Source of the DNA: Flavivirga eckloniae
GTDB lineage: Bacteria > Bacteroidota > Bacteroidia > Flavobacteriales > Flavobacteriaceae
Reading direction: 5' to 3'
Length of the DNA stretch: 64,000 bases
Assembly: GCF_002886045.1 (NCBI RefSeq)
Contig: NZ_CP025791.1
Span: 806,001-870,000, forward strand
Under the pieces are notes generated by a model. That model saw nothing but the letters and a program-made list of their open reading frames with translations. It ran no database searches and was not told the origin of the DNA. Made by a program: the position numbers and the translations under genes. Each line of letters begins with the position of its first letter. Within the stretch, counting starts at the first letter, position 1. This document shows, in pieces, positions 1 to 64,000 of the stretch.

Positions 1-174
1 CCGTTAGGGTTAGAATTTACATTAAAGACTTCAGCAACTCCTGGTTCGGGAACGATTACCATTACATTACGTCATGAGCCTAATAAAAGTGCTAGCGGCG
101 TTAGCGATGGTGATATAGCCAATGCTGGCGGAGAAACAGATGTACAAGCTATCTTCCCTATTATTGTTAAGTAG
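1..174 (+). CDS. C-terminal end of a flavobacterial lipoprotein-type protein (partial)
   Basis: An open frame runs from the first base to a TAG at 172-174 and gives 57 residues. The text near the end (LRHEPNKSASG, then a GD.A.AGGETD stretch) matches my memory of a small secreted Flavobacteriia family that databases call 'type 1 periplasmic binding fold superfamily protein'. Those proteins are about 190-residue lipoproteins of unknown function ending in just this way. The start and the lipobox lie outside the window, so localisation is inferred. A strong terminator follows 20 bases after the stop, so this is the end of a transcription unit. Confidence 0.6.
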   Translation, partial: PLGLEFTLKTSATPGSGTITITLRHEPNKSASGVSDGDIANAGGETDVQAIFPIIVK

Positions 175-193
175 ATAATAAAGGTTAAGTAAT

Positions 194-240
194 TAATAAT
201 AAACGCCACGGTTTTAATAAAATCGTGGCGTTTATTATTA
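194..240. terminator. Long perfect hairpin terminator
   Basis: The 17-base arms at 194-210 and 224-240 are exact inverted complements with the core AACGCCACG/CGTGGCGTT. The pairing continues inward through a TTTT/AAAA tract to a 3-base loop. A/T tracts flank both sides, so it could stop transcription in either direction. It separates the lipoprotein tail from the histidine-kinase cluster. Confidence 0.85.
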
Positions 241-436
241 TTCTCACTTTGCTAACATAAATAGTATATAAATACATTAAGGCAAATGTGGTAATTATAT
301 CAAATCTTGGAAAAACCTTTTCAACTAAGGTATATTTAATATGTGAAGAAATATTAATTTAGGCTTTATATATTCTATGATGTAGAAAAAAAACTTATCT
401 TAGGATACTATCTAGTAAAGTATACCCCAAGCCCAA

Positions 437-2473
437 GTGAACAAATATTGTTTATTTATAACATGTCTACTAATTACTTTTAGTATAAATGCACAAAACT
501 ATAGTTTTGAAAATGCACTAGATAGCATCCAAAGGTTACGAAAGCTATGTAAAAACGAAGCAATTGATATAGACAGCATGCTTCATTATGCAAAAGAAGC
601 AAGTAGATTATCTTATAAAATTGATATAGATTCTATTTCTATTAAGTATAACGAATCCCTATCTGAACTATACTGGGATATAAAAATGTATAATGAGTAT
701 AGGGATATCAACAAGAAGAATCTGTCAGTATCTCTAAAACTTAACGATTCCTCTACTATCGGTAAAGCTAGTATAAATTTAGGGGAGTATTATAGAAAAA
801 AAACACCTTATTCAGATAGTTCTTATCATCACTATCATACATCCGTAAAAATTTACCAAATACTTGATAATAAATACGATCTAGCCAGAGCATTGTATGG
901 TATTTCCGCTATTCAATGTGGAGAGAAAGAATATATTATGAGTGAAAAAACATCTATTGAAGCGTTGACTTTATTGAAAGAACTAGAAGAAACAAATGAT
1001 GTAAATCGAATTAAGTCTTTCATTTATAACAATCTAGGAATAGTTTATAACATGCTTAATATGTTTTCTGAATCTATAAAGTATCATAAAAAAGGAATAG
1101 ACTTAAAGAAAAAGTTAAAGGGAAATTATAAAGCAAGTATTTATAACTCATTAAATAACTTAGCAACTGTATATAGCCGATCAGGTCAATACTCTTTAGC
1201 CATTAGTTCTTTTAATAAAATACTAAAAGATGAAAGTCTACTTAAAGAACACCCTGAGATTTATGCCATGGCTCTTGACAATTATGCTCATACTCTATAC
1301 CTATCTAAAAACCATAAGCAACTTCCAGACTTATACTTAAAATCTTTAAAAATTGCTAACAGCGCTAATGCTGAATACAAATCAATAATCATATATCAAC
1401 ATTTAGCAGAATATTATTACGATAACCACAGAAAAGATTCTGCCCGATATTATGCCTATAAAGCAAAAAATATTTCTCAAAAGTACTACAATGATGATTT
1501 ATTAAAGTCCTTATTAATTCTATCTAAAATTGAAGATGACAGTATCGCTGTAAAACATTATGATGCATATATTAAACTCAACGACAGTATTCAAAAGAAT
1601 GAAAGAACAATACGAAACAAGTTCGCAAGAATTCAATACGAAACAGACACCTATATTGACGAAACAAAACGCCTGACCTCCCAGAACATTTTAATTACTA
1701 TTATTGGCCTGATAATCATTTTGGTTTTTGCTCTAATACTAATTATAAGGATCCAAATTACCAAGAATAGAGTATTACGATTTGAAGGTGAGCAACAAAA
1801 GGCCAACGAGGAAATCTACACGCTAATGCTCAGGCAGCAAGCCAAGATCGAGGAAGGTCGGCTTCTGGAACGCCATCATATCTCAGAAGAGCTCCATGAT
1901 GGTATTTTAAACAAGCTTTTGGGCTCCAGATTGGGACTGGAGTTTTTAGTTATAGATGAAAAAAACAAAGAAAAGAATAAAGAAAAATTCAACATTTACA
2001 TTGAGGAAATTAGAACTATTGAAAAAGAAATAAGAGATCTGTCCCATGAACTGAAAAACACCAAACTAGATGCCGAGAAAGACTTTATTACGATTCTGAA
2101 AAACTATGTCGATTATCAAAGTAACCTTCATACATTTCAATATAAATTTAACCATGCCGCAAATATTTTATGGGAAAGCATCAATGATCATGTAAAAGTC
2201 AATCTATACAGAATTATTCAGGAAGCCATTCAAAATATTGTTAAACATGCCAAAGCAACAACCATAACCATAAATTTCTCTCTAGACCGTAATGAAATAC
2301 AACTGGATATTATAGATGATGGCACTGGGTTTAATTCCAATAAAGAAAGTAAAGGTATTGGATTGTTGAATATAAAATCTAGAGTATCAAAACTCAAAGG
2401 AAAACTTAAGATTAGCTCCGAAACCAAAAAAGGTACGTTATTAATAATTAGACTTCCTGTTAATCAAAAATAA
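437..2473 (+). CDS. TPR-containing sensor histidine kinase, copy 1 of 3
   Basis: This 678-residue protein starts at GTG 437 with a signal peptide ending in NAQ. Roughly 400 residues of helical TPR-like repeats form the presumed periplasmic sensor. One membrane helix lies near residues 420-442 and is followed by a cytoplasmic coiled coil. The kinase is of the HisKA_3/HPK7 (NarX-like) type: the phospho-acceptor is His487 in EELHDGIL, the N-box reads RIIQEAIQNIVKHA and the glycine boxes read DDGTGF and GIGLLNIKSR. Such kinases normally signal to LuxR/NarL-type response regulators, but none is encoded nearby. The next paralogue starts 2 bases after the stop. It shares 266 identical bases with copy 3 and a nearly identical ATPase end with copy 2. 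The signal sensed is unknown. Confidence 0.9.
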   Translation: MNKYCLFITCLLITFSINAQNYSFENALDSIQRLRKLCKNEAIDIDSMLHYAKEASRLSYKIDIDSISIKYNESLSELYWDIKMYNEYRDINKKNLSVSLKLNDSSTIGKASINLGEYYRKKTPYSDSSYHHYHTSVKIYQILDNKYDLARALYGISAIQCGEKEYIMSEKTSIEALTLLKELEETNDVNRIKSFIYNNLGIVYNMLNMFSESIKYHKKGIDLKKKLKGNYKASIYNSLNNLATVYSRSGQYSLAISSFNKILKDESLLKEHPEIYAMALDNYAHTLYLSKNHKQLPDLYLKSLKIANSANAEYKSIIIYQHLAEYYYDNHRKDSARYYAYKAKNISQKYYNDDLLKSLLILSKIEDDSIAVKHYDAYIKLNDSIQKNERTIRNKFARIQYETDTYIDETKRLTSQNILITIIGLIIILVFALILIIRIQITKNRVLRFEGEQQKANEEIYTLMLRQQAKIEEGRLLERHHISEELHDGILNKLLGSRLGLEFLVIDEKNKEKNKEKFNIYIEEIRTIEKEIRDLSHELKNTKLDAEKDFITILKNYVDYQSNLHTFQYKFNHAANILWESINDHVKVNLYRIIQEAIQNIVKHAKATTITINFSLDRNEIQLDIIDDGTGFNSNKESKGIGLLNIKSRVSKLKGKLKISSETKKGTLLIIRLPVNQK

Positions 2474-2475
2474 AA

Positions 2476-4539
2476 TTGAGCAAATACCACACCTACATAT
2501 TATGCCTTTTTGTCTTTATCAATTTACAGGCTCAAAACAATAGTTTTGATAATACACTAGATAGCATCCAAAGATTAAGAAAACTGACTAAAAATGATAA
2601 TATAAAATTAGATACTAGACTTAGGTACGCGAAGCAAGCAAGAGATTTGTCTTATGAGACTAAAATAGATTCGACTATTCTCCTATCAAATGAAAGAATA
2701 GTCCATGTTTACTTATTAAAAAACGAATACGAACTTGCAATAAAACTTGGGCAAGAAAATTTAAAATTAGCGCAAAAAGTAAACGACTCGTTAGCTTATG
2801 CTTTTGGTTGTTGTTATCTTGGTTATGGATATATTTTATCTGGAATATACAAGGATAGTTCATATTTTTATTATAATAAGGCATTAAAAATTTCTAAAAA
2901 ACTAAATCATACCGATTTAACTATATCCACATTACTAAACCTTGCCAATATACAAGATGACCATCGGGATTATCTAAGCAGCGAAATCAATTTGATTGAA
3001 GCTGCATCTTTTTTACAAACACTTCCGAAAGATCAATTTGCCTTCGATAAATTATCTAACGTATACAACCAAATCGGTCTAACTTTAAGCCATCAAAAAT
3101 TATATAAAAAAGCAATTGATTATTTTAACAAAGCCTTAGAAATTAATAATAAACTACCCAATGAATATAATTACGAAGACAATAGCAATATAAACAAATA
3201 TGAAAACTATTTATACAGTAAGATCAACTTAGCCGAAGTATATAAGAAAAAAAAAGATTACAAAAATGCCTTATCTATATATAATGAATTACTTGAAAAC
3301 AAAGACTTAATAAAAAAAGACCTTCTTTCATATGTTGCCATAATTAACAACAAAGCATATGTATTATTTCTTGCTAAAAGAAACAAGACAAAACTCATTA
3401 AATCCCTATTTAATAAAGCTTACAAAATTAGTAATAGCTTGAATGCTTTATATGAAATTGCCTCCGGTGGAAATGACATGGCCGAATTTTACTATGCCAT
3501 CAACAAAAAAGATTCCGCTCATATTCTTTCTAAAAGATCATATACCGTTGGCAAACAGATCAAAAACTATCACGAACTTTCTAGGGCTTTATTAATGCTT
3601 TCCAAAATTGAAAAAGGAGAAGCAGGCAAAAAATACTTATACGAACATATAAAACTTAACGATAGTCTGATCAACGTAGAACGCACATCGAGAAACAAAT
3701 TCGCCAGAATTCAATACGAAACAGACACCTATATTGAAGAAACCAAACGCCTGACCTCCCAGAACATTTTAATTACTATTATTGGCCTGATAATCATTTT
3801 GGTCTTTGCACTAATACTAATCATAAGGGTTCAAATTACCAAGAACAAAGTATTGCGATTTGAAGGTGAGCAACAAAAGGCCAATGAGGAAATCTACACG
3901 CTAATGCTCAGGCAGCAAGCCAAGATTGAGGAAGGGCGGCTTATGGAACGACACCATATCTCAGAAGAGCTCCATGATGGTATTTTAAACAAGCTTTTGG
4001 GCTCCAGGTTGGGATTGGAGTTTTTAGTCATAGATCAAAAAAACAAAGGAAAGTTCAACGTTTACATTGATGAAATTAGAACTATTGAAAAAGAAATAAG
4101 AGACCTGTCCCATGAACTGAAAAACACAAAACTAGATGCCGAAAAAGACTTTATTACGATTCTGAAAAACTATGTCGATTATCAAAGTAACCTTCATGTA
4201 TTTCAATATAACTTTAACCATACCCCAAATATTGCATGGGAAAACATCAACGATCATGTAAAAGTCAATCTATACAGAATTATTCAGGAAGCCATTCAAA
4301 ATATTGTTAAACATGCCAAAGCAACAACCATAACCATAAATTTCTCTCTAAACCATGGTGAATTACAACTGGATATTATAGATGATGGCACTGGGTTTAA
4401 TTCCAATAAACAAAGTAAAGGTATTGGATTGTTGAATATAAAATCTAGAGTATCAAAACTCAAAGGAAAACTCAAGATTAGCTCCGAAACCAAAAAAGGT
4501 ACGTCATTAATAATTAAACTTCCCGTTAATCAAAAATGA
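2476..4539 (+). CDS. TPR-containing sensor histidine kinase, copy 2 of 3
   Basis: This 687-residue paralogue starts at TTG 2476, two bases after the stop of copy 1, so translation is probably coupled. The order is signal peptide (cleavage near LQAQ), TPR sensor, one membrane helix near residue 435-455, HisKA_3 domain with His500 in EELHDGIL, then a HATPase_c domain. It differs from copies 1 and 3 by a short deletion just after the H-box, where a lysine- and glutamate-rich stretch is shortened to QKNKGK. Its signal-peptide region is nearly identical to copy 3 at the DNA level, while its last 75 codons resemble copy 1. The sensor halves differ clearly, which suggests different ligands or partners feeding a common kinase output. 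Confidence 0.9.
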   Translation: MSKYHTYILCLFVFINLQAQNNSFDNTLDSIQRLRKLTKNDNIKLDTRLRYAKQARDLSYETKIDSTILLSNERIVHVYLLKNEYELAIKLGQENLKLAQKVNDSLAYAFGCCYLGYGYILSGIYKDSSYFYYNKALKISKKLNHTDLTISTLLNLANIQDDHRDYLSSEINLIEAASFLQTLPKDQFAFDKLSNVYNQIGLTLSHQKLYKKAIDYFNKALEINNKLPNEYNYEDNSNINKYENYLYSKINLAEVYKKKKDYKNALSIYNELLENKDLIKKDLLSYVAIINNKAYVLFLAKRNKTKLIKSLFNKAYKISNSLNALYEIASGGNDMAEFYYAINKKDSAHILSKRSYTVGKQIKNYHELSRALLMLSKIEKGEAGKKYLYEHIKLNDSLINVERTSRNKFARIQYETDTYIEETKRLTSQNILITIIGLIIILVFALILIIRVQITKNKVLRFEGEQQKANEEIYTLMLRQQAKIEEGRLMERHHISEELHDGILNKLLGSRLGLEFLVIDQKNKGKFNVYIDEIRTIEKEIRDLSHELKNTKLDAEKDFITILKNYVDYQSNLHVFQYNFNHTPNIAWENINDHVKVNLYRIIQEAIQNIVKHAKATTITINFSLNHGELQLDIIDDGTGFNSNKQSKGIGLLNIKSRVSKLKGKLKISSETKKGTSLIIKLPVNQK

Positions 4540-6629
4540 AACTGAACAAATATCACACCTACATATTATGCCTTTTTGTCTTTATCAATTTACAAGCTCA
4601 AAACAATAGTTTTGATAGAGCCTTAGATAGCATCCATAGATTACGAAAACTATGTAAAAACGAATCTATTAATTTAAATAGCAGGCTTAAATACGCAAAA
4701 GAAGCAAGTCGATTATCTTATAAAACAAAGGTAGATTCTACTATTTTATTATCCAATAGAGCACTTGTAGGCATTTACATGATTATGGATAATATAGAAA
4801 TGATTCGAGCTATCAGCCATAAAAACTTAAAACTAGCAAGAAAGCTTAACGACTCTACAATAATGGCTCACACCTATCGAAACCTAGCATGGAGCTACAT
4901 CGGTCCCGAGTTAAATATTGATAGTTGCTACATATATAGCAATACGGCTTTGAAGCTTTATAGAAAACTCAAAGATTATGAATACCAAAGCCTATCATTA
5001 AGCTATATATCTCACTTACAAAAAAATGAACAAGATTTTGTTAACAGCAATGCCAACCTTATAAAAGCTATCAATTTATTAAAATTACTTCCAGAAGATG
5101 ATGGAATTCTGGATGGGTTAATTAGCTATTATCACCAAATTGGCCTTAACTCTAAAGCCTCCAAGCTATACGATGAAGCCATTGAATACTTTAATAAGGC
5201 TCTAGAAATCAATAACAAACTATCCGACAACTACGATTACGATTATAAAGGTTATAACGGTGTAAACAAATACATGAATTACTTATATACTAAACTCAAT
5301 TTAGCAGAGGTATATAGACTAAAAAAGGATTATAAAAAGGCATTGTCAATTCACGACGAATTACTAAAAGACAAAGACTTGTCCAAAAAAGATCCCGGAA
5401 CATATGTTACTTTAATTAATAATAAAGCTTACACCTTATTTACATCTAAAAGTAAAGAAACAAAGCACATTAATTCGCTTTTTAGAAGAGCGTATAAAAT
5501 TAGCGATAGCCTAAATGATTTATATAAAATAGTCGTTTCGGGCAACGACTTGGCTGAATTTTTATATGCCATAAATAAAAAGGATTCCGCACATATACTA
5601 TCTAAAAAGTCATATACTCTTGGTAAACAAATTAGGAACCATCATGAGGTGTCCAGAGCTTTAATGTTGCTCTCCAAAATTGAAAAAGGAGAAAACAGTA
5701 AAAAGCACCTATACGAACACATAAAACTTAACGATAGTCTACTCGATGTTGAACGCACATCAAGAAACAAATTCGCCAGAATTCAATACGAAACCGATAC
5801 CTATATTGACGAAACAAAACGCTTGACCTCCCAAAACATTTTAATTATTATTATTGGCCTGATAATCATTTTGGTCTTTGCTCTAATACTAATTATAAGG
5901 ATCCAAATTACCAAGAATAGAGTATTACGATTTGAAGGTGAGCAACAAAAGGCCAACGAGGAAATCTACACGCTAATGCTCAGGCAGCAAGCCAAGATCG
6001 AGGAAGGTCGGCTTCTGGAACGCCATCATATCTCAGAAGAGCTCCATGATGGTATTTTAAACAAGCTTTTGGGCTCCAGATTGGGACTGGAGTTTTTAGT
6101 TATAGATGAAAAAAACAAAGAAAAGAATAAAGAAAAATTCAATATTTACATTGAGGAAATTAGAACTATTGAAAAAGAAATAAGAGACCTGTCCCATGAA
6201 CTGAAAAACACAAAACTAGATGCTGAAAAAGACTTTATTACGATTATGAAAAACTATGTCGATTATCAAAGTAACCTTCATGCATTTCAATATAACTTAA
6301 GCCATAATCCTAATATTTTATGGGAAAATATAGATGACTATGTAAAAGTCAATCTATACAGGATTATTCAGGAAGCCATTCAAAATATTGTTAAACATGC
6401 TAAAGCAACCACTATAACCATTAATTTCTTATTAAACTCAAATAAGCTATATCTAGACATTATAGATAATGGTATTGGCTTTAATATTAATAAAAAAAAC
6501 AATGGTATTGGTTTGTTGAATATAAAATCCCGGGCATCAAAAATTAAAGGAGAACTTAAAATTAACTCAAAGAGTAAAGAAGGCACAACCTTAACAGTTA
6601 AGCTTCCTTTTTATCAAACCTACTTGTAA
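4536..6629 (+). CDS. TPR-containing sensor histidine kinase, copy 3 of 3
   Basis: This 697-residue paralogue starts at ATG 4536, which overlaps the TGA of copy 2 (ATGA), so the pair is translationally coupled. The domains are signal peptide, TPR repeats, one membrane helix, HisKA_3 with His504 in EELHDGIL, and HATPase_c with N-box RIIQEAIQNIVKHA. Bases 5877-6142 are identical to 1727-1992 of copy 1. Beyond about 6400 the ATPase end diverges from both others (DNGIGF replaces DDGTGF, and the tail ends in PFYQTYL). It is the last gene of the three-gene operon, and a minus-strand gene follows. Confidence 0.9.
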   Translation: MKLNKYHTYILCLFVFINLQAQNNSFDRALDSIHRLRKLCKNESINLNSRLKYAKEASRLSYKTKVDSTILLSNRALVGIYMIMDNIEMIRAISHKNLKLARKLNDSTIMAHTYRNLAWSYIGPELNIDSCYIYSNTALKLYRKLKDYEYQSLSLSYISHLQKNEQDFVNSNANLIKAINLLKLLPEDDGILDGLISYYHQIGLNSKASKLYDEAIEYFNKALEINNKLSDNYDYDYKGYNGVNKYMNYLYTKLNLAEVYRLKKDYKKALSIHDELLKDKDLSKKDPGTYVTLINNKAYTLFTSKSKETKHINSLFRRAYKISDSLNDLYKIVVSGNDLAEFLYAINKKDSAHILSKKSYTLGKQIRNHHEVSRALMLLSKIEKGENSKKHLYEHIKLNDSLLDVERTSRNKFARIQYETDTYIDETKRLTSQNILIIIIGLIIILVFALILIIRIQITKNRVLRFEGEQQKANEEIYTLMLRQQAKIEEGRLLERHHISEELHDGILNKLLGSRLGLEFLVIDEKNKEKNKEKFNIYIEEIRTIEKEIRDLSHELKNTKLDAEKDFITIMKNYVDYQSNLHAFQYNLSHNPNILWENIDDYVKVNLYRIIQEAIQNIVKHAKATTITINFLLNSNKLYLDIIDNGIGFNINKKNNGIGLLNIKSRASKIKGELKINSKSKEGTTLTVKLPFYQTYL

Positions 6630-6670
6630 TATATAGGTGATTTTTAATTAGAAATACATTTGCCTTTGGT

Positions 6671-6955
6671 TTAAGTTTTCTCTATAACGCTTTCTTTTTT
6701 AGCATTAAAAACATAGGTATACAACCACATAAGCGTAAACGTTGGTATAACATCTAAACCAGGTAAAGCCTCTTCTACAAAGGTTATAACACCAGCTATT
6801 TTCCCTGGTTTTCCTTTATATAGCTTTGTCATTATCCAACCTGAAACGGGTGCCCAAACGACATCTGAAAATTCACCTATACCAGGAATTATAAAAGAAG
6901 TATATCCAATAGCATCAAAAACAATCCCAAGTGCTAATTTTTTGTATTTATTCAT
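6671..6955 (-). CDS. Small conserved membrane protein, function unknown
   Basis: A 94-residue protein with two hydrophobic stretches, near residues 7-25 and 75-88, and a glycine/proline-rich middle. It resembles short hypothetical membrane proteins common in Bacteroidota, but I cannot assign a family. It lies 54 bases downstream of folE on the same strand and may be co-transcribed with it. Nothing in the sequence indicates a folate role. Start ATG 6955. Confidence 0.6.
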   Translation of the reverse strand: MNKYKKLALGIVFDAIGYTSFIIPGIGEFSDVVWAPVSGWIMTKLYKGKPGKIAGVITFVEEALPGLDVIPTFTLMWLYTYVFNAKKESVIEKT

Positions 6956-7009
6956 TAAGTAATATTTAATACAATAGGATATGCAAGAAATATACCAAAC
7001 CCCTGTTAA

Positions 7010-7597
7010 CTATTTTCCTATGAGTTTTAAAAACTCATTTCTAGTTTCAATTTTTTCAAATTGTCCCCTAAAACCCGAGGTCGTTGTAATAGAATTTTGC
7101 TTTTGTACACCGCGCATCATCATGCACATATGCGAAGCCTCTACAACAACAGCCGCACCTTGTGGTCTTAATGTATCGTTTATACAATCTAAAATTTGTT
7201 CGGTTAAGCGTTCCTGCACCTGCAAGCGTCTTGCAAAAACATCTACAATTCTGGGTAACTTACTCAACCCGACAATTTGTCCGTTAGGGATATAGGCAAT
7301 ATGCACTTTTCCAAAAAATGGTAGGATATGATGTTCGCAAAGCGAGTACAGCTCAATATCCTTAACGATAACCATTTCATTATAAGATTCCTTAAACATG
7401 GCGCTTTTAAGAATTTCTACAGGATCTTGATGATACCCTTGAGTTAAAAACTGCATGGCTTTAGCTGCACGTTCTGGAGTCTTTAACAACCCATCGCGCT
7501 CTGTATCTTCCCCTAAATCTTCAATGATTTTTTTATACCTATCCTTAACATCATCCGTTACCTGTATATTATACTCTTCAAACTTCTTATATGGCAT
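7010..7597 (-). CDS. folE: GTP cyclohydrolase I
   Basis: FolE converts GTP to 7,8-dihydroneopterin triphosphate, the first step toward folate and pterin cofactors, and forms a cytoplasmic homodecamer. The 195-residue length is normal for the catalytic domain. The zinc ligands are visible: Cys87 and His90 in CEHH and Cys158 in SHMCMMMRG. So are the substrate-binding stretches [20 protein letters not shown] and the C-terminal [10 protein letters not shown]. The ATG at 7597 fits the family start. A candidate promoter lies about 100 bases upstream. The next plus-strand gene is divergent. Confidence 0.96.
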
Positions 7598-7694
7598 ATG
7601 CGTTTTATAAAATTCTTAAATTCAGTATTTCATTCTTTTCGTAAGTCTAAAGTTAAGCAAATTTTAACTTTTAATTAGTAAAATTAAAAGTTCA

Positions 7695-7727
7695 CAAAAG
7701 TAATTTTGTTAAGCAAAGTATAACAAA
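7695..7727 (-). promoter_or_regulatory. Candidate folE promoter
   Basis: On the minus strand TACTTTTG (7702-7695) fits the Bacteroidota -7 box TAnnTTTG. TTTG lies 21 nt upstream at 7727-7724, against an optimum near 19. The leader to folE would be about 95 nt. Confidence 0.4.
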
Positions 7728-7774
7728 AATGCATCCAGCCAATCTTTGTTTTGCATCAATCGACTAGCAACCCA

Positions 7775-10279
7775 ATGAAATACGTACCTATCTTAATTGT
7801 TTTTTTGAGCTTTACCATTATTCAAATTAATGCACAAAACAAAAAAACCTTAAACATTTTAAAAACACAAAAAGCACCTAAAATTGATGGTGTTTTAGAT
7901 GATTCTGTGTGGATAAACGCGACTGATGCCGCCACAGATTTCACTCAATTTCGACCAGAAATGGGAGTTGTAGAAAAACCTCATCAAAAAAACATTGTGA
8001 AAATGGCATACGACGATAATGCTATTTATGTAGGTGCTTACCTTAAAGATAACCCCGAAGACATTCAAAAGCAGCTTACGAGCCGTGATAACTTCGGACA
8101 ATCAGATTTTTTCGGTGTGATATTAAACCCAAACAACGATGCCCAAAACGACATAGAATTTTTTGTTTTTAGCTCTGGAACACAAGCAGATGCCTTGGCA
8201 TCTCCAAACATACCGGACCAAGAAGACTTTGGCTGGAATGCGGTTTGGGATAGTGCTGTAAAGATTGTTGAAGATGGCTGGATTGTAGAAATGAAAATCC
8301 CATACAGAGCGCTACGATTTTCTAACGACGAAGTGCAAACTTGGGGCATACAGTTTCACAGGCGTTTTCGTTTAGACAACTCGCAATACTCCTGGAATCC
8401 TATAGATAGAACAAAGGGCTATAGTGGTATTTATCATGGGGAGCTTAAAGGTATAAAGAATATTAAACCGCCTACACGGTTAAGTTTCTATCCTTTTGTT
8501 TCGGTAATATCCGAATCTACAGAAGGTGAAACAGATAATAATTTTAATGTAGGGCTTGATGTAAAATACGGTATCACAGAAAATTTTACTTTAGACGCTA
8601 CCCTCATACCCGATTTTAGTCAGGCTGCTTTCGATAACAGAAGTTTAAACCTAGGTCCTTTTGAGCAGACGTTTTCTGAGCAACGACAATTTTTTAAAGA
8701 AGGGGTCGACTTGTTCAACAAAGGCGATATGTTTTTTTCTAGACGTATTGGTAATGCTCCTGTAGATTATGAAGATTTAGAAGACGAATTAATAGACAAC
8801 GATAATACAAAAGAAGACATAGTAAACAACCCAGATCAGGTAAAAACGCTAAACGCGCTTAAATTTTCCGGACGTACTAAAAAAGGTTTAGGAATTGGTT
8901 TTTTTAATGCCATTACCGAAAAAACCCAGGCTAAAATTAAAAGAACCGATTATATACGTAATCCTGTATCTCAAAACATAACAGATAGTATTATTACCTA
9001 TAGAGATAGAGTAACAGAATCTTTAGCGAATTACAACATTTTAGTTGTAGACCAACAATTTAGAAAAAACTCTTCAGTAAGTTTAATTAACACCAATGTA
9101 ACCCGCGATGGCAAATTTAGAGATGCCAATGTAACCGGTGCCTTATTCAACATTATTGATAAGAATAACAAATACAATTACAATGGCGAAGTTAAAATGA
9201 GTCTCCTTAACTTAGAAGAAGGTGCTAAAACGGGATATAGTAGTAAAATTGAATTTGGTAAAGTAAGTGGCAATTACCGTTATAACATAGGGCATGAACT
9301 CGCTGATAGAAAATTTGACATTAACGATTTAGGGCTACAGTTAAGAAATAATTATAACAACCTTTATGGCGAGGTATCGTATCGTATTTTTGAGCCAACA
9401 GAAAAATTAAATAATTTAAGGATTCGTTTAACCGCTAAATACAGTAATCTTCTTAACCCCGGAAGATATACCGGAAACAGAATTCGTTTAAGGATTTCTG
9501 CCCAAAACAAAAAACTAATGTGGTTTGGCACCAATTTTCATACACGCATAGGTAAGCAACACGATTATTTTGATCCAAGAGACACTGAAAACAACCGATT
9601 TTTCACCTATAAAAATCTTGTAACAAATACAGTATGGGTTGAAACAAATAAGAATAAAGTATTCTCTATAGAAGCCAATTTAGGCGCTGCTACTTTACTT
9701 GATAAAGAGAGAGATTTGTTCGGGCGTTGGTTTGAATTAGAACCTACGGTGCGTTTAAATGATAAACTCCGAATAAGTTATGAGTATGAATACGATAGAA
9801 ACAAAGGCGGTAGAGGCTGGGTAGATACTAACGATTCTGGAGATATTATTTATGGCCAGCGCGATCAGTTAGAAATTGAAAATAGTTTATCTGCCAGTTA
9901 TAACTTCAATCCTCTAAATGCCCTTACACTTACTTTTAGAAACTATTGGACTACAGTAGACTATGATTATGATCTATTTACCCTTTTAGACAATGGAAAA
10001 TTAACAACTGCTTCTGGTTTTAATATAGAAAATATAGATTTCGACCCCAATATTAATTTTAGCACCTGGAATTTAGACTTACGTTACTCATGGCAATTTG
10101 CTCCTGGTAGTCAGATTATAGCACTTTACAGAAACCAGTTGTTTAATGAAGATACCGCTTCTAAAGATCGGTATTTTAAAAGTCTAGATACGCTGTTCGA
10201 TCAACCTATAGATCACACTTTTTCGCTCCGTTTTATCTATTTCATAGACTATAATGAGTTAAAAAGCGTTTTAAAATAG
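7775..10279 (+). CDS. CBM9-like/DUF5916 outer-membrane protein
   Basis: I place the start at ATG 7775, giving 834 residues, because a clean Sec signal peptide (MKYVPILIVF...INAQ) begins there; an in-frame TTG lies 24 bases earlier. Residues about 30-210 look like a carbohydrate-binding-module-9 fold (IDGVLDDSVW, then DDNAIYVGAYLKD). The rest is a DUF5916-type region rich in alternating aromatic and polar strands that suggests an outer-membrane beta barrel, ending in a short strand. Substrate and role are unknown. The gene stands alone, with no SusC/D genes nearby. The family is common in Bacteroidota and is often found beside peptidases or two-component genes. Confidence 0.8.
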   Translation: MKYVPILIVFLSFTIIQINAQNKKTLNILKTQKAPKIDGVLDDSVWINATDAATDFTQFRPEMGVVEKPHQKNIVKMAYDDNAIYVGAYLKDNPEDIQKQLTSRDNFGQSDFFGVILNPNNDAQNDIEFFVFSSGTQADALASPNIPDQEDFGWNAVWDSAVKIVEDGWIVEMKIPYRALRFSNDEVQTWGIQFHRRFRLDNSQYSWNPIDRTKGYSGIYHGELKGIKNIKPPTRLSFYPFVSVISESTEGETDNNFNVGLDVKYGITENFTLDATLIPDFSQAAFDNRSLNLGPFEQTFSEQRQFFKEGVDLFNKGDMFFSRRIGNAPVDYEDLEDELIDNDNTKEDIVNNPDQVKTLNALKFSGRTKKGLGIGFFNAITEKTQAKIKRTDYIRNPVSQNITDSIITYRDRVTESLANYNILVVDQQFRKNSSVSLINTNVTRDGKFRDANVTGALFNIIDKNNKYNYNGEVKMSLLNLEEGAKTGYSSKIEFGKVSGNYRYNIGHELADRKFDINDLGLQLRNNYNNLYGEVSYRIFEPTEKLNNLRIRLTAKYSNLLNPGRYTGNRIRLRISAQNKKLMWFGTNFHTRIGKQHDYFDPRDTENNRFFTYKNLVTNTVWVETNKNKVFSIEANLGAATLLDKERDLFGRWFELEPTVRLNDKLRISYEYEYDRNKGGRGWVDTNDSGDIIYGQRDQLEIENSLSASYNFNPLNALTLTFRNYWTTVDYDYDLFTLLDNGKLTTASGFNIENIDFDPNINFSTWNLDLRYSWQFAPGSQIIALYRNQLFNEDTASKDRYFKSLDTLFDQPIDHTFSLRFIYFIDYNELKSVLK

Positions 10280-10346
10280 AAAAGTAGCGCCTAAACGTTG
10301 CTCATAAGCCTATAAAGTATTATTTTCAGCGTTCCAATTGTTAAAA

Positions 10347-11009
10347 ATGATTCAAGCAAAGAATATTCATAAATATTATGATGACTTACACGTTTTAAAA
10401 GGTGTAGACATTCATATTAAAAAAGGCGAAGTTGTTTCTATAGTTGGAGCATCTGGAGCCGGAAAAACAACTTTATTACAAATACTGGGGACTTTAGACA
10501 CAGCTTCTTCGAATGAAGATTTTGAATTGAAGATAAACGACACCAGTATAAAATCCCTAAAAGACAGAGCATTAGCTAGGTTTAGAAACGAGCATATTGG
10601 TTTTATATTTCAGTTTCATCAACTACTTCCCGAATTTACAGCTTTAGAAAATGTATGCTTGCCTGCATATATAAAAGGTACTAGAAAAGTTGATGCCGAA
10701 AAACGAGCTATCGAGCTATTAGATTTTTTAGGTTTGTCGCATCGACACGATCATAAACCAAACGAATTATCTGGAGGAGAACAACAACGTGTTGCTGTTG
10801 CAAGAGCTTTAATAAACAACCCTGATTTAATTTTTGCTGATGAACCTTCTGGTAATTTAGATAGTGAATCTGCCGAAACACTACACAGCCTGTTTTTTAA
10901 GTTACGTGATGAATTTGGACAAACCTTCGTAATTGTTACCCATAATAAAGAACTGGCTAATCTAGCAGATAGAAAACTGGTTATGGTAGATGGAAACATT
11001 ACGGTTTAA
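10347..11009 (+). CDS. ABC transporter ATP-binding protein, LolD/FtsE type
   Basis: A 220-residue ATPase of the MacB/LolD/FtsE class. It has Walker [10 protein letters not shown], a Q-loop in [20 protein letters not shown], signature LSGGEQQR, Walker [14 protein letters not shown] and the H-loop in IVTHNKEL. I prefer ATG 10347 over an in-frame TTG at 10338 because [11 protein letters not shown] is the usual beginning. LolD powers extraction of lipoproteins from the inner membrane with LolC/E-type permeases; no permease gene is adjacent, so the partner must be elsewhere. The name LolD is likely but not proven by sequence alone. Confidence 0.85.
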
Positions 11010-11056
11010 CAACATTATTTCGGTTACGTACTACTACCCCCTACCTATAAAAGAAA

Positions 11057-11110
11057 AAGGATCTATTGAATACTAGATTCAATAAATCCTTAATAACGTA
11101 ATACGTTATT
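11057..11110. terminator. Two consecutive hairpins after the ABC ATPase gene
   Basis: The first hairpin pairs 11057-11070 (AAGGATCTATTGAA) with 11078-11091, with one mismatch. It is followed immediately by a perfect 19-base palindrome at 11092-11110 (AATAACGTA-A-TACGTTATT). The first is terminator-like; the second has only a short T tract after it and could instead be a protein-binding site. The genes on both sides converge here. Confidence 0.5.
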
Positions 11111-11235
11111 TAAATTTCCACTTCACCGAAACATACCTTAGTTATGACATAGGTATGAGAATAATCATTTTAACGGAAATCTTGTCCACAAAAAGGTAGA
11201 CCCAACGCAAAACATTTAAAATACTTTACAATTGA

Positions 11236-12048
11236 TTAATCACCAAAAGGATAAGATTTACCCAATATTGTAATTGTAGAATCTTCATAATTCAATTTAA
11301 CATCCTTTAATCCACCAATATCAAGATTAAGAATACCAGATTTTATACCTCTTGGCAATAACACAAAATGTAATGGTTTTTCTACTGTTAATGTGTATTC
11401 AACATCTTTAGAACTTACACCTGTTTGCGTTCCCTCAAGCATATATTCATCATCCCAAATGTTTAAAGGCGTATCAGAACCAGCAATCCATGTTCTAGTA
11501 GAGTTTTCAGTATAATTAATGGTCGCACCTGCTTTAGTGGTAATTTTTCCATTTTCAATGGTTACACTGTAAGTTGAATTATCGTCTTGATTTTTTCCTA
11601 AATTTTTCACTTTATGTATTCCTTCAACCTTGAAATCTTCATGATAATAATCCGTAAAGGTCGTGGTATGCTCACTACCAGTCTCACCATACCAATTGGT
11701 TGAAACAATAGTAACGATCCCTTTGCGGGTTATACCATCTTTACATAATACTCCCGATTGATAATCGATGGTTGTCGTTTTAGGAAATGTTGTAAAATCC
11801 AACGGTTCTATAGTAATTATAGGACCTTCGTCTGTTTGGATTTTGCTTGATTTTGAAGTTGCTGAACTTTCAGCACTCAAAAGAGCATCGCCTCCATTAT
11901 TACCTACGTCTTGAAAAACCTTATTTACTGTAACATATTCGGTTAAAGCTTCTGTAGCAGATATGGCATCTACATTTGGTTTTACGTCATCTTCTTGACA
12001 GCTACTTAGTAAAAGTAATGCAAGAACTGGGATTATAATTTTTCTCAT
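11236..12048 (-). CDS. Predicted lipoprotein, function unknown
   Basis: A 270-residue protein with a lipoprotein signal peptide (hydrophobic stretch, then LLSSCQEDD, acylated Cys17). The acidic residues after the cysteine resemble the Bacteroidota surface-export signal, so it may lie on the cell surface. The rest is beta-rich with many threonines, including paired stretches such as GIVTIVSTNWYG and TYSVTIENGKITTKAG. I recognise no family. It stands alone between convergent and divergent neighbours. Confidence 0.7.
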   Translation of the reverse strand: MRKIIIPVLALLLLSSCQEDDVKPNVDAISATEALTEYVTVNKVFQDVGNNGGDALLSAESSATSKSSKIQTDEGPIITIEPLDFTTFPKTTTIDYQSGVLCKDGITRKGIVTIVSTNWYGETGSEHTTTFTDYYHEDFKVEGIHKVKNLGKNQDDNSTYSVTIENGKITTKAGATINYTENSTRTWIAGSDTPLNIWDDEYMLEGTQTGVSSKDVEYTLTVEKPLHFVLLPRGIKSGILNLDIGGLKDVKLNYEDSTITILGKSYPFGD

Positions 12049-12273
12049 AATACATTATTTATTTGGACTAATAACGTTATAAATTTCAATTTTAGTTCAT
12101 TCAGATGTTAAAAAATAGTATTTTCAACCAATTTTTACGCCGTTTATCGATATTTTAATTTAAAAATTATGAAAAGACACTTGTAAATTAGCGTTTTAGC
12201 CCTACTTCTTCTTAAACTACCAGCTCTGCTTTAAGTTTATTGAGAATCCTTACTTTTACATTAAAAAGTAAAC

Positions 12274-13038
12274 TTGAACAAAACCGATCTCCTAGACTTT
12301 CTTAACGCAAAAGTCATCCAATATAACAACCCAAAGTTTATAGAAAGCGATCCTATTCAAATCCCGCACCAGTTTAGTAAAAAAGAGGATATTGAAATTT
12401 CGGGATTTTTAACTGCTACTATTGCCTGGGGAAATAGAAAAAGTATTATTAATAATGCCAAACGTTTAATGGGTTTCCTAGACGGTGCTCCTTTCGATTT
12501 TGTTATAAACCACTCTGAAATTGATTTGGAAAAGCTAGCTCCCTTTGTTCATAGAACTTTTAATGGAGACGACTGTATTCAATTTATAAAATCCTTAAAG
12601 CATATTTATAAAAACCATGGAGGATTAGAGTCAGTTTTTTCAAAACATGTAGAGGCTAAGTCTTTGCAAGTATCTATTTCGAAGTTTAAATCGATATTCT
12701 TTGAAATAGATCATTTACAACGAACACAAAAGCACATTAGCGATCCTGTAAAGAATTCCGCGGCAAAACGGATTAATATGTTTTTACGATGGATGGTGAG
12801 AAATGATAATGCCGGAGTAGATTTTGGCATTTGGAAAAGCCTGTCGCCTTCTCAACTATCTTGTCCTTTAGATGTACATTCCGGAAATGTAGCAAGAAAA
12901 TTAGGGCTATTACAACGTAAACAGAACGACGCAAAAGCCTTATTGGAATTAGATACCGCCCTAAGGGAATTAGATGCCGACGATCCGGTTAAATATGATT
13001 TTGCTCTTTTTGGGTTGGGTGTTTTTGAGGGGTTTTAA
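12274..13038 (+). CDS. TIGR02757 (DUF2400) family protein
   Basis: A 254-residue protein matching the TIGR02757 family: GFLTATIAWGNRKSIINNAKRLM near the start, an RMNMFLRWMVR-like segment (RINMFLRWMVRNDNAGVDFG) in the middle and DDPVKYDFALFGLGV at the end. The function is unknown; the fold is helical and the family is widespread in Bacteroidota. The start is TTG 12274, since no in-frame ATG gives the conserved beginning. Confidence 0.88.
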   Translation: MNKTDLLDFLNAKVIQYNNPKFIESDPIQIPHQFSKKEDIEISGFLTATIAWGNRKSIINNAKRLMGFLDGAPFDFVINHSEIDLEKLAPFVHRTFNGDDCIQFIKSLKHIYKNHGGLESVFSKHVEAKSLQVSISKFKSIFFEIDHLQRTQKHISDPVKNSAAKRINMFLRWMVRNDNAGVDFGIWKSLSPSQLSCPLDVHSGNVARKLGLLQRKQNDAKALLELDTALRELDADDPVKYDFALFGLGVFEGF

Positions 13039-13169
13039 TCTTTACTGAATTAAAATACACTACACCATATTTTTTAAAACAATATTTACAAATTAATAAA
13101 CCTAAATTTACTTATTTACAAACATTAGGGAAGTACTTCAAAAATTTAATTGAATTTTCCACAAAAAAA

Positions 13170-13200
13170 AGAGACTATCTCAAAATTTGAGACAGTCTCT
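13170..13200 (-). terminator. Terminator of the M61 peptidase gene
   Basis: The arms at 13170-13184 and 13186-13200 (AGAGACTATCTCAAA against TTTGAGACAGTCTCT) pair with a single G-U wobble. On the minus strand the hairpin is followed by a run of eight T, a standard intrinsic terminator for the peptidase gene ending at 13227. Confidence 0.9.
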
Positions 13201-13226
13201 TTATAAACGTTATTTATAATACTAAA

Positions 13227-15119
13227 TTATCCTTTTAACCAAGCTTCACGCAAAGTCTTTTGAGCATCTGTAGCATCTGCTTTTTCAACTATAGCTTTAC
13301 CTGTAACATAACCTTGTGTCGTAGTTGTTTTAATAACAACTTCCTCTCCTGCTCTATCTAAAGTTACCTCGATGTCTCGTCCTGGTTGCCACATAAAAAC
13401 TTGTTGTAAAACATCATTAGCATTTTGCATAGTTAAGGCTTCACCATCAACAGACTTTATAACATCATTAGCTTTAACACCTTGTTCTTCCCAAAAACTA
13501 TTTTTTAATGCCATATCTGTAAAGAATATGGTTCCTTTCTGCGGATCGCCACTCACAATAGGCACTCCATTCATTAATATATAGTTAGCTTCCAATTTCC
13601 CCTCTCCTATTTCTAAGCCTACTTTTTCGAAAAACTTGTTATAATCTATTGGCGTATCTCCAACAACATGAGTATCGAAAAATCCTCGTAAAGAAGGATA
13701 TGTCATAGCCACAATTTCGTCTATAAGCTTATCATCTTCAAATGGTTTATTCTTTCCATATTTATTCGATAGCTCTTTCATTAAAGATAAAATGCCTCTT
13801 TCGCCATTGCTTTCTTCACGCATTAAAATATCAATACACATCCCAATTAATGCTCCTTTTTGGTATACGTTTAAATATTCATCCTTATAAGGATCCTTTA
13901 AAACATTCTCGCTCATTATAGTAAAACTCATGGCATCGTTCATTTGCTTAGACCGCTGAATTTTATCCATAATTCTATTGTAAAAATCAGATTCGGAAAC
14001 AAGTCCTTGATCTACTTGAAATAACGTCGCAAAATACTCCGTTACCCCCTCATACATCCACAAATGCTTAGAGAACGTTGGATTGTGATAATCAAAATAA
14101 TGAACATCTTCAGAATGTACACTTAAAGGCGTAACGATATGAAAAAATTCATGAGATACCACATCCGTCATACTCTCATCTAAAGCCTCTTTAGGCATCG
14201 ATTCTGGCATCACTACTACTGTTGAAGTATGATGCTCTAATGCACCAAATCCTTTTGGTGAATCTTCCTTACCTTCAGATAAATACAAATAAATATCGTA
14301 ACGCGGTGTCGCATTTATATCACCCAAATATGCTTTTTGTGCCTCCATCATTTTAAATATCGTCTCTTTTAAAGACTTAGCAGAATGCACTTTGTTAGGC
14401 GAATATACACTTAGTACAATTTTAATATCACCTACCTTAAACTCTTCAACATCTAAGTTTCCATACATCATAGGGTTATCGGTAATATCGAAATACCTTG
14501 TAGCAAAATAACTTGTAGTGACGCTTTTTCCATCTTCGCTAGTCTTAGAACCTACATTTTGCAGTGCAGAAGTACGAACAAAATCTGCCGGAGCCGTAAC
14601 GTCTAGTTTATATTGATTCTTTTTTAAAGAATCGAAGTAACCAATAAAGCCATGTAAATTTAACACGTAGTTATTAGGTTCGATATTAGTCCCAGAAGGC
14701 GAAAAAGGAGCTTCTTTTCCTATACCTCCATTCACTTCAATATCATAAGTATCATTAACTAAATAAGTAATTTTATCCAACTCCTTTGCATTACTAATAG
14801 ACCATGTGTTAGTATCTACTTTATTTACAGGCAGCTCATTTCCTTTATAATCAATCGCTTTAAAACCATCAATATACTTACCAAAATCACTCACAGAATA
14901 AGTACCCTGTACCACTTTTGGCAAACGATACGTTACGGTTTCCACAGTAAAACGTCCCGGATTAATTGTTACCGGCGCTTTATCGTTTTCTATACCTGTT
15001 AAGTTTATTGCTGTTTCTATTGGCAAGCTTACGGCCAAATCGTTCTTTGCATTCTTAGTTGAACTACAACTAGCTAGTAAAATACCCGCAAATAACGCGG
15101 CAAATGTCTTAGTATTCAT
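13227..15119 (-). CDS. M61 family metallopeptidase with C-terminal PDZ domain
   Basis: A 630-residue lipoprotein (LLASCSS, Cys18) of the M61 glycyl-aminopeptidase family. It has an N-terminal beta-sandwich, then the zinc site HEFFH at residues 323-327, a downstream MYEGVTEYFA helix supplying the third ligand and a GALEHHTS substrate-binding motif just before the zinc helix. A PDZ domain follows near residues 520-600 (GVKANDVIKSVDGE). It probably trims peptides at the outer membrane or in the periplasm. Length and domain order are normal. It is monocistronic, with its own terminator. Confidence 0.92.
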   Translation of the reverse strand: MNTKTFAALFAGILLASCSSTKNAKNDLAVSLPIETAINLTGIENDKAPVTINPGRFTVETVTYRLPKVVQGTYSVSDFGKYIDGFKAIDYKGNELPVNKVDTNTWSISNAKELDKITYLVNDTYDIEVNGGIGKEAPFSPSGTNIEPNNYVLNLHGFIGYFDSLKKNQYKLDVTAPADFVRTSALQNVGSKTSEDGKSVTTSYFATRYFDITDNPMMYGNLDVEEFKVGDIKIVLSVYSPNKVHSAKSLKETIFKMMEAQKAYLGDINATPRYDIYLYLSEGKEDSPKGFGALEHHTSTVVVMPESMPKEALDESMTDVVSHEFFHIVTPLSVHSEDVHYFDYHNPTFSKHLWMYEGVTEYFATLFQVDQGLVSESDFYNRIMDKIQRSKQMNDAMSFTIMSENVLKDPYKDEYLNVYQKGALIGMCIDILMREESNGERGILSLMKELSNKYGKNKPFEDDKLIDEIVAMTYPSLRGFFDTHVVGDTPIDYNKFFEKVGLEIGEGKLEANYILMNGVPIVSGDPQKGTIFFTDMALKNSFWEEQGVKANDVIKSVDGEALTMQNANDVLQQVFMWQPGRDIEVTLDRAGEEVVIKTTTTQGYVTGKAIVEKADATDAQKTLREAWLKG

Positions 15120-15217
15120 CTAAATTTAGTTTATTTCTTTTAACGACGCACAAATTACCATTATGTTACGGGCTCTTTTCTTAAGGATATGTTAAAAAGA
15201 TAAATTATATTCGCTCA

Positions 15218-16225
15218 ATGCAAAATTCCTTAGTTAGTATACTCATTCCTTTTAAAAATACCGAAGCGTACTTAGAAGATTGTTTGGTATCTATTTTAAA
15301 TCAGACTTATACAAATTGGGAGTTGCTTATAGTTGACGATTCGTCCACCGATTCCAGTTTTGATATCGTTGAAGGTTTTGCAAAAAAGGATAGTAGAATA
15401 ACGCTTTTAAAAAATAAAGGTACTGGTATAATTGATGCCTTACGATTAGCTTTTAAACATAGTAAAGGCACTCTTATTACAAGAATGGATAGCGACGATA
15501 TTATGCGTACTAATAAATTAGAGGTATTGGTAAACAATTTATCGGCACACGGAAAACAGCACGTTGCCATTGGTTTGGTAAATTACTTTTCTAAGGAAGG
15601 CATAAAAGAAGGTTTTAAAAACTACGAACTATGGCTTAACGATCTAACAAAAACAGGAACTAATTATTCCGAAATTTATAAGGAATGTGTTATCCCCTCA
15701 CCTTCATGGATGGTTCACAGAAGTGATTTAATGGCATGCAATGCTTTTAACCCAAACAGATATCCCGAAGATTACGATTTAGCCTTTAGGTTTTATAAGC
15801 ACCAATATACATGTATTCCCTGTGATGCTGTTATTCATGATTGGAGGGATTATAGCTCGCGAACCTCAAGAACACACGTGCATTATGCAGAGAATCATTT
15901 TATAGATATTAAACTGCGTTACTTTTTGGAATTGGATTACAATCCTAATAAAACCCTCGTTATTTGGGGTGCCGGTAACAAAGGAAAAGTAGTCGCTAAA
16001 ACGCTTATTAAAAAAGCCGTCCCTTTTGAATGGATTTGCGATAACCCCAATAAAATAGGAAGAGACATCTATGGTAAAGTATTAAAACCTTTTAGTGCTT
16101 TGGAAACTATTGAGAATCCTCAAAGTATTATTACTGTTGCCAATAAAGGAGCTCAAATAGTGATTAAAAAATATATGGATGCTCTTAACATGAAAAATAT
16201 TTTCGATTACGTTTTCTTCTGTTAA
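15218..16225 (+). CDS. Glycosyltransferase family 2 fused to a Rossmann-like domain
   Basis: Residues 1-230 form a GT-A glycosyltransferase of family 2: SILIPFKNTEAYLEDCL, LLIVDDSSTD, and the metal-binding DSDD in ITRMDSDDIMR. Residues about 245-335 form a separate domain beginning LVIWGAGNKGKVV, a GxGxxG-like nucleotide-binding loop, ending with a conserved FDYVFF. The transferase probably adds a sugar to a glycan or lipid at the inner face of the membrane, though no transmembrane helix is visible. Acceptor and sugar cannot be read from the sequence. It is monocistronic. Confidence 0.85.
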   Translation: MQNSLVSILIPFKNTEAYLEDCLVSILNQTYTNWELLIVDDSSTDSSFDIVEGFAKKDSRITLLKNKGTGIIDALRLAFKHSKGTLITRMDSDDIMRTNKLEVLVNNLSAHGKQHVAIGLVNYFSKEGIKEGFKNYELWLNDLTKTGTNYSEIYKECVIPSPSWMVHRSDLMACNAFNPNRYPEDYDLAFRFYKHQYTCIPCDAVIHDWRDYSSRTSRTHVHYAENHFIDIKLRYFLELDYNPNKTLVIWGAGNKGKVVAKTLIKKAVPFEWICDNPNKIGRDIYGKVLKPFSALETIENPQSIITVANKGAQIVIKKYMDALNMKNIFDYVFFC

Positions 16226-16265
16226 TTTCTACAATACTTATACGTATATTCATTATCATTTTCTA

Positions 16266-16283
16266 TATTTCGTTAACGAAATA
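16266..16283. promoter_or_regulatory. 18-bp perfect palindrome, possible operator
   Basis: TATTTCGTTAACGAAATA is perfectly self-complementary. It lies in the 193-base gap between the glycosyltransferase and the BatA-like gene, about 110 bases before the candidate promoter. There is no T tract, so a binding site is more likely than a terminator. Confidence 0.4.
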
Positions 16284-16394
16284 CTTTCATGAATTAATGT
16301 AAGCTCGTTTTAATCCAAGTAAATTATTGAACAAAGGAAACTAAATAGAATTTTTTTCGTTTTATCCAATAACTCGAAAACGAAAAAAAATATG

Positions 16395-16402
16395 TAGTTT
16401 TG
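16395..16402 (+). promoter_or_regulatory. Candidate -7 box of the BatA-like operon
   Basis: TAGTTTTG matches TAnnTTTG and ends 16 bases before the start codon at 16419. No TTTG is visible at the expected -33 position. Confidence 0.4.
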
Positions 16403-16418
16403 ACAAATCTAAAAATGA

Positions 16419-18347
16419 ATGCAGTTTAAACACCCAGAGCTTCTTTACGCTTTATTTTTATTACTTATCCCTATAATTGTTCACTTATTTCAATTACGCA
16501 AATTTCAAAGAGTTCCTTTTACCAATGTGGCATTTTTAAAGGAAGCGATACTGCAAACCCGTAAAAGTTCACAAATAAAAAAATGGTTGGTTCTTTGTAC
16601 AAGGCTTTTAATTCTTGCTGCCATTGTATTTGCATTTGCCCAACCTTTTTCCTCTAAGTCCAATGCCTTTAAGACCAAAAAAGAAACAGTTATTTATTTA
16701 GATAATTCATTTAGTTTACAAGCTAAAGGACCACAGGGTGAACTTTTAAAACGTGCTGTTCAAGATATTATAAGCAACGTTCCCGAAAATGAGAATATCT
16801 CGTTACTAACTAATGATAATGTTTATAAAAACACCACTATAAAAGCTATTAAAAACGATTTATTGCAATTAGGGTACTCATCAGATAAGCTGACGTCTGA
16901 AGCTGCTTTATTAAAAAGTAACACCATAATTAATAAGCGAAAAAACTCTTTAAAAAATCTTGTTTTTATTTCCGATTTTCAACAAGACGCATCTAATTTC
17001 ACCCCAAAAACAGACTCACTTACGAATCTTCATTTGGTTAAATTACAGCCAATAAGTACCAATAACGCAACTATTGATAGTGTTTACATTTCTAAAAGAA
17101 CTGCAAGTACTATAGAGTTAAAAGCACTTATAAAAAATAGCGGGAGTCCTATTGAAAACCTCCCCATTTCGTTATTTAGCAATGATAATTTGATTGCAAA
17201 AACTTCGGTTGCGGTTACAGATCGTGCAGAAACCACATTTTCGCTTCCCGCAAATGAAGCTATTAACGGAAAAATTATAATTGATGATGTTAATCTGCAA
17301 TTCGATAATAGCCTATACTTTAATATTGGTAACGAATCTAAAGCTAATGTGCTCTCTATAAATGGAACAACAAATGATGATTCCTTTTTAAAACGCATTT
17401 ATACCAATAATGAATTTAACTACCTCGCAACTTTAGAGAATCAGTTAAATTATAATATTATAGATCAACAGCACCTCATCGTTTTAAATGAACTGGATGC
17501 TATTCCCAATGCCTTAGTCGCTGCATTAAAACAGTTTACTAAACAAGGCGGAGCGTTAATCGTGATACCTTCAAAACGTATTAACGAACAATCCTATAAT
17601 CAATTACTAAGTCATTATCGCTCCAATTTTAATAATTTATCGTTAACTGAAAAACGTATTACTACCATTAATTATGCTCACCCCTTGTATAATAATGGCG
17701 TATTTGAAAAACAAGTAAGTAATTTTCAATACCCAAAAGTATCGAGTTTTTATAATGTTTCGTCAAATAGTTCAACGGCATTAAAATTTGAAGATGGCAA
17801 GCCGTTTTTATATCAAAACAGTAATGCTTTTATATTTACAGCAGCTCTAAATAGTAAAAACTCAAGTTTTATAAGTTCACCGTTAATTGTACCTACACTT
17901 TATAATATAGGAAAGTATAGTCTAAAAACGCCAAAGCTGTATTATACTATAGGATACGAAAACACTTTTGATGTAGATACGCAATTGCAACAAGACGACA
18001 TATTATCGTTGGTTAACAATGAGGTTAACATAATACCAAGGCAACAATATTTTAACAATAAAGTAGTAATAAGTACTTCTAAAAATCCATCCGTTGCAAA
18101 TATTTATACCATAAAGAATAAAAACGAAAGCATTAAAAACATCAGTTATAATTATAATCGAGATGAAAGTAATCTAACTTATAGAACGCTTTCCCCTTCA
18201 GATAATATAACGGTTAACGATTCAATTACAGAAATTTTCAACACCATAAAAAGTGATACAAAAGTTAACGCCTTATGGAAATGGTTTGTTATTTTTGCAC
18301 TAGCGTTACTGATTATCGAAATGGTCATCTTAAAATATTTTAAATGA
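16419..18347 (+). CDS. BatA-domain membrane protein
   Basis: A 642-residue protein beginning with the Bacteroidota BatA N-terminal double-membrane domain: FKHPELLYALFLLLIPIIVHLFQLRKF (helix 1), a conserved VPFTNVAFL linker, and helix 2 near residues 57-77. A large extracytoplasmic region resembling a von Willebrand/GATase-like fold follows, with a last helix near 620-638. The role is unknown; relatives accompany the Bat aerotolerance genes. The next gene, a dihydroorotase homologue, overlaps it by 4 bases, so the two are one operon. Confidence 0.85.
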   Translation: MQFKHPELLYALFLLLIPIIVHLFQLRKFQRVPFTNVAFLKEAILQTRKSSQIKKWLVLCTRLLILAAIVFAFAQPFSSKSNAFKTKKETVIYLDNSFSLQAKGPQGELLKRAVQDIISNVPENENISLLTNDNVYKNTTIKAIKNDLLQLGYSSDKLTSEAALLKSNTIINKRKNSLKNLVFISDFQQDASNFTPKTDSLTNLHLVKLQPISTNNATIDSVYISKRTASTIELKALIKNSGSPIENLPISLFSNDNLIAKTSVAVTDRAETTFSLPANEAINGKIIIDDVNLQFDNSLYFNIGNESKANVLSINGTTNDDSFLKRIYTNNEFNYLATLENQLNYNIIDQQHLIVLNELDAIPNALVAALKQFTKQGGALIVIPSKRINEQSYNQLLSHYRSNFNNLSLTEKRITTINYAHPLYNNGVFEKQVSNFQYPKVSSFYNVSSNSSTALKFEDGKPFLYQNSNAFIFTAALNSKNSSFISSPLIVPTLYNIGKYSLKTPKLYYTIGYENTFDVDTQLQQDDILSLVNNEVNIIPRQQYFNNKVVISTSKNPSVANIYTIKNKNESIKNISYNYNRDESNLTYRTLSPSDNITVNDSITEIFNTIKSDTKVNALWKWFVIFALALLIIEMVILKYFK

Positions 18348-19603
18348 ACATACTTATAAAATCTGCCACTATAATAGATCCAAAAAGCGAGTTCCATAAC
18401 AAAACTCAAGATTTATTAATTGAAAATGGCGTGATTTCGAAGATTGCCAACACCATTAAAAACACTAATAATTATCAAGAAATTAAGTTAGACAACTTGC
18501 ATATTTCGCAAGGTTGGTTTGATAGTAGTGTGTGTTTTGGCGAACCTGGTTTCGAAGAGCGTGAAACCATAAAAAACGGACTTAAAACCGCCGCTGCTTC
18601 TGGTTATACTGCTGTAGCTTTAAATGCCAACACGAATCCGGTTTTAGATTCTAATTCCGATATTACCTTTGTGAATGCCAAATCCAATAATAATGTAGTA
18701 ACACTATTGCCTATCGGATCATTAACCATAGGTAGCAAAGGTGAGGATTTGGCAGAGCTTTACGATATGAACACGGCTGGTGCCAAAGCTTATTACGATT
18801 ACAAAAAGCCTATTTCTAACCCTAATCTTATGAAAATTGCCCTGCAGTATGCAAGTAATTTTGATGGATTAGTTTGTTCGTTTCCGCAAGAAAGCAAAAT
18901 TTCAGGAAATGGTGTTATGAATGAGCACATAACAAGCACCAAACTTGGCTTAAAAGGAAATCCTGCCTTGGCAGAAGAATTACAAGTAGCTCGCGATTTA
19001 TTTTTATTGGAATATACTGGTGGAAAATTACATATTCCTACCATTTCTACAGCAACTTCTGTTGCACTTATACGAGAAGCTAAAAAGAAAAAACTAGATG
19101 TTAGCTGTAGTGTGGCCATTCATAATTTGTACTTTACAGATGCTGCGCTAACAGATTTTAACACACACTTTAAAGTTTTACCACCGCTTCGTACTCAAGA
19201 AGATGTAGATGCTTTAATTGAAGGTGTTAAAGATGGTACCATCGATATGGTGACGAGTGACCATAATCCTATAGATATTGAACAAAAGAAGATAGAATTC
19301 GATCATGCCGAATACGGAACGATAGGACTGGAAAGCGCTTTTGGAGCTTTACAAACTATTTTTACCACAAAAAAGACCATAGACATTTTAACCAAGGGAA
19401 AAACACGATTTGCCTTAGAGCAAACCCCTATTAATATTGGCAATATGTTAAACATTACACTTTTTAACCCAGATACTAAATATTCCTTTTCTAAAAACGA
19501 CATCGTTTCAAAATCTAAAAACACCATTTTTGAACATGAAGCTTTAAAAGGAAAAGTTTATGGAATTGCCGCTAACAACAAAATTTCGTTAAATAATATA
19601 TAA
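18344..19603 (+). CDS. Dihydroorotase-family protein lacking metal ligands (probable pseudoenzyme)
   Basis: A 419-residue amidohydrolase of the dihydroorotase (PyrC, TIGR00857) family; the fold and flanking motifs are preserved across its length. The catalytic signature is eroded. The usual DxHxHxREPG is here D60-S-S-V-C-F-G-E-P-G, so both metal-binding histidines and the substrate arginine are gone. The cHvSTa motif is P-T-I-S-T (residues 232-236), losing another histidine, and the PHH motif is I-H-N. Asp306 in TSDHNPI remains. Dihydroorotase hydrolysis is therefore unlikely. Inactive homologues that serve as structural partners of aspartate transcarbamoylase are known in other bacteria. It overlaps the BatA-like gene by 4 bases and the next gene by 1. 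Confidence 0.88.
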   Translation: MNILIKSATIIDPKSEFHNKTQDLLIENGVISKIANTIKNTNNYQEIKLDNLHISQGWFDSSVCFGEPGFEERETIKNGLKTAAASGYTAVALNANTNPVLDSNSDITFVNAKSNNNVVTLLPIGSLTIGSKGEDLAELYDMNTAGAKAYYDYKKPISNPNLMKIALQYASNFDGLVCSFPQESKISGNGVMNEHITSTKLGLKGNPALAEELQVARDLFLLEYTGGKLHIPTISTATSVALIREAKKKKLDVSCSVAIHNLYFTDAALTDFNTHFKVLPPLRTQEDVDALIEGVKDGTIDMVTSDHNPIDIEQKKIEFDHAEYGTIGLESAFGALQTIFTTKKTIDILTKGKTRFALEQTPINIGNMLNITLFNPDTKYSFSKNDIVSKSKNTIFEHEALKGKVYGIAANNKISLNNI

Positions 19604-19935
19604 TGACAGAGCAAGATATTGAAGCTGGTAGAAATAATGCCGTAATCAGTTACCTAACTATATTCGGAACTATAATTGCCTTCTATTTAAATAATGAAAA
19701 TAAAAGCGAATTTGCAAGTTTCCACATAAGACAGGCTCTTGGTTTATGGCTAACATTTTTTGCACTTGGTTATATTATTGGAAGTTTTGACAGCTGGACT
19801 ATATCCTTAGGGTTTTATCTGTTTTTTGCCGTACTTTTTATTTATGGCTTTGGAAGTGCCCTAGGGAAAAAAGCGCAAGCTGTTCCTTTAGTTGGTAATT
19901 TATACCAAAAAATATTCGCTAACCTTGGTAAATAG
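19603..19935 (+). CDS. Small membrane protein, DUF4870/Tic20-like
   Basis: A 110-residue protein with three hydrophobic segments (residues 14-27, 47-63, 67-85) and the FASFHIRQALGLWL motif typical of DUF4870/Tic20-like proteins of bacteria. The role is unknown. Its ATG shares one base with the stop of the preceding dihydroorotase homologue, so it belongs to that operon. Confidence 0.75.
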   Translation: MTEQDIEAGRNNAVISYLTIFGTIIAFYLNNENKSEFASFHIRQALGLWLTFFALGYIIGSFDSWTISLGFYLFFAVLFIYGFGSALGKKAQAVPLVGNLYQKIFANLGK

Positions 19936-20035
19936 GCAGCTATAAGGTATTAAATACTAAAAAAATAAAATTCCCAATCCCATGCTTCAAAAGGGAAAAT
20001 AAAGTTAACCGGGTTAAACCTTAAAAATTCAACAA

Positions 20036-20689
20036 ATGCTTAACAATACACTTTCATTACATCATATAATTCGTAAATCTACCCTAACCGAAAATGCACC
20101 GTTATTAATTATGATGCATGGCTATGGTAGCGATGAAAATGATTTGTTTTCGTTTGCAAGTGAATTACCCGAAGAGCTTTTCATTATTTCTGTAAGAGCT
20201 CCTTATGCCATGCAACCCTATGGAAATGCCTGGTATGCCATTAACTTCGATGCCGAAAAAGGCAAATGGAACGATAATGAGCAAGCTAAAGAATCTCGCG
20301 ATCTCATTTCGAAATTCATCGATGAGGCTATCAAGGCTTACCCAGTAGACGAAAACAATGTATCGCTTTTAGGTTTTAGTCAAGGGAGTATTTTAAGTTA
20401 TGCTGTAGCTTTAACCTATCCTGAAAAAGTAAAAAACATTATAGCCTTAAGCGGCTATGTAAATAAAGAAATACTCCCTCAGGATAAAACTAAAGACTAT
20501 TCACACCTAAACTTTTATTGTTCTCATGGAAGCGTAGATCAAGTTATTCCCGTTGAGTGGGCAAGGCAAACTGTACCGTTTTTAAATGGCCTAAATATAA
20601 AGCATCAATACGCCGAATTCCCTGTAGGTCACGGCGTAGCTCCACAAAACTTTTTTGAATTTAAAAACTGGTTAATTAGTAATATATAA
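20036..20689 (+). CDS. Alpha/beta hydrolase, phospholipase/carboxylesterase family
   Basis: A 217-residue cytoplasmic serine hydrolase of the Abhydrolase_2 (YpfH/carboxylesterase) family. The oxyanion stretch is MMHGYGSDENDL, the nucleophile is Ser115 in LLGFSQGSI, the acid is the Asp in HGSVDQVIP and the base is the His in FPVGHGV. The substrate is unknown; family members cleave short acyl esters or thioesters. It follows the preceding gene after 100 bases and may be an independent unit. Confidence 0.88.
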   Translation: MLNNTLSLHHIIRKSTLTENAPLLIMMHGYGSDENDLFSFASELPEELFIISVRAPYAMQPYGNAWYAINFDAEKGKWNDNEQAKESRDLISKFIDEAIKAYPVDENNVSLLGFSQGSILSYAVALTYPEKVKNIIALSGYVNKEILPQDKTKDYSHLNFYCSHGSVDQVIPVEWARQTVPFLNGLNIKHQYAEFPVGHGVAPQNFFEFKNWLISNI

Positions 20690-20726
20690 TATTTTTCGTA
20701 CCTTTCTTGTCCTAAAAAGACAAAAA

Positions 20727-21245
20727 ATGAAACGATTATCTACTTGTATTGTATGCCTACTTATTATTTTATGCAATAAAGTTACGGCTCAAAACATTAA
20801 TGAATTAAGGGAAATTAACACCCAAATTTGGAGTAATTTCACTAAATCTTTCGAAACTTTAGACTATCAATTATTTGAAAGTTTACATAGTGACGATTTA
20901 ATTCGAGTTAATGGTGGTGATTACAAATCTATTAAAAGGAAAGATGCCTATTTGGGCACTTATAAGAGTCGTTGGACAGACTCATCTATAAAACAAACCA
21001 TTTCCTTTAGGTTTTTAGAACGGATTTCCAAAGACGGTATGTCTTCTGAACGGGGTATCTATAAATTTACCATAAACCCTGATACTGAAAGTCAAAAATC
21101 ATATTACGGTAAGTTTCATGTTATTCTAAAAAAGAAGGATAACCGTTGGAAAATATTGATTGATTACGACTCTACTGAGAATAAATCAATTAATGAAGCA
21201 TCATATAACGAAGCTTTTCCGTTAGATGAATTCTCCAGTTATTAA
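20727..21245 (+). CDS. Secreted NTF2-like (DUF4440/SnoaL-type) protein
   Basis: A 172-residue protein with a Sec signal peptide (CLLIILCNKVTAQ) and a cone-shaped NTF2-like fold. It begins with a helix (INELREINTQIWSNFTKSFETLDYQLFESLHSDDLIRVNGGD), then curved strands ending in DNRWKILIDYDS. Catalytic or ligand-binding function is unknown. It stands alone before the AraC regulator. Confidence 0.7.
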   Translation: MKRLSTCIVCLLIILCNKVTAQNINELREINTQIWSNFTKSFETLDYQLFESLHSDDLIRVNGGDYKSIKRKDAYLGTYKSRWTDSSIKQTISFRFLERISKDGMSSERGIYKFTINPDTESQKSYYGKFHVILKKKDNRWKILIDYDSTENKSINEASYNEAFPLDEFSSY

Positions 21246-21300
21246 GCATCGTATTTCTATCAACTAAAATCGCTAAAGAATAATAGCTTTTAAAAGCTTA

Positions 21301-21332
21301 TTTGGACTTGATGCGCAAAACTGATATATTTA
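21301..21332 (+). promoter_or_regulatory. Candidate promoter of the AraC-type regulator
   Basis: TTTG at 21301-21304, a 20-nt spacer and TATATTTA at 21325-21332 (7 of 8 to TAnnTTTG) lie 19 bases before the start codon. Confidence 0.4.
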
Positions 21333-21351
21333 GTATATATTAAAAATCGGC

Positions 21352-22410
21352 ATGCATAAAGTTGAAAAATTCTCTCCAGAAATCAATAAAGTATACTTAA
21401 TAGAAAGTTATACGCTTATTCATATTCTTTCTGGTTCCGGCAGTATTCAGGTTGATTTTAAAAACTATTCCGATTGGGAAGACAAGGCTATATTTTTAGA
21501 GAAAGGTCAGTACATAAAATTTCTTTCGGATAATTTCACAGTAAGAAAAATAGAATTCTTAAATCAGAAGAAATTCTATAGCAATGAGGTACGTGTATTG
21601 TTTAAGCACCTTATTTCTTTAGGCTATATAGATTTATTAGAATGTGAAAGCTGTAATACCTTTTTATCTGAATCTGTTTTAACAAATAACTCTGCCGATA
21701 TTATTGATATATCATCCAAACAATGGTATTGGCAAAACCCATTTAAAGCAAATAAAGAAGAGTATCAGGTTATTTTTGATGTTAAGGATGTTATAGATGA
21801 AGCATTTTCTAATAACCTATCAAGCCATGATTTAGTAAGTCTTATAAATGAACGCGGATATAACGCTCAAGCTTTAATTAGAAATAAAATTGGGTTATCT
21901 GTTAAAAATTTAATGAACTCTAAAAGACTTAATGAAAGCTTAAAAGAAGTTGCTTTTACCAACAAGAATATTCAGGAGATTTCATACGAATTAGGATTCA
22001 AAGACGATGCATACTTTAACCGTGTATTTAAAACCTCCACCGGACAGACACCAAAACAATTTAGAGAAAATTTTGATTTCGAAAACCGAGACTTGTTTTC
22101 TCAAGATATTATGGAGTTACTTCGTAAACATCATACACAAGAAAGATCGCTTGGATTTTATGCAGACAAAATGAACCTTTCTATAAAATCATTATCTAAA
22201 AAAGTACAATCTAAAATGAACACTTCTTTAGGTCAATTAATTCGGCTGGAATTAATTAATACTGCTAAATTGATGATTATCGAAGGGCAATCCATAACTT
22301 CTATTTCAAGGCAACTAGGCTTTGAAGAGCCTAACCATTTCTCAAGATTTTTCAAACATTATTCAGGAACAACTCCAACAGATTTCAAATTAAAAAAGTA
22401 CAATTCTTAG
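21352..22410 (+). CDS. AraC-family regulator with two HTH domains
   Basis: A 352-residue protein with a short N-terminal cupin-like sensing region followed by two complete AraC helix-turn-helix modules. The first (about residues 165-245) has NKNIQEISYELGFKDDAYFNRVFKTSTGQTPKQFRE. The second (about 255-350) has ITSISRQLGFEEPNHFSRFFKHYSGTTPTDFK. A single AraC module already contains two HTH units, so this protein could contact four DNA half-sites. Ligand and targets are unknown; the YHS and SPW-like genes directly downstream on the same strand are the obvious candidates. Confidence 0.88.
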   Translation: MHKVEKFSPEINKVYLIESYTLIHILSGSGSIQVDFKNYSDWEDKAIFLEKGQYIKFLSDNFTVRKIEFLNQKKFYSNEVRVLFKHLISLGYIDLLECESCNTFLSESVLTNNSADIIDISSKQWYWQNPFKANKEEYQVIFDVKDVIDEAFSNNLSSHDLVSLINERGYNAQALIRNKIGLSVKNLMNSKRLNESLKEVAFTNKNIQEISYELGFKDDAYFNRVFKTSTGQTPKQFRENFDFENRDLFSQDIMELLRKHHTQERSLGFYADKMNLSIKSLSKKVQSKMNTSLGQLIRLELINTAKLMIIEGQSITSISRQLGFEEPNHFSRFFKHYSGTTPTDFKLKKYNS

Positions 22411-22486
22411 TCTTTTTTTTGTAGCATTTAAGCCTTAGTTAGTTTTCATCTTTGCAGTGTAATTATTCACTAATAAAAAAAAGAAA

Positions 22487-22957
22487 ATGAAAACATTTAA
22501 AACATCAATTGTACTATTTACAATTTTATTCACTGCAACTTTATTCGCTCAAAATAAAATGAGCAATAATATTGACAATAGCAATATAGCTCTTACAGGT
22601 TATAGTCCTGTATCATATTTAGATTTAAACTTAGCCCAAAGAGGAAATAAAAGCTATAAATCTGAACACAACAAAGTTGTGTACTATTTTACTAATGCGG
22701 AACAAAAAGCAACTTTTGATAAATCTCCAAAAAAATACTTACCGCAATATGGTGGTTTCTGTGCTTTTGGAACCTATGCTGGGGCAAAATTTAGAGTAGA
22801 TCCAACAAAATTCATAGTTAAAAACGGCAAGTACTACTTGTTCTTGAATAATGTAGAATTAGATGCAAAACAATTGTGGTTAGCAGAAAATAATCATAAT
22901 AAGTTAGAAAGTGTAGCTGATAAAAATTGGGAGAAGCTAAGTAAGACCCACAATTAA
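22487..22957 (+). CDS. Secreted YHS domain-containing protein
   Basis: A 156-residue protein with a signal peptide (LFTILFTATLFAQ). Its YHS domain reads ALTGYSPVSYLD, then VVYYFTNAEQKATFDKSPKKYLPQYGGFCAFGTYAG. This matches the family annotated as YHS domain-containing (seleno)protein; here the position that can be selenocysteine is Cys in GGFCAFG. YHS domains are thought to bind metals. It is the first gene after the AraC regulator and 27 bases before the SPW-like gene. Confidence 0.85.
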   Translation: MKTFKTSIVLFTILFTATLFAQNKMSNNIDNSNIALTGYSPVSYLDLNLAQRGNKSYKSEHNKVVYYFTNAEQKATFDKSPKKYLPQYGGFCAFGTYAGAKFRVDPTKFIVKNGKYYLFLNNVELDAKQLWLAENNHNKLESVADKNWEKLSKTHN

Positions 22958-22984
22958 TTTAATAATAATTAAAAACTTATAGTC

Positions 22985-23338
22985 ATGAAATTCGTAACCA
23001 AAAGAATCCACGCGTTTTTAGATTACCCTGTGGCACTAGCACTTATAGCTTTACCTTTTATATTAGGTTTAGGAACTTCAAACCCTGTAGCCTTACAACT
23101 TTCGGTTGCTACTGGAATTGCTGCGCTTATTCTAACGATATTAACAGATCATCATTTAGGAATGGTTAAAGTCATTCCGTATAAAATTCATTTAATCGTT
23201 GATTTTTTAGTCGCAATAGTATTTATAATAGCTCCTTTTATTTTTTCATTTGAAGGAATAGACGCCTACTTCTATTGGGTAAATGGTATTGCTGTACTTA
23301 CTGTAGTTAGTTTACATAAACCTGAAGCTATAGCTTAA
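22985..23338 (+). CDS. SPW-repeat-like membrane protein
   Basis: A 117-residue integral membrane protein with four hydrophobic helices in two similar halves. The second half (IVDFLVAIVFIIAPFIFSF, then YWVNGIAVLTVV) resembles an SPW repeat. The function is unknown. It probably shares a transcript with the YHS gene. Confidence 0.65.
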   Translation: MKFVTKRIHAFLDYPVALALIALPFILGLGTSNPVALQLSVATGIAALILTILTDHHLGMVKVIPYKIHLIVDFLVAIVFIIAPFIFSFEGIDAYFYWVNGIAVLTVVSLHKPEAIA

Positions 23339-23765
23339 AAGAGCATCAAGAACAAAAGTTGTGTGTAAATTTGAACTATTATTAAAAAGGCTTGTGAATG
23401 ATGAGTTACAGTTTGTTTTATGAACTAGACAAAACATGGATCAGAGCAAAATGCCCTATGATTTGTAGGCGAGCGTCAAATGTTTGAAGATGTCGTTAAA
23501 AAAGAAATGCTGTTTGAGCACAAGCCCGAAGAAAACAAAGAGTCAGGCCAATAGATAAGGTAATAAGATTGGCAAGTGAGAAATGATCATCGTGCGAGTT
23601 CATTTCTTTTAGACATCGAAAACTAATTTGACCGCCGAGAATCTAAGGCTAGACTTTTTTGTTTCTTTTTTGGTCAATGCAAAAAAGATATAGATAATTA
23701 AAAGCATATTTTGACCAAACACAACTTTTAGTCATGATCCTTAAAAGATTTAATGAAACACAAAC
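23339..23765. other. Non-coding gap with decayed coding traces
   Basis: This 427-base stretch has no intact gene. A short open frame (GTAGGC at 23465 to TAG 23554) encodes a hydrophilic, coding-like tail (FEDVVKKEMLFEHKPEENK) with no good start; a frame ending one base out of register (MDQSKMPYD, start 23436) precedes it. This looks like a frameshifted remnant of a gene. The remaining sequence, including a T-rich stretch near 23655, holds nothing I can identify. Confidence 0.3.
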
Positions 23766-23797
23766 AAAAAATCCAGCTTTAAGCTGGATTTTTTATA
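23766..23797. terminator. Bidirectional hairpin terminator
   Basis: The arms AAAATCCAGC and GCTGGATTTT are perfect complements, with T/A tracts on both sides. It lies just downstream of the response-regulator gene on the minus strand and can also end plus-strand transcripts. Confidence 0.88.
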
Positions 23798-23815
23798 ATA
23801 TAAAGGAAAAACTTA

Positions 23816-24520
23816 TTAAGAATTCACTACGAGTCTAAACCCTTCTCCATGAATGTTTAGTATTTCAACTTTTTCATCAAGCTTTAAATATTTACGCAAT
23901 TTTGCGATATATACATCCATACTACGAGACGTAAAATAATTATCGTCTCTCCATATCTTGGTAAGAGCCAACTCTCTTGGCATTAAGTCGTTTTCATGCA
24001 ACGCTAATAAGCGTAACAATTCATTTTCTTTAGGCGATAACTTCACTGGTTCGCCTCCATTAAAACGTAAGAAGCGTAACTTAGAATTCAAATCAAAGCT
24101 TCCTATTTTAAACTCGAATTGTTTACTATCAGAAATCGTTTCGGTTGCTTTACGCTGTATTATAGCTTTAATTTTCATTAGCAACACTTCACTATCGAAA
24201 GGCTTGTTTAAATAATCGTCTGCACCAACCTTATAACCTCTTAAAACATCCTCTTTCATTGTTTTAGCGGTTAAGAATATAATTGGAACATCTGTATTTT
24301 TATCCCTTATTTCTTTAGCTAATGTAAATCCGTCCTTGTAAGGCATCATTACATCCAGAATACATAAATCGAAATCGTCTTTTTTAAACTTCTCGAATCC
24401 TTCCATGCCATTTTTAGCATGAGTTACCTCATAATCATTCATCATGAGATAATCCTTAAGAACAGTTCCGAAGTTGGGGTCGTCTTCTACTAATAAAATT
24501 CTCTTTTTTTGTTCTTCCAT
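23816..24520 (-). CDS. OmpR-family response regulator
   Basis: A 234-residue transcription factor. The receiver domain has the acidic pocket VEDD, the phospho-acceptor Asp56 in LDVMMP, Thr84 and Lys106 in NKPF. A C-terminal winged helix follows (LSPKENELLRLLALHEND, YFTSRSMDVYIAKLRKYLK). Its gene starts 3 bases after the stop of the sensor kinase, so the two form a cognate pair resembling the RprX/RprY systems of Bacteroidota. The target genes are unknown. Confidence 0.93.
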   Translation of the reverse strand: MEEQKKRILLVEDDPNFGTVLKDYLMMNDYEVTHAKNGMEGFEKFKKDDFDLCILDVMMPYKDGFTLAKEIRDKNTDVPIIFLTAKTMKEDVLRGYKVGADDYLNKPFDSEVLLMKIKAIIQRKATETISDSKQFEFKIGSFDLNSKLRFLRFNGGEPVKLSPKENELLRLLALHENDLMPRELALTKIWRDDNYFTSRSMDVYIAKLRKYLKLDEKVEILNIHGEGFRLVVNS

Positions 24521-24523
24521 AAT

Positions 24524-26104
24524 TTATGATATTAGTGGAAGCTTTATAGTGAATGTGCTTCCTTTTTCTTTTTCACTTTCTACAGATACATAACCTTGGT
24601 GGTCATCTACTATACGCTTAACATAAGCCAAGCCTAAACCATGGCCTTTAACGTTATGGATATTTCCTGTATGTTCTCTATAAAACTTTTCAAAGACCCT
24701 TTTTGCTGCTGCTTTACTCATACCACTTCCATGGTCTTTAACTTTTAATAAAATATTAGTACCTACATTTTCTGTATATACCTCTATTTTTGGCGCATCT
24801 GGAGAATACTTTATAGCATTATCCAAAACATTAACAATAACATTGGTAAAGTGGGTTTCGTTAGCTAAAATCGAGGCTTTATCTGCTTCAAAAAATGTTT
24901 TGATATAACCTTCTCTGTCTTCAACCAAAAGCTTTACATGTGTAATGGCATCATCTATCAGCTCATGTAAATTTACTCTATCTTTACTAATATTAAGCTC
25001 GTTTTTCTCAAGTTTAGATATTCTTAGTACATTTTCAACCTGAGCATGCATTCGTTTATTCTCATCCTTTATCATGGAAAGATAACGCACTACCCTCTCT
25101 TTATCATCAATAACCTTAGGATTTCTAATTGCATCTAAAGCTAAATTTATAGTTGCAATTGGCGTCTTAAACTCATGCGTCATATTATTGATAAAATCCG
25201 TTTTTATTTCAGATATCTTTCGCTGCTTTAAAAGTTGATATAAGGCACTTGAATAGGCAACTATTATAATAGATGTAAAAATTATTGACAATAATATCAT
25301 CCCCATAATTGATGATAAAATATACTTTCTATCATCTGGAAAATTAACCAAAAGCTTATAGAGGCTTTTATTGTTTTCATCATAAAATATAGGTACACTG
25401 TAAGTAGACTTTATATTTTTCTCAAAACCCTCACTGCTAATTTTTGTAGCCAAATCGTTATCGTAAATAGCAAATTCAAAATCTATATCAACACCATTCT
25501 TTCTAAGCTTATCAGATAACAACTCATTAATTTTCTCTTCGGAAACTCTTTTATGCACTGGAGTTCTTTTCGAAATTTCCTTAAAACTCCTTCTCCAACT
25601 TAATCTCTGTGCTTCATCTATGCTTCCACTTCTAACAATTTTTGAAATAGGATTCTGTAAAATATCCTTTTCAGACACATCAAAATTGGTGTAAAGCTCT
25701 GTACTTGAGCTACCTATTATATTCTTAAGACCTATACTATCTATATCTAAACCAATGTCAAGGAGCGATGAAGACAATTTATAATCCTCTTCAATGATAT
25801 TACTACTATAGATAAGCATTTCTTTTGTGCTGTTATTTTTCTGATAAATTAACAACTGAGAAACTGCATCTTCATCTTTCTTTTTCTCCTTATCCAAATT
25901 CATGAATTTCGAAAAATACTGCATCTCCTCATTATCTTCTATTGTATTAGAAACGTAACTTAGCGCCCCTTTAACAATAAATTTGAATCGTTCTTTTTCG
26001 TTCTCTACAGAGTTATTTATATAATACGCCTGAATAGAAATAATGCCAATAAGCGATAAGCTCATTAGTATTATTAATAGGATAAAAATTCTTTTGCTCA
26101 CCAT
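24524..26104 (-). CDS. Sensor histidine kinase, cognate of the OmpR-family regulator
   Basis: A 526-residue kinase with membrane helices near residues 5-28 and 265-287 enclosing a roughly 235-residue periplasmic sensor with no recognised fold. The HisKA domain carries His310 in NMTHEFKTPIATI. The HATPase_c domain has the N-box (FTNVIVNVLDNAIKYS), DHGSGM and GHGLGLAYVKRIV. It phosphorylates the regulator encoded 3 bases downstream. The signal is unknown. Confidence 0.93.
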   Translation of the reverse strand: MVSKRIFILLIILMSLSLIGIISIQAYYINNSVENEKERFKFIVKGALSYVSNTIEDNEEMQYFSKFMNLDKEKKKDEDAVSQLLIYQKNNSTKEMLIYSSNIIEEDYKLSSSLLDIGLDIDSIGLKNIIGSSSTELYTNFDVSEKDILQNPISKIVRSGSIDEAQRLSWRRSFKEISKRTPVHKRVSEEKINELLSDKLRKNGVDIDFEFAIYDNDLATKISSEGFEKNIKSTYSVPIFYDENNKSLYKLLVNFPDDRKYILSSIMGMILLSIIFTSIIIVAYSSALYQLLKQRKISEIKTDFINNMTHEFKTPIATINLALDAIRNPKVIDDKERVVRYLSMIKDENKRMHAQVENVLRISKLEKNELNISKDRVNLHELIDDAITHVKLLVEDREGYIKTFFEADKASILANETHFTNVIVNVLDNAIKYSPDAPKIEVYTENVGTNILLKVKDHGSGMSKAAAKRVFEKFYREHTGNIHNVKGHGLGLAYVKRIVDDHQGYVSVESEKEKGSTFTIKLPLIS

Positions 26105-26181
26105 TCAAAATTAACATATTAACATTTATGACACTTCCCTTTTAACCTTACATTAACAAAAATGTTAAAACCTCTTCTTTT

Positions 26182-26766
26182 TCAAATTCTTTTAAGGATG
26201 TCTTCATGAATATCAACCACTTTACTCAGAGTAGTACTAAGATCAACATTATCAACTACGTAATGAGAAAGCTTTGTTTTTTCATCATCTGTCCACTGAT
26301 TTTTCATGATAGCTTCAATCTTGGCTTTTGTTGTGTCATCACGCATTAAAAGACGTTCTATTCGTAATTCTTTGGGAGCTGTAACTGTAATAATGTAATC
26401 GCATGTTTTATAGCCATTGTTTTCAAACAAAATGGCTACTTCTTTTATTACATATGGTGTATCTTGTCTTAACATCCATTTTTCAAAATGCTTAGCGACT
26501 CTTGGGTGAACAATGCTATTCATTTTTTGCAAATAGGACTTATCGTTAAAGATAATATCTGCAATAAATTGTTTGTTAAGTTCCCCTTTAATATAAGCTT
26601 TTTTTCCAAATAACTCAACAAGCTCTCTTTTAATAGTCTTGGACTTGTTCATTAGGTTCTTAGCCTCTAGATCTGCTATATAAACGGGTACACCCAATGC
26701 TTCAAACTGTTTTGCGACAGTTGTTTTTCCGCTTCCTATACCTCCTGTAAGTCCTACAATAATCAT
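26182..26766 (-). CDS. coaE: Dephospho-CoA kinase
   Basis: CoaE phosphorylates dephospho-CoA, the last step of coenzyme A synthesis. The 194-residue length is normal. The P-loop GLTGGIGSGKTT spans residues 6-16, and the lid and substrate segments NSIVHPRV and ERLLMRDD are present. Its ATG overlaps the stop of the YbbR-like gene by 4 bases. coaBC, which acts earlier in the same pathway, lies 5.5 kb away in another unit. Confidence 0.95.
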   Translation of the reverse strand: MIIVGLTGGIGSGKTTVAKQFEALGVPVYIADLEAKNLMNKSKTIKRELVELFGKKAYIKGELNKQFIADIIFNDKSYLQKMNSIVHPRVAKHFEKWMLRQDTPYVIKEVAILFENNGYKTCDYIITVTAPKELRIERLLMRDDTTKAKIEAIMKNQWTDDEKTKLSHYVVDNVDLSTTLSKVVDIHEDILKRI

Positions 26767-27722
26767 TTTGTAATTATAAATTCTATACGTTTCTGATTAA
26801 TCTTAACGTTTTTTGCAGTAGTGGGAAACGCTACTAATTCCGGTACTAAAAGGGATTGATCTCCCACTGTTTTTTCATAATCGCAAACAACTTTAAAGTC
26901 TTTATTTGTAATCGTATTAAAATTGCTTAAACTAACATAATAAGAGACATTCACTTCTTTTGGAAAGTACTTTATCTTGGCGCCCTTTGGTGTATTTATA
27001 ATGTTTACCGGTATTTTAAGTGTACCTTCTGTAAATTTTTCTACATGAGCTTTTATGGTAACGCTATTGGCAGAAAACTTCAAATCGGCAGTATTTTCGG
27101 GTAACATCAGGTTAGTAGCTTCTTCAAAACTCGTTTTCACATCATTAAAAATAACTTCTTCTGTTTCTAAATACCCTATTTGGGATACCAAAGTGTTAGG
27201 CCCGATAACTGTTACAGAATCAGGTTCTGAAATCAACTTATCTGCAACATCATACCCAGGTTCAAAACTAATCGTAGCGTTTAATTTAACCGGTACTTTT
27301 TTAACCAGATTTACATCGTACTTGAAGGCTAGTTGATTGGGAGAAATATTAAGTAATTCTACCTGCTCGTCAAACTGGGTGTTGTTTAAATAGGCTTTAG
27401 ATTTATTCCATAAAAAAGCATGCTTCTTTTTATCGACATCCTTACTAAAATCTACCCTAATTTTTGGTTTGGAAACGTAATACTTAAGCCATTTAAACCC
27501 ATGTGTTTTTAGCGTGATATTCAAGGCCATAGAATCATTCAAAATCACATTCTCATCTGGTATATTAACCTTTTCGATATCAAAAGCCATAGTGTTTGTA
27601 TATTCTTTTGATAGCTTGGAAAATATCAGGATTATAAACGAAAACAATAAAAAAACAAAAAATACATTGATTCTTTTATTTTTTATTGAAGCGAGTATTT
27701 TAGACTTTAACTTTTTTATCAT
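26763..27722 (-). CDS. YbbR-like domain protein
   Basis: A 319-residue protein with one N-terminal membrane anchor (VFFVFLLFSFIILIFSKL) and a series of YbbR-like beta domains (for example VPVKLNATISFEPGYDVADKLISEPDSVTVIGP). In Firmicutes, YbbR proteins (CdaR) regulate a diadenylate cyclase; no cyclase gene is adjacent here, so that role is not shown. The gene overlaps both neighbours by 4 bases (glycosyltransferase upstream, coaE downstream), so the three form one tightly coupled operon. Confidence 0.85.
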   Translation of the reverse strand: MIKKLKSKILASIKNKRINVFFVFLLFSFIILIFSKLSKEYTNTMAFDIEKVNIPDENVILNDSMALNITLKTHGFKWLKYYVSKPKIRVDFSKDVDKKKHAFLWNKSKAYLNNTQFDEQVELLNISPNQLAFKYDVNLVKKVPVKLNATISFEPGYDVADKLISEPDSVTVIGPNTLVSQIGYLETEEVIFNDVKTSFEEATNLMLPENTADLKFSANSVTIKAHVEKFTEGTLKIPVNIINTPKGAKIKYFPKEVNVSYYVSLSNFNTITNKDFKVVCDYEKTVGDQSLLVPELVAFPTTAKNVKINQKRIEFIITK

Positions 27723-28726
27723 TTCGATTTAAAAAATAATCCAGGAAAATAATTTTCTGGTTCTTTATTAAGTACTGAAACTGCAAATGTTGACTTTAAA
27801 AACCCGTAACCGTATCCAAAAAACTGAATGACGATAGCTACTATGGAAAGCAGAGAGACACTCAAGCTTTTTGTGTTTATTAAAGCTAACAATAATGCTA
27901 GGGAAAAATACAACACATACCCTGCCAAACCCCATTTAAAATTAAAAAAAATGAGCAAAATCGAAATTATAAATCCTAAACAAAAAATAGAAGGAAACCA
28001 ATAGGTTAACTTTTTTGTAGATGGATGCCATTTATTAAGAATCGGACGTACCAATCCAAACTTATGTACTTGCTTATAAAACTTACTCCAGGAAATTCGG
28101 CGTTTGTGATATACAAAAGCCTCTGGAATTAATTTGGTTTTATATCCTAAGTTCCAGAGTCTGATGGACAAATCGGGGTCTTCTCCCGGGTGAATTCTTC
28201 CAAATCCCTTTGAAGCTATAAAAGCTTCTTTTGAGAGACCCATATTAAAACTTCTGGGCTGAAATGCATCTACACTTTTTTTATTGCCCCTAATGCCACC
28301 GGTAGTAATAAACGAGGTCATTGAAAAGTTAATGGCTTTTTGAAGATTTGTAAACGAACTGTGTGCTGCATCGGGCCCTCCAAAGCAATCAACATAATGC
28401 GTTTTTAGGCTTTTTACGACTTCAGTAAGGTAGTTTTTTGGTAAAATGCAATCGGAATCTAAAATGATAAAATAATTTCCTTTTGCATGTTGCATTCCAA
28501 AATTTCTTGAATCTCCTGGTCCTGAATTTTCTTTAAAAAAATAAGAGATGTCTAGTTTATCCTTATAAGCATCAACCACCTCCTTAGATGATATGGTTGA
28601 GCCATCTTCTACTATAACAACCTCAAAAGGTGTTTCTCCTTGTAAATGCTCAAAACTCTGTAAAAGTTCCTGTGTTTCGTCCGGACGATTATAAACAGGA
28701 ATTATAAAAGAAAACTGTAATTGCAT
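27719..28726 (-). CDS. Membrane glycosyltransferase, family 2
   Basis: A 335-residue enzyme with a GT2 domain: FSFIIPVYNRPDETQELL, VVIVEDGST, metal motif DSD in FIILDSDCILP and a QVHKFGLVRP region after the acceptor site. Two or three C-terminal membrane helices (about 242-262, 265-283, 293-312) follow. It probably adds sugars to a lipid-linked or surface polysaccharide at the inner membrane. It is the first gene of the operon with the YbbR-like gene and coaE. Confidence 0.88.
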   Translation of the reverse strand: MQLQFSFIIPVYNRPDETQELLQSFEHLQGETPFEVVIVEDGSTISSKEVVDAYKDKLDISYFFKENSGPGDSRNFGMQHAKGNYFIILDSDCILPKNYLTEVVKSLKTHYVDCFGGPDAAHSSFTNLQKAINFSMTSFITTGGIRGNKKSVDAFQPRSFNMGLSKEAFIASKGFGRIHPGEDPDLSIRLWNLGYKTKLIPEAFVYHKRRISWSKFYKQVHKFGLVRPILNKWHPSTKKLTYWFPSIFCLGFIISILLIFFNFKWGLAGYVLYFSLALLLALINTKSLSVSLLSIVAIVIQFFGYGYGFLKSTFAVSVLNKEPENYFPGLFFKSK

Positions 28727-28730
28727 AAAA

Positions 28731-28738
28731 CAAATGTA
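28731..28738 (-). promoter_or_regulatory. -7 box 4 nt before the glycosyltransferase start
   Basis: TACATTTG on the minus strand fits TAnnTTTG. Only 4 bases separate it from the ATG at 28726, so a transcript from here would be essentially leaderless. Confidence 0.45.
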
Positions 28739-28740
28739 AC

Positions 28741-28768
28741 AAAAAAGCCACCGTTTTACAGGTGGCTT
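28741..28768 (-). terminator. fabI terminator
   Basis: The arms AAGCCACC (28745-28752) and GGTGGCTT (28761-28768) pair. On the minus strand the hairpin is followed by six T, a clear intrinsic terminator for fabI, which ends at 28791. Confidence 0.9.
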
Positions 28769-28790
28769 GTTTTCAATATTAAAATACTTT

Positions 28791-29612
28791 TTAGTTTTGT
28801 TCTTTCATAAAAGCCTCCATAACAGCATCACTAACCCCCATGTTACTATAGCCTCCATCGTGAAACAGGTTTTGTAGCGTTACACGTTTGGTTAAATCGC
28901 TAAATAAAGACACGGTATAATTAGCACAATCTAAGGCTGTGGCGTTTCCTAATGGCGACATTTTATCGGCATAAGCTATAAAGCCATCAAACCCTTTAAC
29001 ACCATTGCCTGCTGTAGTTGGTGTAGGCGATTGAGAAATTGTATTTACACGTACGTTTTTATCTCTTCCAAAGAAATACCCAAAACTACGGGCAATACTT
29101 TCTAAATATGCTTTATTATCGGCCATATCGTTATAATCTGGAAAAACACGTTGCGCTGCCATATAAGTTAATGCTACAATACTCCCCCATTCGTTCATGG
29201 CATCAGCTTTATATAGTGTTTGCATAACTTTATGAAAAGACATAGCAGAAACATCGGTTCCTTTTTGCGTCCATGCATAATTCTGTGATGTATAATGATT
29301 TCCTTTTCTAACATTAATAGACATTCCTATAGAATGCAATACAAAGTCTATTTTACCCCCAAGAATCTCCATTGATTTTTCAACCAGATTTTGTAGGTCT
29401 TCTTCAGAAGTTGCATCTGCAGGAATTATTTGAGAACCTGTTTTTTCTGCTAATGCATTTATTTGCCCCATACGCATTGCTACCGGAGCATTTGTTAACA
29501 CAAATGTTCCCCCTTCCTCATGCACACGCTCAGCAGTTTTCCAAGCAATCGAATTAGAGTCTAATGCTCCAAAAATGATCCCTTTTTTCCCTTTTAATAA
29601 ATTATATGACAT
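28791..29612 (-). CDS. fabI: Enoyl-[acyl-carrier-protein] reductase (NADH)
   Basis: FabI reduces enoyl-ACP in each round of fatty-acid elongation. The 273-residue length fits. The NAD-binding start (GKKGIIFGALDSNSIAWKTA) has the FabI form of the glycine motif. The catalytic pair is Tyr160 and Lys167 in the characteristic Tyr-(X)6-Lys spacing (YNDMADNK). The IDFVLHSIGMS strand and the SQSPTPTTAGNGVKGF substrate loop match the family. It stands alone with its own terminator and an upstream -7 box. Confidence 0.93.
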   Translation of the reverse strand: MSYNLLKGKKGIIFGALDSNSIAWKTAERVHEEGGTFVLTNAPVAMRMGQINALAEKTGSQIIPADATSEEDLQNLVEKSMEILGGKIDFVLHSIGMSINVRKGNHYTSQNYAWTQKGTDVSAMSFHKVMQTLYKADAMNEWGSIVALTYMAAQRVFPDYNDMADNKAYLESIARSFGYFFGRDKNVRVNTISQSPTPTTAGNGVKGFDGFIAYADKMSPLGNATALDCANYTVSLFSDLTKRVTLQNLFHDGGYSNMGVSDAVMEAFMKEQN

Positions 29613-29660
29613 ACTTTTTTTTGGTTTATATTTTAGTTCTTAGATTTTCCAAACAGCGCA

Positions 29661-29668
29661 CAAAGATA
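29661..29668 (-). promoter_or_regulatory. Candidate fabI promoter (-7 box)
   Basis: TATCTTTG on the minus strand matches TAnnTTTG exactly and lies 48 bases before the fabI ATG, next to the recN stop. No TTTG is visible at 19 nt upstream. Confidence 0.5.
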
Positions 29669-29672
29669 CTAA

Positions 29673-31325
29673 TTAATTCAACAATTCTTTAGCATGTGCT
29701 ATTGCAGATGAAGACATTTCTATACCCCCCAACATTTGAGCAATCTCGACAACGCGCTCATCATGATCTAATTTTACAAGATTAGTTTGTGTAGTATTAT
29801 CTATATCTTCTTTATAAACTTTAAAATGCGAGTGTCCTTTTGCTGCTATTTGTGGTAAATGTGTAATTGAGAAAACCTGCATTGTTTTGCTCATTTGCAA
29901 CATGATGTCCCCCATTTTATTTGATATTTCTCCAGAAACCCCAGTATCAATTTCATCAAACATAATAGTAGGCAACTTTATGTATTTTGATAAAACCGAC
30001 TTTATGGCTAACATAATTCTGGATAGCTCTCCACCAGAAGCGGCTTTTTTCAGCTCATTAAAGTTCCCGCCTTTATTCGCAGAAAACAGAAACGATAATT
30101 CATCTTTTCCGTTAGTAAAAAAAGTATCGCTATAAATAGTCTCTATTTTAAATTGAGCATTTGGCATACCCAAACCAGCTAAAATATTTTCTAATTGCTT
30201 TTTTAACTTTGGAATGGCTTCTGTTCGATTTTCATGGATTGTTTTAGATATAGCATCCAGCTCGGCCGTTTTAGCCTCAATTTCCAACTGTTTTTTCTGG
30301 ATAGTATCATCTAAGTTTTCCGTTATCGATACCTTTTCTTCTAAGTCGTTTTTTATCTTAATTAATTCTGAAACATTACTTGCTACATGTTTTTGCAGCA
30401 AATTATGAATTATTTTTAGTTTCGCATCAACAGTTTCCAATCTGGCAGGATCTACTTCCAAGCCATCTTTCAGCGTGTTAACCTCGTTAAACACATCGTC
30501 CATTTCTATCAAACTACTATTAACTCTATTAAATAAGTCTTCATATTTAGAGGATAGCCCAGATAGTTTCTGAAATGTGTTTTTTAATGTCGTTAATGTA
30601 GACAAGACCCCAACTTCTTCTTCATTTAATAAGTGATGGGCTTCGTCTAATTTTTCTTTTATCCCCTCTACATTATTAAGGGTTTCGTATTCTTCTTCTA
30701 AAGTTTCTAACTCGCCATCAATGAGGTTAGCTTCAACCAATTCATTTAACAAAAACGAATTATAATCGTGTTCTTTAATGGCTTCTGCCTGAAACGTTAA
30801 AAGCTCCTTTAATTCTTTTTGAAGGCCTTTATATACCTTTAATTCCTCCTTATACCCTTGTAGGTTCTTGTCGTTATTTGCTAGGGCATCGATGACTTGA
30901 AACTGAAATTCATTGCTGGTAAGTTCCAAGGTTTGATGTTGTGAGTGAATATCTATTAAACGCTCACCCAACAACTGTAAACTGCTTAAATTAACAGGAG
31001 AATCGTTTACAAATGCTCTTGATTTTCCAGAAGGCAATATCTCTCTACGAATAATAGTCTGTGATTCGTAATCGAAATCTTCAGCTTTAAAAAGTGATTT
31101 TAATTTATAGTCTGAAATATCAAATGCTGCTTCTATAATACATTTACGTGTGGTATCTTTCAAGCTACTTAAATCTGCTCGTTTTCCAAGAATTAACGAC
31201 AACCCGCCAAGCAATATAGATTTACCCGCTCCTGTTTCTCCTGTAATTATAGAAAAGCCATCATTAAAATTAACATGAAGCGTATCTATTAAAGCGTAAT
31301 TTTTTATTGAGAGTGATGTTAACAA
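29673..31325 (-). CDS. recN: DNA repair protein RecN
   Basis: A 550-residue SMC-like ATPase acting in double-strand-break repair. The Walker A is ITGETGAGKSI near residue 30, two long coiled coils fill the middle (about 150-350), and the C-terminal half carries the signature AASGGELSRIMLAIK, Walker B PTIMFDEIDTGVSG and the SITHLPQIAA histidine motif. Length and motifs are normal. It is the last gene of the bamD-rpoZ-coaBC-porD-recN run, 67 bases after porD. Confidence 0.96.
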   Translation of the reverse strand: MLTSLSIKNYALIDTLHVNFNDGFSIITGETGAGKSILLGGLSLILGKRADLSSLKDTTRKCIIEAAFDISDYKLKSLFKAEDFDYESQTIIRREILPSGKSRAFVNDSPVNLSSLQLLGERLIDIHSQHQTLELTSNEFQFQVIDALANNDKNLQGYKEELKVYKGLQKELKELLTFQAEAIKEHDYNSFLLNELVEANLIDGELETLEEEYETLNNVEGIKEKLDEAHHLLNEEEVGVLSTLTTLKNTFQKLSGLSSKYEDLFNRVNSSLIEMDDVFNEVNTLKDGLEVDPARLETVDAKLKIIHNLLQKHVASNVSELIKIKNDLEEKVSITENLDDTIQKKQLEIEAKTAELDAISKTIHENRTEAIPKLKKQLENILAGLGMPNAQFKIETIYSDTFFTNGKDELSFLFSANKGGNFNELKKAASGGELSRIMLAIKSVLSKYIKLPTIMFDEIDTGVSGEISNKMGDIMLQMSKTMQVFSITHLPQIAAKGHSHFKVYKEDIDNTTQTNLVKLDHDERVVEIAQMLGGIEMSSSAIAHAKELLN

Positions 31326-31392
31326 TGTGCTATTATTCAGTGTTTAATTTCGGGAAATAAATATAGTGAAAGCCTTTTAAATATTGAGCAAC

Positions 31393-32280
31393 TTAAAACT
31401 TAATCTTTTGCCATTTGCTATTATGCATTGGCGCTACTTTTTGAAGTGTTTCTTTTACACTCGCTATATTTACATTAGGCCCTTCGCTAAAGATTTGTTC
31501 AATCTCGTCTGCTTTGGCATCAAAAAAAGTACGTAGTAAAAAAGAGTTAGGTCTACGGCTGTTCATAGCTTTAAATTGCTGCAAAGAATTTGCAACATTC
31601 TGCTTTCCTGTTTTTGTATTCTCACTCATCATATCCAAACCTTCCCTATGGTAAGCATATAAAACATCTCTATATTCTTTAAAAGTTGCAGACAGCACAT
31701 TATCTATAAGCGCAAATCTGCTTTGTAAGCCGTCCTCTAATTTCCAGCCTTTAAAACTACCTTGTTGCGAATAATTTGCAATGGTCTGTGCCTGTTTATA
31801 ATATACCTCACCGCCTTTTCTGGAGAATGAATCTGCATCTAAAGCTAAAACCATATAAATATGGAATGCTAACATAGATACTAAATTAGATTCGAACTGG
31901 TTAGGATTGAAAATTAAATTCTGGAATTCTAAATATCTAAAATTAAAATCCTTATCGTTAAAATTATAGATTGGCGTACTAAAGGATGAGCCAAAAATAG
32001 GTCGTGATGATTGCACTTGAAGGGTTGCTTGAAATGCCTCGCCGCTATAATCGCTAACATTTATAATCATGCTGCAATCTATACGTTCTTGCGACTTAAA
32101 TGTCTTTTTTGTCCATTTGGTATTATTAACAAACTCATTTAGCTGCTTTTCCAAAGTTTTAAAAATCGGGAAATTTTCGTTACCCGTTTGCTGTGCGTTT
32201 ACAACAACATCGCAATTTAGCTCTTGAGAAAACCCTTTAATTCCCAAACAAAGTATTAAAACAACTAGAATGTTACGCAT
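31393..32280 (-). CDS. porD: Type IX secretion/gliding protein PorD (DUF4835)
   Basis: A 295-residue protein with a signal peptide (VVLILCLGIKGFSQ) that matches DUF4835, including ELNCDVVVNAQQTG at the start of the mature protein and NRRPNSFLLRTFF-like text near the end (NSRRPNSFLLRTFFDAKADEI). PorD was identified as part of the type IX secretion system in Porphyromonas, and the family is near-universal in flavobacteria. Its biochemical role is not settled. It overlaps coaBC by 8 bases. Its presence supports a Bacteroidota organism with T9SS. Confidence 0.9.
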   Translation of the reverse strand: MRNILVVLILCLGIKGFSQELNCDVVVNAQQTGNENFPIFKTLEKQLNEFVNNTKWTKKTFKSQERIDCSMIINVSDYSGEAFQATLQVQSSRPIFGSSFSTPIYNFNDKDFNFRYLEFQNLIFNPNQFESNLVSMLAFHIYMVLALDADSFSRKGGEVYYKQAQTIANYSQQGSFKGWKLEDGLQSRFALIDNVLSATFKEYRDVLYAYHREGLDMMSENTKTGKQNVANSLQQFKAMNSRRPNSFLLRTFFDAKADEIEQIFSEGPNVNIASVKETLQKVAPMHNSKWQKIKF

Positions 32281-33484
32281 GTATCTGTTCTATAATTTTA
32301 TTTATCAAATCTTTAGCAACCGCTGTTTTCGATTTCAGTTCAAAGGCTGTAATGGTTTCTTTATCATCAATAAAAGTAACTTTGTTAGTATCACTTTTAA
32401 AACCAGCCCCTTTATCATTTAACGAATTTAAAACAATTAAATTTAAATTTTTACTTTTTAATTTTCCTTTTGCATTTTCAAGCTCATCGTTCGTCTCTAA
32501 TGCAAACCCAACTAAAAACTGATTTGTTTTAATAGCTCCTAAGGATGCTAAAATATCTTTTGTTTTTTCTAACTCTAATGTTAACGTTGGTTCCTTCTTT
32601 TTTATTTTTTGAGAGGCAACTTCTTTTGGTGTAAAATCGGCTACAGCTGCCGAAAGTATTGCTATATCTACATCTTGAAAATAAGTATGCACAGATTCGT
32701 ACATATCTTGTGCACTAATAACGGGAACGACCTGTATTAGAGCATGCGAAACCTTTTGATGTGTTGGCCCGGTAACTAAAACAACCTCGGCACCAAGATT
32801 TGCTGCTGCTTTGGCTATTTCGAACCCCATTTTACCACTGGAATGGTTTCCTATAAAACGAACGGGGTCTATAGCTTCGTAAGTTGGCCCTGCTGTTATT
32901 AGTACTTTTTTTCCTTTTAAAGGTAGCTTGTCTAAAATATCATTTTCAATAAAAGCAACAATATCTTCTGGTTCTGCCATTCTACCTTCTCCTACCAAAC
33001 CACTAGCCAATTCACCACTTGTGGCTGGTATCATGATATTTCCAAAATCTTTTAAAGCATTAAAAGACTTGGCAGTACTTGGGTGTTTATACATATCTAA
33101 ATCCATGGCAGGAGCAAAATACACAGGGCATTTCGCCGATAAATATGTTGCTAACAACAAATTATCGCTAGCACCATTTACCATTTTAGAAAGTGTATTG
33201 GCCGTTGCTGGGGCAATTATAAAAATATCTGCCCATAGCCCGAGATCTACATGGCTATTCCATACAGCATTATCATCGTCTTCATTTGTAAAAGATGAAT
33301 ATACCGGATGTTTTGAGAGTGTTGATAAGGTTAAGGGTGTTATAAATTCTTTGGAAGAAGGCGTCATAACAACTTTTACGTTGGCGCCTGCTTTTATAAA
33401 TAACCTTACTAATGAAGCAGTTTTATAAGCGGCAATACCAGCACTGATGCCTAATAGTATATTTTTGCCGCTTAATATTGACAT
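32273..33484 (-). CDS. coaBC: Bifunctional phosphopantothenoylcysteine decarboxylase/synthetase
   Basis: A fused 403-residue enzyme of coenzyme A synthesis. The N-terminal flavoprotein half (CoaC) has GISAGIAAYKTASLVR, the active His in NSHVDLGLWAD, PAMDLDMYKHP and the substrate-recognition loop SGELASGLVGEGRM. The C-terminal half (CoaB) begins VLITAGPTYEAIDPVRFIGNHSSGKMG and carries the KIKKKEPTLTLELEKTKDIL clamp. It starts 8 bases after rpoZ and overlaps porD. Confidence 0.96.
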   Translation of the reverse strand: MSILSGKNILLGISAGIAAYKTASLVRLFIKAGANVKVVMTPSSKEFITPLTLSTLSKHPVYSSFTNEDDDNAVWNSHVDLGLWADIFIIAPATANTLSKMVNGASDNLLLATYLSAKCPVYFAPAMDLDMYKHPSTAKSFNALKDFGNIMIPATSGELASGLVGEGRMAEPEDIVAFIENDILDKLPLKGKKVLITAGPTYEAIDPVRFIGNHSSGKMGFEIAKAAANLGAEVVLVTGPTHQKVSHALIQVVPVISAQDMYESVHTYFQDVDIAILSAAVADFTPKEVASQKIKKKEPTLTLELEKTKDILASLGAIKTNQFLVGFALETNDELENAKGKLKSKNLNLIVLNSLNDKGAGFKSDTNKVTFIDDKETITAFELKSKTAVAKDLINKIIEQIHA

Positions 33485-33492
33485 TTTAAAAA

Positions 33493-33819
33493 TTATTCCT
33501 GATCTGCGTCAGTATTTCTAAAGTAAATTTTATCTGTTAGCCATTCTTGAACAGCTAACGCATGAGGTTTTGGTAATTTTTCATAAAATTTAGAAACCTC
33601 AATTTGCTCTTTGTTTTCAAAGATTTCTTCAAGACTATCGTTGTAAGTTGCGAATTCTTCCAACTTATCAATAAGTTCTTTTTTAATCTCTGTGTTAATT
33701 TGCTCTGCACGTCTGGCAATGATAGAAATTGACTCGTAGATGTTCTCTGTTGGCTCGTCAATTTGATTTCTGTCGTACGTTACCGTATTAACTGGAGCAT
33801 TGGTTTTTTTTAAATCCAT
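33493..33819 (-). CDS. rpoZ: RNA polymerase omega subunit
   Basis: A 108-residue Bacteroidota-type omega protein, beginning MDLKKTNAPVNTVTYDRNQID, followed by the helix IYESISIIARRAEQINTEIKKEL. Omega binds the beta-prime subunit and helps assemble RNA polymerase. I start at 33819 because the family begins MDLKK; an in-frame ATG two codons upstream (33825) is also possible. It sits 6-12 bases after bamD and 8 before coaBC, a conserved order in flavobacteria. Confidence 0.93.
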   Translation of the reverse strand: MDLKKTNAPVNTVTYDRNQIDEPTENIYESISIIARRAEQINTEIKKELIDKLEEFATYNDSLEEIFENKEQIEVSKFYEKLPKPHALAVQEWLTDKIYFRNTDADQE

Positions 33820-33831
33820 TGTCATTGATAT

Positions 33832-34677
33832 TTAACTTTTTGTGCTGTATTTTTTTAGTTCCTCTTCTAAGCTTTCACCCATAGCATGAGCTTCCTCTTT
33901 GTACTTAGAGTCTGTATATGATTTTTTAAAGCCTGTATAATATTCTTTCGCCGTTTCAAGACGGTTTTTTCTTAAATGTTCTATAACGCCATCAACATTC
34001 TTTTTATATTCCCTACTATTCATAGCCAATTGATAGGCAGAATCCAGTCTGTAAAACAAAGCGTCTTCACGCAATACAGACCCAGGGAATTCGAAAAGAA
34101 AATTATCAAACGATTTTATTGCAGCATTAAAATCTTTGGAATATCCTGGAGCTATATCTCCATATTGCTTTGCAATGCTAAATGCTTTCTTTTCCAGTTT
34201 GAAATCTAATTCCTTAACTAATTTATTAGCCTCGGGAAGATGTTCAGATTCTGGAAATAAATTTATAAACGATTGAAGTTTCTCTATTGCTTCTTTGGTC
34301 TCCGTTTGATCTTTACTATAAACAGGAGATAACATATAATAGCTTTTTGCGCTTAAAAAAGAAGCTTCTTCTAACTTTTCACTTTTTGGATAGCTGGATG
34401 TAAAACGCTCAAATTGATAACCCGCAACATAGTAATCTTTCATTTTGTAAAATGAATTTGAGTACAAAAACATTAGTTTTTCTGCTTGTGGCTTACCTCT
34501 ATACTTAGGTACTATCTGTGCAAAAAGCCTGTTAGCCTTAGTATACTTACCTTCGTTATACAGTTCTTCTCCTACTTTAAACTTTGTAGCTATACTTTCA
34601 GATTTTAATGTTCTTTGATATTCGCTACAACTGCTAAAAACAGCAACTATTATTAATATGTAAAAAAGCTTCTTCAT
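33832..34677 (-). CDS. bamD: Outer-membrane assembly lipoprotein BamD
   Basis: A 281-residue lipoprotein (IVAVFSSCSEYQ, acylated Cys17) made of five TPR-like helical repeats, for example YNEGKYTKANRLFAQIVPKYRGKPQAEKLMFLYSNSFYKM and YVAGYQFERFTSSYPKSEKLEEASFL. It belongs to the BAM complex that inserts beta-barrel proteins into the outer membrane. Length and position ahead of rpoZ are typical. A candidate -7 box lies about 105 bases upstream. Confidence 0.94.
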   Translation of the reverse strand: MKKLFYILIIVAVFSSCSEYQRTLKSESIATKFKVGEELYNEGKYTKANRLFAQIVPKYRGKPQAEKLMFLYSNSFYKMKDYYVAGYQFERFTSSYPKSEKLEEASFLSAKSYYMLSPVYSKDQTETKEAIEKLQSFINLFPESEHLPEANKLVKELDFKLEKKAFSIAKQYGDIAPGYSKDFNAAIKSFDNFLFEFPGSVLREDALFYRLDSAYQLAMNSREYKKNVDGVIEHLRKNRLETAKEYYTGFKKSYTDSKYKEEAHAMGESLEEELKKYSTKS

Positions 34678-34781
34678 CTATTGTTTTTCTCCGTTTTAAA
34701 AAACAGTACACTATTTATTTAAAATTCCGAACAATATCGAAATCTTAAATATGCGTATTTCTTGTTTTTTCAAACAGAATG

Positions 34782-34789
34782 CAAAATTA
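34782..34789 (-). promoter_or_regulatory. Candidate promoter of the bamD operon (-7 box)
   Basis: TAATTTTG on the minus strand matches TAnnTTTG, 104 bases before bamD in the gap after dapA. No clear -33 element is visible. Confidence 0.4.
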
Positions 34790-34881
34790 AGTTATTAATA
34801 TGGATTTTAAAAATATTATTTTGAAGCTAAAATAGTTGCTTAAAGCTTATAATTGTAAGGTTTAAGTATTATTTAACAATC

Positions 34882-35760
34882 CTAAAACGCATTTACAAAA
34901 TCTCCAATCTTTTCCTTTAATTCACCAGATGCTGGTACTAAAGGTAATCTAACTGTATCTTGACATAAATTTAGCGCTTCGTAAACAGCTTTTATTCCAG
35001 CAGGATTGTTTTCTTCAAAAATATAACCAATAACATCCATTAGTTTATAATGCAGCTTATACGATTCTTTTGCATCTCCTTTCAAACCTAAACGTATCAT
35101 TTCTGAAAAATCCTTAGGGAATGCTTGACCTATAACAGAAATCACTCCAGCACCTCCTGCTAAAGTTATTCCTAAAGCTAAATCATCATCACCCGAAATA
35201 ATCAAAAACTCCTCTGGTTTGTTCTTTATTAACTCTAAATATTGAGATACATTGTTCCCTGCCTCTTTAACGGCTATAATATTTTCAAAATCGTTCGCTA
35301 ATCTTATAGTAGTTTCCGGCTCAATATTTTTTGATGTTCTGCCTGGAACATTATACAAAATAACGTCTACCGGCGATGCTTCCGAAATAGCCTTAAAATG
35401 TTGATAAATCCCTTCTTGGGTTGGTTTACTATAATATGGAGACACAGATAAAATGGCATCTATGTTACTTAAATCTGTTGTTTTTATTTCTTCAATAATC
35501 GCTGCGGTATTGCTACCTCCTATGCCTAAAACCATAGGCAAACGACCATTATTAGTATCGGAAATGGTTTTTATTACCTCCTTTTTTTCTTGCTTAGTAA
35601 GCGTTACGCTTTCTCCTGTTGTACCACAAATTACAAGGTATTCTATGCCATTGTCAATATTGAAATTAACAATATTTGCCAAAGCATTATGGTCTACACT
35701 TAAATCTGATTTAAAAGGGGTGACCAAAGCAACTCCAGTTCCTAAAAACCTACTGTTCAT
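34882..35760 (-). CDS. dapA: 4-hydroxy-tetrahydrodipicolinate synthase
   Basis: DapA condenses pyruvate with aspartate semialdehyde in lysine and diaminopimelate synthesis. The 292-residue length is normal. Tyr136 in [10 protein letters not shown] and the Schiff-base Lys165 in [10 protein letters not shown] are in place, with CGTTGES binding the carboxylate. The ATG overlaps the end of the upstream DUF6913-like gene by 11 bases. dapF, later in the same pathway, is at 56.4 kb. Confidence 0.96.
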
Positions 35761-36280
35761 TCTTAATTTTATTTAATATGGTTAAGTATTTTATTGTCTC
35801 TTCTTTAAATAAGTCAAAATCTTTTAGTTTCGTTTTAATGATAAGGTCGTTTATACGTTCATCGTCCTGTACAATACCAATTTTAAATTGGGCTTTAGAC
35901 ATGGCAGTAATTAACTTTAGCTCTAAAACATCTTCTTCATAGTAGCTAATTAACGCATCGTACTTTGTTTCTAAAAACAACTGTAATTCTGCATTTTTAA
36001 TAGCACCATTCCAACCAAAGTCTTTAGGATTAAAACAAACATCCCAGGAGGTTAGCATCCCTTTATCGTTTTTGGAGAAAGCGATGATTTTTAATTTGTT
36101 ATCGCGAATTTTTAAAAAATTGGCGAATTTTCTAAATAGTTCAAAATCATCAATCTCATCAATATTCAAAATAACACCTAAGCTTTCTATCTGCTTATCA
36201 GTAACATTTACTTGTCGTTCTGATAACAATTTGTTTAAGTGCTTTTCAATAGATTTTTCTTTAAAACCCTTTAAAATCAT
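35750..36280 (-). CDS. DUF6913-like hypothetical protein
   Basis: A 176-residue soluble protein with no signal or membrane helix, rich in lysine and leucine. Recognisable stretches are [18 protein letters not shown] and [20 protein letters not shown]. It matches my memory of a flavobacterial family of unknown function (DUF6913) that typically precedes dapA. It overlaps dapA by 11 bases, so translation is coupled. No function can be assigned. Confidence 0.75.
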
Positions 36281-36298
36281 TTATCTTTATACTTTGCA

Positions 36299-36315
36299 CA
36301 AAGGTAGCAAAAGTA
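36299..36315 (-). promoter_or_regulatory. Candidate promoters of the DUF6913-dapA unit
   Basis: Two exact -7 boxes in tandem on the minus strand: TACCTTTG (36306-36299) and TACTTTTG (36315-36308). They begin 18 bases before the ATG at 36280. No convincing -33 TTTG is visible. Confidence 0.45.
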
Positions 36316-36338
36316 CACTCAAAATATCCGTTTAATAT

Positions 36339-37097
36339 ATGAGGTTAACACATTTATTTTTTTTGTTATATTTTTTTAGTCTTTTTAGTTGCAAACAGTC
36401 TAAATTAGAGCTAACTAAAATTGAAGGAAAGCAAATTCAAATCACAGATTCTTTACCCGCTGACTCAGAAATTGAAGCCTATATTAAGCCATTTAGAGAT
36501 AACATTCAAAAAGATCTAGACAGCGTTTTAGCTTATTCTGCAGATACTTATTCTAAATCTGATGGCGACTTTAATACGGCTATTGGCAATTTTATGGCAG
36601 ATGCTGTATACAATGAAGCCAATCCTATTTTTAAAAGCAGAACTGGTAAAGACATTGATATGGTACTTCTTAACCATGGTGGTATCCGGTCTATTCTATC
36701 TAAAGGAAATATAACAAAAAGAACGGCTTTCGAATTAATGCCTTTTGAAAACAGTATTGTTGTAGTGGCCCTAAAAGGCAACCAAGTAAATAATTTAACG
36801 CAGTATTTAAGTAGAAAAAGGAGAGCACACCCTATATCTAAGCTAAAATTAGTCATAAATAAGGATTACGACATCGTTGAAGCAAAAATAAAAGGTAAGG
36901 CGATTGAACCTGATAAAGTATATTATGTTGCCACCAACGACTACTTATATAATGGTGGTGATAGTATGACTTTTTTTAAAACAAACGACAGCCTTTATGT
37001 TTTAAACTACAAAATTAGAAATGCTTTAATTGATAATTTTAAAAAGGCAGATACTATTAGCCCTGTAATTGACGACAGGTTTATTCAAATAAAATAA
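36339..37097 (+). CDS. 5'-nucleotidase C-terminal domain lipoprotein
   Basis: A 252-residue lipoprotein (FFSLFSCKQSK, Cys18) consisting only of the C-terminal substrate-binding domain of UshA-type 5'-nucleotidases: FNTAIGNFMADAV, NHGGIRSILSKGNITKRTAFELMPFENSIVVVALKG and YYVATNDYLYNGGD. The catalytic metallophosphatase domain is a separate gene beginning 3 bases after the stop. The pair probably works together on nucleotides outside the cytoplasm. In UshA both parts are one polypeptide with the catalytic domain first; here the order is reversed. Confidence 0.9.
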   Translation: MRLTHLFFLLYFFSLFSCKQSKLELTKIEGKQIQITDSLPADSEIEAYIKPFRDNIQKDLDSVLAYSADTYSKSDGDFNTAIGNFMADAVYNEANPIFKSRTGKDIDMVLLNHGGIRSILSKGNITKRTAFELMPFENSIVVVALKGNQVNNLTQYLSRKRRAHPISKLKLVINKDYDIVEAKIKGKAIEPDKVYYVATNDYLYNGGDSMTFFKTNDSLYVLNYKIRNALIDNFKKADTISPVIDDRFIQIK

Positions 37098-37100
37098 AAA

Positions 37101-38018
37101 ATGAAACGTAGAGATTTTATACAACAAGCGTCTGCAGGAACTACGCTTGTTACATTAGGTGGTTTAGGCTTACAATCTTTTACAACCTCGGCTGCTACAA
37201 AAAGAATTACGATACTACACACTAACGATGTGCATAGCCATATTGATGCTTTTGGACCTGAAGACGGTAGAAATGCGAACAAAGGCGGCGTTGCCAGACG
37301 AGCTAGTTTAATTGAAGCTGTTAGAAAAGAAAACCCGAATACACTTTTGTTGGATGCTGGCGATATTTTTCAGGGCACCCCTTATTTTAATTACTATGGA
37401 GGCGAATTGGAATTTAAACTAATGAGCAAATTAAAATACGATGCTGCTACTATAGGCAATCATGATTTCGATAATGGTATTGACGGCTTATTTGCACAGC
37501 TGGATCATGCCACATTCCAATTTGTTTCTGCTAATTACGATTTCTCTAATACTATTATGGATACGCATACAAAGCCATATAAAGTATTCAAAAAAGATGG
37601 ACTTAAAATAGGAGTCTTTGGACTTGGAATTGAGTTAGGTGGTTTGGTTGATCCTTCCATGTATAAAGAAACCAAATACTTAGACCCGATTGAGATTTCT
37701 CAGGACATGTCCAGAATTTTAAAGACCGAAGAACACTGCGACTTAATCATTTGCTTATCGCATTTAGGATACAACTACAAAAATAATAGCAAAAAGATTA
37801 GTGATTTAAAATTGGCAAAAGCCACAAAGGATATCGATTTAATTATTGGCGGCCATACACATACATTTTTATCTAAACCTACCATTGTTAAAAATGTAGT
37901 AGGTAAAAACATGCTTGTTAACCAAGTGGGTTGTTATGGTATCAACCTGGGTAAAATTGATTTTTACTTCGATTCCAATAAAAATGTTTCAGCCAAAGGC
38001 ACTTCGATAATAGTTTAA
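37101..38018 (+). CDS. Metallophosphatase, 5'-nucleotidase N-terminal domain, Tat-exported
   Basis: A 305-residue calcineurin-like phosphoesterase: HTNDVHSHI, LLDAGDIFQGTPYF, TIGNHDFDNG and IIGGHTHTFL provide the two-metal site. It begins with a twin-arginine signal (KRRDFIQQ followed by a hydrophobic stretch ending near TTSAAT), so it is exported folded, whereas its partner domain encoded just upstream is a Sec lipoprotein. The genes are 3 bases apart. Substrates are likely nucleotides or nucleotide sugars, by family only. Confidence 0.92.
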   Translation: MKRRDFIQQASAGTTLVTLGGLGLQSFTTSAATKRITILHTNDVHSHIDAFGPEDGRNANKGGVARRASLIEAVRKENPNTLLLDAGDIFQGTPYFNYYGGELEFKLMSKLKYDAATIGNHDFDNGIDGLFAQLDHATFQFVSANYDFSNTIMDTHTKPYKVFKKDGLKIGVFGLGIELGGLVDPSMYKETKYLDPIEISQDMSRILKTEEHCDLIICLSHLGYNYKNNSKKISDLKLAKATKDIDLIIGGHTHTFLSKPTIVKNVVGKNMLVNQVGCYGINLGKIDFYFDSNKNVSAKGTSIIV

Positions 38019-38770
38019 ACCAAAATATTTTTAGAAGAAAACGTTTTTTCTTTTGCCCTTGTATTTTGGGGTATTCTATATTTATTCTCTGCCATAATAT
38101 ATCTGAACACAAAAAAGAGTCCAGTTACATAAAGTGCTCTATGCAACATTTCGAAACTCCAATGATATAAGTAGTAAAGATTAACATAGTTTAAAATTGA
38201 AGAAAAGGCTATTAACATTACAGCTATCAAAAATATTATAGACGGCTTTGTCTCTGTATTTAAATAAACACCAAAAGCGATAAAAGCCAATACAATTATA
38301 GATAGGTTTTTTAAACCAAACAAAAGTACTTCCGTATTGTCTGGAATAACCACTTTTAATATGCTATATAGCGTATACAAAAAGAATACATTTATTAAGA
38401 AAACGCCTAATAAATATACTCCTATTAGTTTATTAACTTCAAACAGTTTGAACTTTGGCGCTACAATAGCGATCAAATACAAATAGCTTAAAAAGTAAAG
38501 TATACTCGAAACTTTAACAAAGGTTTCTCCCGAAAAGAATGTTAAAGACAGATCTCCAAGGAAAGAAAATATTAAAAAGGAAATAAACATGACTCCCAAG
38601 GATCTATACTTTAAAAAATAGAATGTTAAAAATGCGGGAATATACAATCCCATGGCCGATTTTAATAATAAAGTATTTTGTGAAAATGCAACAAAAAAAC
38701 TCAGGGCTATTAATACTAATAAAGTACAAACGAATACCTTATTAAAAGTTAGGTTAAACCAATTTTTCAT
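38015..38770 (-). CDS. 8-TM membrane protein, YhhN/lysoplasmalogenase-like
   Basis: A 251-residue protein with eight predicted membrane helices, near residues 10-27, 35-54, 57-78, 83-104, 114-137, 148-170, 177-202 and 206-227. The stretch FLIFSFLGDLSLTFF fits the GD motif of the YhhN/TMEM86 family, whose members cleave vinyl-ether lysolipids. Identity with that family is suggestive only. Its last 4 bases overlap the convergent metallophosphatase gene. Upstream it has a TATATTTG box and a palindromic operator shared with a related gene at 39339-40082. Confidence 0.65.
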   Translation of the reverse strand: MKNWFNLTFNKVFVCTLLVLIALSFFVAFSQNTLLLKSAMGLYIPAFLTFYFLKYRSLGVMFISFLIFSFLGDLSLTFFSGETFVKVSSILYFLSYLYLIAIVAPKFKLFEVNKLIGVYLLGVFLINVFFLYTLYSILKVVIPDNTEVLLFGLKNLSIIVLAFIAFGVYLNTETKPSIIFLIAVMLIAFSSILNYVNLYYLYHWSFEMLHRALYVTGLFFVFRYIMAENKYRIPQNTRAKEKTFSSKNILV

Positions 38771-38795
38771 GATTTTGACAGTTAGTAGGTTATTC

Positions 38796-38803
38796 CAAAT
38801 ATA
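38796..38803 (-). promoter_or_regulatory. -7 box of the 8-TM protein gene (38015-38770)
   Basis: TATATTTG on the minus strand matches TAnnTTTG. A TTG at 38823-38821 lies 17 nt upstream. The ATG is 25 bases downstream. Confidence 0.5.
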
Positions 38804-38823
38804 AAAATATATTTCTATTTCAA

Positions 38824-38846
38824 CGATAAAAACATGCTTTTTATCG
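38824..38846. promoter_or_regulatory. Palindromic operator CGATAAAA-N7-TTTTATCG, copy 1
   Basis: A 23-base inverted repeat with perfect 8-base arms (9 bases if the adjoining A/T pair is counted). It lies 20 nt upstream of the -7 box of the 38015-38770 gene, abutting its -33 region. The same repeat with the same 7-base spacing occurs upstream of the related gene at 39339-40082. A divergent DoxX-like gene starts 106 bases away on the other side and may also be controlled. Confidence 0.6.
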
Positions 38847-38951
38847 ATTTTCGGTTAAAAATTATCCGTTTGTCTATAAAATTGAATGAGCAACTGATAA
38901 GTATTTACAAAAAATGCGTCTAATTTTTTAGTTAACAAAAACCCACACAAA

Positions 38952-39335
38952 ATGAAAAAGTATTTTCCACTTGCCCTAAGAGTTATTGTTGCCTTTATTT
39001 TAATACAAACATTGCGATTTAAGTTTACAGCTCACCCAGATAGCGTGCATATTTTTAGTCAAGTTGGATTAGAGCCTTACGGTAGAATAGGCATTGGTGT
39101 TTTAGAGCTTATTGCTGGTACTTTTTTACTTATTCCAAAAACCATATGGATGGGAGCCACACTTACCTTAGGAGTCATTGGAGGGGCTATCTTTATGCAT
39201 TTAACACAACTTGGAATTGAAGTAAATAACGATGAAGGGTTGCTATTCGCTACAGCTATAGTTACGTTTGTTCTTTCTGCTGCAATCCTATATATTTATA
39301 AAAAAGATATTCCTTTTATAAAAACGGTATCATAG
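38952..39335 (+). CDS. DoxX-like small membrane protein
   Basis: A 127-residue protein with four hydrophobic helices and the DoxX-like pattern RVIVAFILIQTLRFKF, then GVLELIAGTFLLIP. The function is unknown; DoxX-type proteins are linked to redox or thiosulfate metabolism in some bacteria. It lies between the two 8-TM genes, divergent from the first, so it could share their operator. Confidence 0.65.
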   Translation: MKKYFPLALRVIVAFILIQTLRFKFTAHPDSVHIFSQVGLEPYGRIGIGVLELIAGTFLLIPKTIWMGATLTLGVIGGAIFMHLTQLGIEVNNDEGLLFATAIVTFVLSAAILYIYKKDIPFIKTVS

Positions 39336-39338
39336 AAT

Positions 39339-40082
39339 TTACTCTATCACCATATACTTTTCTTCTTCACTTAACTCATTTAACAATTGCGATTGTTGGT
39401 AAAAAAAGTAAAAGGCAGTAAGTGTTAGTGTTGTAGAAATAAAATTAAGCAAGCTTCTTTCCGTAATATAGAAGTATGCTACTTGCATGACTTCGGAAAA
39501 TACAATACATAAAGCACCAATAAATAAATACAAAGATTTTTTATTATCTCTATAGAAATAATTTAACAGTGCTGACGATAGCAATAAAAGCATTACAATA
39601 TTATAAGTCATTTCAAGAAAATATTCATCAAACTTTTCCAGATTAGGACTCAATATTAATTGCAACACATATACCAGATAAATATTTAATACAGTTAAAA
39701 CAATTAAGTGTATCTTAAAATTTCTAAGTACATAAAAAAAGCTAAGCGATTTGCTAATTTTTATAAATAGGAATAAGTAAGCGAGTATAAATAATAAATT
39801 CCCTACAAAATAATCTACTTGATATAACTCATATTGCTTAATGTACGGTTCTGGAATATGACTAATTATTAGTCCTATTAAGTCTGAAACAGAATAGCAT
39901 AAAATAAACAGAACAAAAAATACATTCTTCTTTTGAGCAAAAATTAAATAAGTGATAGCTATTAATGGTGTGATTACATAATCTAAACTATGAGCTAAAG
40001 TATCGTCTCCTCTAAATTCGAAAAAGGCGAACAACACATATACCAATAAGACAAAACCACCCAAGACTTTCGACTTGTACAT
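39339..40082 (-). CDS. 8-TM membrane protein, related in topology to 38015-38770
   Basis: A 247-residue protein with eight predicted helices, near residues 7-24, 32-50, 53-72, 88-107, 123-142, 150-174, 182-205 and 211-230. It has the same length and layout as the protein at 38015-38770 but little residue identity; the third helix carries CYSVSDLIGL where the other has SFLGDLSL. A distant YhhN-like relative is the best guess. It ends 3 bases from the convergent DoxX-like gene. Upstream are a TATATTTG box and the shared operator. Confidence 0.6.
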   Translation of the reverse strand: MYKSKVLGGFVLLVYVLFAFFEFRGDDTLAHSLDYVITPLIAITYLIFAQKKNVFFVLFILCYSVSDLIGLIISHIPEPYIKQYELYQVDYFVGNLLFILAYLFLFIKISKSLSFFYVLRNFKIHLIVLTVLNIYLVYVLQLILSPNLEKFDEYFLEMTYNIVMLLLLSSALLNYFYRDNKKSLYLFIGALCIVFSEVMQVAYFYITERSLLNFISTTLTLTAFYFFYQQSQLLNELSEEEKYMVIE

Positions 40083-40105
40083 AACAGCTACTTTAAGTTA
40101 ATGCA

Positions 40106-40113
40106 CAAATATA
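40106..40113 (-). promoter_or_regulatory. -7 box of the 8-TM protein gene (39339-40082)
   Basis: TATATTTG on the minus strand, identical to the box of the related gene, 23 bases before the ATG. No good -33 element is present, which would suit a promoter that needs an activator. Confidence 0.5.
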
Positions 40114-40147
40114 AATATTTTTTACAACTAACCACTAAAAATTTACA

Positions 40148-40178
40148 TTTTATCGATAAAAAATTACGTTTTATCGAT
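40148..40178. promoter_or_regulatory. Palindromic operator CGATAAAA-N7-TTTTATCG, copy 2
   Basis: The arms CGATAAAA (40154-40161) and TTTTATCG (40169-40176) are separated by 7 bases, exactly as in copy 1. The left half is extended to a full 14-base palindrome TTTTATCGATAAAA (40148-40161), so there are three half-sites. It lies 40 nt upstream of the -7 box, against 20 nt for copy 1. It sits between the ligA stop and the 8-TM gene. Confidence 0.6.
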
Positions 40179-40190
40179 GATTTGTGCTTG

Positions 40191-42188
<1,998 letters not shown>

Positions 42189-42364
42189 TTATAAAGATCA
42201 TTCTAACTTTAATATTTTCAACATACCAAAATGTATATCAAAAAATCATCGCCTAAGATAGTTTTTATTGGTTACTTATCAAGCATATTAGCCCCTTAAA
42301 ATCTAAAAATAGTTAGATTAAAAATTAAACAGACAACAAAATAAAGACTCTTCACCTTAATTAT

Positions 42365-42404
42365 AAAACTTGAACAGCAAAATGCAACAAATGTTTCAAG
42401 TTTT
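42365..42404. promoter_or_regulatory. Inverted repeat upstream of the beta-mannosidase gene
   Basis: The 10-base arms AAAACTTGAA and TTCAAGTTTT surround a 20-base loop. It lies 73 bases before the start of the GH2 gene and has no T tract suitable for a terminator after the plus-strand arm beyond TTTT. It could be an operator or mRNA structure. Confidence 0.35.
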
Positions 42405-42477
42405 GATTAATTACTTTTATACCTCCCCTTTTTAAAGACATAGTTTTATATGCAACTTTTACACTAAATCGTTTAAA

Positions 42478-44940
42478 ATGAAATACCCTTATTTTTATAT
42501 AGTATTATCTATTATTATGTTTAATTGTCAACCCAAAGAAGATATTCCCAAAAAAATCACTCTACACGAAAATTGGAGTTTCAAAAATACCACAGACACA
42601 ACCTGGTTAAATGCCAAAGTTCCTGGAGATGCTCATTCAGATTTATTTAGCCATAAACTTATAGAAGATCCTTTTGTTAAGGACAATGAATTTAAACTAC
42701 AATGGATTTCTGAAAAAGATTGGGAATACAAAACAACATTCACTTTAGACGAAAAAACACTTCAAAAAAAACATCTGGATTTACATTTTGAAGGATTAGA
42801 CACCTACGCTTCAGTCTATGTAAACGACAGCCTAATACTTAATACGAATAACGCTTTTAGAAAGTGGGAAGTAAACGTTAAACCTTTTTTAAAACTAGAA
42901 AACCATTTAAAAATAGTTTTTGAAAACACCACAACATCAGAAAATAAGGAAAAAGCTAAACTACCATATGAACTCCCAGCTGGAAATAGAATTTTTACAA
43001 GAAAGGCACAATTTCAATATGGCTGGGACTGGGGGCCCATTTTCAACACATCCGGAATATGGCGTCCTATATATCTAAAAGCCTGGAATGACTTAAAAAT
43101 TAAAGATGTATTTGTACAACAAAACCATTTAAATGACTCCATAGCCTCACTTACCGCTAACATCGAGTATAAATATGAAGCCGAAGAAAACCTATTAATT
43201 GATATTTATGTAAATAACAAATTAAATAAAACCTACAATACACAAGACACATCGGTATTTACGTTCGAAATCAATAACCCAAAACGCTGGTGGACACACA
43301 ACCTGGGTGAACCCTACTTATACGATCTAAAATTTGTATTAAGAAACAAGGGGAAGATATTAGATGCTTACTCGCTAAAAAAAGGACTGAGAACTATTGA
43401 TTTAATTGCAGAAAAAGACAGTATCGGGCAATCGTTCTATTTTAAACTAAACGATGTTCCTGTGTTTATGAAGGGTGCCAATTACATCCCACAAAACAGT
43501 TTTCAGAACCAAGTAACGGACGCACATTATAATACGTTACTAAACTCTGTTACTGAAGCCAATATGAACATGCTTCGCATTTGGGGAGGCGGCATTTATG
43601 AAAATGATATTTTTTACGATTTATGCGATGAAAAAGGGGTTCTGGTTTGGCAGGATTTTATGTTTGCTTGTGCCATGTATCCCGGCGACAAAGACTTTTT
43701 AAACAACGTAAAGCAAGAAGCCATAGACAATATTATTCGATTGCGCAACCATGCATCTATAGCACTTTGGTGCGGTAATAACGAAAATGATGAAGCTTGG
43801 CATAATTGGGGTTGGCAAGAAGACAGGTCCGAGTCTGAAAAAGAAGAAATTTGGAGTAATTACCTAAAAGTTTTTGATGATATACTACCAAGTGCAGTCA
43901 ATCAGTTTTCAGATAAAACGCCATATTGGGCAAGCTCTCCACTTCACGGACGGAGCCATCCTAAATTCTTAAAAGAAGGTGATGCCCACGATTGGTGGAT
44001 TTGGCATAATGCTTACCCTTTCGAGCATCTCGAAGATAATGTGCCTCGATTTATGAGCGAATTTGGTTTTCAATCATTTCCTAGCTATGAAGCCATTAAA
44101 TATGCTACACAAAAAGACAGTATAGATATAAGTTCTGATGCTTTTGCCACACACCAAAAACACCCTAGAGGCTTTAAGCTGATTAAAGAATACATGGAAC
44201 GAGATTTCCCCATACCTACAAACGACGAGGATTATGTTTACATGAGTCAAGTGCTGCAAGCTTACGGAATGACCAAAGGATTTGAAGCCCAGCGAAGAGC
44301 CATGCCTTATAATATGGGAACCTTGTACTGGCAACTAAACGATTGCTGGCCGGTTGCTTCCTGGTCAAGCTTAGACAACTTCGGAAACTGGAAAGCATTA
44401 CACTACAGAACCAAAAAGTCTTTCGAAGATGTTTTAATTTCTTCAAGACTAAAAAATGATACCATTAAAACTTTTGTAATAAACGACAAGCTTAAAGAGA
44501 TTCAAGGCAAATTAGACCTAAAACTAATAGATTTTAGTGGCAACACCGTCTGGTCTGATAGCTTAACTATTACAGCCAAAGCCAACACTAGTGAAAAATT
44601 CTATAATCTTCCGTTAAAAGATATAGATATTACTAAAACCGCTCTAGTTGCCAATTTTAACGAATCGTCTTCCATATACTATTTAACGAAACCTAAGGAT
44701 TTAAGGCTATTACAAGGTGATATTGACAAAAAGGTAATCAAAACCGAATCTGGTTTCAGTATAGAATTATCTTCTAAAGTTTTACAAAAAGATGTATTCT
44801 TATTTACTAACGAAAAAGGGTTTTTTAATGATAACTTTTTTGATCTTCTACCTCATGAAACTAAAGTGGTGACATTTAAAACAGAATCGCAATCAATTGA
44901 TGACCTTGATATAAAAACATTAAATCATTTTATTGAATAA
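42478..44940 (+). CDS. Glycoside hydrolase family 2, beta-mannosidase
   Basis: An 820-residue lipoprotein (LSIIMFNCQPK, Cys17) with the GH2 layout: jelly-roll sugar-binding domain (residues 25-200, including TRKAQFQYGWDWGP), an Ig-like domain, then a TIM barrel (330-640). The acid/base glutamate is in ALWCGNNENDEAWH and the nucleophile in PRFMSEFGFQS. The FQYGWDWGP and WQDFMFACAMYP motifs are characteristic of beta-mannosidases rather than beta-galactosidases. It probably releases mannose from mannan-derived oligosaccharides in the periplasm. No polysaccharide-utilisation genes lie nearby. Confidence 0.9.
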   Translation: MKYPYFYIVLSIIMFNCQPKEDIPKKITLHENWSFKNTTDTTWLNAKVPGDAHSDLFSHKLIEDPFVKDNEFKLQWISEKDWEYKTTFTLDEKTLQKKHLDLHFEGLDTYASVYVNDSLILNTNNAFRKWEVNVKPFLKLENHLKIVFENTTTSENKEKAKLPYELPAGNRIFTRKAQFQYGWDWGPIFNTSGIWRPIYLKAWNDLKIKDVFVQQNHLNDSIASLTANIEYKYEAEENLLIDIYVNNKLNKTYNTQDTSVFTFEINNPKRWWTHNLGEPYLYDLKFVLRNKGKILDAYSLKKGLRTIDLIAEKDSIGQSFYFKLNDVPVFMKGANYIPQNSFQNQVTDAHYNTLLNSVTEANMNMLRIWGGGIYENDIFYDLCDEKGVLVWQDFMFACAMYPGDKDFLNNVKQEAIDNIIRLRNHASIALWCGNNENDEAWHNWGWQEDRSESEKEEIWSNYLKVFDDILPSAVNQFSDKTPYWASSPLHGRSHPKFLKEGDAHDWWIWHNAYPFEHLEDNVPRFMSEFGFQSFPSYEAIKYATQKDSIDISSDAFATHQKHPRGFKLIKEYMERDFPIPTNDEDYVYMSQVLQAYGMTKGFEAQRRAMPYNMGTLYWQLNDCWPVASWSSLDNFGNWKALHYRTKKSFEDVLISSRLKNDTIKTFVINDKLKEIQGKLDLKLIDFSGNTVWSDSLTITAKANTSEKFYNLPLKDIDITKTALVANFNESSSIYYLTKPKDLRLLQGDIDKKVIKTESGFSIELSSKVLQKDVFLFTNEKGFFNDNFFDLLPHETKVVTFKTESQSIDDLDIKTLNHFIE

Positions 44941-44967
44941 AAAAGAATAAGCTTAACAGGAAATTTA

Positions 44968-45112
44968 AAAAGTTGGACACTAATTTCACGAATTTACACG
45001 AATGATTGTTGTTTACGAAGATATGATAGAATTAAATCGACCTGAATTTAAGTACAGGCTGAAAGTATAATTCGTGTAAATTCGTGAAATTAGTGAAATT
45101 AGTGTCTACTTT
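44968..45112. repeat. Palindromic dispersed repeat, copy 1
   Basis: The left arm near 44976-45003 and the right arm near 45070-45106 are inverted complements of about 26 bases (ACTAATTTCACGAAT... against ...ATTCGTGAAATTAGT). The right arm carries an extra duplicated AAATTAGTG. The outer ends AAAAGTTGGACAC and GTGTCTACTTTT also pair. The interior contains TGATAGAATTAAATCG and CAGGCTGAAAGT, both shared with the element at 48856-49159. The rest of the 338-base gap to 45278 holds only a stray ATTCGTGGCTT (45223) of the same family. Confidence 0.7.
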
Positions 45113-45278
45113 TCATGAGTTCTTGCAAGCAAGCACTATGACTTATCAAACTAAAAGATTCGTTTGTATTACGAGTATAGTAAACAAAAAAAACAGAAGA
45201 CGCTCAATTTGATATTATTTGTGCATTCGTGGCTTAGAATGCTTTGCTCTGCAAGTTTTCAAAATAGAGTTTCACTAA

Positions 45279-46139
45279 TCAAACAAAAGCCTTTATCATT
45301 CTATCTTTCTTAAAAATATCTTGCTTTAATTGTATATTGTTAAAGCCATTGTCCTTAAGCAACCGAATCATATTGCGGCCTAAATACTCGTTGATTTCAA
45401 AAAACAACAATCCGTTTTCCTTTAAATTATCCAACGCAAAATACGTAATAGCCTCATAAAACTTCAGAGGGTTTTCGTCCTTTACAAACAATGCCAAATG
45501 CGGTTCGTTGTTTACAACATTAGGCCTCATCATTTTCTTTTCTCGCTCTCTAATATAAGGTGGGTTAGATACAATAACATCAAATTTCAAGTTCTTAAAA
45601 CCTGCATCAACAAGCTCTTTATCTAGAATATCCGATTCAACAAAAGCAACCTCAACATCATTCAATTCTGCATTTGTTTTTGCCACTTTAAGTGCTTCTT
45701 TGCTAACATCTAAAGCATATACCTTTGCATTTGGCAAGCTCTTAGCCAAGGAAATAGCGATGCACCCGCTTCCCGTACCAATATCCAATATATTTAGCTG
45801 TTGTTGTTTTTCTTTTTTTTGCCTGGAAACAATCCAATCTACAAGCTCTTCCGTTTCCGGTCTGGGAATCAATACATGATTATTAACCTTAAAGGACAAA
45901 CCATAAAAATCAGTACTCCCTAAAATATATTGAATGGGCTGTTCTTCTTTCAACAATTCCAAAGCTTCTAAAATAGTATCCGTTTTGCCAGCTTTATAAC
46001 CAGGCTGCAAAGCCAATTGCATTCTGGTTAAGCCATAATACGCCTCTATTAACAGAAAAAAGAAGCTATCTGTCTCCTCTTTCCCATAAATAAGATCCAA
46101 TTCCTTATGGAATACCCCCTGAATTTCTTTTAAAATCAT
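45279..46139 (-). CDS. prmC: Release factor glutamine methyltransferase
   Basis: PrmC (HemK) methylates the GGQ glutamine of release factors 1 and 2. The 286-residue protein has an N-terminal helical domain, then a Rossmann methyltransferase: motif I LDIGTGSGCIAISLAKSLP, acidic AdoMet-ribose residue in VYALDVSKEAL, and the substrate motif VSNPPYIRE. IPRPETEELVDW is also typical. It overlaps the upstream GNAT gene by 4 bases. Confidence 0.95.
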   Translation of the reverse strand: MILKEIQGVFHKELDLIYGKEETDSFFFLLIEAYYGLTRMQLALQPGYKAGKTDTILEALELLKEEQPIQYILGSTDFYGLSFKVNNHVLIPRPETEELVDWIVSRQKKEKQQQLNILDIGTGSGCIAISLAKSLPNAKVYALDVSKEALKVAKTNAELNDVEVAFVESDILDKELVDAGFKNLKFDVIVSNPPYIREREKKMMRPNVVNNEPHLALFVKDENPLKFYEAITYFALDNLKENGLLFFEINEYLGRNMIRLLKDNGFNNIQLKQDIFKKDRMIKAFV

Positions 46140-46627
46140 AAATCTTTAATCATCCAAACACCACACGAATAATGTCCGGTATTTCCCAAAGCACCTTCTA
46201 TATGCTTAAACCCATAGCTTTCATAAATATGAATAGCCGCTTTAAGTTGCGGGGCAGATTCTAAATAACACTGTTTATAACCTAACGTTTTAGCAGATTG
46301 TAAACACTTTTCGAATAATAATTTACCATAACCCTTACCTCTTACCTCTGGAGAAAAATACATTTTTTGAATTTCACAGACATCGGCTTCAAAATCTTTT
46401 AAAGGCTTAACACCTCCACCGCCTAAAATCGTTCCATTGCTGTCAACAACATAATAAACATCTTTACTATTTTGATAAGACTCAAACATTCTAGGGGTCT
46501 CCTCATCAGAATACGCCGTACCCTCCAAAGGTATTTTAAACTCATAAAAACAATTTCTTATAACCTGCTCTAATTGTTCATTATCTTCAGGCTGAATTTC
46601 TCGTATAACTATAGTATCTTTACTCAC
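46136..46627 (-). CDS. GNAT family N-acetyltransferase
   Basis: A 163-residue acyltransferase with the acetyl-CoA motif MYFSPEVRGKGYGKLLFEKCL (R/QxxGxG/A) and C-terminal YESYGFKHI. The acceptor is unknown. It is the first gene of a two-gene unit with prmC (4-base overlap). Confidence 0.87.
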   Translation of the reverse strand: MSKDTIVIREIQPEDNEQLEQVIRNCFYEFKIPLEGTAYSDEETPRMFESYQNSKDVYYVVDSNGTILGGGGVKPLKDFEADVCEIQKMYFSPEVRGKGYGKLLFEKCLQSAKTLGYKQCYLESAPQLKAAIHIYESYGFKHIEGALGNTGHYSCGVWMIKDL

Positions 46628-46648
46628 TTTAAAAAGGCATGTTTTTTT

Positions 46649-47140
46649 ATGTTAGTGAAGATACTTAAATCTAAAAAAATCAGAATAAGGAATATTATTA
46701 TTTTATCAACAATATTGCTAGCGTTCACGGGCTGCAAAGTTAGTGAAAAACCAGAGTTTTCGCATATTGAAAACGTTAAGATTCTAGAATCCACATCAAA
46801 ACACATCACATTTACCGCCGAAGCTTTCTTTAAAAATCCAAATGATATTGGCGGCGAATTAAAAACAGACGAAATAAAAGTATTGGTTAACGATAACGAA
46901 ATGGCAACAGTATCGACCAAAAGCTTTAAAGTACCCGCAAAAAAAGAATTTTCAATTCCGCTTAAGGCAAGTATCCCTACTGATAGAATTTTTAGCAACA
47001 AAAATCTCGGCGGATTACTTGGGAGTCTACTCAACCAAAAAATAAAAGTGCAATATAAAGGCGACATTATATATAAGGCTTTAGGCTTTTCATATACTTA
47101 TAATATTGACAAGATCGAAACCGTGAAAATTAAATTATAA
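46649..47140 (+). CDS. LEA type 2-like lipoprotein
   Basis: I start at ATG 46649, giving 163 residues, because a lipoprotein signal (IIILSTILLAFTGCKV) follows; upstream in-frame codons overlap the divergent GNAT gene. The mature protein is a single beta-rich domain of the LEA_2/WHy type: VKILESTSKHITFTAEAFFKNPNDIGGELKTDEIKV, then KSFKVPAKKEFSIPLKASIPTD. These domains are linked to stress protection in other organisms; the role here is unknown. It is 4 bases upstream of ribD. Confidence 0.72.
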   Translation: MLVKILKSKKIRIRNIIILSTILLAFTGCKVSEKPEFSHIENVKILESTSKHITFTAEAFFKNPNDIGGELKTDEIKVLVNDNEMATVSTKSFKVPAKKEFSIPLKASIPTDRIFSNKNLGGLLGSLLNQKIKVQYKGDIIYKALGFSYTYNIDKIETVKIKL

Positions 47141-47144
47141 CACG

Positions 47145-48149
47145 TTGACTAAACACGAAACATACATAAAACGTTGTATCGAAATTGCAAAAAACGGTTT
47201 GGGAACCACAAGACCAAATCCTATGGTTGGCAGTGTTATTGTATATAAAGACAAAATTATAAGCGAAGGCTACACCAGTCCTTATGGTGGCAATCATGCA
47301 GAAGTTAACGCTATAAATGCCGTTACAAACAAAGCTTTACTAAAAGAAGCTACTATTTATGTTACTCTGGAACCCTGCTCACATTACGGAAAAACACCGC
47401 CCTGCAGCGACCTTATCATCAAGCACAAAATACCCAACGTTGTTATTGGCTGTATAGACGACAACGCCATGGTAGCCGGTAAAGGCATAAAAAAGCTCCA
47501 GGAAGCCGGTTGCAATGTTACTGTTGGCGTTTTAGAAACTGAATGCAAAGCGCACCATAAACGATTTTTCACATTCCATAATAAAAAACGGCCTTATATT
47601 ATTTTAAAATGGGCAGAAACTAGCGATGGCTTTATAGCTCCAAAAAGTAAGGATGAACAAAAACCAGTTTGGATTTCCTCTACAACATCAAGGCAATTAG
47701 TCCATAAATGGCGCTCGGAAGAACAAGCCATTTTAGTAGGAACCAATACCGTTTTACAAGACAACCCTAGTTTAACTGTAAGAGACTGGAAAGGCAACCA
47801 TCCCATTCGAATTGTTTTGGACAAAGACCTAAAACTCCCAGTAACATATTCTGTTTTCAACGAGGAAGCCAAAACAATTACTATAAGCGAAAACACGATC
47901 GATTACCACAAACCTGTGGCTCAGCAAATATGTGATGCTCTTTATAAGGAAGACATTAACTCTATAATTATTGAAGGCGGACAAAAAACGATACAAACAT
48001 TTATAGATGAAAATCTTTGGGACGAAGCAAGAATCTTTATCGGTCAGGCTAAATTTAATGAAGGCGTAAACGCCCCTAAATTTGTAGGCAAATTAGTTTC
48101 TGAAGAAAAAATCATGACAGACACCCTCAAATTTTATAAAAATGATTAA
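47145..48149 (+). CDS. ribD: Riboflavin biosynthesis deaminase/reductase RibD
   Basis: A 334-residue bifunctional enzyme of flavin synthesis. The deaminase half has the zinc ligands in GGNHAEVNAI and EPCSHYGKTPPCSDLI. The reductase half has AILVGTNTVLQDNPSLTVR and IIIEGGQKTIQTFIDE. Together they carry out steps two and three from GTP cyclohydrolase II product toward riboflavin. The start is TTG 47145, 4 bases after the preceding lipoprotein stop. It overlaps the HAD gene by 8 bases. Confidence 0.95.
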   Translation: MTKHETYIKRCIEIAKNGLGTTRPNPMVGSVIVYKDKIISEGYTSPYGGNHAEVNAINAVTNKALLKEATIYVTLEPCSHYGKTPPCSDLIIKHKIPNVVIGCIDDNAMVAGKGIKKLQEAGCNVTVGVLETECKAHHKRFFTFHNKKRPYIILKWAETSDGFIAPKSKDEQKPVWISSTTSRQLVHKWRSEEQAILVGTNTVLQDNPSLTVRDWKGNHPIRIVLDKDLKLPVTYSVFNEEAKTITISENTIDYHKPVAQQICDALYKEDINSIIIEGGQKTIQTFIDENLWDEARIFIGQAKFNEGVNAPKFVGKLVSEEKIMTDTLKFYKND

Positions 48150-48753
48150 AACTATTATTTTCGATTTCGGAAATGTATTCATCAATTTAGACATCGAAGG
48201 CCATATACAAAATGCGCTTAAAGCTTTTAAAATTGAATCGTTTCCAGAGGAAATGATTGCTTTTAATGATTTTTATGAACAAGGACTCATTTCAACTAAT
48301 GAATTTCTTGAGTTTTATACCGAAAACTTTCCAAAACTCTCAAATGATGAAATAATAGACATTTGGAATTTTATGCTAAAAGATTTTCCTGAGAATCGTT
48401 TAGATTTTTTAAAACAGCTTAAATCAGATTCAAAATACAAGCTTATATTGCTAAGCAATACAAATGAACTTCATATTGATTGGATAAAAAAACATGTCCC
48501 TTTTTATGAAGCTTTTAAAAATTGCTTTGATGTATTCTATTTATCTCATGAAATTCATTTACGAAAACCAAATCGTGATATTTATGAATTTGTGTTGAAC
48601 GAAAATAAACTAAATGCAAACGAATGCCTCTTTATTGACGATAATACAGACAATACTAACACCGCAAAAGAACTAGGTATTAATGCTTGGAATATCATCC
48701 CTAAAACGGACGACATCACAAACTTATTTACCGTAAAAAAAGACTTGTTTTAA
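48142..48753 (+). CDS. HAD family hydrolase
   Basis: A 203-residue HAD-IA phosphatase: nucleophile Asp in IIFDFGNVFINLD, Ser/Thr motif II LLSNTNE, Lys motif III in HLRKPNRDIYEF and motif IV FIDDNTDN. It could be the phosphatase step missing from many riboflavin pathways (5-amino-6-ribitylamino-uracil 5'-phosphate dephosphorylation), because it overlaps ribD by 8 bases; that is inference only. Confidence 0.9.
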   Translation: MIKTIIFDFGNVFINLDIEGHIQNALKAFKIESFPEEMIAFNDFYEQGLISTNEFLEFYTENFPKLSNDEIIDIWNFMLKDFPENRLDFLKQLKSDSKYKLILLSNTNELHIDWIKKHVPFYEAFKNCFDVFYLSHEIHLRKPNRDIYEFVLNENKLNANECLFIDDNTDNTNTAKELGINAWNIIPKTDDITNLFTVKKDLF

Positions 48754-48845
48754 TACAACCTAAAAAGCATTTCATAATTGCTAGAAACAAAATAACGTAT
48801 AATCTTTTCAATTAAAACCAATATTAAACAGGTTATGCTCCCTTC

Positions 48846-49169
48846 CTACCAACAGCTACGATCTACCCACAAATATGGTTGCTTAAATAATAATTCTAAA
48901 AAGATAGACAGTAATTTCACGAATTATCACAGATGGTTCTAAACATAGATTATTTACAAATAAGTAATATATGTTTACTTATTGATAAATTAAAGTGCAG
49001 GAATATAATAGAATTAAATCGGGTTTGGATTGTAAAAACAGACTGAAAGTCTGATTCGTGATTGTGAAGAGTATATAGGGCTATCCACTATATTGAGGTT
49101 TTATTCGTGTAAATCTGTGTAATTCGTGGCTTGATGAAAAAGATGTGGGTACACCATAGCTACCAACAG
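48846..49169. mobile_element. MITE-like element flanked by 10-bp direct repeats
   Basis: A 304-base element (48856-49159) is bounded by CTACCAACAG at 48846-48855 and again at 49160-49169, which looks like a target duplication. Its ends form a 16-base inverted repeat with 13 matches (CTACGATCTACCCACA against CTATGGTGTACCCACA read from the right). Inside are a second pair of inverted arms (GTAATTTCACGAAT near 48911 and ATTCGTG near 49103) and the ATAGAATTAAATCG...CTGAAAGT core shared with the repeat at 44968-45112. No open frame is present, so any transposase acts from elsewhere. The rest of the 516-base gap from 48754 to 49269 is featureless. Confidence 0.55.
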
Positions 49170-49234
49170 ACAGGCTTTGCAATTACAGAAAACATCATAC
49201 TTATCTATATGTTTAAAACCTTCTTCGATATATA

Positions 49235-49264
49235 ATTGTAAAAAGCAATACTTTACTATTTTTG
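49235..49264 (+). promoter_or_regulatory. Promoter of the YigZ gene, predicting leaderless mRNA
   Basis: ATTG at 49235-49238, an 18-nt spacer and TATTTTTG at 49257-49264 fit the Bacteroidota consensus. Only 5 bases separate the box from the ATG at 49270. Confidence 0.55.
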
Positions 49265-49269
49265 TCTAA

Positions 49270-49881
49270 ATGAATTCTACAAAAGATACTTATAAAACCA
49301 TCCTAAAAGCTTCTGAAGAAATACTCTTTAAGGACAGAAATAGTAAGTTTTATGGTTACGCATTTCCGGTTTTAAACGAAGATGATGTAAAAATTCACAT
49401 AGAATCATTAAAAAAGAAACACCATTCTGCAAGGCACTGGTGCTACGCCTACCAGCTAGGTACAGAAACCATATCTTATCGCGCTAATGACGACGGCGAG
49501 CCCAGTAATTCTGCAGGTATGCCAATTTACGGGCAAATACAATCTTTTAATGTCACCAATGTTTTAATTGTTGTAGTCCGCTACTTTGGCGGCGTAAAAT
49601 TAGGTGTAGGAGGTTTAATAAACGCCTACAAAACTGCTGCACAAATGGCTTTAGAGCAAGCCAATATTTTAGAAAAAACTATAAATATAGATTACCTTAT
49701 TTCGTGCGATTATATAAACATGAACAAGGTCATGCGTATTATTAAAGAGAAAAACCTAAATATTACCAATCAAATATTGGAAATGGATTGTAAAATCACC
49801 ATTTCTGTAAGAAAAAACGAGGCTGCATTAGTTTTCGAAACTTTTGATCGTTTATTCGAAATCGACATTAAAAAAATTTAA
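49270..49881 (+). CDS. YigZ/IMPACT family protein
   Basis: A 203-residue protein of the YigZ family: SARHWCYAYQLG, then DDGEPSNSAGMPI and VVVRYFGGVKLGVGGLINAYKTAA, the IMPACT-domain hallmark. The C-terminal ferredoxin-like DUF1949 domain follows. Eukaryotic IMPACT regulates the GCN2 kinase; the bacterial role is not settled. It converges on the thioesterase gene with a 4-base overlap. Confidence 0.92.
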   Translation: MNSTKDTYKTILKASEEILFKDRNSKFYGYAFPVLNEDDVKIHIESLKKKHHSARHWCYAYQLGTETISYRANDDGEPSNSAGMPIYGQIQSFNVTNVLIVVVRYFGGVKLGVGGLINAYKTAAQMALEQANILEKTINIDYLISCDYINMNKVMRIIKEKNLNITNQILEMDCKITISVRKNEAALVFETFDRLFEIDIKKI

Positions 49882-50276
49882 TTTTCTAAGGCATCTAAAA
49901 AATATTGGGGTGCCCGTATGGGTCGGTTTGTTTTCATATCTATAAACACTAAAGTGGTACTGGCTTTTGTAAGAATTTCTCCCCGACTGTTAGTGATTTC
50001 GTACTCAAATTCTATCTTAGCAGTAGGACTTTTTTTCAGTTGAGTTTTTACATTAATTACATCATCATAACCAGTTGGTTTTTTATAATTTATATTTAAG
50101 GAAACAACAGGTAACATAATACCGTTTTCCTCCATTTGCTTATAAGAAATTCCTAGTTTACGTAACCATTCTATCCTTCCCATTTCAAGGTATAATGCGT
50201 AATTACCATGATACACCACTCCCATTTGGTCAGTTTCACCGTATCTCACTCTTATTTGTATTTCGTCGATTTTCAT
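49878..50276 (-). CDS. Acyl-CoA thioesterase, YbgC/4-hydroxybenzoyl-CoA type
   Basis: A 132-residue hot-dog-fold protein: RVRYGETDQMGVVYHGNYALYLEMGRIEWLR carries the catalytic Asp in TDQMG and the characteristic HGNY loop. It hydrolyses acyl-CoA or acyl-ACP; the chain preference cannot be told. It is transcribed away from dnaA. Confidence 0.9.
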   Translation of the reverse strand: MKIDEIQIRVRYGETDQMGVVYHGNYALYLEMGRIEWLRKLGISYKQMEENGIMLPVVSLNINYKKPTGYDDVINVKTQLKKSPTAKIEFEYEITNSRGEILTKASTTLVFIDMKTNRPIRAPQYFLDALEN

Positions 50277-50464
50277 AGGGATTATTAAATATTTTTTCGT
50301 AGCTTCGGCGAGAGCTTAAACATGGGGAAAAAATTCTAGAAATTCAATAGAGAATCATTTTTTTTTTAAGAATTTTGTTCACATATTTGCCGTAAGTAAA
50401 TTGGGACGGGGAAAACACAATTTCTCTTTTATTAAAACTAACAAAAAACAACTAAACTAAACTA

Positions 50465-51892
50465 ATGAGTATAACTGCGCAATCGGTATGGGATAATTGT
50501 CTAGAATTCATAAAAGATAACATTCAGCCGCAAGCATATAAAACCTGGTTTGAGCCTATAAAAGCAGTTAAACTTACAGATAACGCATTGAGTGTTCAAG
50601 TTCCTAGTAAATTCTTTTACGAATGGCTTGAAGAACACTATGTAAAAATCCTAAAAGTATCTCTCACAAAAGAATTAGGTGAAAAAGCCAAACTTGTTTA
50701 CATTATTAAAATGGAAAACACGTATGGTAACAAGCAGCCTTTTACCGAAAAAATTCCAAGTTCAAACAGAACCTCGGTAAAATCTCAAGATGTTGATATT
50801 CCTTTAAACAATAAAAGCCCTGAATTAAGAAATCCATTTGTTATTCCAGGTATTAGAAATGTTAAGATTGAATCTCAACTAAATCCTAATTATAGTTTCG
50901 AAAACTTTTTGGAAGGCGACTCAAATCGTTTAGCGCGTAGCGCCGGATTAGCTGTTTCTGCTAAACCTGGTGGAACATCCTTTAATCCGCTTTTGGTTTT
51001 TGGAGGTGTTGGTCTGGGTAAAACACATCTAGCACATGCTATTGGTGTTGATATAAAAGATAAATATCCAGAAAAAACCGTTTTATATATTTCTGCTGAA
51101 AAGTTCACGCAACAATATATAGATGCTGTTAAGAAAAATAATAGAAATGATTTTATTCATTTCTATCAAATAATAGATGTATTAATTATTGATGATGTTC
51201 AATTTTTCTCTGGAAAAACAGGAACTCAGGATGTTTTCTTCCACATCTTTAACCACCTGCATCAAAATGGCAAACAAGTTATTTTAACTAGTGACAAGGC
51301 TCCTGTTGATATGCAGGATATTGAACAACGCTTATTATCTCGTTTTAAATGGGGACTTTCTGCCGAATTACAAACACCAGATTTCGAAACCAGAGTATCT
51401 ATACTTAAAAATAAGTTGTATCGCGATGGTGTTGAAATGCCAGAGGAGATTGTTGAATACGTAGCGAAAAACATTAAAACTAATGTTAGAGAATTAGAAG
51501 GTGCTATCATTTCATTAATTGCTCAGTCATCTTTCAACAAAAAAGAAATCACTATCGACTTAGCGAGAATTATAGTTGAGAAGTTTGTTAAGAATACGAA
51601 ACGTGAAGTTTCGATAGATTACATACAAAAAGTAGTATCAGATTACTTCCAAATGGATATCGATACGTTGCAATCTAAAACAAGAAAGCGTCATATTGTT
51701 CAGGCACGTCAACTGGCTATGTTTTTTGCAAAAAAATTCACCAAAGCTTCATTGGCAAGTATTGGTTCGCAAATAGGAAAACGAGATCACGCCACTGTTT
51801 TGCATGCTTGTAAGACAGTAGACAATTTATCTTCAACAGATAAGCAGTTTAGAAAATATGTTGAGGACATCACTAAAAAACTTTCCGTTTAA
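50465..51892 (+). CDS. dnaA: Chromosomal replication initiator DnaA
   Basis: A 475-residue AAA+ initiator. Domain I (residues 1-85, VWDNCLEFIKDNIQPQAYKTWF), a linker, then the ATPase with Walker A GGVGLGKTH (180-188), Walker B VLIIDDVQFFSGK and sensor segments, followed by domain IV with the DNA-binding signature GKRDHATVLHACKTV. All motifs are intact. The 188-base region upstream contains no DnaA-box cluster. LMW-PTP and an RsmI-like gene follow at 12-base gaps. Confidence 0.97.
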   Translation: MSITAQSVWDNCLEFIKDNIQPQAYKTWFEPIKAVKLTDNALSVQVPSKFFYEWLEEHYVKILKVSLTKELGEKAKLVYIIKMENTYGNKQPFTEKIPSSNRTSVKSQDVDIPLNNKSPELRNPFVIPGIRNVKIESQLNPNYSFENFLEGDSNRLARSAGLAVSAKPGGTSFNPLLVFGGVGLGKTHLAHAIGVDIKDKYPEKTVLYISAEKFTQQYIDAVKKNNRNDFIHFYQIIDVLIIDDVQFFSGKTGTQDVFFHIFNHLHQNGKQVILTSDKAPVDMQDIEQRLLSRFKWGLSAELQTPDFETRVSILKNKLYRDGVEMPEEIVEYVAKNIKTNVRELEGAIISLIAQSSFNKKEITIDLARIIVEKFVKNTKREVSIDYIQKVVSDYFQMDIDTLQSKTRKRHIVQARQLAMFFAKKFTKASLASIGSQIGKRDHATVLHACKTVDNLSSTDKQFRKYVEDITKKLSV

Positions 51893-51904
51893 AACACTTT
51901 AAAA

Positions 51905-52357
51905 ATGACTAAAATTCTGATGGTATGTCTGGGAAACATTTGTCGTTCTCCCTTGGCCGAAGGTATTTTAAGATCTAAACTCTCAGACGATTCTTTTGAA
52001 ATAGATTCTGCCGGCACTGCAAGTTACCACATAGGAAGCTCGCCCGACAGCCGATCTGTAGCTGTAGCCAGAAAATATGGATTGAATATTTCTAATTTAA
52101 GAGGACGTCAATTCAAAACTTCAGATTTTGATTCGTTCGATTTAATTTATGTTATGGACGAATCCAACTTTAACAATGTGATTTCATTAGCAAGAAATGA
52201 TGAAGATGCTGCCAAAGTGAAATTTATTTTAAACGAAATTTATCCAAATCAAAATTACGATGTTCCAGATCCATATTATGGTGGCGATGATGGATTCGAA
52301 AATGTTTATAAAATGCTAGACGAGGCTTGCGACCAGATTGCAAAAACCTTATCTTAA
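51905..52357 (+). CDS. Low-molecular-weight protein tyrosine phosphatase
   Basis: A 150-residue phosphatase with the P-loop VCLGNICRSPLAEGIL (CX5R), acting near the N-terminus, and the general-acid Asp in YDVPDPYYGGDDGFE. It dephosphorylates tyrosine on proteins; partners such as a BY-kinase are not encoded nearby. It is 12 bases after dnaA and 12 before the methyltransferase, so it is probably in the dnaA transcript. Confidence 0.93.
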   Translation: MTKILMVCLGNICRSPLAEGILRSKLSDDSFEIDSAGTASYHIGSSPDSRSVAVARKYGLNISNLRGRQFKTSDFDSFDLIYVMDESNFNNVISLARNDEDAAKVKFILNEIYPNQNYDVPDPYYGGDDGFENVYKMLDEACDQIAKTLS

Positions 52358-52369
52358 AGAAATCAGGCT

Positions 52370-53086
52370 ATGAATACAGCTAAAGGAAAGTTATACTTAA
52401 TCCCAACAACATTAGGAGATAACGATCCGCTCGAAGTTTTACCTATTACGGTTAAACAGGTTATTGAAAAAACGGACACTTTTATTGTAGAAAACGAAAA
52501 AACCGCCAGACGGTTTATAAAAAAGATCACTCCAAACAAATCGCAACCATCCTTAAACATGTTTCATTTAAACAAGTTTACCGATGCAAGTGAATTACCA
52601 GAGTTTTTAACCCCTTGCTTAAATGGTACTGATGTCGGGCTTTTGTCTGAAGCCGGATGCCCTGGTGTTGCAGACCCTGGAGCTGATATTGTAAAATTAG
52701 CCCATCAAAAAAATATTAAAGTAGTGCCTTTAGTAGGACCTTCATCCATTTTAATGGCCATAATGAGCTCTGGTATGAATGGGCAAAGCTTTGCGTTTAA
52801 TGGCTATTTACCCATAGATAAAGGAGAACGAAAAAGTGAGATAAAGCGATTGGAGCGTCTGTCTTTCGAACGCAATCAGTCTCAATTGTTTATTGAAACA
52901 CCATATAGAAACAATAAAATGCTGGAAGATCTGTGCCAAACCTTGGAGAAAAATACCGAGATATCTGTAGCATGTGATATTACGCTAAGCACAGAATTTA
53001 TAAAAACGCAAGTTGCAAGTGCATGGAAAAAAAATATTGTAGACCTACATAAGAGACCTACAATATTTATTATTCATAAGCGCTAG
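52370..53086 (+). CDS. RsmI-like SAM-dependent methyltransferase
   Basis: A 238-residue tetrapyrrole-methylase-fold enzyme: LYLIPTTLGD at the start, then DVGLLSEAGCPGVADPGADIVKLAHQ and VVPLVGPSSILMAIMSSGMNGQSFAFNGYLP. This matches the RsmI branch, which 2'-O-methylates C1402 of 16S rRNA. The sequence is more diverged than canonical RsmI, so I name it only by similarity. It is the last gene of the dnaA run. Confidence 0.85.
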   Translation: MNTAKGKLYLIPTTLGDNDPLEVLPITVKQVIEKTDTFIVENEKTARRFIKKITPNKSQPSLNMFHLNKFTDASELPEFLTPCLNGTDVGLLSEAGCPGVADPGADIVKLAHQKNIKVVPLVGPSSILMAIMSSGMNGQSFAFNGYLPIDKGERKSEIKRLERLSFERNQSQLFIETPYRNNKMLEDLCQTLEKNTEISVACDITLSTEFIKTQVASAWKKNIVDLHKRPTIFIIHKR

Positions 53087-53116
53087 ATTTTCGTTACTGT
53101 AAAATACCAGTTACGA

Positions 53117-53797
53117 TTAAATAGCCTTTGCTTCTTTATTTGGTTTTACATAAGAAGTATCGTATCCCGAAAAACGTTTCATATAATGATGCACAGTAGT
53201 TCCATAACCATCTGCAAAATTATCTAAACCGTAACTTCTTAAGTATTTCTTTACATTACCTGGACCTGCTAAGTGAGCTGCAGCTAAAATACCAGACTCT
53301 GTAATAATGATACCATTAATTCGTTTTCCAACAAAATTCTTGATATCCCGTCTTAAGATCCATTTATTACGCTCTGCGTTCGCCACAAAAGCACGCTCTT
53401 GAAGCCTTGGATCCTTTAAAAATTTAGTAGCATTTCTAATTCCGATCATTCTTAAGGTTTCTTTCCCAAATTGGTATTTACCTAAATAACCAAATGTATT
53501 TACTGAAAAGTAATTACCTCCAGATTCCTTAAAAGCTAACGCTTCTTTAAATCCAACAAACGACTTACCTAAGTAAGGAGAGAATAACATTTCGGACTCA
53601 TTAGAAGCCAGCAAATCGGCATTTCCACCTTCATCATTACTTACAGTGTAGTTTAAATCCATACCCTTAGTAGAATATTTACTAAAATCTACCGCTTCAT
53701 TGGATGAAAACGACACATACATTATAACACATATTGTAAGCGTGAGAGTAACAAAACTTGCAATATTCTTAACCATAATTTTAAATTTTTTCAGCAT
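53117..53797 (-). CDS. Lysozyme-like (lytic transglycosylase-like) membrane-anchored protein
   Basis: A 226-residue protein with a membrane anchor (about residues 10-30) and a C-terminal lysozyme-like region: EALAFKESGGNYFSVNTFGYLGKYQFG carries a Glu in the position of the catalytic acid, and ESGILAAAHLAGPGNVKKYLRSYG is typical of the fold. It probably acts on peptidoglycan in the periplasm. Start ATG 53797; an in-frame ATG at 53776 is also possible. A very good promoter lies just upstream. Neighbours mltG and the DUF2279 gene are also envelope genes. Confidence 0.75.
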   Translation of the reverse strand: MLKKFKIMVKNIASFVTLTLTICVIMYVSFSSNEAVDFSKYSTKGMDLNYTVSNDEGGNADLLASNESEMLFSPYLGKSFVGFKEALAFKESGGNYFSVNTFGYLGKYQFGKETLRMIGIRNATKFLKDPRLQERAFVANAERNKWILRRDIKNFVGKRINGIIITESGILAAAHLAGPGNVKKYLRSYGLDNFADGYGTTVHHYMKRFSGYDTSYVKPNKEAKAI

Positions 53798-53834
53798 GTT
53801 TTATAAGCAAAACACCCCTTCAAATTTCAGCGTG

Positions 53835-53865
53835 CAAAATTAGGCTTTTTTTTAATTATTTCAAA
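53835..53865 (-). promoter_or_regulatory. Consensus promoter of the lysozyme-like gene
   Basis: On the minus strand TTTG (53865-53862), a spacer of exactly 19 nt and TAATTTTG (53842-53835) make a perfect TTTG-N19-TAnnTTTG promoter, giving a leader of roughly 30 nt to the ATG at 53797. Confidence 0.8.
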
Positions 53866-53887
53866 ATTAATCGATTATATGCATTTT

Positions 53888-54799
53888 TTAGTTGTAGAAT
53901 AGATGAAATGCACACTTATTTTTATTGATTTCTAATGTAGGGAATGGTATTTTTACCATATCAAAAACGCTAAAAACAGATCTCAAAAACCTTGACTTTG
54001 TCCTAATAGCATTCAAATTTACATCAAAACTTAAATAGTATTGTCGCACCCTCTGATTATTTGTTAACACTTGATTGTCAATAACTTTACCGCCATCAAG
54101 CATACCATCGGCTCCATAACCAATAGCAACATTTAACCATTTAGGAATATTACTTTCTTTAAAAAAAGAGTGTAAATTAATACTTAACCAATAGGTCTGT
54201 CCGTTGTAATCCTTTAAAACTTGCTCCAAAAAGTTTTCCCCAAGCTTATCTGGACTAAGATTGGCATATTTTGTTTGATGAAAAGAGTACTTTAAAGCAA
54301 TTCTCTGCTCATTCCACAATAATTCTTGCCCAATATAGAGACCTGTTCCTGCTGCATTGGCTGCAATATCTCCCCATGAAAATCCCCATTCTTTTGAATA
54401 ACCGTCCAATACTTCTACAGCGGTTAAAAATCCAAAACCTAAAGTTCCTCCATAGAGCAATTGACCATTTTTATCTACGCCACTCCAATTTAATAATTGC
54501 GCACCGAACTTTCCCATTTGGTATGATGTAAACACATGACCCGCTTTATCCATTTGAAGCCAATCGTTATTATCATTAACAGTATGGAACTTCGATCTAT
54601 CGAAATCAGCATACCAAAGTTGATTTAACCCAACTAAAGTTAAACCAGCTAAAGAAGCTTCTGTTATAAAAACGGCATTTCTTCTGGGCTTATTAAGTGT
54701 ATCACTGGGCGTTAAAAATGCTTCAAACCCCGATTGCGAATAAGAAAGTGATGATAATAAGGTAAAAAAGAGAATATATTTTACAAAAGAATGTCCCAC
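53888..54799 (-). CDS. DUF2279 family protein
   Basis: A 303-residue protein with a signal peptide (YILFFTLLSSLSYSQ). The DUF2279 (YfiM-like) region contains DNNDWLQMDKAGHVFTSYQMGKFGAQLL and EVLDGYSKEWGFSWGDIAANAAGTGLYIGQ. Predicted to be associated with the outer membrane; the function is unknown. Its ATG shares a base with the mltG stop, so the two are coupled. Confidence 0.85.
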   Translation of the reverse strand: MGHSFVKYILFFTLLSSLSYSQSGFEAFLTPSDTLNKPRRNAVFITEASLAGLTLVGLNQLWYADFDRSKFHTVNDNNDWLQMDKAGHVFTSYQMGKFGAQLLNWSGVDKNGQLLYGGTLGFGFLTAVEVLDGYSKEWGFSWGDIAANAAGTGLYIGQELLWNEQRIALKYSFHQTKYANLSPDKLGENFLEQVLKDYNGQTYWLSINLHSFFKESNIPKWLNVAIGYGADGMLDGGKVIDNQVLTNNQRVRQYYLSFDVNLNAIRTKSRFLRSVFSVFDMVKIPFPTLEINKNKCAFHLFYN

Positions 54800-55842
54800 T
54801 ACCTAGTTATGCCTTGAGATGATAAATAGCGGTGATACGCTCTAGCGTTTGCATTATGTTGCGCCAAAGTTTTGGCAAACTTATGGAACCCTAAACGCTT
54901 AGCATCTGCAGCAAAATATAAGTATTTGTGCTTTTCGTAATTCAAAACGGCATCAATTGCAGATATATCCGGCATAGCAATTAAACCAGGTGGTAATCCA
55001 GAATACATATAGGTATTGTATGGAGAGTCAATCTCCATATGAACATTCAGTACACGTTTAATTATGGTGTTTTTATATTCTGGCAATTTATAAGCTGCAA
55101 ACTTAAGCGTAGGATCTGCCTGTAATGGCATACCTATTTTCAACCTATTTAAGTAAACACCGGCTATTCTAGGTTGTTCTGCTGCCTGCTTGGATTCTTC
55201 ATGAACAATAGAAGCTAATGCTATAACCTCATCTTGAGATAAATCTATTGCCTTTGCCTTACTTTTTCGCGAATCGTTCCAAAACCTATTATACTCCTTA
55301 AGCATTCGGCTCCTAAACGTTTCTGCCGAAGTATTCCAAAAAAGCTCATAACTATTAGGCAAATACATCCCTAAAACGGTTGCTTCCTTAAAACCATTCG
55401 TAGTTAAAAAGGTAGAATCTTTCATGGTCTTAAGCAAGGATATACTATCTGCTTCAATCTGCCCGGCAATACGACCTGCAAGCTTTTCAAGAGTCTCCTG
55501 ATTATTAAAAGAGACTTTAATCGGTATATTCTTGCTACGAATAGAGTTAATAATGTCATTATTGCTCATTCCTTTCTTTATAGGAAACTTGCCTGCTTTA
55601 ATATTTGTAGTATACTTTTTTTGTTCGGCTAAATCATCAAAAGAATCAATATCATCTAATAATGGTTCTAACTGACTTCTTACATCCTCGTATGCTGCCT
55701 TAGTAGGTATAAAAACATAAGCCGTTTCGTTGTTAAACGCTGTGTTTGGCTTAAGCATGGCTTTATACACAAAATTTGCAAAAAAAGCAGCAACTACTAA
55801 TCCAATAGCCACAATAGCTATAAGTATCTTTTTTATATACAT
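54799..55842 (-). CDS. mltG: Endolytic transglycosylase MltG
   Basis: MltG cuts nascent peptidoglycan strands and sets their length. A 347-residue inner-membrane protein with one N-terminal anchor (IVAIGLVVAAFFANFVYKAM), a LysM-like region (AYVFIPTKAAYEDVRSQL), then the YceG catalytic domain with the active Glu in ALASIVHEESKQAAEQPRIAGVYLNRL and PLQADPTLKFA, YNTYMYSGLPPGLIAMPDISAI. It follows the GNAT gene immediately. Confidence 0.95.
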   Translation of the reverse strand: MYIKKILIAIVAIGLVVAAFFANFVYKAMLKPNTAFNNETAYVFIPTKAAYEDVRSQLEPLLDDIDSFDDLAEQKKYTTNIKAGKFPIKKGMSNNDIINSIRSKNIPIKVSFNNQETLEKLAGRIAGQIEADSISLLKTMKDSTFLTTNGFKEATVLGMYLPNSYELFWNTSAETFRSRMLKEYNRFWNDSRKSKAKAIDLSQDEVIALASIVHEESKQAAEQPRIAGVYLNRLKIGMPLQADPTLKFAAYKLPEYKNTIIKRVLNVHMEIDSPYNTYMYSGLPPGLIAMPDISAIDAVLNYEKHKYLYFAADAKRLGFHKFAKTLAQHNANARAYHRYLSSQGITR

Positions 55843-56367
55843 TTAATTATTTATAAGCTGAAATAAATATTCATTTTTATAAGAACCGTTAACTCGGATC
55901 CAATCTTTTTTAAGTCCAATCCTTTTAAAACCTTGATTTGTAAAAAGCTTAATACTGGCATCGTTTTCTTCAGAAATATTACAATACAATTGGTGTAATC
56001 CCAAATGCACGAAACTATACTCCGTTAAGAGCTTAAGCGCTTCTTTACCGTACCCTTTTCCTCTGTTATTAGTCTCTTTTACCAAAATACCAACACCTGC
56101 TCTGCCATTCTTAAAATCGAAATCGAATAAATCGATCATTCCCAAAGGTTCTTCTTTATAACTCGAAATAACCAATCGTAATTGTTTAACTTCAAAAATA
56201 TCTTTATGAGCTTGTTCTAAATACTGTTTTATCAAGTATTTTGAATATGGTGTCATAGTATTACTAATTTCCCATACCATTTCATCGTTTTCAATCGTGT
56301 GAATAAACTCCAGATCCTCAGGCTCTAATGCTCGTAAGTATATATTTTCGCCTTTTAAAGTAATCAT
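55843..56367 (-). CDS. GNAT family N-acetyltransferase (RimJ/RimL type)
   Basis: A 174-residue acetyltransferase: IYLRALEPEDLEFIHTIEND at the start, VGILVKETNNRGKGYGKEAL as the acetyl-CoA loop and NEENDASIKLFTNQGFKRIG-like text (SEENDASIKLFTNQGFKRIG) near the end. The acceptor is unknown. It overlaps dapF by 4 bases and abuts mltG. Confidence 0.88.
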   Translation of the reverse strand: MITLKGENIYLRALEPEDLEFIHTIENDEMVWEISNTMTPYSKYLIKQYLEQAHKDIFEVKQLRLVISSYKEEPLGMIDLFDFDFKNGRAGVGILVKETNNRGKGYGKEALKLLTEYSFVHLGLHQLYCNISEENDASIKLFTNQGFKRIGLKKDWIRVNGSYKNEYLFQLINN

Positions 56368-57137
56368 ATCGTGCCTTCAAAAACAAATTTAGCAGGCCCA
56401 ATTAACCATACATTTTTATATAAACCATCCTCAACATCAAAAGATACCTGTAATTCTCCTCCTGGTACTTGTAGTGTTATAAGATTATCTCCCACTTCAT
56501 TTATAGCATGCATTGCCAAAGCCACAGCAGTAGCACCTGTACCACAAGATAACGTTTCATCTTCTACTCCCCGCTCGTAGGTTCTAACTGCAAAAGTCTG
56601 GTCGTTTATCTTTTTAACAAAATTCACATTACTACCTGCTTCATTATATGGTGAACCATACCTTATTTTAGCTCCTTCGGTTTTTATATCAAATGCTTCT
56701 ATCTTGTCTTCAAACTGTACATGATGTGGCGACCCAGTATCTAAAAAAACATGGTTTTCGTGCTTTTCAACAGTATCAACATCTACCATTTGTAGTTTAA
56801 CAATATTTCCTTCAATAGTTGCATGATGCAGGCCATCTATAGCCTCAAAAACGGCCTTTTTGTCAATAACCCCTAATTGTTTAGCGAATGCTACCAGGCA
56901 ACGTCCGCCATTGCCACACATAGAGCTTTCATTTCCATCAGCATTATAATAAACCATTTTAAAATCTAAATCATTATGGTTTTCCAATAGAATAAGCCCG
57001 TCTGCCCCTATGCCAAAACGTCTGTCGCACAATGACGCCACTAGTTTGGTATTATTTTTGTCGAAAACTTGTTGACGATTATCAATCATCACAAAATCGT
57101 TTCCTGTACCCTGATATTTATAAAAAGTCTGTTGCAT
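56364..57137 (-). CDS. dapF: Diaminopimelate epimerase
   Basis: DapF converts LL- to meso-diaminopimelate for peptidoglycan and lysine. The two catalytic cysteines are in SSMCGNGGRC and TLSCGTGATA. I start at ATG 57137 (257 residues, MQQTFYKYQGTGNDFVMID); an in-frame ATG at 57149 overlaps the -7 box TATCTTTG (57154-57147) and gives an atypical extension. It leads the unit dapF-GNAT-mltG-DUF2279. Confidence 0.95.
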   Translation of the reverse strand: MQQTFYKYQGTGNDFVMIDNRQQVFDKNNTKLVASLCDRRFGIGADGLILLENHNDLDFKMVYYNADGNESSMCGNGGRCLVAFAKQLGVIDKKAVFEAIDGLHHATIEGNIVKLQMVDVDTVEKHENHVFLDTGSPHHVQFEDKIEAFDIKTEGAKIRYGSPYNEAGSNVNFVKKINDQTFAVRTYERGVEDETLSCGTGATAVALAMHAINEVGDNLITLQVPGGELQVSFDVEDGLYKNVWLIGPAKFVFEGTI

Positions 57138-57146
57138 AATAAAGCA

Positions 57147-57154
57147 CAAAGATA
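57147..57154 (-). promoter_or_regulatory. -7 box of the dapF unit; decides the dapF start
   Basis: TATCTTTG on the minus strand matches TAnnTTTG and ends 9 bases before ATG 57137. It overlaps the alternative ATG at 57149, which could then not be transcribed. Confidence 0.5.
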
Positions 57155-57189
57155 TAAATAATATGGCGTATTTTCGATTGTTAAACAGG

Positions 57190-57219
57190 CGTTAAAATAG
57201 GCGTTAAAAATCGTTAAAA
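57190..57219. repeat. Three direct repeats CGTTAAAA upstream of htrA
   Basis: CGTTAAAA occurs at 57190-57197, 57202-57209 and 57212-57219, in the 157-base gap between divergent dapF and htrA. The first two units extend to GGCGTTAAAA and are 12 bases apart. Possible binding sites of a regulator for either gene. Confidence 0.35.
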
Positions 57220-57294
57220 TAAGGTTGGTGATTCAATAAATATTTAATTTTAATCGTTAACAAATTTGATATATAATAGATTAAACAGAAATTT

Positions 57295-58707
57295 ATGAAG
57301 AAGATTTTATCATTAGTACTAGTTTCGGCATTAGGGGGTGCTTTAACCCTTGGTGCTTATAAACTCTTTTTAGAAAAAGAAAATAAAGTTGTTGTTGCAC
57401 CTGCAGAAACGACTCCTGCTTTTCTACCAACAGCCAATACTGCAAGCAAGTTATACAACTTGAATGAGGCGCCCGATTTTACCGTGGCTGCCGAAAATAC
57501 CGTAAATGCAGTGGTACACGTAAAAAATGTGACACTTAGCTCGGGCCAATTAACTTTTGAAGACTTCTTTTTGGGAAGACGTCCACAACGCGCGCAATTA
57601 GGAACTGGTTCTGGTGTTATAATAAATGCTGATGGATACATTATAACCAACAATCATGTAATAAAAAATGCGCACGAGTTATCGGTAACATTAAATAAAA
57701 ATTCAACTTATAAAGCCAATTTAATAGGTGCAGACCCGAAAACAGACATAGCGCTTTTAAAAATTGATGCAGAAGAAGATTTACCTTTTGTAACATTCGG
57801 AAACTCCGATGATGCTAAGATTGGCGAATGGGTACTCGCCGTTGGCAATCCTTTTAACTTAACCTCTACCGTTACCGCTGGTATTATTAGTGCTAAAGCC
57901 AGAGATTTAGAGGGTAAAAGCTTACAATCATTTATTCAAACCGATGCAGCTGTAAACCCAGGAAATTCGGGTGGAGCCCTTGTAAACACAAATGGCGAGC
58001 TCATTGGCATTAACACAGCTATTTCTTCTCAAACAGGATCTTACATTGGATATTCGTTTGCAGTACCAAGTAATATTGCCCGTAAGGTTATTGAAGATAT
58101 TATGGAATATGGTAATGTGCAGAATGGTATGTTGGGTATAAAAGGAGGCACTTTTAACAGTGAAATAGCCAAAGAAGTTGGCGTAAACTATACAAAAGGT
58201 GTTTATGTGAGTGAAGTGATAAAGAATTCTGGTGCAGAAGAAGGAGGCTTGGAAAAAGGTGACATTATTAGAAGGTTGGATAATGTAGAAATATCAAAAT
58301 TTGAAGACTTAAGAGGTTATATTAAATCCAAACGTCCAAACGATGAAGTACAAGTTGAAGTACTTAGAGATGATGAAATTAGAACCTTTAATGTAAAACT
58401 TTCAAAAACTGATGCTTTTTCTGTGAACTTCATAAAAATGGAATTACAGGACTTATCAGATTCCTTTAAAGAAGAATATGGCATTGATTATGGTGTTATG
58501 GTAAAAAACACCGAAAACAAATGGTTGTATTCCAACCTAGGCATTTCAAAAGGTTATATTATCACAGGAATAAACGATATTAAAATTGAGAGTATCGAAG
58601 ATATAGCCAAGATTAAAGCAAAGTACGGAGATAATATTCAGGAATACATTAAAAAACTGGAATACATCAATACACATAAAGAAAGAAAAGAGGTTATTTT
58701 TAGATAA
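57295..58707 (+). CDS. HtrA/DegP-type periplasmic serine protease
   Basis: A 470-residue trypsin-like protease-chaperone: N-terminal signal/anchor (about residues 4-24), catalytic His121 in ITNNHVI, Asp151 in KTDIALLKI and Ser225 in NPGNSGGALV. A PDZ domain follows (about 265-370: GVYVSEVIKNSGAEEGGLEKGDIIRRLDN) and a second, degenerate one near the end. It degrades or refolds damaged envelope proteins. A strong terminator follows. Confidence 0.95.
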   Translation: MKKILSLVLVSALGGALTLGAYKLFLEKENKVVVAPAETTPAFLPTANTASKLYNLNEAPDFTVAAENTVNAVVHVKNVTLSSGQLTFEDFFLGRRPQRAQLGTGSGVIINADGYIITNNHVIKNAHELSVTLNKNSTYKANLIGADPKTDIALLKIDAEEDLPFVTFGNSDDAKIGEWVLAVGNPFNLTSTVTAGIISAKARDLEGKSLQSFIQTDAAVNPGNSGGALVNTNGELIGINTAISSQTGSYIGYSFAVPSNIARKVIEDIMEYGNVQNGMLGIKGGTFNSEIAKEVGVNYTKGVYVSEVIKNSGAEEGGLEKGDIIRRLDNVEISKFEDLRGYIKSKRPNDEVQVEVLRDDEIRTFNVKLSKTDAFSVNFIKMELQDLSDSFKEEYGIDYGVMVKNTENKWLYSNLGISKGYIITGINDIKIESIEDIAKIKAKYGDNIQEYIKKLEYINTHKERKEVIFR

Positions 58708-58732
58708 ACATCTCTTGCAAAAACCAGTATTA

Positions 58733-58773
58733 AACCCCATCAAAAATTTAAATTTTTGGTGGGGTTATTTTTT
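58733..58773 (+). terminator. htrA terminator
   Basis: Arms AACCCCATCAAAAATTT and AAATTTTTGGTGGGGTT pair almost fully (one G-T wobble), followed by a run of seven T. A standard intrinsic terminator. Confidence 0.93.
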
Positions 58774-58808
58774 TGTTAAAATACGCTACGAAAACGTTTG
58801 AAATATGA

Positions 58809-58816
58809 TACTTTTG
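58809..58816 (+). promoter_or_regulatory. Candidate gap promoter (-7 box)
   Basis: TACTTTTG matches TAnnTTTG, 31 bases before the ATG at 58848. No -33 TTTG at the expected distance. Confidence 0.5.
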
Positions 58817-58847
58817 CCAAAACTAAACTTAAACTAAACTATTTACA

Positions 58848-60296
58848 ATGTCTTTTAACAAAGCTTATGAAAATGAGTTAGCTTTTCAAGCAGACCGTCG
58901 AAGAGCTACCGTAGAATTTATTAAAATTATAAGTGATCTTTGGTACGACAAATCCATCGAGTTAGTCATTTTTAGAAATCAACTCATCGATAGAAATGTG
59001 AGTCAGATTTTAAACCTTCATGAATATGCTTGTAAATTTGTACAAAAGCCCATCTCTATTTTCGACTCTGTAGAAATTGCTCAAGCTATTAAAACGCTAG
59101 ATATCCCCCCTGCAAAACTGGATATCGGAAAACTTACTTACGAATTCCACTTAGAAGAAAACAAACACAATAACGCTACCGCGTTTGTTGCAAGAAAATT
59201 AAAAGATGCCAGAAAGAATGGTGATATCCTACCTAAGGATGTTGTTCTGTATGGTTTTGGTAGAATAGGGCGCTTAGTTGCTCGAGAACTCATGACACGA
59301 ACTGGTAAAGGAAGTCAACTACGTTTAAGAGCCATCGTAACACGTGGTGCTATTGATGAAAAAATACTGGAAAAACGCGCTTCTTTATTGCGTAATGATT
59401 CGGTTCATGGCGATTTCTCAGGAACAGTTTCTATTGATGCAAAGAACAGTGCCTTAATTATAAATGGAACTACTGTAAATATTATTTCTGCTGATAGTCC
59501 TGAAGAGATTGATTATACCAAGTATAACATAAAAAATGCCCTGGTAATTGATAATACTGGAGCTTTTAGAGACAAAAAAGCTTTAGGAAAGCATTTAAAA
59601 TCTAAAGGCATAGATAAAGTATTGTTAACTGCTCCAGGAAAAGAAGTTCCTAATATAGTATATGGTGTAAACCATTCTGAACATAATCCGGATAAAGTTG
59701 ATATTTTCTCGGCAGCATCTTGTACTACTAATGCTATTACACCAGTGTTAAAAGCTGTTGAAGATTCGTTTGGTGTAAAATCCGGTCATTTAGAAACCAT
59801 ACATGCCTATACAAACGATCAGAATTTAGTAGACAATTTCCACAAAAAATACAGACGTGGTCGTGCTGCGGGCTTAAACATGGTCATTACAGAAACCGGA
59901 GCCGGTAGCGCCGTTGCTAAAGCCTTACCTAGTTTAGAAGGTAAACTCACATCAAGTGCTATTAGAGTTCCTGTACCTAATGGTTCTTTGGCTATTTTAA
60001 ATTTAGAACTAAAAACCAAAACATCCATAAATAGTGTTAATACCATTTTAAAGAAATATGCTTTAGAAGGAGACTTAGTTGAACAGATTAAATTCGAGCT
60101 AAGCGACGAGTTAGTATCCAGCGATATTGTTGGTAGTTCAGCGCCTTCTATTTACGATAGTAAAGCCACTATTGTACGTAAAGATGGTAAAAATATTATC
60201 TTGTACATTTGGTACGATAACGAATATGGCTACAGCCATCAAGTAATAAGACTTGCAAAATACATTGCAAAAGTAAGACGTTATACATATTATTAG
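58848..60296 (+). CDS. gap: Glyceraldehyde-3-phosphate dehydrogenase, long form
   Basis: A 482-residue GAPDH: NAD(P) loop GFGRIGR (136-142), catalytic Cys292 in SAASCTTNAITP, and C-terminal WYDNEYGYSHQVIRLAKYI. About 130 residues of helical N-terminal extension, absent from the classical 330-residue enzyme, precede the nucleotide fold; this long form is common in Bacteroidota. The Asp that usually ends the second strand and selects NAD is absent (RAIVTRGAID), so NADP use is possible. Monocistronic with its own terminator. Confidence 0.92.
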   Translation: MSFNKAYENELAFQADRRRATVEFIKIISDLWYDKSIELVIFRNQLIDRNVSQILNLHEYACKFVQKPISIFDSVEIAQAIKTLDIPPAKLDIGKLTYEFHLEENKHNNATAFVARKLKDARKNGDILPKDVVLYGFGRIGRLVARELMTRTGKGSQLRLRAIVTRGAIDEKILEKRASLLRNDSVHGDFSGTVSIDAKNSALIINGTTVNIISADSPEEIDYTKYNIKNALVIDNTGAFRDKKALGKHLKSKGIDKVLLTAPGKEVPNIVYGVNHSEHNPDKVDIFSAASCTTNAITPVLKAVEDSFGVKSGHLETIHAYTNDQNLVDNFHKKYRRGRAAGLNMVITETGAGSAVAKALPSLEGKLTSSAIRVPVPNGSLAILNLELKTKTSINSVNTILKKYALEGDLVEQIKFELSDELVSSDIVGSSAPSIYDSKATIVRKDGKNIILYIWYDNEYGYSHQVIRLAKYIAKVRRYTYY

Positions 60297-60335
60297 TATT
60301 TTTAACATCTAAATTGAAATTTCAATCGTATATAA

Positions 60336-60363
60336 AAAAAGCCTCATAAAAATGAGGCTTTTT
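60336..60363 (+). terminator. gap terminator
   Basis: Arms AAAAAGCCTCAT and ATGAGGCTTTTT are perfect complements around a 4-base loop, and the T tract lies in the right arm. Confidence 0.92.
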
Positions 60364-60426
60364 ATCTATTTATAATTGTATATAAACAATATTTTATAAC
60401 TTCGTAAACCGTTAAACCAATCGTAA

Positions 60427-61047
60427 ATGAAATCCATTAAGCAACTCTCTCTCATAATTACACTTTTTATATGCACATTAGCTTCATCACAAACTAAAAA
60501 AATCGCAAAAGATAAGCTTTCATTAAACAGTGGTACTTTAGATAATCAGTTCGAATTCGTTATTCAAAAATCTTATACCTATAAAGGTAGTGGTAAAGTT
60601 TACAAGAATGTAGAATACCATTGGCTAACGCAATTAAAAGCACATACACTAGATTCGTTAAAAGCTGTACGCAAGGATCTTACAGATACGCGATTGGTTG
60701 TTAAAAAACAAGACAAGGAGATTTCAGATTTAAAGTTAAATTTAAATACTACGCAAAACGATTTAGATAAAACCAATACGGAAAAAAACAACATGGCACT
60801 CTTTGGTATTCAAATGAGTAAATCTGGCTACAATGCGCTCATGTGGTCCATAATTGCTGGTTTATTAGCCTTACTTATATTATTTATTTATAAGTATAAA
60901 AACAGCAATGCCATAACCAAAGCGGCTAAGATTGCTCTTGCTGAAACAGAAGAAGAATTTGATGAGCATAGAAAAGTAGCCTTAGATCGCGAACAAAAAG
61001 TGAGACGCCAATTACAGGATGAAATAAACAAACAGAAAGGCTTATAA
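60427..61047 (+). CDS. Coiled-coil membrane protein, function unknown
   Basis: A 206-residue protein with a signal peptide (LIITLFICTLASSQ), a periplasmic part with a strong coiled coil (residues about 75-125, DSLKAVRKDLTDTRLVVKKQDKEISDLKLN), one membrane helix (about 138-158) and a charged cytoplasmic tail. Database entries of this family in flavobacteria are, as I recall, often labelled tRNA (guanine-N1)-methyltransferase, but no methyltransferase motif is present; the true TrmD begins at 63397. Confidence 0.75.
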   Translation: MKSIKQLSLIITLFICTLASSQTKKIAKDKLSLNSGTLDNQFEFVIQKSYTYKGSGKVYKNVEYHWLTQLKAHTLDSLKAVRKDLTDTRLVVKKQDKEISDLKLNLNTTQNDLDKTNTEKNNMALFGIQMSKSGYNALMWSIIAGLLALLILFIYKYKNSNAITKAAKIALAETEEEFDEHRKVALDREQKVRRQLQDEINKQKGL

Positions 61048-61118
61048 ATAAGTCTAGAGTGTAAATTCATAAAATCTGTAATACATCATTCGCTATTACA
61101 GATTTTTTTTGACCGTAT

Positions 61119-61362
61119 ATGAAAATTATACAAAAAAACAGTGAGTACTTAAACGATTTTTAACTCCCCGTTTCATGATTTCTATAAACAACCCACAGAT
61201 ATAAAATCGGGAAGCGTTTTTAAAAAAAATGCATCACCAAAAAAGATTTTAAAGGAGGTAATTATACAGACAGAATTCACCAATTCTGAACAACATTTAT
61301 ACCAATATTTGAGGTTCGTCGAGGATACAGATTTAACTTTCATTTGGTTGAACGAAAAATAA
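61119..61362 (+). pseudogene. Possible frameshifted small gene
   Basis: An ATG at 61119 opens 14 codons (MKIIQKNSEYLNDF) and stops at 61161-61163. A second frame, one base out of register, then runs without start through 61362 and reads as plausible coding sequence (GSVFKKNASPKKILKEVII and EFTNSEQHLYQYLRFVEDT). A single indel near 61150-61185 would join them into one protein of about 80 residues. I recognise no family. Apart from this the 360-base gap from 61048 holds only A/T-rich sequence. Confidence 0.35.
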
Positions 61363-61371
61363 ACAAAAGGA

Positions 61372-61402
61372 TTTGATTAGTAAGAGAATGCTTGTATATT
61401 TG
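61372..61402 (+). promoter_or_regulatory. Consensus promoter, predicting leaderless mRNA
   Basis: TTTG (61372-61375), exactly 19 nt, TATATTTG (61395-61402). The ATG of the next gene is only 5 bases further, so the transcript would begin at or next to the start codon. Confidence 0.75.
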
Positions 61403-61407
61403 GTTAT

Positions 61408-61935
61408 ATGTACATTAAATTCATTAAAAAATATAGCCTAACTATAGTTGGACTTATTTTGTCAACAACCATACTTCTGTTTTCGATTATTAATGATATC
61501 GATTTATTCGAAAGGTTCATTAATCAACTTATTTTAATGGAAATGTACGAGGTTGACGAGTTTATAATCCCGATTTTTATTTTCTGGCTTTTTGCTGTTT
61601 TCGACATGCGGAAAAGACAAAAAACATATAAAATTGAACATGAAAAAGTTATCATTTATAAAGCTATGCTTTCTTCTGCCAACCATGTGGTAAATAACTT
61701 TCTTAATCAGATGCAAGTTTTTAAAATTACAGCGGAAAATACTCCAAATTTCGATCAGGATGTTTTAAAACTTTACAATAAGATAATAAAAAATGCTGCC
61801 GAACAAATTGATAGTTTGGGGAAAATTGTCGATATCGATGAAAAAACAATCTTCAAATCTGTTGAGCCCAAACCCGACCTAGAAACTATACATCAACACC
61901 CCAAAACCGGTATTAACTTTGGAAAAAAAATTTAA
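61408..61935 (+). CDS. Two-TM membrane protein with DHp-like helices
   Basis: A 175-residue protein with membrane helices near residues 10-27 and 50-67 and a cytoplasmic helical region. The stretch SSANHVVNNFLNQMQVFKITAE, then LYNKIIKNAAEQIDSLGKI, resembles the two-helix dimerisation and phosphotransfer region of histidine kinases, with His92 followed by Asn, but no ATPase domain exists. It could be a phosphotransfer or scaffold protein; this is inference. Its last 17 bases overlap the methyltransferase gene. Confidence 0.6.
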   Translation: MYIKFIKKYSLTIVGLILSTTILLFSIINDIDLFERFINQLILMEMYEVDEFIIPIFIFWLFAVFDMRKRQKTYKIEHEKVIIYKAMLSSANHVVNNFLNQMQVFKITAENTPNFDQDVLKLYNKIIKNAAEQIDSLGKIVDIDEKTIFKSVEPKPDLETIHQHPKTGINFGKKI

Positions 61936-62593
61936 CGCAGACAATACCATTACCCCTAAAGAACTTGCAAAACATCTTAGACAACCAGAAGGTGACACCG
62001 GAAAAGAAGTAGGGTTACAAATGAATAAAGGTAACAAGCATATTTGCTTAAATTCATACCAAGTGCTTAATCCTAAAAATAAAAGCCATATCCTGGAAAT
62101 TGGCATGGGCAATGGTTTTTTTGTGAAGGATTTATTAAAAACAGCAGATGATTTAAACTATACAGGCGTGGACTTCTCTCCTATTATGATTGATGAAGCT
62201 AATGTTATAAATAAACCATTCATTGATTCTGGGATAGTCCGTTTTGAACAGGCATCAATTGAGAAACTGCCTTTTAACGATAACACGTTCGATTATATCA
62301 CCACCACCAATACACTTTACTTTTGGCCTACACCAGAAGACAATGCTAAAGAATTGCTACGAGTTTTAAAACCAGGAGGGAAAATTTTGGTAGCGTATCG
62401 TTCTAAAAGCTGTATAGATCAGCTAGAGCTTTCAAAGTATGGGTTTACAAAATACGAAATATCAGATGTTGAAAACCTACTAAGCAAATCTGGTTTTAAA
62501 CAAATCTCCAGTAAAATCATAAAAGAACCTGATTTAGATTTTGATGGCAAAGTACTTGAAATGGAGGGGATTTATACTACTGGAATTAAATAA
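61919..62593 (+). CDS. Class I SAM-dependent methyltransferase
   Basis: A 224-residue methyltransferase with motif I HILEIGMGNGFFVKDLL, acidic GVDFSPIMIDEA, motif EKLPFNDNTFDYITTTNTLYFW and the post-motif LLRVLKPGGKILVAY, typical of the UbiE/Methyltransf_11 group. The substrate is unknown. The start is TTG 61919, inside the end of the preceding gene, so it depends on coupled translation. Confidence 0.82.
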   Translation: MEKKFNADNTITPKELAKHLRQPEGDTGKEVGLQMNKGNKHICLNSYQVLNPKNKSHILEIGMGNGFFVKDLLKTADDLNYTGVDFSPIMIDEANVINKPFIDSGIVRFEQASIEKLPFNDNTFDYITTTNTLYFWPTPEDNAKELLRVLKPGGKILVAYRSKSCIDQLELSKYGFTKYEISDVENLLSKSGFKQISSKIIKEPDLDFDGKVLEMEGIYTTGIK

Positions 62594-62651
62594 GTAAAAA
62601 CTCCCACGATTCATCATTAAATTAAAACCATTAATAGAATCGATCTAAAAA

Positions 62652-63329
62652 ATGAAAAACAAATATTATATACTTATACTAATACTGTTAGGCGGCATAA
62701 TCTATAGTATTAATCATTTTGAAACAAGCGAACAGTCCCCAAAAACCCATGCTACTTCTCAAGATTCCATTTTATCTCCTAAATTACTAAATAGCGAAAG
62801 AATTAAAATGAAATATGGGAGCTATAATATCAAAGTGCTTAGCAACACGCCTAAATTAAGAGTATCTAATTTATACAGTTCTCATAATGATAAAAAAATA
62901 ACGAGAACCCTTGCTATTGTTCATTACTTAGAAGAAATAGATAGTATATTCTTAAACGAACACGTAAAAATATTGAGCGGAGGGTCCATAGGGCGTGTTT
63001 TTAAACAACATGGATGGAAAATCAAGAAGAAAAGTATTTATTTAGGAGAGCTGCAACCATCAATTGACTATTCTAACATATACAAACGCATGGGAAATAT
63101 TTCTATTTCCAAGTTGGCAATTCACATCTATGGCTTTTATATTGAAAAAGATAACAAAGACTATCAGTACGCCGTAATTTCAGAAATATACCATCCCGAT
63201 TATCTTACTTTGAACAATATAAAACAGATTGTTATCAACCCTAACAAATATCTAGAAAAAAACGCTTTTTCAATACAAATACTAAAACAAGTAGAAAGTA
63301 AAATGAAAAACGGTATCGATAGTTTTTAA
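62652..63329 (+). CDS. Unknown membrane-anchored protein
   Basis: A 225-residue protein with one N-terminal anchor or signal (YYILILILLGGIIYSINHF). The rest is mixed alpha/beta with a charged middle (LGELQPSIDYSNIYKRMGNISISKLAIHIYGFYIE). I recognise no family. It lies between the methyltransferase gene and trmD, on the same strand. Confidence 0.6.
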   Translation: MKNKYYILILILLGGIIYSINHFETSEQSPKTHATSQDSILSPKLLNSERIKMKYGSYNIKVLSNTPKLRVSNLYSSHNDKKITRTLAIVHYLEEIDSIFLNEHVKILSGGSIGRVFKQHGWKIKKKSIYLGELQPSIDYSNIYKRMGNISISKLAIHIYGFYIEKDNKDYQYAVISEIYHPDYLTLNNIKQIVINPNKYLEKNAFSIQILKQVESKMKNGIDSF

Positions 63330-63369
63330 AGATTTGAACACTCCTAAAAATAATAACAAACAATTAAAT

Positions 63370-63377
63370 TATCTTTG
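63370..63377 (+). promoter_or_regulatory. Candidate trmD promoter (-7 box)
   Basis: TATCTTTG matches TAnnTTTG, 19 bases before the trmD ATG. No TTTG at the -33 position. Confidence 0.5.
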
Positions 63378-63396
63378 CCTTTATTAAAACCATATA

Positions 63397-64000
63397 ATGC
63401 GCATAGATATCATTACCGTTTTACCCGAATTACTCAAAAGCCCTTTTGAAGCATCAATTTTAAAACGTGCTATTCAAGCTGATTTGGTAGAAGTACACTT
63501 TCATAACTTACGTGATTACACGACCGATAATTATAAATCTATCGACGACACACAATTTGGAGGTGGCGCAGGCATGGTTATGATGGTAGAACCAATCGAT
63601 AAATGTATTTCGGCTCTAAAAGCAGAAAGAAGCTATGACGAGATTATTTATATGACACCAGACGGCGAAACCTTAAAACAAGGTATAGCCAACCAAATAT
63701 CACTTAAGGAAAATATTATTATTCTATGTGGTCATTATAAAGGTGTAGATCAACGCGTGCGCGACCACCTTATTACTCGCGAAATATCAATTGGTGATTA
63801 CGTGTTATCTGGTGGCGAATTAGGAGCAGCCGTGCTTTGTGATGCGGTAATACGATTAATTCCCGGGGTATTAGGCAATGAAACTTCTGCCCTAACCGAT
63901 TCTTTTCAAGATAATTTATTGGCGCCCCCCATTTATACTAAGCCACGTGAATACAAAGGCTGGAAGGTTCCAGAATTGCTGTTCAGCGGAAACCTACCAG
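63397..64000 (+). CDS. trmD: tRNA (guanine-N1-)-methyltransferase (partial)
   Basis: TrmD methylates G37 next to the anticodon. The first 201 codons are present; about 25 lie beyond the window end. The knotted SPOUT fold is clear: [30 protein letters not shown], then [32 protein letters not shown], with the catalytic Asp of the RDH segment. Start ATG 63397. Confidence 0.96.

Follow-up and report, generated by a model that had tools for sequence, protein, structure and literature searches.

It is an unsolved problem how signaling networks can take on new inputs and still preserve the specificity of their outputs. In the marine flavobacterium Flavivirga eckloniae, three sensor kinase genes stand in tandem. 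The genes lie on the forward strand near the start of the window, by which we mean the whole 64,000-nt stretch of DNA that was analyzed. K1 (437–2473) starts with GTG and encodes a 678-aa protein in which ORF, Pfam, and model evidence delineate a signal peptide, a TPR sensor, one transmembrane (TM) helix, and HisKA_3 and HATPase_c domains. K2 (2476–4539; TTG start; 687 aa) and K3 (4536–6629; 697 aa) are built like K1, as judged from their ORFs and Pfam matches. The start of K3 overlaps the stop of K2 (ATGA), and the three genes are probably cotranscribed.

The kinase half resembles those of DesK and VraS in sequence and in predicted fold, the model having been given 52 sequences (3 from the window and 49 from among the best 80 of 438 relatives). 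HATPase_c is matched by Pfam in all three proteins (48.4, 50.6, and 49 bits; cut-off 26.4), and HisKA_3 exceeds its cut-off of 24 bits in K1 (27.1) and K3 (26.5). In K2, the HisKA_3 score falls below this threshold (21.2) despite a sequence nearly identical to those of K1 and K3. An alignment shows the HDG of the H-box to be intact in every copy. K1–K3 are tandem DesK/NarX-type (HisKA_3) kinases with periplasmic TPR sensors.

Genes for a TonB receptor and a lipoprotein precede the triplet and folE follows it. Among these inspected neighbors there is no response-regulator gene adjoining K1–K3, and a regulator lies within 200 bases of the kinase in 65 of 79 related loci among the matches listed. 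RR1, a regulator that adjoins sister kinases, has orthologs (at least 72%) in 9 of 12 genomes and is absent from G005, G006, and G007. It was ruled out as the general shared partner because G005 and G006 carry a kinase at the locus without it. Nothing links two further RR1-like orphan regulators in G000 to the kinases. K1 is separated from the lipoprotein gene before it by a 22-bp hairpin (194–240, forward strand; folding z of −10) that is likely a terminator, so the kinases look like their own transcription unit. A terminator scan gave hits at chance level only and missed this hairpin, which is visible by folding. Comparison with plasmids gave no match. The TonB-receptor block just upstream varies between species and moved between species recently; G008 has a divergent receptor type yet a K3-type sensor.

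The TM and kinase halves of the three genes have been homogenized piecewise within this genome by recombination. K1 1727–1992 and K3 5877–6142 agree at all 266 bases (offset 4150), exactly as the original prediction had it, and K1/K3 dS over codons 442–536 is 0.03. From K1 position 2171 to the gene end, K1 and K2 are 90%–100% identical in six 51-base windows, where K3 is 67%–92% identical to either. Over the signal peptide, K2 2488–2551 and K3 4554–4617 differ by a single mismatch, at 2529. These three matches had been read as three different nearest-neighbor pairs. Each match stands, but their independence does not: The last two share the offset 2066 and are contiguous, and so constitute one tract that spans the end of K1, the gap, and the start of K2 (2182–2571), with its copy at the K2/K3 junction (4248–4637). 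At this offset, 30-base windows contain 25–30 matches over 1990–2589 and then 20, and the high identity extends upstream to ∼1990, where all three genes are alike.

A single exchange between array junctions, by conversion or unequal crossover, is sufficient to produce the junction tract. Even with this tract counted once, the mosaic requires at least two exchanges. A weaker K1/K3 block follows the signal peptide (533–620; partner ∼4638–4725; offset 4105), with 82% identity against 61%–73%, and a dS of 0.45 where the other pairs are at 1.8 or saturated. The ATPase end of K3 has diverged, its last 66 codons differing from those of K1 and K2 at dS 0.94–1.25. Because synonymous divergence thus ranges from about zero to more than 1 among tracts, several events must have occurred at different times.

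Runs of identity were evaluated by permuting polymorphic sites (5000 shuffles; floor P = 0.0002). Over the whole alignment, the longest run reached this floor for all three pairs. Within the kinase module, synonymous sites gave P = 0.0002 for both the K1/K3 run (1732–1987) and the K1/K2 run (2182–2383), and P = 0.07 for the longest K2/K3 run, while all sites gave 0.0002 for K1/K3, 0.07 for K1/K2, and 0.22 for K2/K3. The all-site K1/K2 value is a point against the explanation favored below.

Trees of the two halves conflict. In the kinase tree, K1, K2, and K3 form one clade (support 100/100). In the sensor tree, K1 clusters with G009, u710, and two paralogs from its own genome, P2 and P3 (100/100), its sensor being 65% identical in amino acids to that of G009. 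The K3 sensor groups with G008 (100/99) and G010a, that of K2 pairs with G004 (93/87), and G010b pairs with G003 (96/95). For sensors, AU tests returned P values of 1.1e-5 for the grouping K1+K2+K3, 0.005 for K2+K3, and 3e-12 for G010a+b; for kinases, the values were 3e-68 for K1+G009, 3e-6 for K2+G004, 0.002 for K3+G008, and 0.009 for G010b+G003. Several of these groups were picked after identities or trees were known. The sensorless genes G002t and G005t were included in the kinase tree and left out of the sensor tree. A flanking-gene tree was poorly resolved and was not used for dating, and the TonB tree was not settled. The sensors of K1–K3 are old, separate lineages whose closest relatives reside in other species or at other loci.

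Sensor swapping also occurs at single-copy loci. At the P3 locus, the closely related species G001 and G006 share a kinase that is 97% identical (pS 0.22) and carry sensors that are only 56% identical (pS 0.68). A DNA profile of the same pair gives 90%–99% for kinase and regulator, 49%–72% for the sensor, and mostly 82%–96% upstream. The sensor half has thus been replaced while kinase and regulator stayed in place, the pattern by which a pherotype-type receptor (ComP- or AgrC-like) is recognized. The G006 sensor is 88% identical to that of G002 (AU P = 1e-32). Likewise, P2 has a species-typical kinase module and a different sensor type (AU P = 3e-53). Within the genus, the unit that is swapped is the sensor; one breakpoint lies close to the signal peptide and the other immediately ahead of the TM helix.

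The 12 genomes carry from zero to three kinase copies at the locus (none in one, one in eight, two in two, and three in one). In other genera, arrays in G069 (five copies) and G093 (two copies) independently exhibit the same contrast between sensor and kinase. The internal junctions of the G069 array are alike and both its edges differ, and runs reach P < 0.05 (uncorrected) in only 2 of its 10 pairs. The two-copy array G001a/b, which a sister Flavivirga species carries at the locus of the triplet, has no mosaic and no significant run, and its pS is equal in sensor and kinase (0.25 and 0.28). The relatives considered were the best 80 of 438, and in the array survey two candidates were evaluated for each of 397 genomes, such that further arrays may be missed.

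Might all of this reflect ancient tandem paralogs under purifying selection, in which constrained kinases remain alike and unconstrained sensors drift apart with no exchange at all? Sensors do outpace kinases at other loci, as P3 orthologs average 62% in the sensor and 87% in the kinase. However, protein constraint leaves synonymous sites free. Between copies, pS is saturated at 0.69–0.78 over the TPR sensors (K1 635–1609, K2 2674–3687, K3 4740–5759), drops to 0.15–0.34 over the TM and kinase modules (1610–2470, 3688–4536, 5760–6626), and is near zero in single tracts, whereas kinase modules of different species stand at 0.63–0.75. This difference between halves means that the mosaic is not mere protein selection, and the conflicting trees argue likewise. 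Barring strong codon or RNA constraint on exactly these tracts, the idea is refuted, and we assign it almost no credence. Unequal crossover alone, converting A-B into A-(B/A)-B and so giving K2 a K3-like start and a K1-like end, would yield one tract at a constant offset across the junction, and the unique array edges that it predicts are present in G069. Yet it also predicts a whole sensor common to K2 and K3, which are 56% identical there (pS 0.77) and are not sisters, and it leaves the K1/K3 tract at offset 4150 unexplained. It is refuted as the sole cause, an improbable account overall, and may have been one event among several.

A somewhat better, though still unlikely, alternative is a recent tandem duplication after which each sensor was replaced by foreign DNA, with import only and no homogenization. 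The sensors have relatives in other species, replacement takes place at single-copy loci, and the adjacent receptor block has itself moved recently, all of which favor import. A single duplication predicts a single age, however, and dS in the kinase halves runs from 0.03 to 0.94–1.25. With one genome per species, old trans-species sensor lineages followed by loss are indistinguishable from imports, and ongoing exchange within species is not observed. Overall, we consider it probable that homologous recombination swaps the sensor halves of this kinase family as cassettes while kinase halves are homogenized. Synonymous sites and AU tests bear out two parts of the original prediction, namely that recombination, and not a mere tree of duplications, shaped the genes and that their sensors remain distinct on a homogenized output. 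Its proposal of local gene conversion is upheld as to exchange and fails as to a solely local process, given that sensors are common to several species and are replaced at single-copy loci. For the same reason, the triplet is one product of something broader, the exchange of sensors as cassettes.

In this cassette exchange, conserved signal-peptide and kinase sequences may serve as homology arms for recombination, be it between members of an array or with DNA that arrives from other species. Tandem arrays are best read as the case of several sensors on one homogenized output, which would probably act through a putative shared response regulator whose gene lies elsewhere. Different periplasmic proteins or peptides may bind in the grooves of the TPR sensors. 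These patterns suggest that related species exchange sensing halves and that these bacteria rewire sensing through sensor cassettes. A bolder reading, which we offer tentatively and consider rather doubtful, is that the TPR half is a transferable specificity cassette swapped within arrays, between loci, and between species, that arrays feed one regulator, and that the grooves recognize exchanged peptides or else proteins of the cell surface in a pherotype-like recognition system of Gram-negative bacteria. Its scope would be Flavivirga and some other flavobacteria, with recombination through conserved arms.

Sensor-half swapping is visible here in one genus at three loci, and closely related pairs date single events. 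The natural chimeras provide functional sensor–kinase junctions usable for engineering, and comparison of species with few differences besides the sensor offers a route to what TPR sensors recognize. Searches for papers on kinases with gene conversion, concerted evolution, shuffling, mosaics, or TPR listed no report of such swapping.

Several known systems nevertheless share features with this locus. Tandem paralogs undergoing concerted evolution are homogenized tract by tract and retain unique array edges. Both features are found here too, but homogenization is confined to the output half and junctions while the sensors remain apart. The likeness to DesK/NarX/LiaS-VraS-type (HPK7, HisKA_3) kinases lies in the sequence and fold of the kinase half and its HisKA_3 and HATPase_c domains; the TPR sensor, the paralogous array, and the nonadjacent regulator set the triplet apart. 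Domain shuffling and paralog expansion of two-component systems, for example in myxobacteria, likewise place new input domains on related kinases, and shuffling has been called rare and probably a matter of loss followed by gain (PMC4603909). In Flavivirga, by contrast, one sensor has repeatedly given way to a homologous one within a single genus, the breakpoints lying at the edges of the sensor. A further parallel is ComP, the receptor of Bacillus comQXPA known for pherotype polymorphism, which is described with a conserved cytoplasmic half and a strongly variable N-terminal sensor half (PMC4008528). ComP is also a HisKA_3 and HATPase_c kinase whose sensor varies between close relatives, but it is described as sensing through transmembrane helices and as encoded beside a pheromone gene and the regulator ComA (PMC4008528), whereas the triplet has periplasmic TPR sensors, no adjoining regulator, no evident ligand gene, and several sensors in one array.

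The genome carrying the window (5.67 Mb, a single contig) and its relatives are judged to belong to the genus Flavivirga. By domain content, the tandem forward-strand genes K1 (437-2473), K2 (2476-4539) and K3 (4536-6629) are ordinary HisKA_3 kinases, since each of these ORFs has Pfam matches to TPR repeats, HisKA_3 and HATPase_c. In the predicted structure of K1 (mean pLDDT 83), TPR-like helices occupy residues 45-383 and a single long helix (residues 385-506) runs into the kinase; the stretch common to all copies starts at about residue 392, the beginning of this helix. The closest solved folds to the model are LGN-type TPR domains and DesK/VraS. Upstream of K1 lie genes for a TonB-dependent receptor and a small lipoprotein, separated from it by a strong predicted hairpin (194-240), and folE lies downstream of K3 on the opposite strand. 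No response regulator adjoins K1-K3 in the gene neighbourhood inspected.

The original prediction described these genes as a patchwork of shared blocks, and nucleotide comparison of the three copies bore this out at the exact coordinates. Synonymous divergence (pS) between the copies is 0.69-0.78 in the sensors. In the kinase module, which comprises the TM segment and the kinase half, it is 0.15 for K1/K2, 0.25 for K1/K3 and 0.34 for K2/K3, and 0.63-0.75 against other species. Pairwise identity along the genes is indeed not uniform: by block, K1/K3 dS is 0.03 at codons 442-536 versus 0.94 at the ATPase end, and K1/K2 dS is 0.38 versus 0.05. Within the module, K1/K3 and K1/K2 each have a significant run of shared synonymous sites (P = 0.0002 each; P = 0.07 for K1/K2 with all module sites included), and K2/K3 do not (P = 0.07). 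Because the DHp and ATPase parts are nearly identical, K1-K3 probably have one output in common.

Three different nearest-neighbour pairs had also been proposed. The matches themselves are present, but those at the ATPase end (K1/K2, 2186 to 4252) and the signal peptide (K2/K3, 2488 to 4554) are not separate pairings. Because they share an offset of 2066, at which identity is unbroken (25-30 per 30 bases throughout 1990-2589, spanning the K1/K2 and K2/K3 boundaries), they form a single tract made of one gene end and the next gene start. The K1/K3 tracts, at 1727-1992 (offset 4150) and, more weakly, at about 533-620 (offset 4105), need at least one event beyond this junction-spanning tract. A terminator-like hairpin lies in the K1/K3 exchange tract (1921-1945 and 6071-6095), inside the kinase coding region; a terminator scan counted such sites no more often than in shuffled sequence.

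Comparison with relatives likewise yielded no single consistent topology, as sensor and kinase-module trees conflict (AU p < 0.01). K1, K2 and K3 group together in the module tree (100/100), as do the two G010 copies, G010a and G010b (98/95). In the sensor tree, K1 clusters (100/100) with G009, u710 and P3 and P2, its own-genome paralogues at other loci; K3 pairs with G008 (100/99), joined by G010a (98/97); K2 pairs with G004 (93/87, not starred) and G010b with G003 (96/95). AU tests rejected the exchanged groupings in both directions (nine of nine p values < 0.01), some groupings having been chosen once identities or trees were known.

Kinase copy number at the syntenic site, compared across 12 Flavivirga genomes, is zero in one (G007), one in eight, two in two (G001 and G010) and three in the window genome (G000). 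The K2-type gene precedes the K3-type in G000, and the K3-type leads in G010. The G001 pair (sensor pS 0.25, kinase pS 0.28) is an ordinary duplicate, which counts against a general mosaic and doubles as a negative control. The single genes of G002 (L059, 7003-8121; 372 aa) and G005 (L060, 7826-8782; 318 aa) have kept the kinase and mostly or wholly lost the TPR part, so that the signal peptide is fused to the TM and kinase part. The G005 fusion point lies at a DSIQ motif that is present at both sensor edges; to judge from sequence, the junction is what one would expect had short repeats recombined to delete the DNA between them.

Sensor exchange recurs at other loci. In this genome P2 sits at a separate locus adjoining its regulator, RR1, and its module groups with P2 of G001 and G010 (99/94), a placement not shared by the sensor (AU p 3e-53). 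P3 is a single-copy, regulator-linked locus at which the identity of the sensors shows no correlation with that of the kinases (r = 0.01; 66 pairs, 12 genomes). The P3 kinases of G001 and G006 are 97% identical (pS 0.22) and their sensors 56% (pS 0.68), the G006 sensor being 88% identical to that of G002. DNA identity between G001 and G006 is mostly 82-96% upstream, 49-72% in the sensor and 90-99% in kinase and regulator.

Arrays also occur in other genera. In another flavobacterial genus, five tandem TPR sensor kinases without an adjacent regulator (L169, 5560-15751; genome G069) are followed on the opposite strand by a sensorless kinase (15801-16814). The five sensors are 50-74% identical and the kinases 85-93%; all 10 pairs have a lower pS in the kinase than in the sensor, but only two of the 10 show a significant run. 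The geometry is that of the triplet: starts 2-5, with the 100 preceding bases, are alike, as are ends 1-4, and the array edges (start 1 and the sequence beyond end 5) diverge. In the two-copy G093 array, pS is 0.08 over the first 40 codons, 0.65 in the sensor and 0.15 in the kinase.

The entry of DNA from other species into the triplet region is supported by a block upstream of K1 (window 1-173 and, upstream of the window, L044 12813-16174) that encodes a His-rich small protein, a lipoprotein and a TonB receptor weakly matching heme, copper and ZnuD-type models. Its pS against G001, G003, G006 and G010 is 0.12-0.25, compared with 0.40-0.81 for other neighbourhood genes in the same pairs. This low divergence marks a recent exchange of the block between species, the trace of which tapers off before K1.

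Among the best 79 of 438 related loci, a regulator lies within 200 bases in 65, none with tandem kinases, and in the other 14 there is none within that distance; two of the 14 are tandem (L066 and L077). Within the 14, L134 has a more distant regulator as its next listed ORF and L105 stops at a contig edge. The probability of both arrays landing among the 14, calculated from these counts, is about 0.03; the arrays of G000, G001 and G069, which are not independent samples, likewise lack an adjoining regulator. Arrays may therefore arise where no neighbouring gene ties the kinases down, which we regard as a lead rather than an established finding. RR1 was ruled out as a general partner regulator of the kinases. 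An orphan RR1-like regulator in four Flavivirga genomes (L189 6577-7251, L190 7795-8472, L191 7002-7676 and L192 7256-7930) is a possible partner of orphan kinases. Read from ORF starts, it adjoins type IV pilus- or secretion-like genes in these genomes.

The sensors are old, the output has recently been homogenised, the breakpoints lie at the sensor edges, and the pattern recurs at several loci. We suggest that the conserved signal-peptide and TM-kinase sequences serve as homology arms. Recombination through these arms inside arrays would homogenise junctions and kinases, and recombination between chromosomes would replace sensors. A variable sensor on a conserved kinase is already known from ComP (PMC4008528), and the present kinases resemble it in this respect. 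As far as our literature searches show, there is no earlier description of multi-sensor arrays in one genome with a tract-wise homogenised output, together with sensors replaced at three loci of a single Gram-negative genus.
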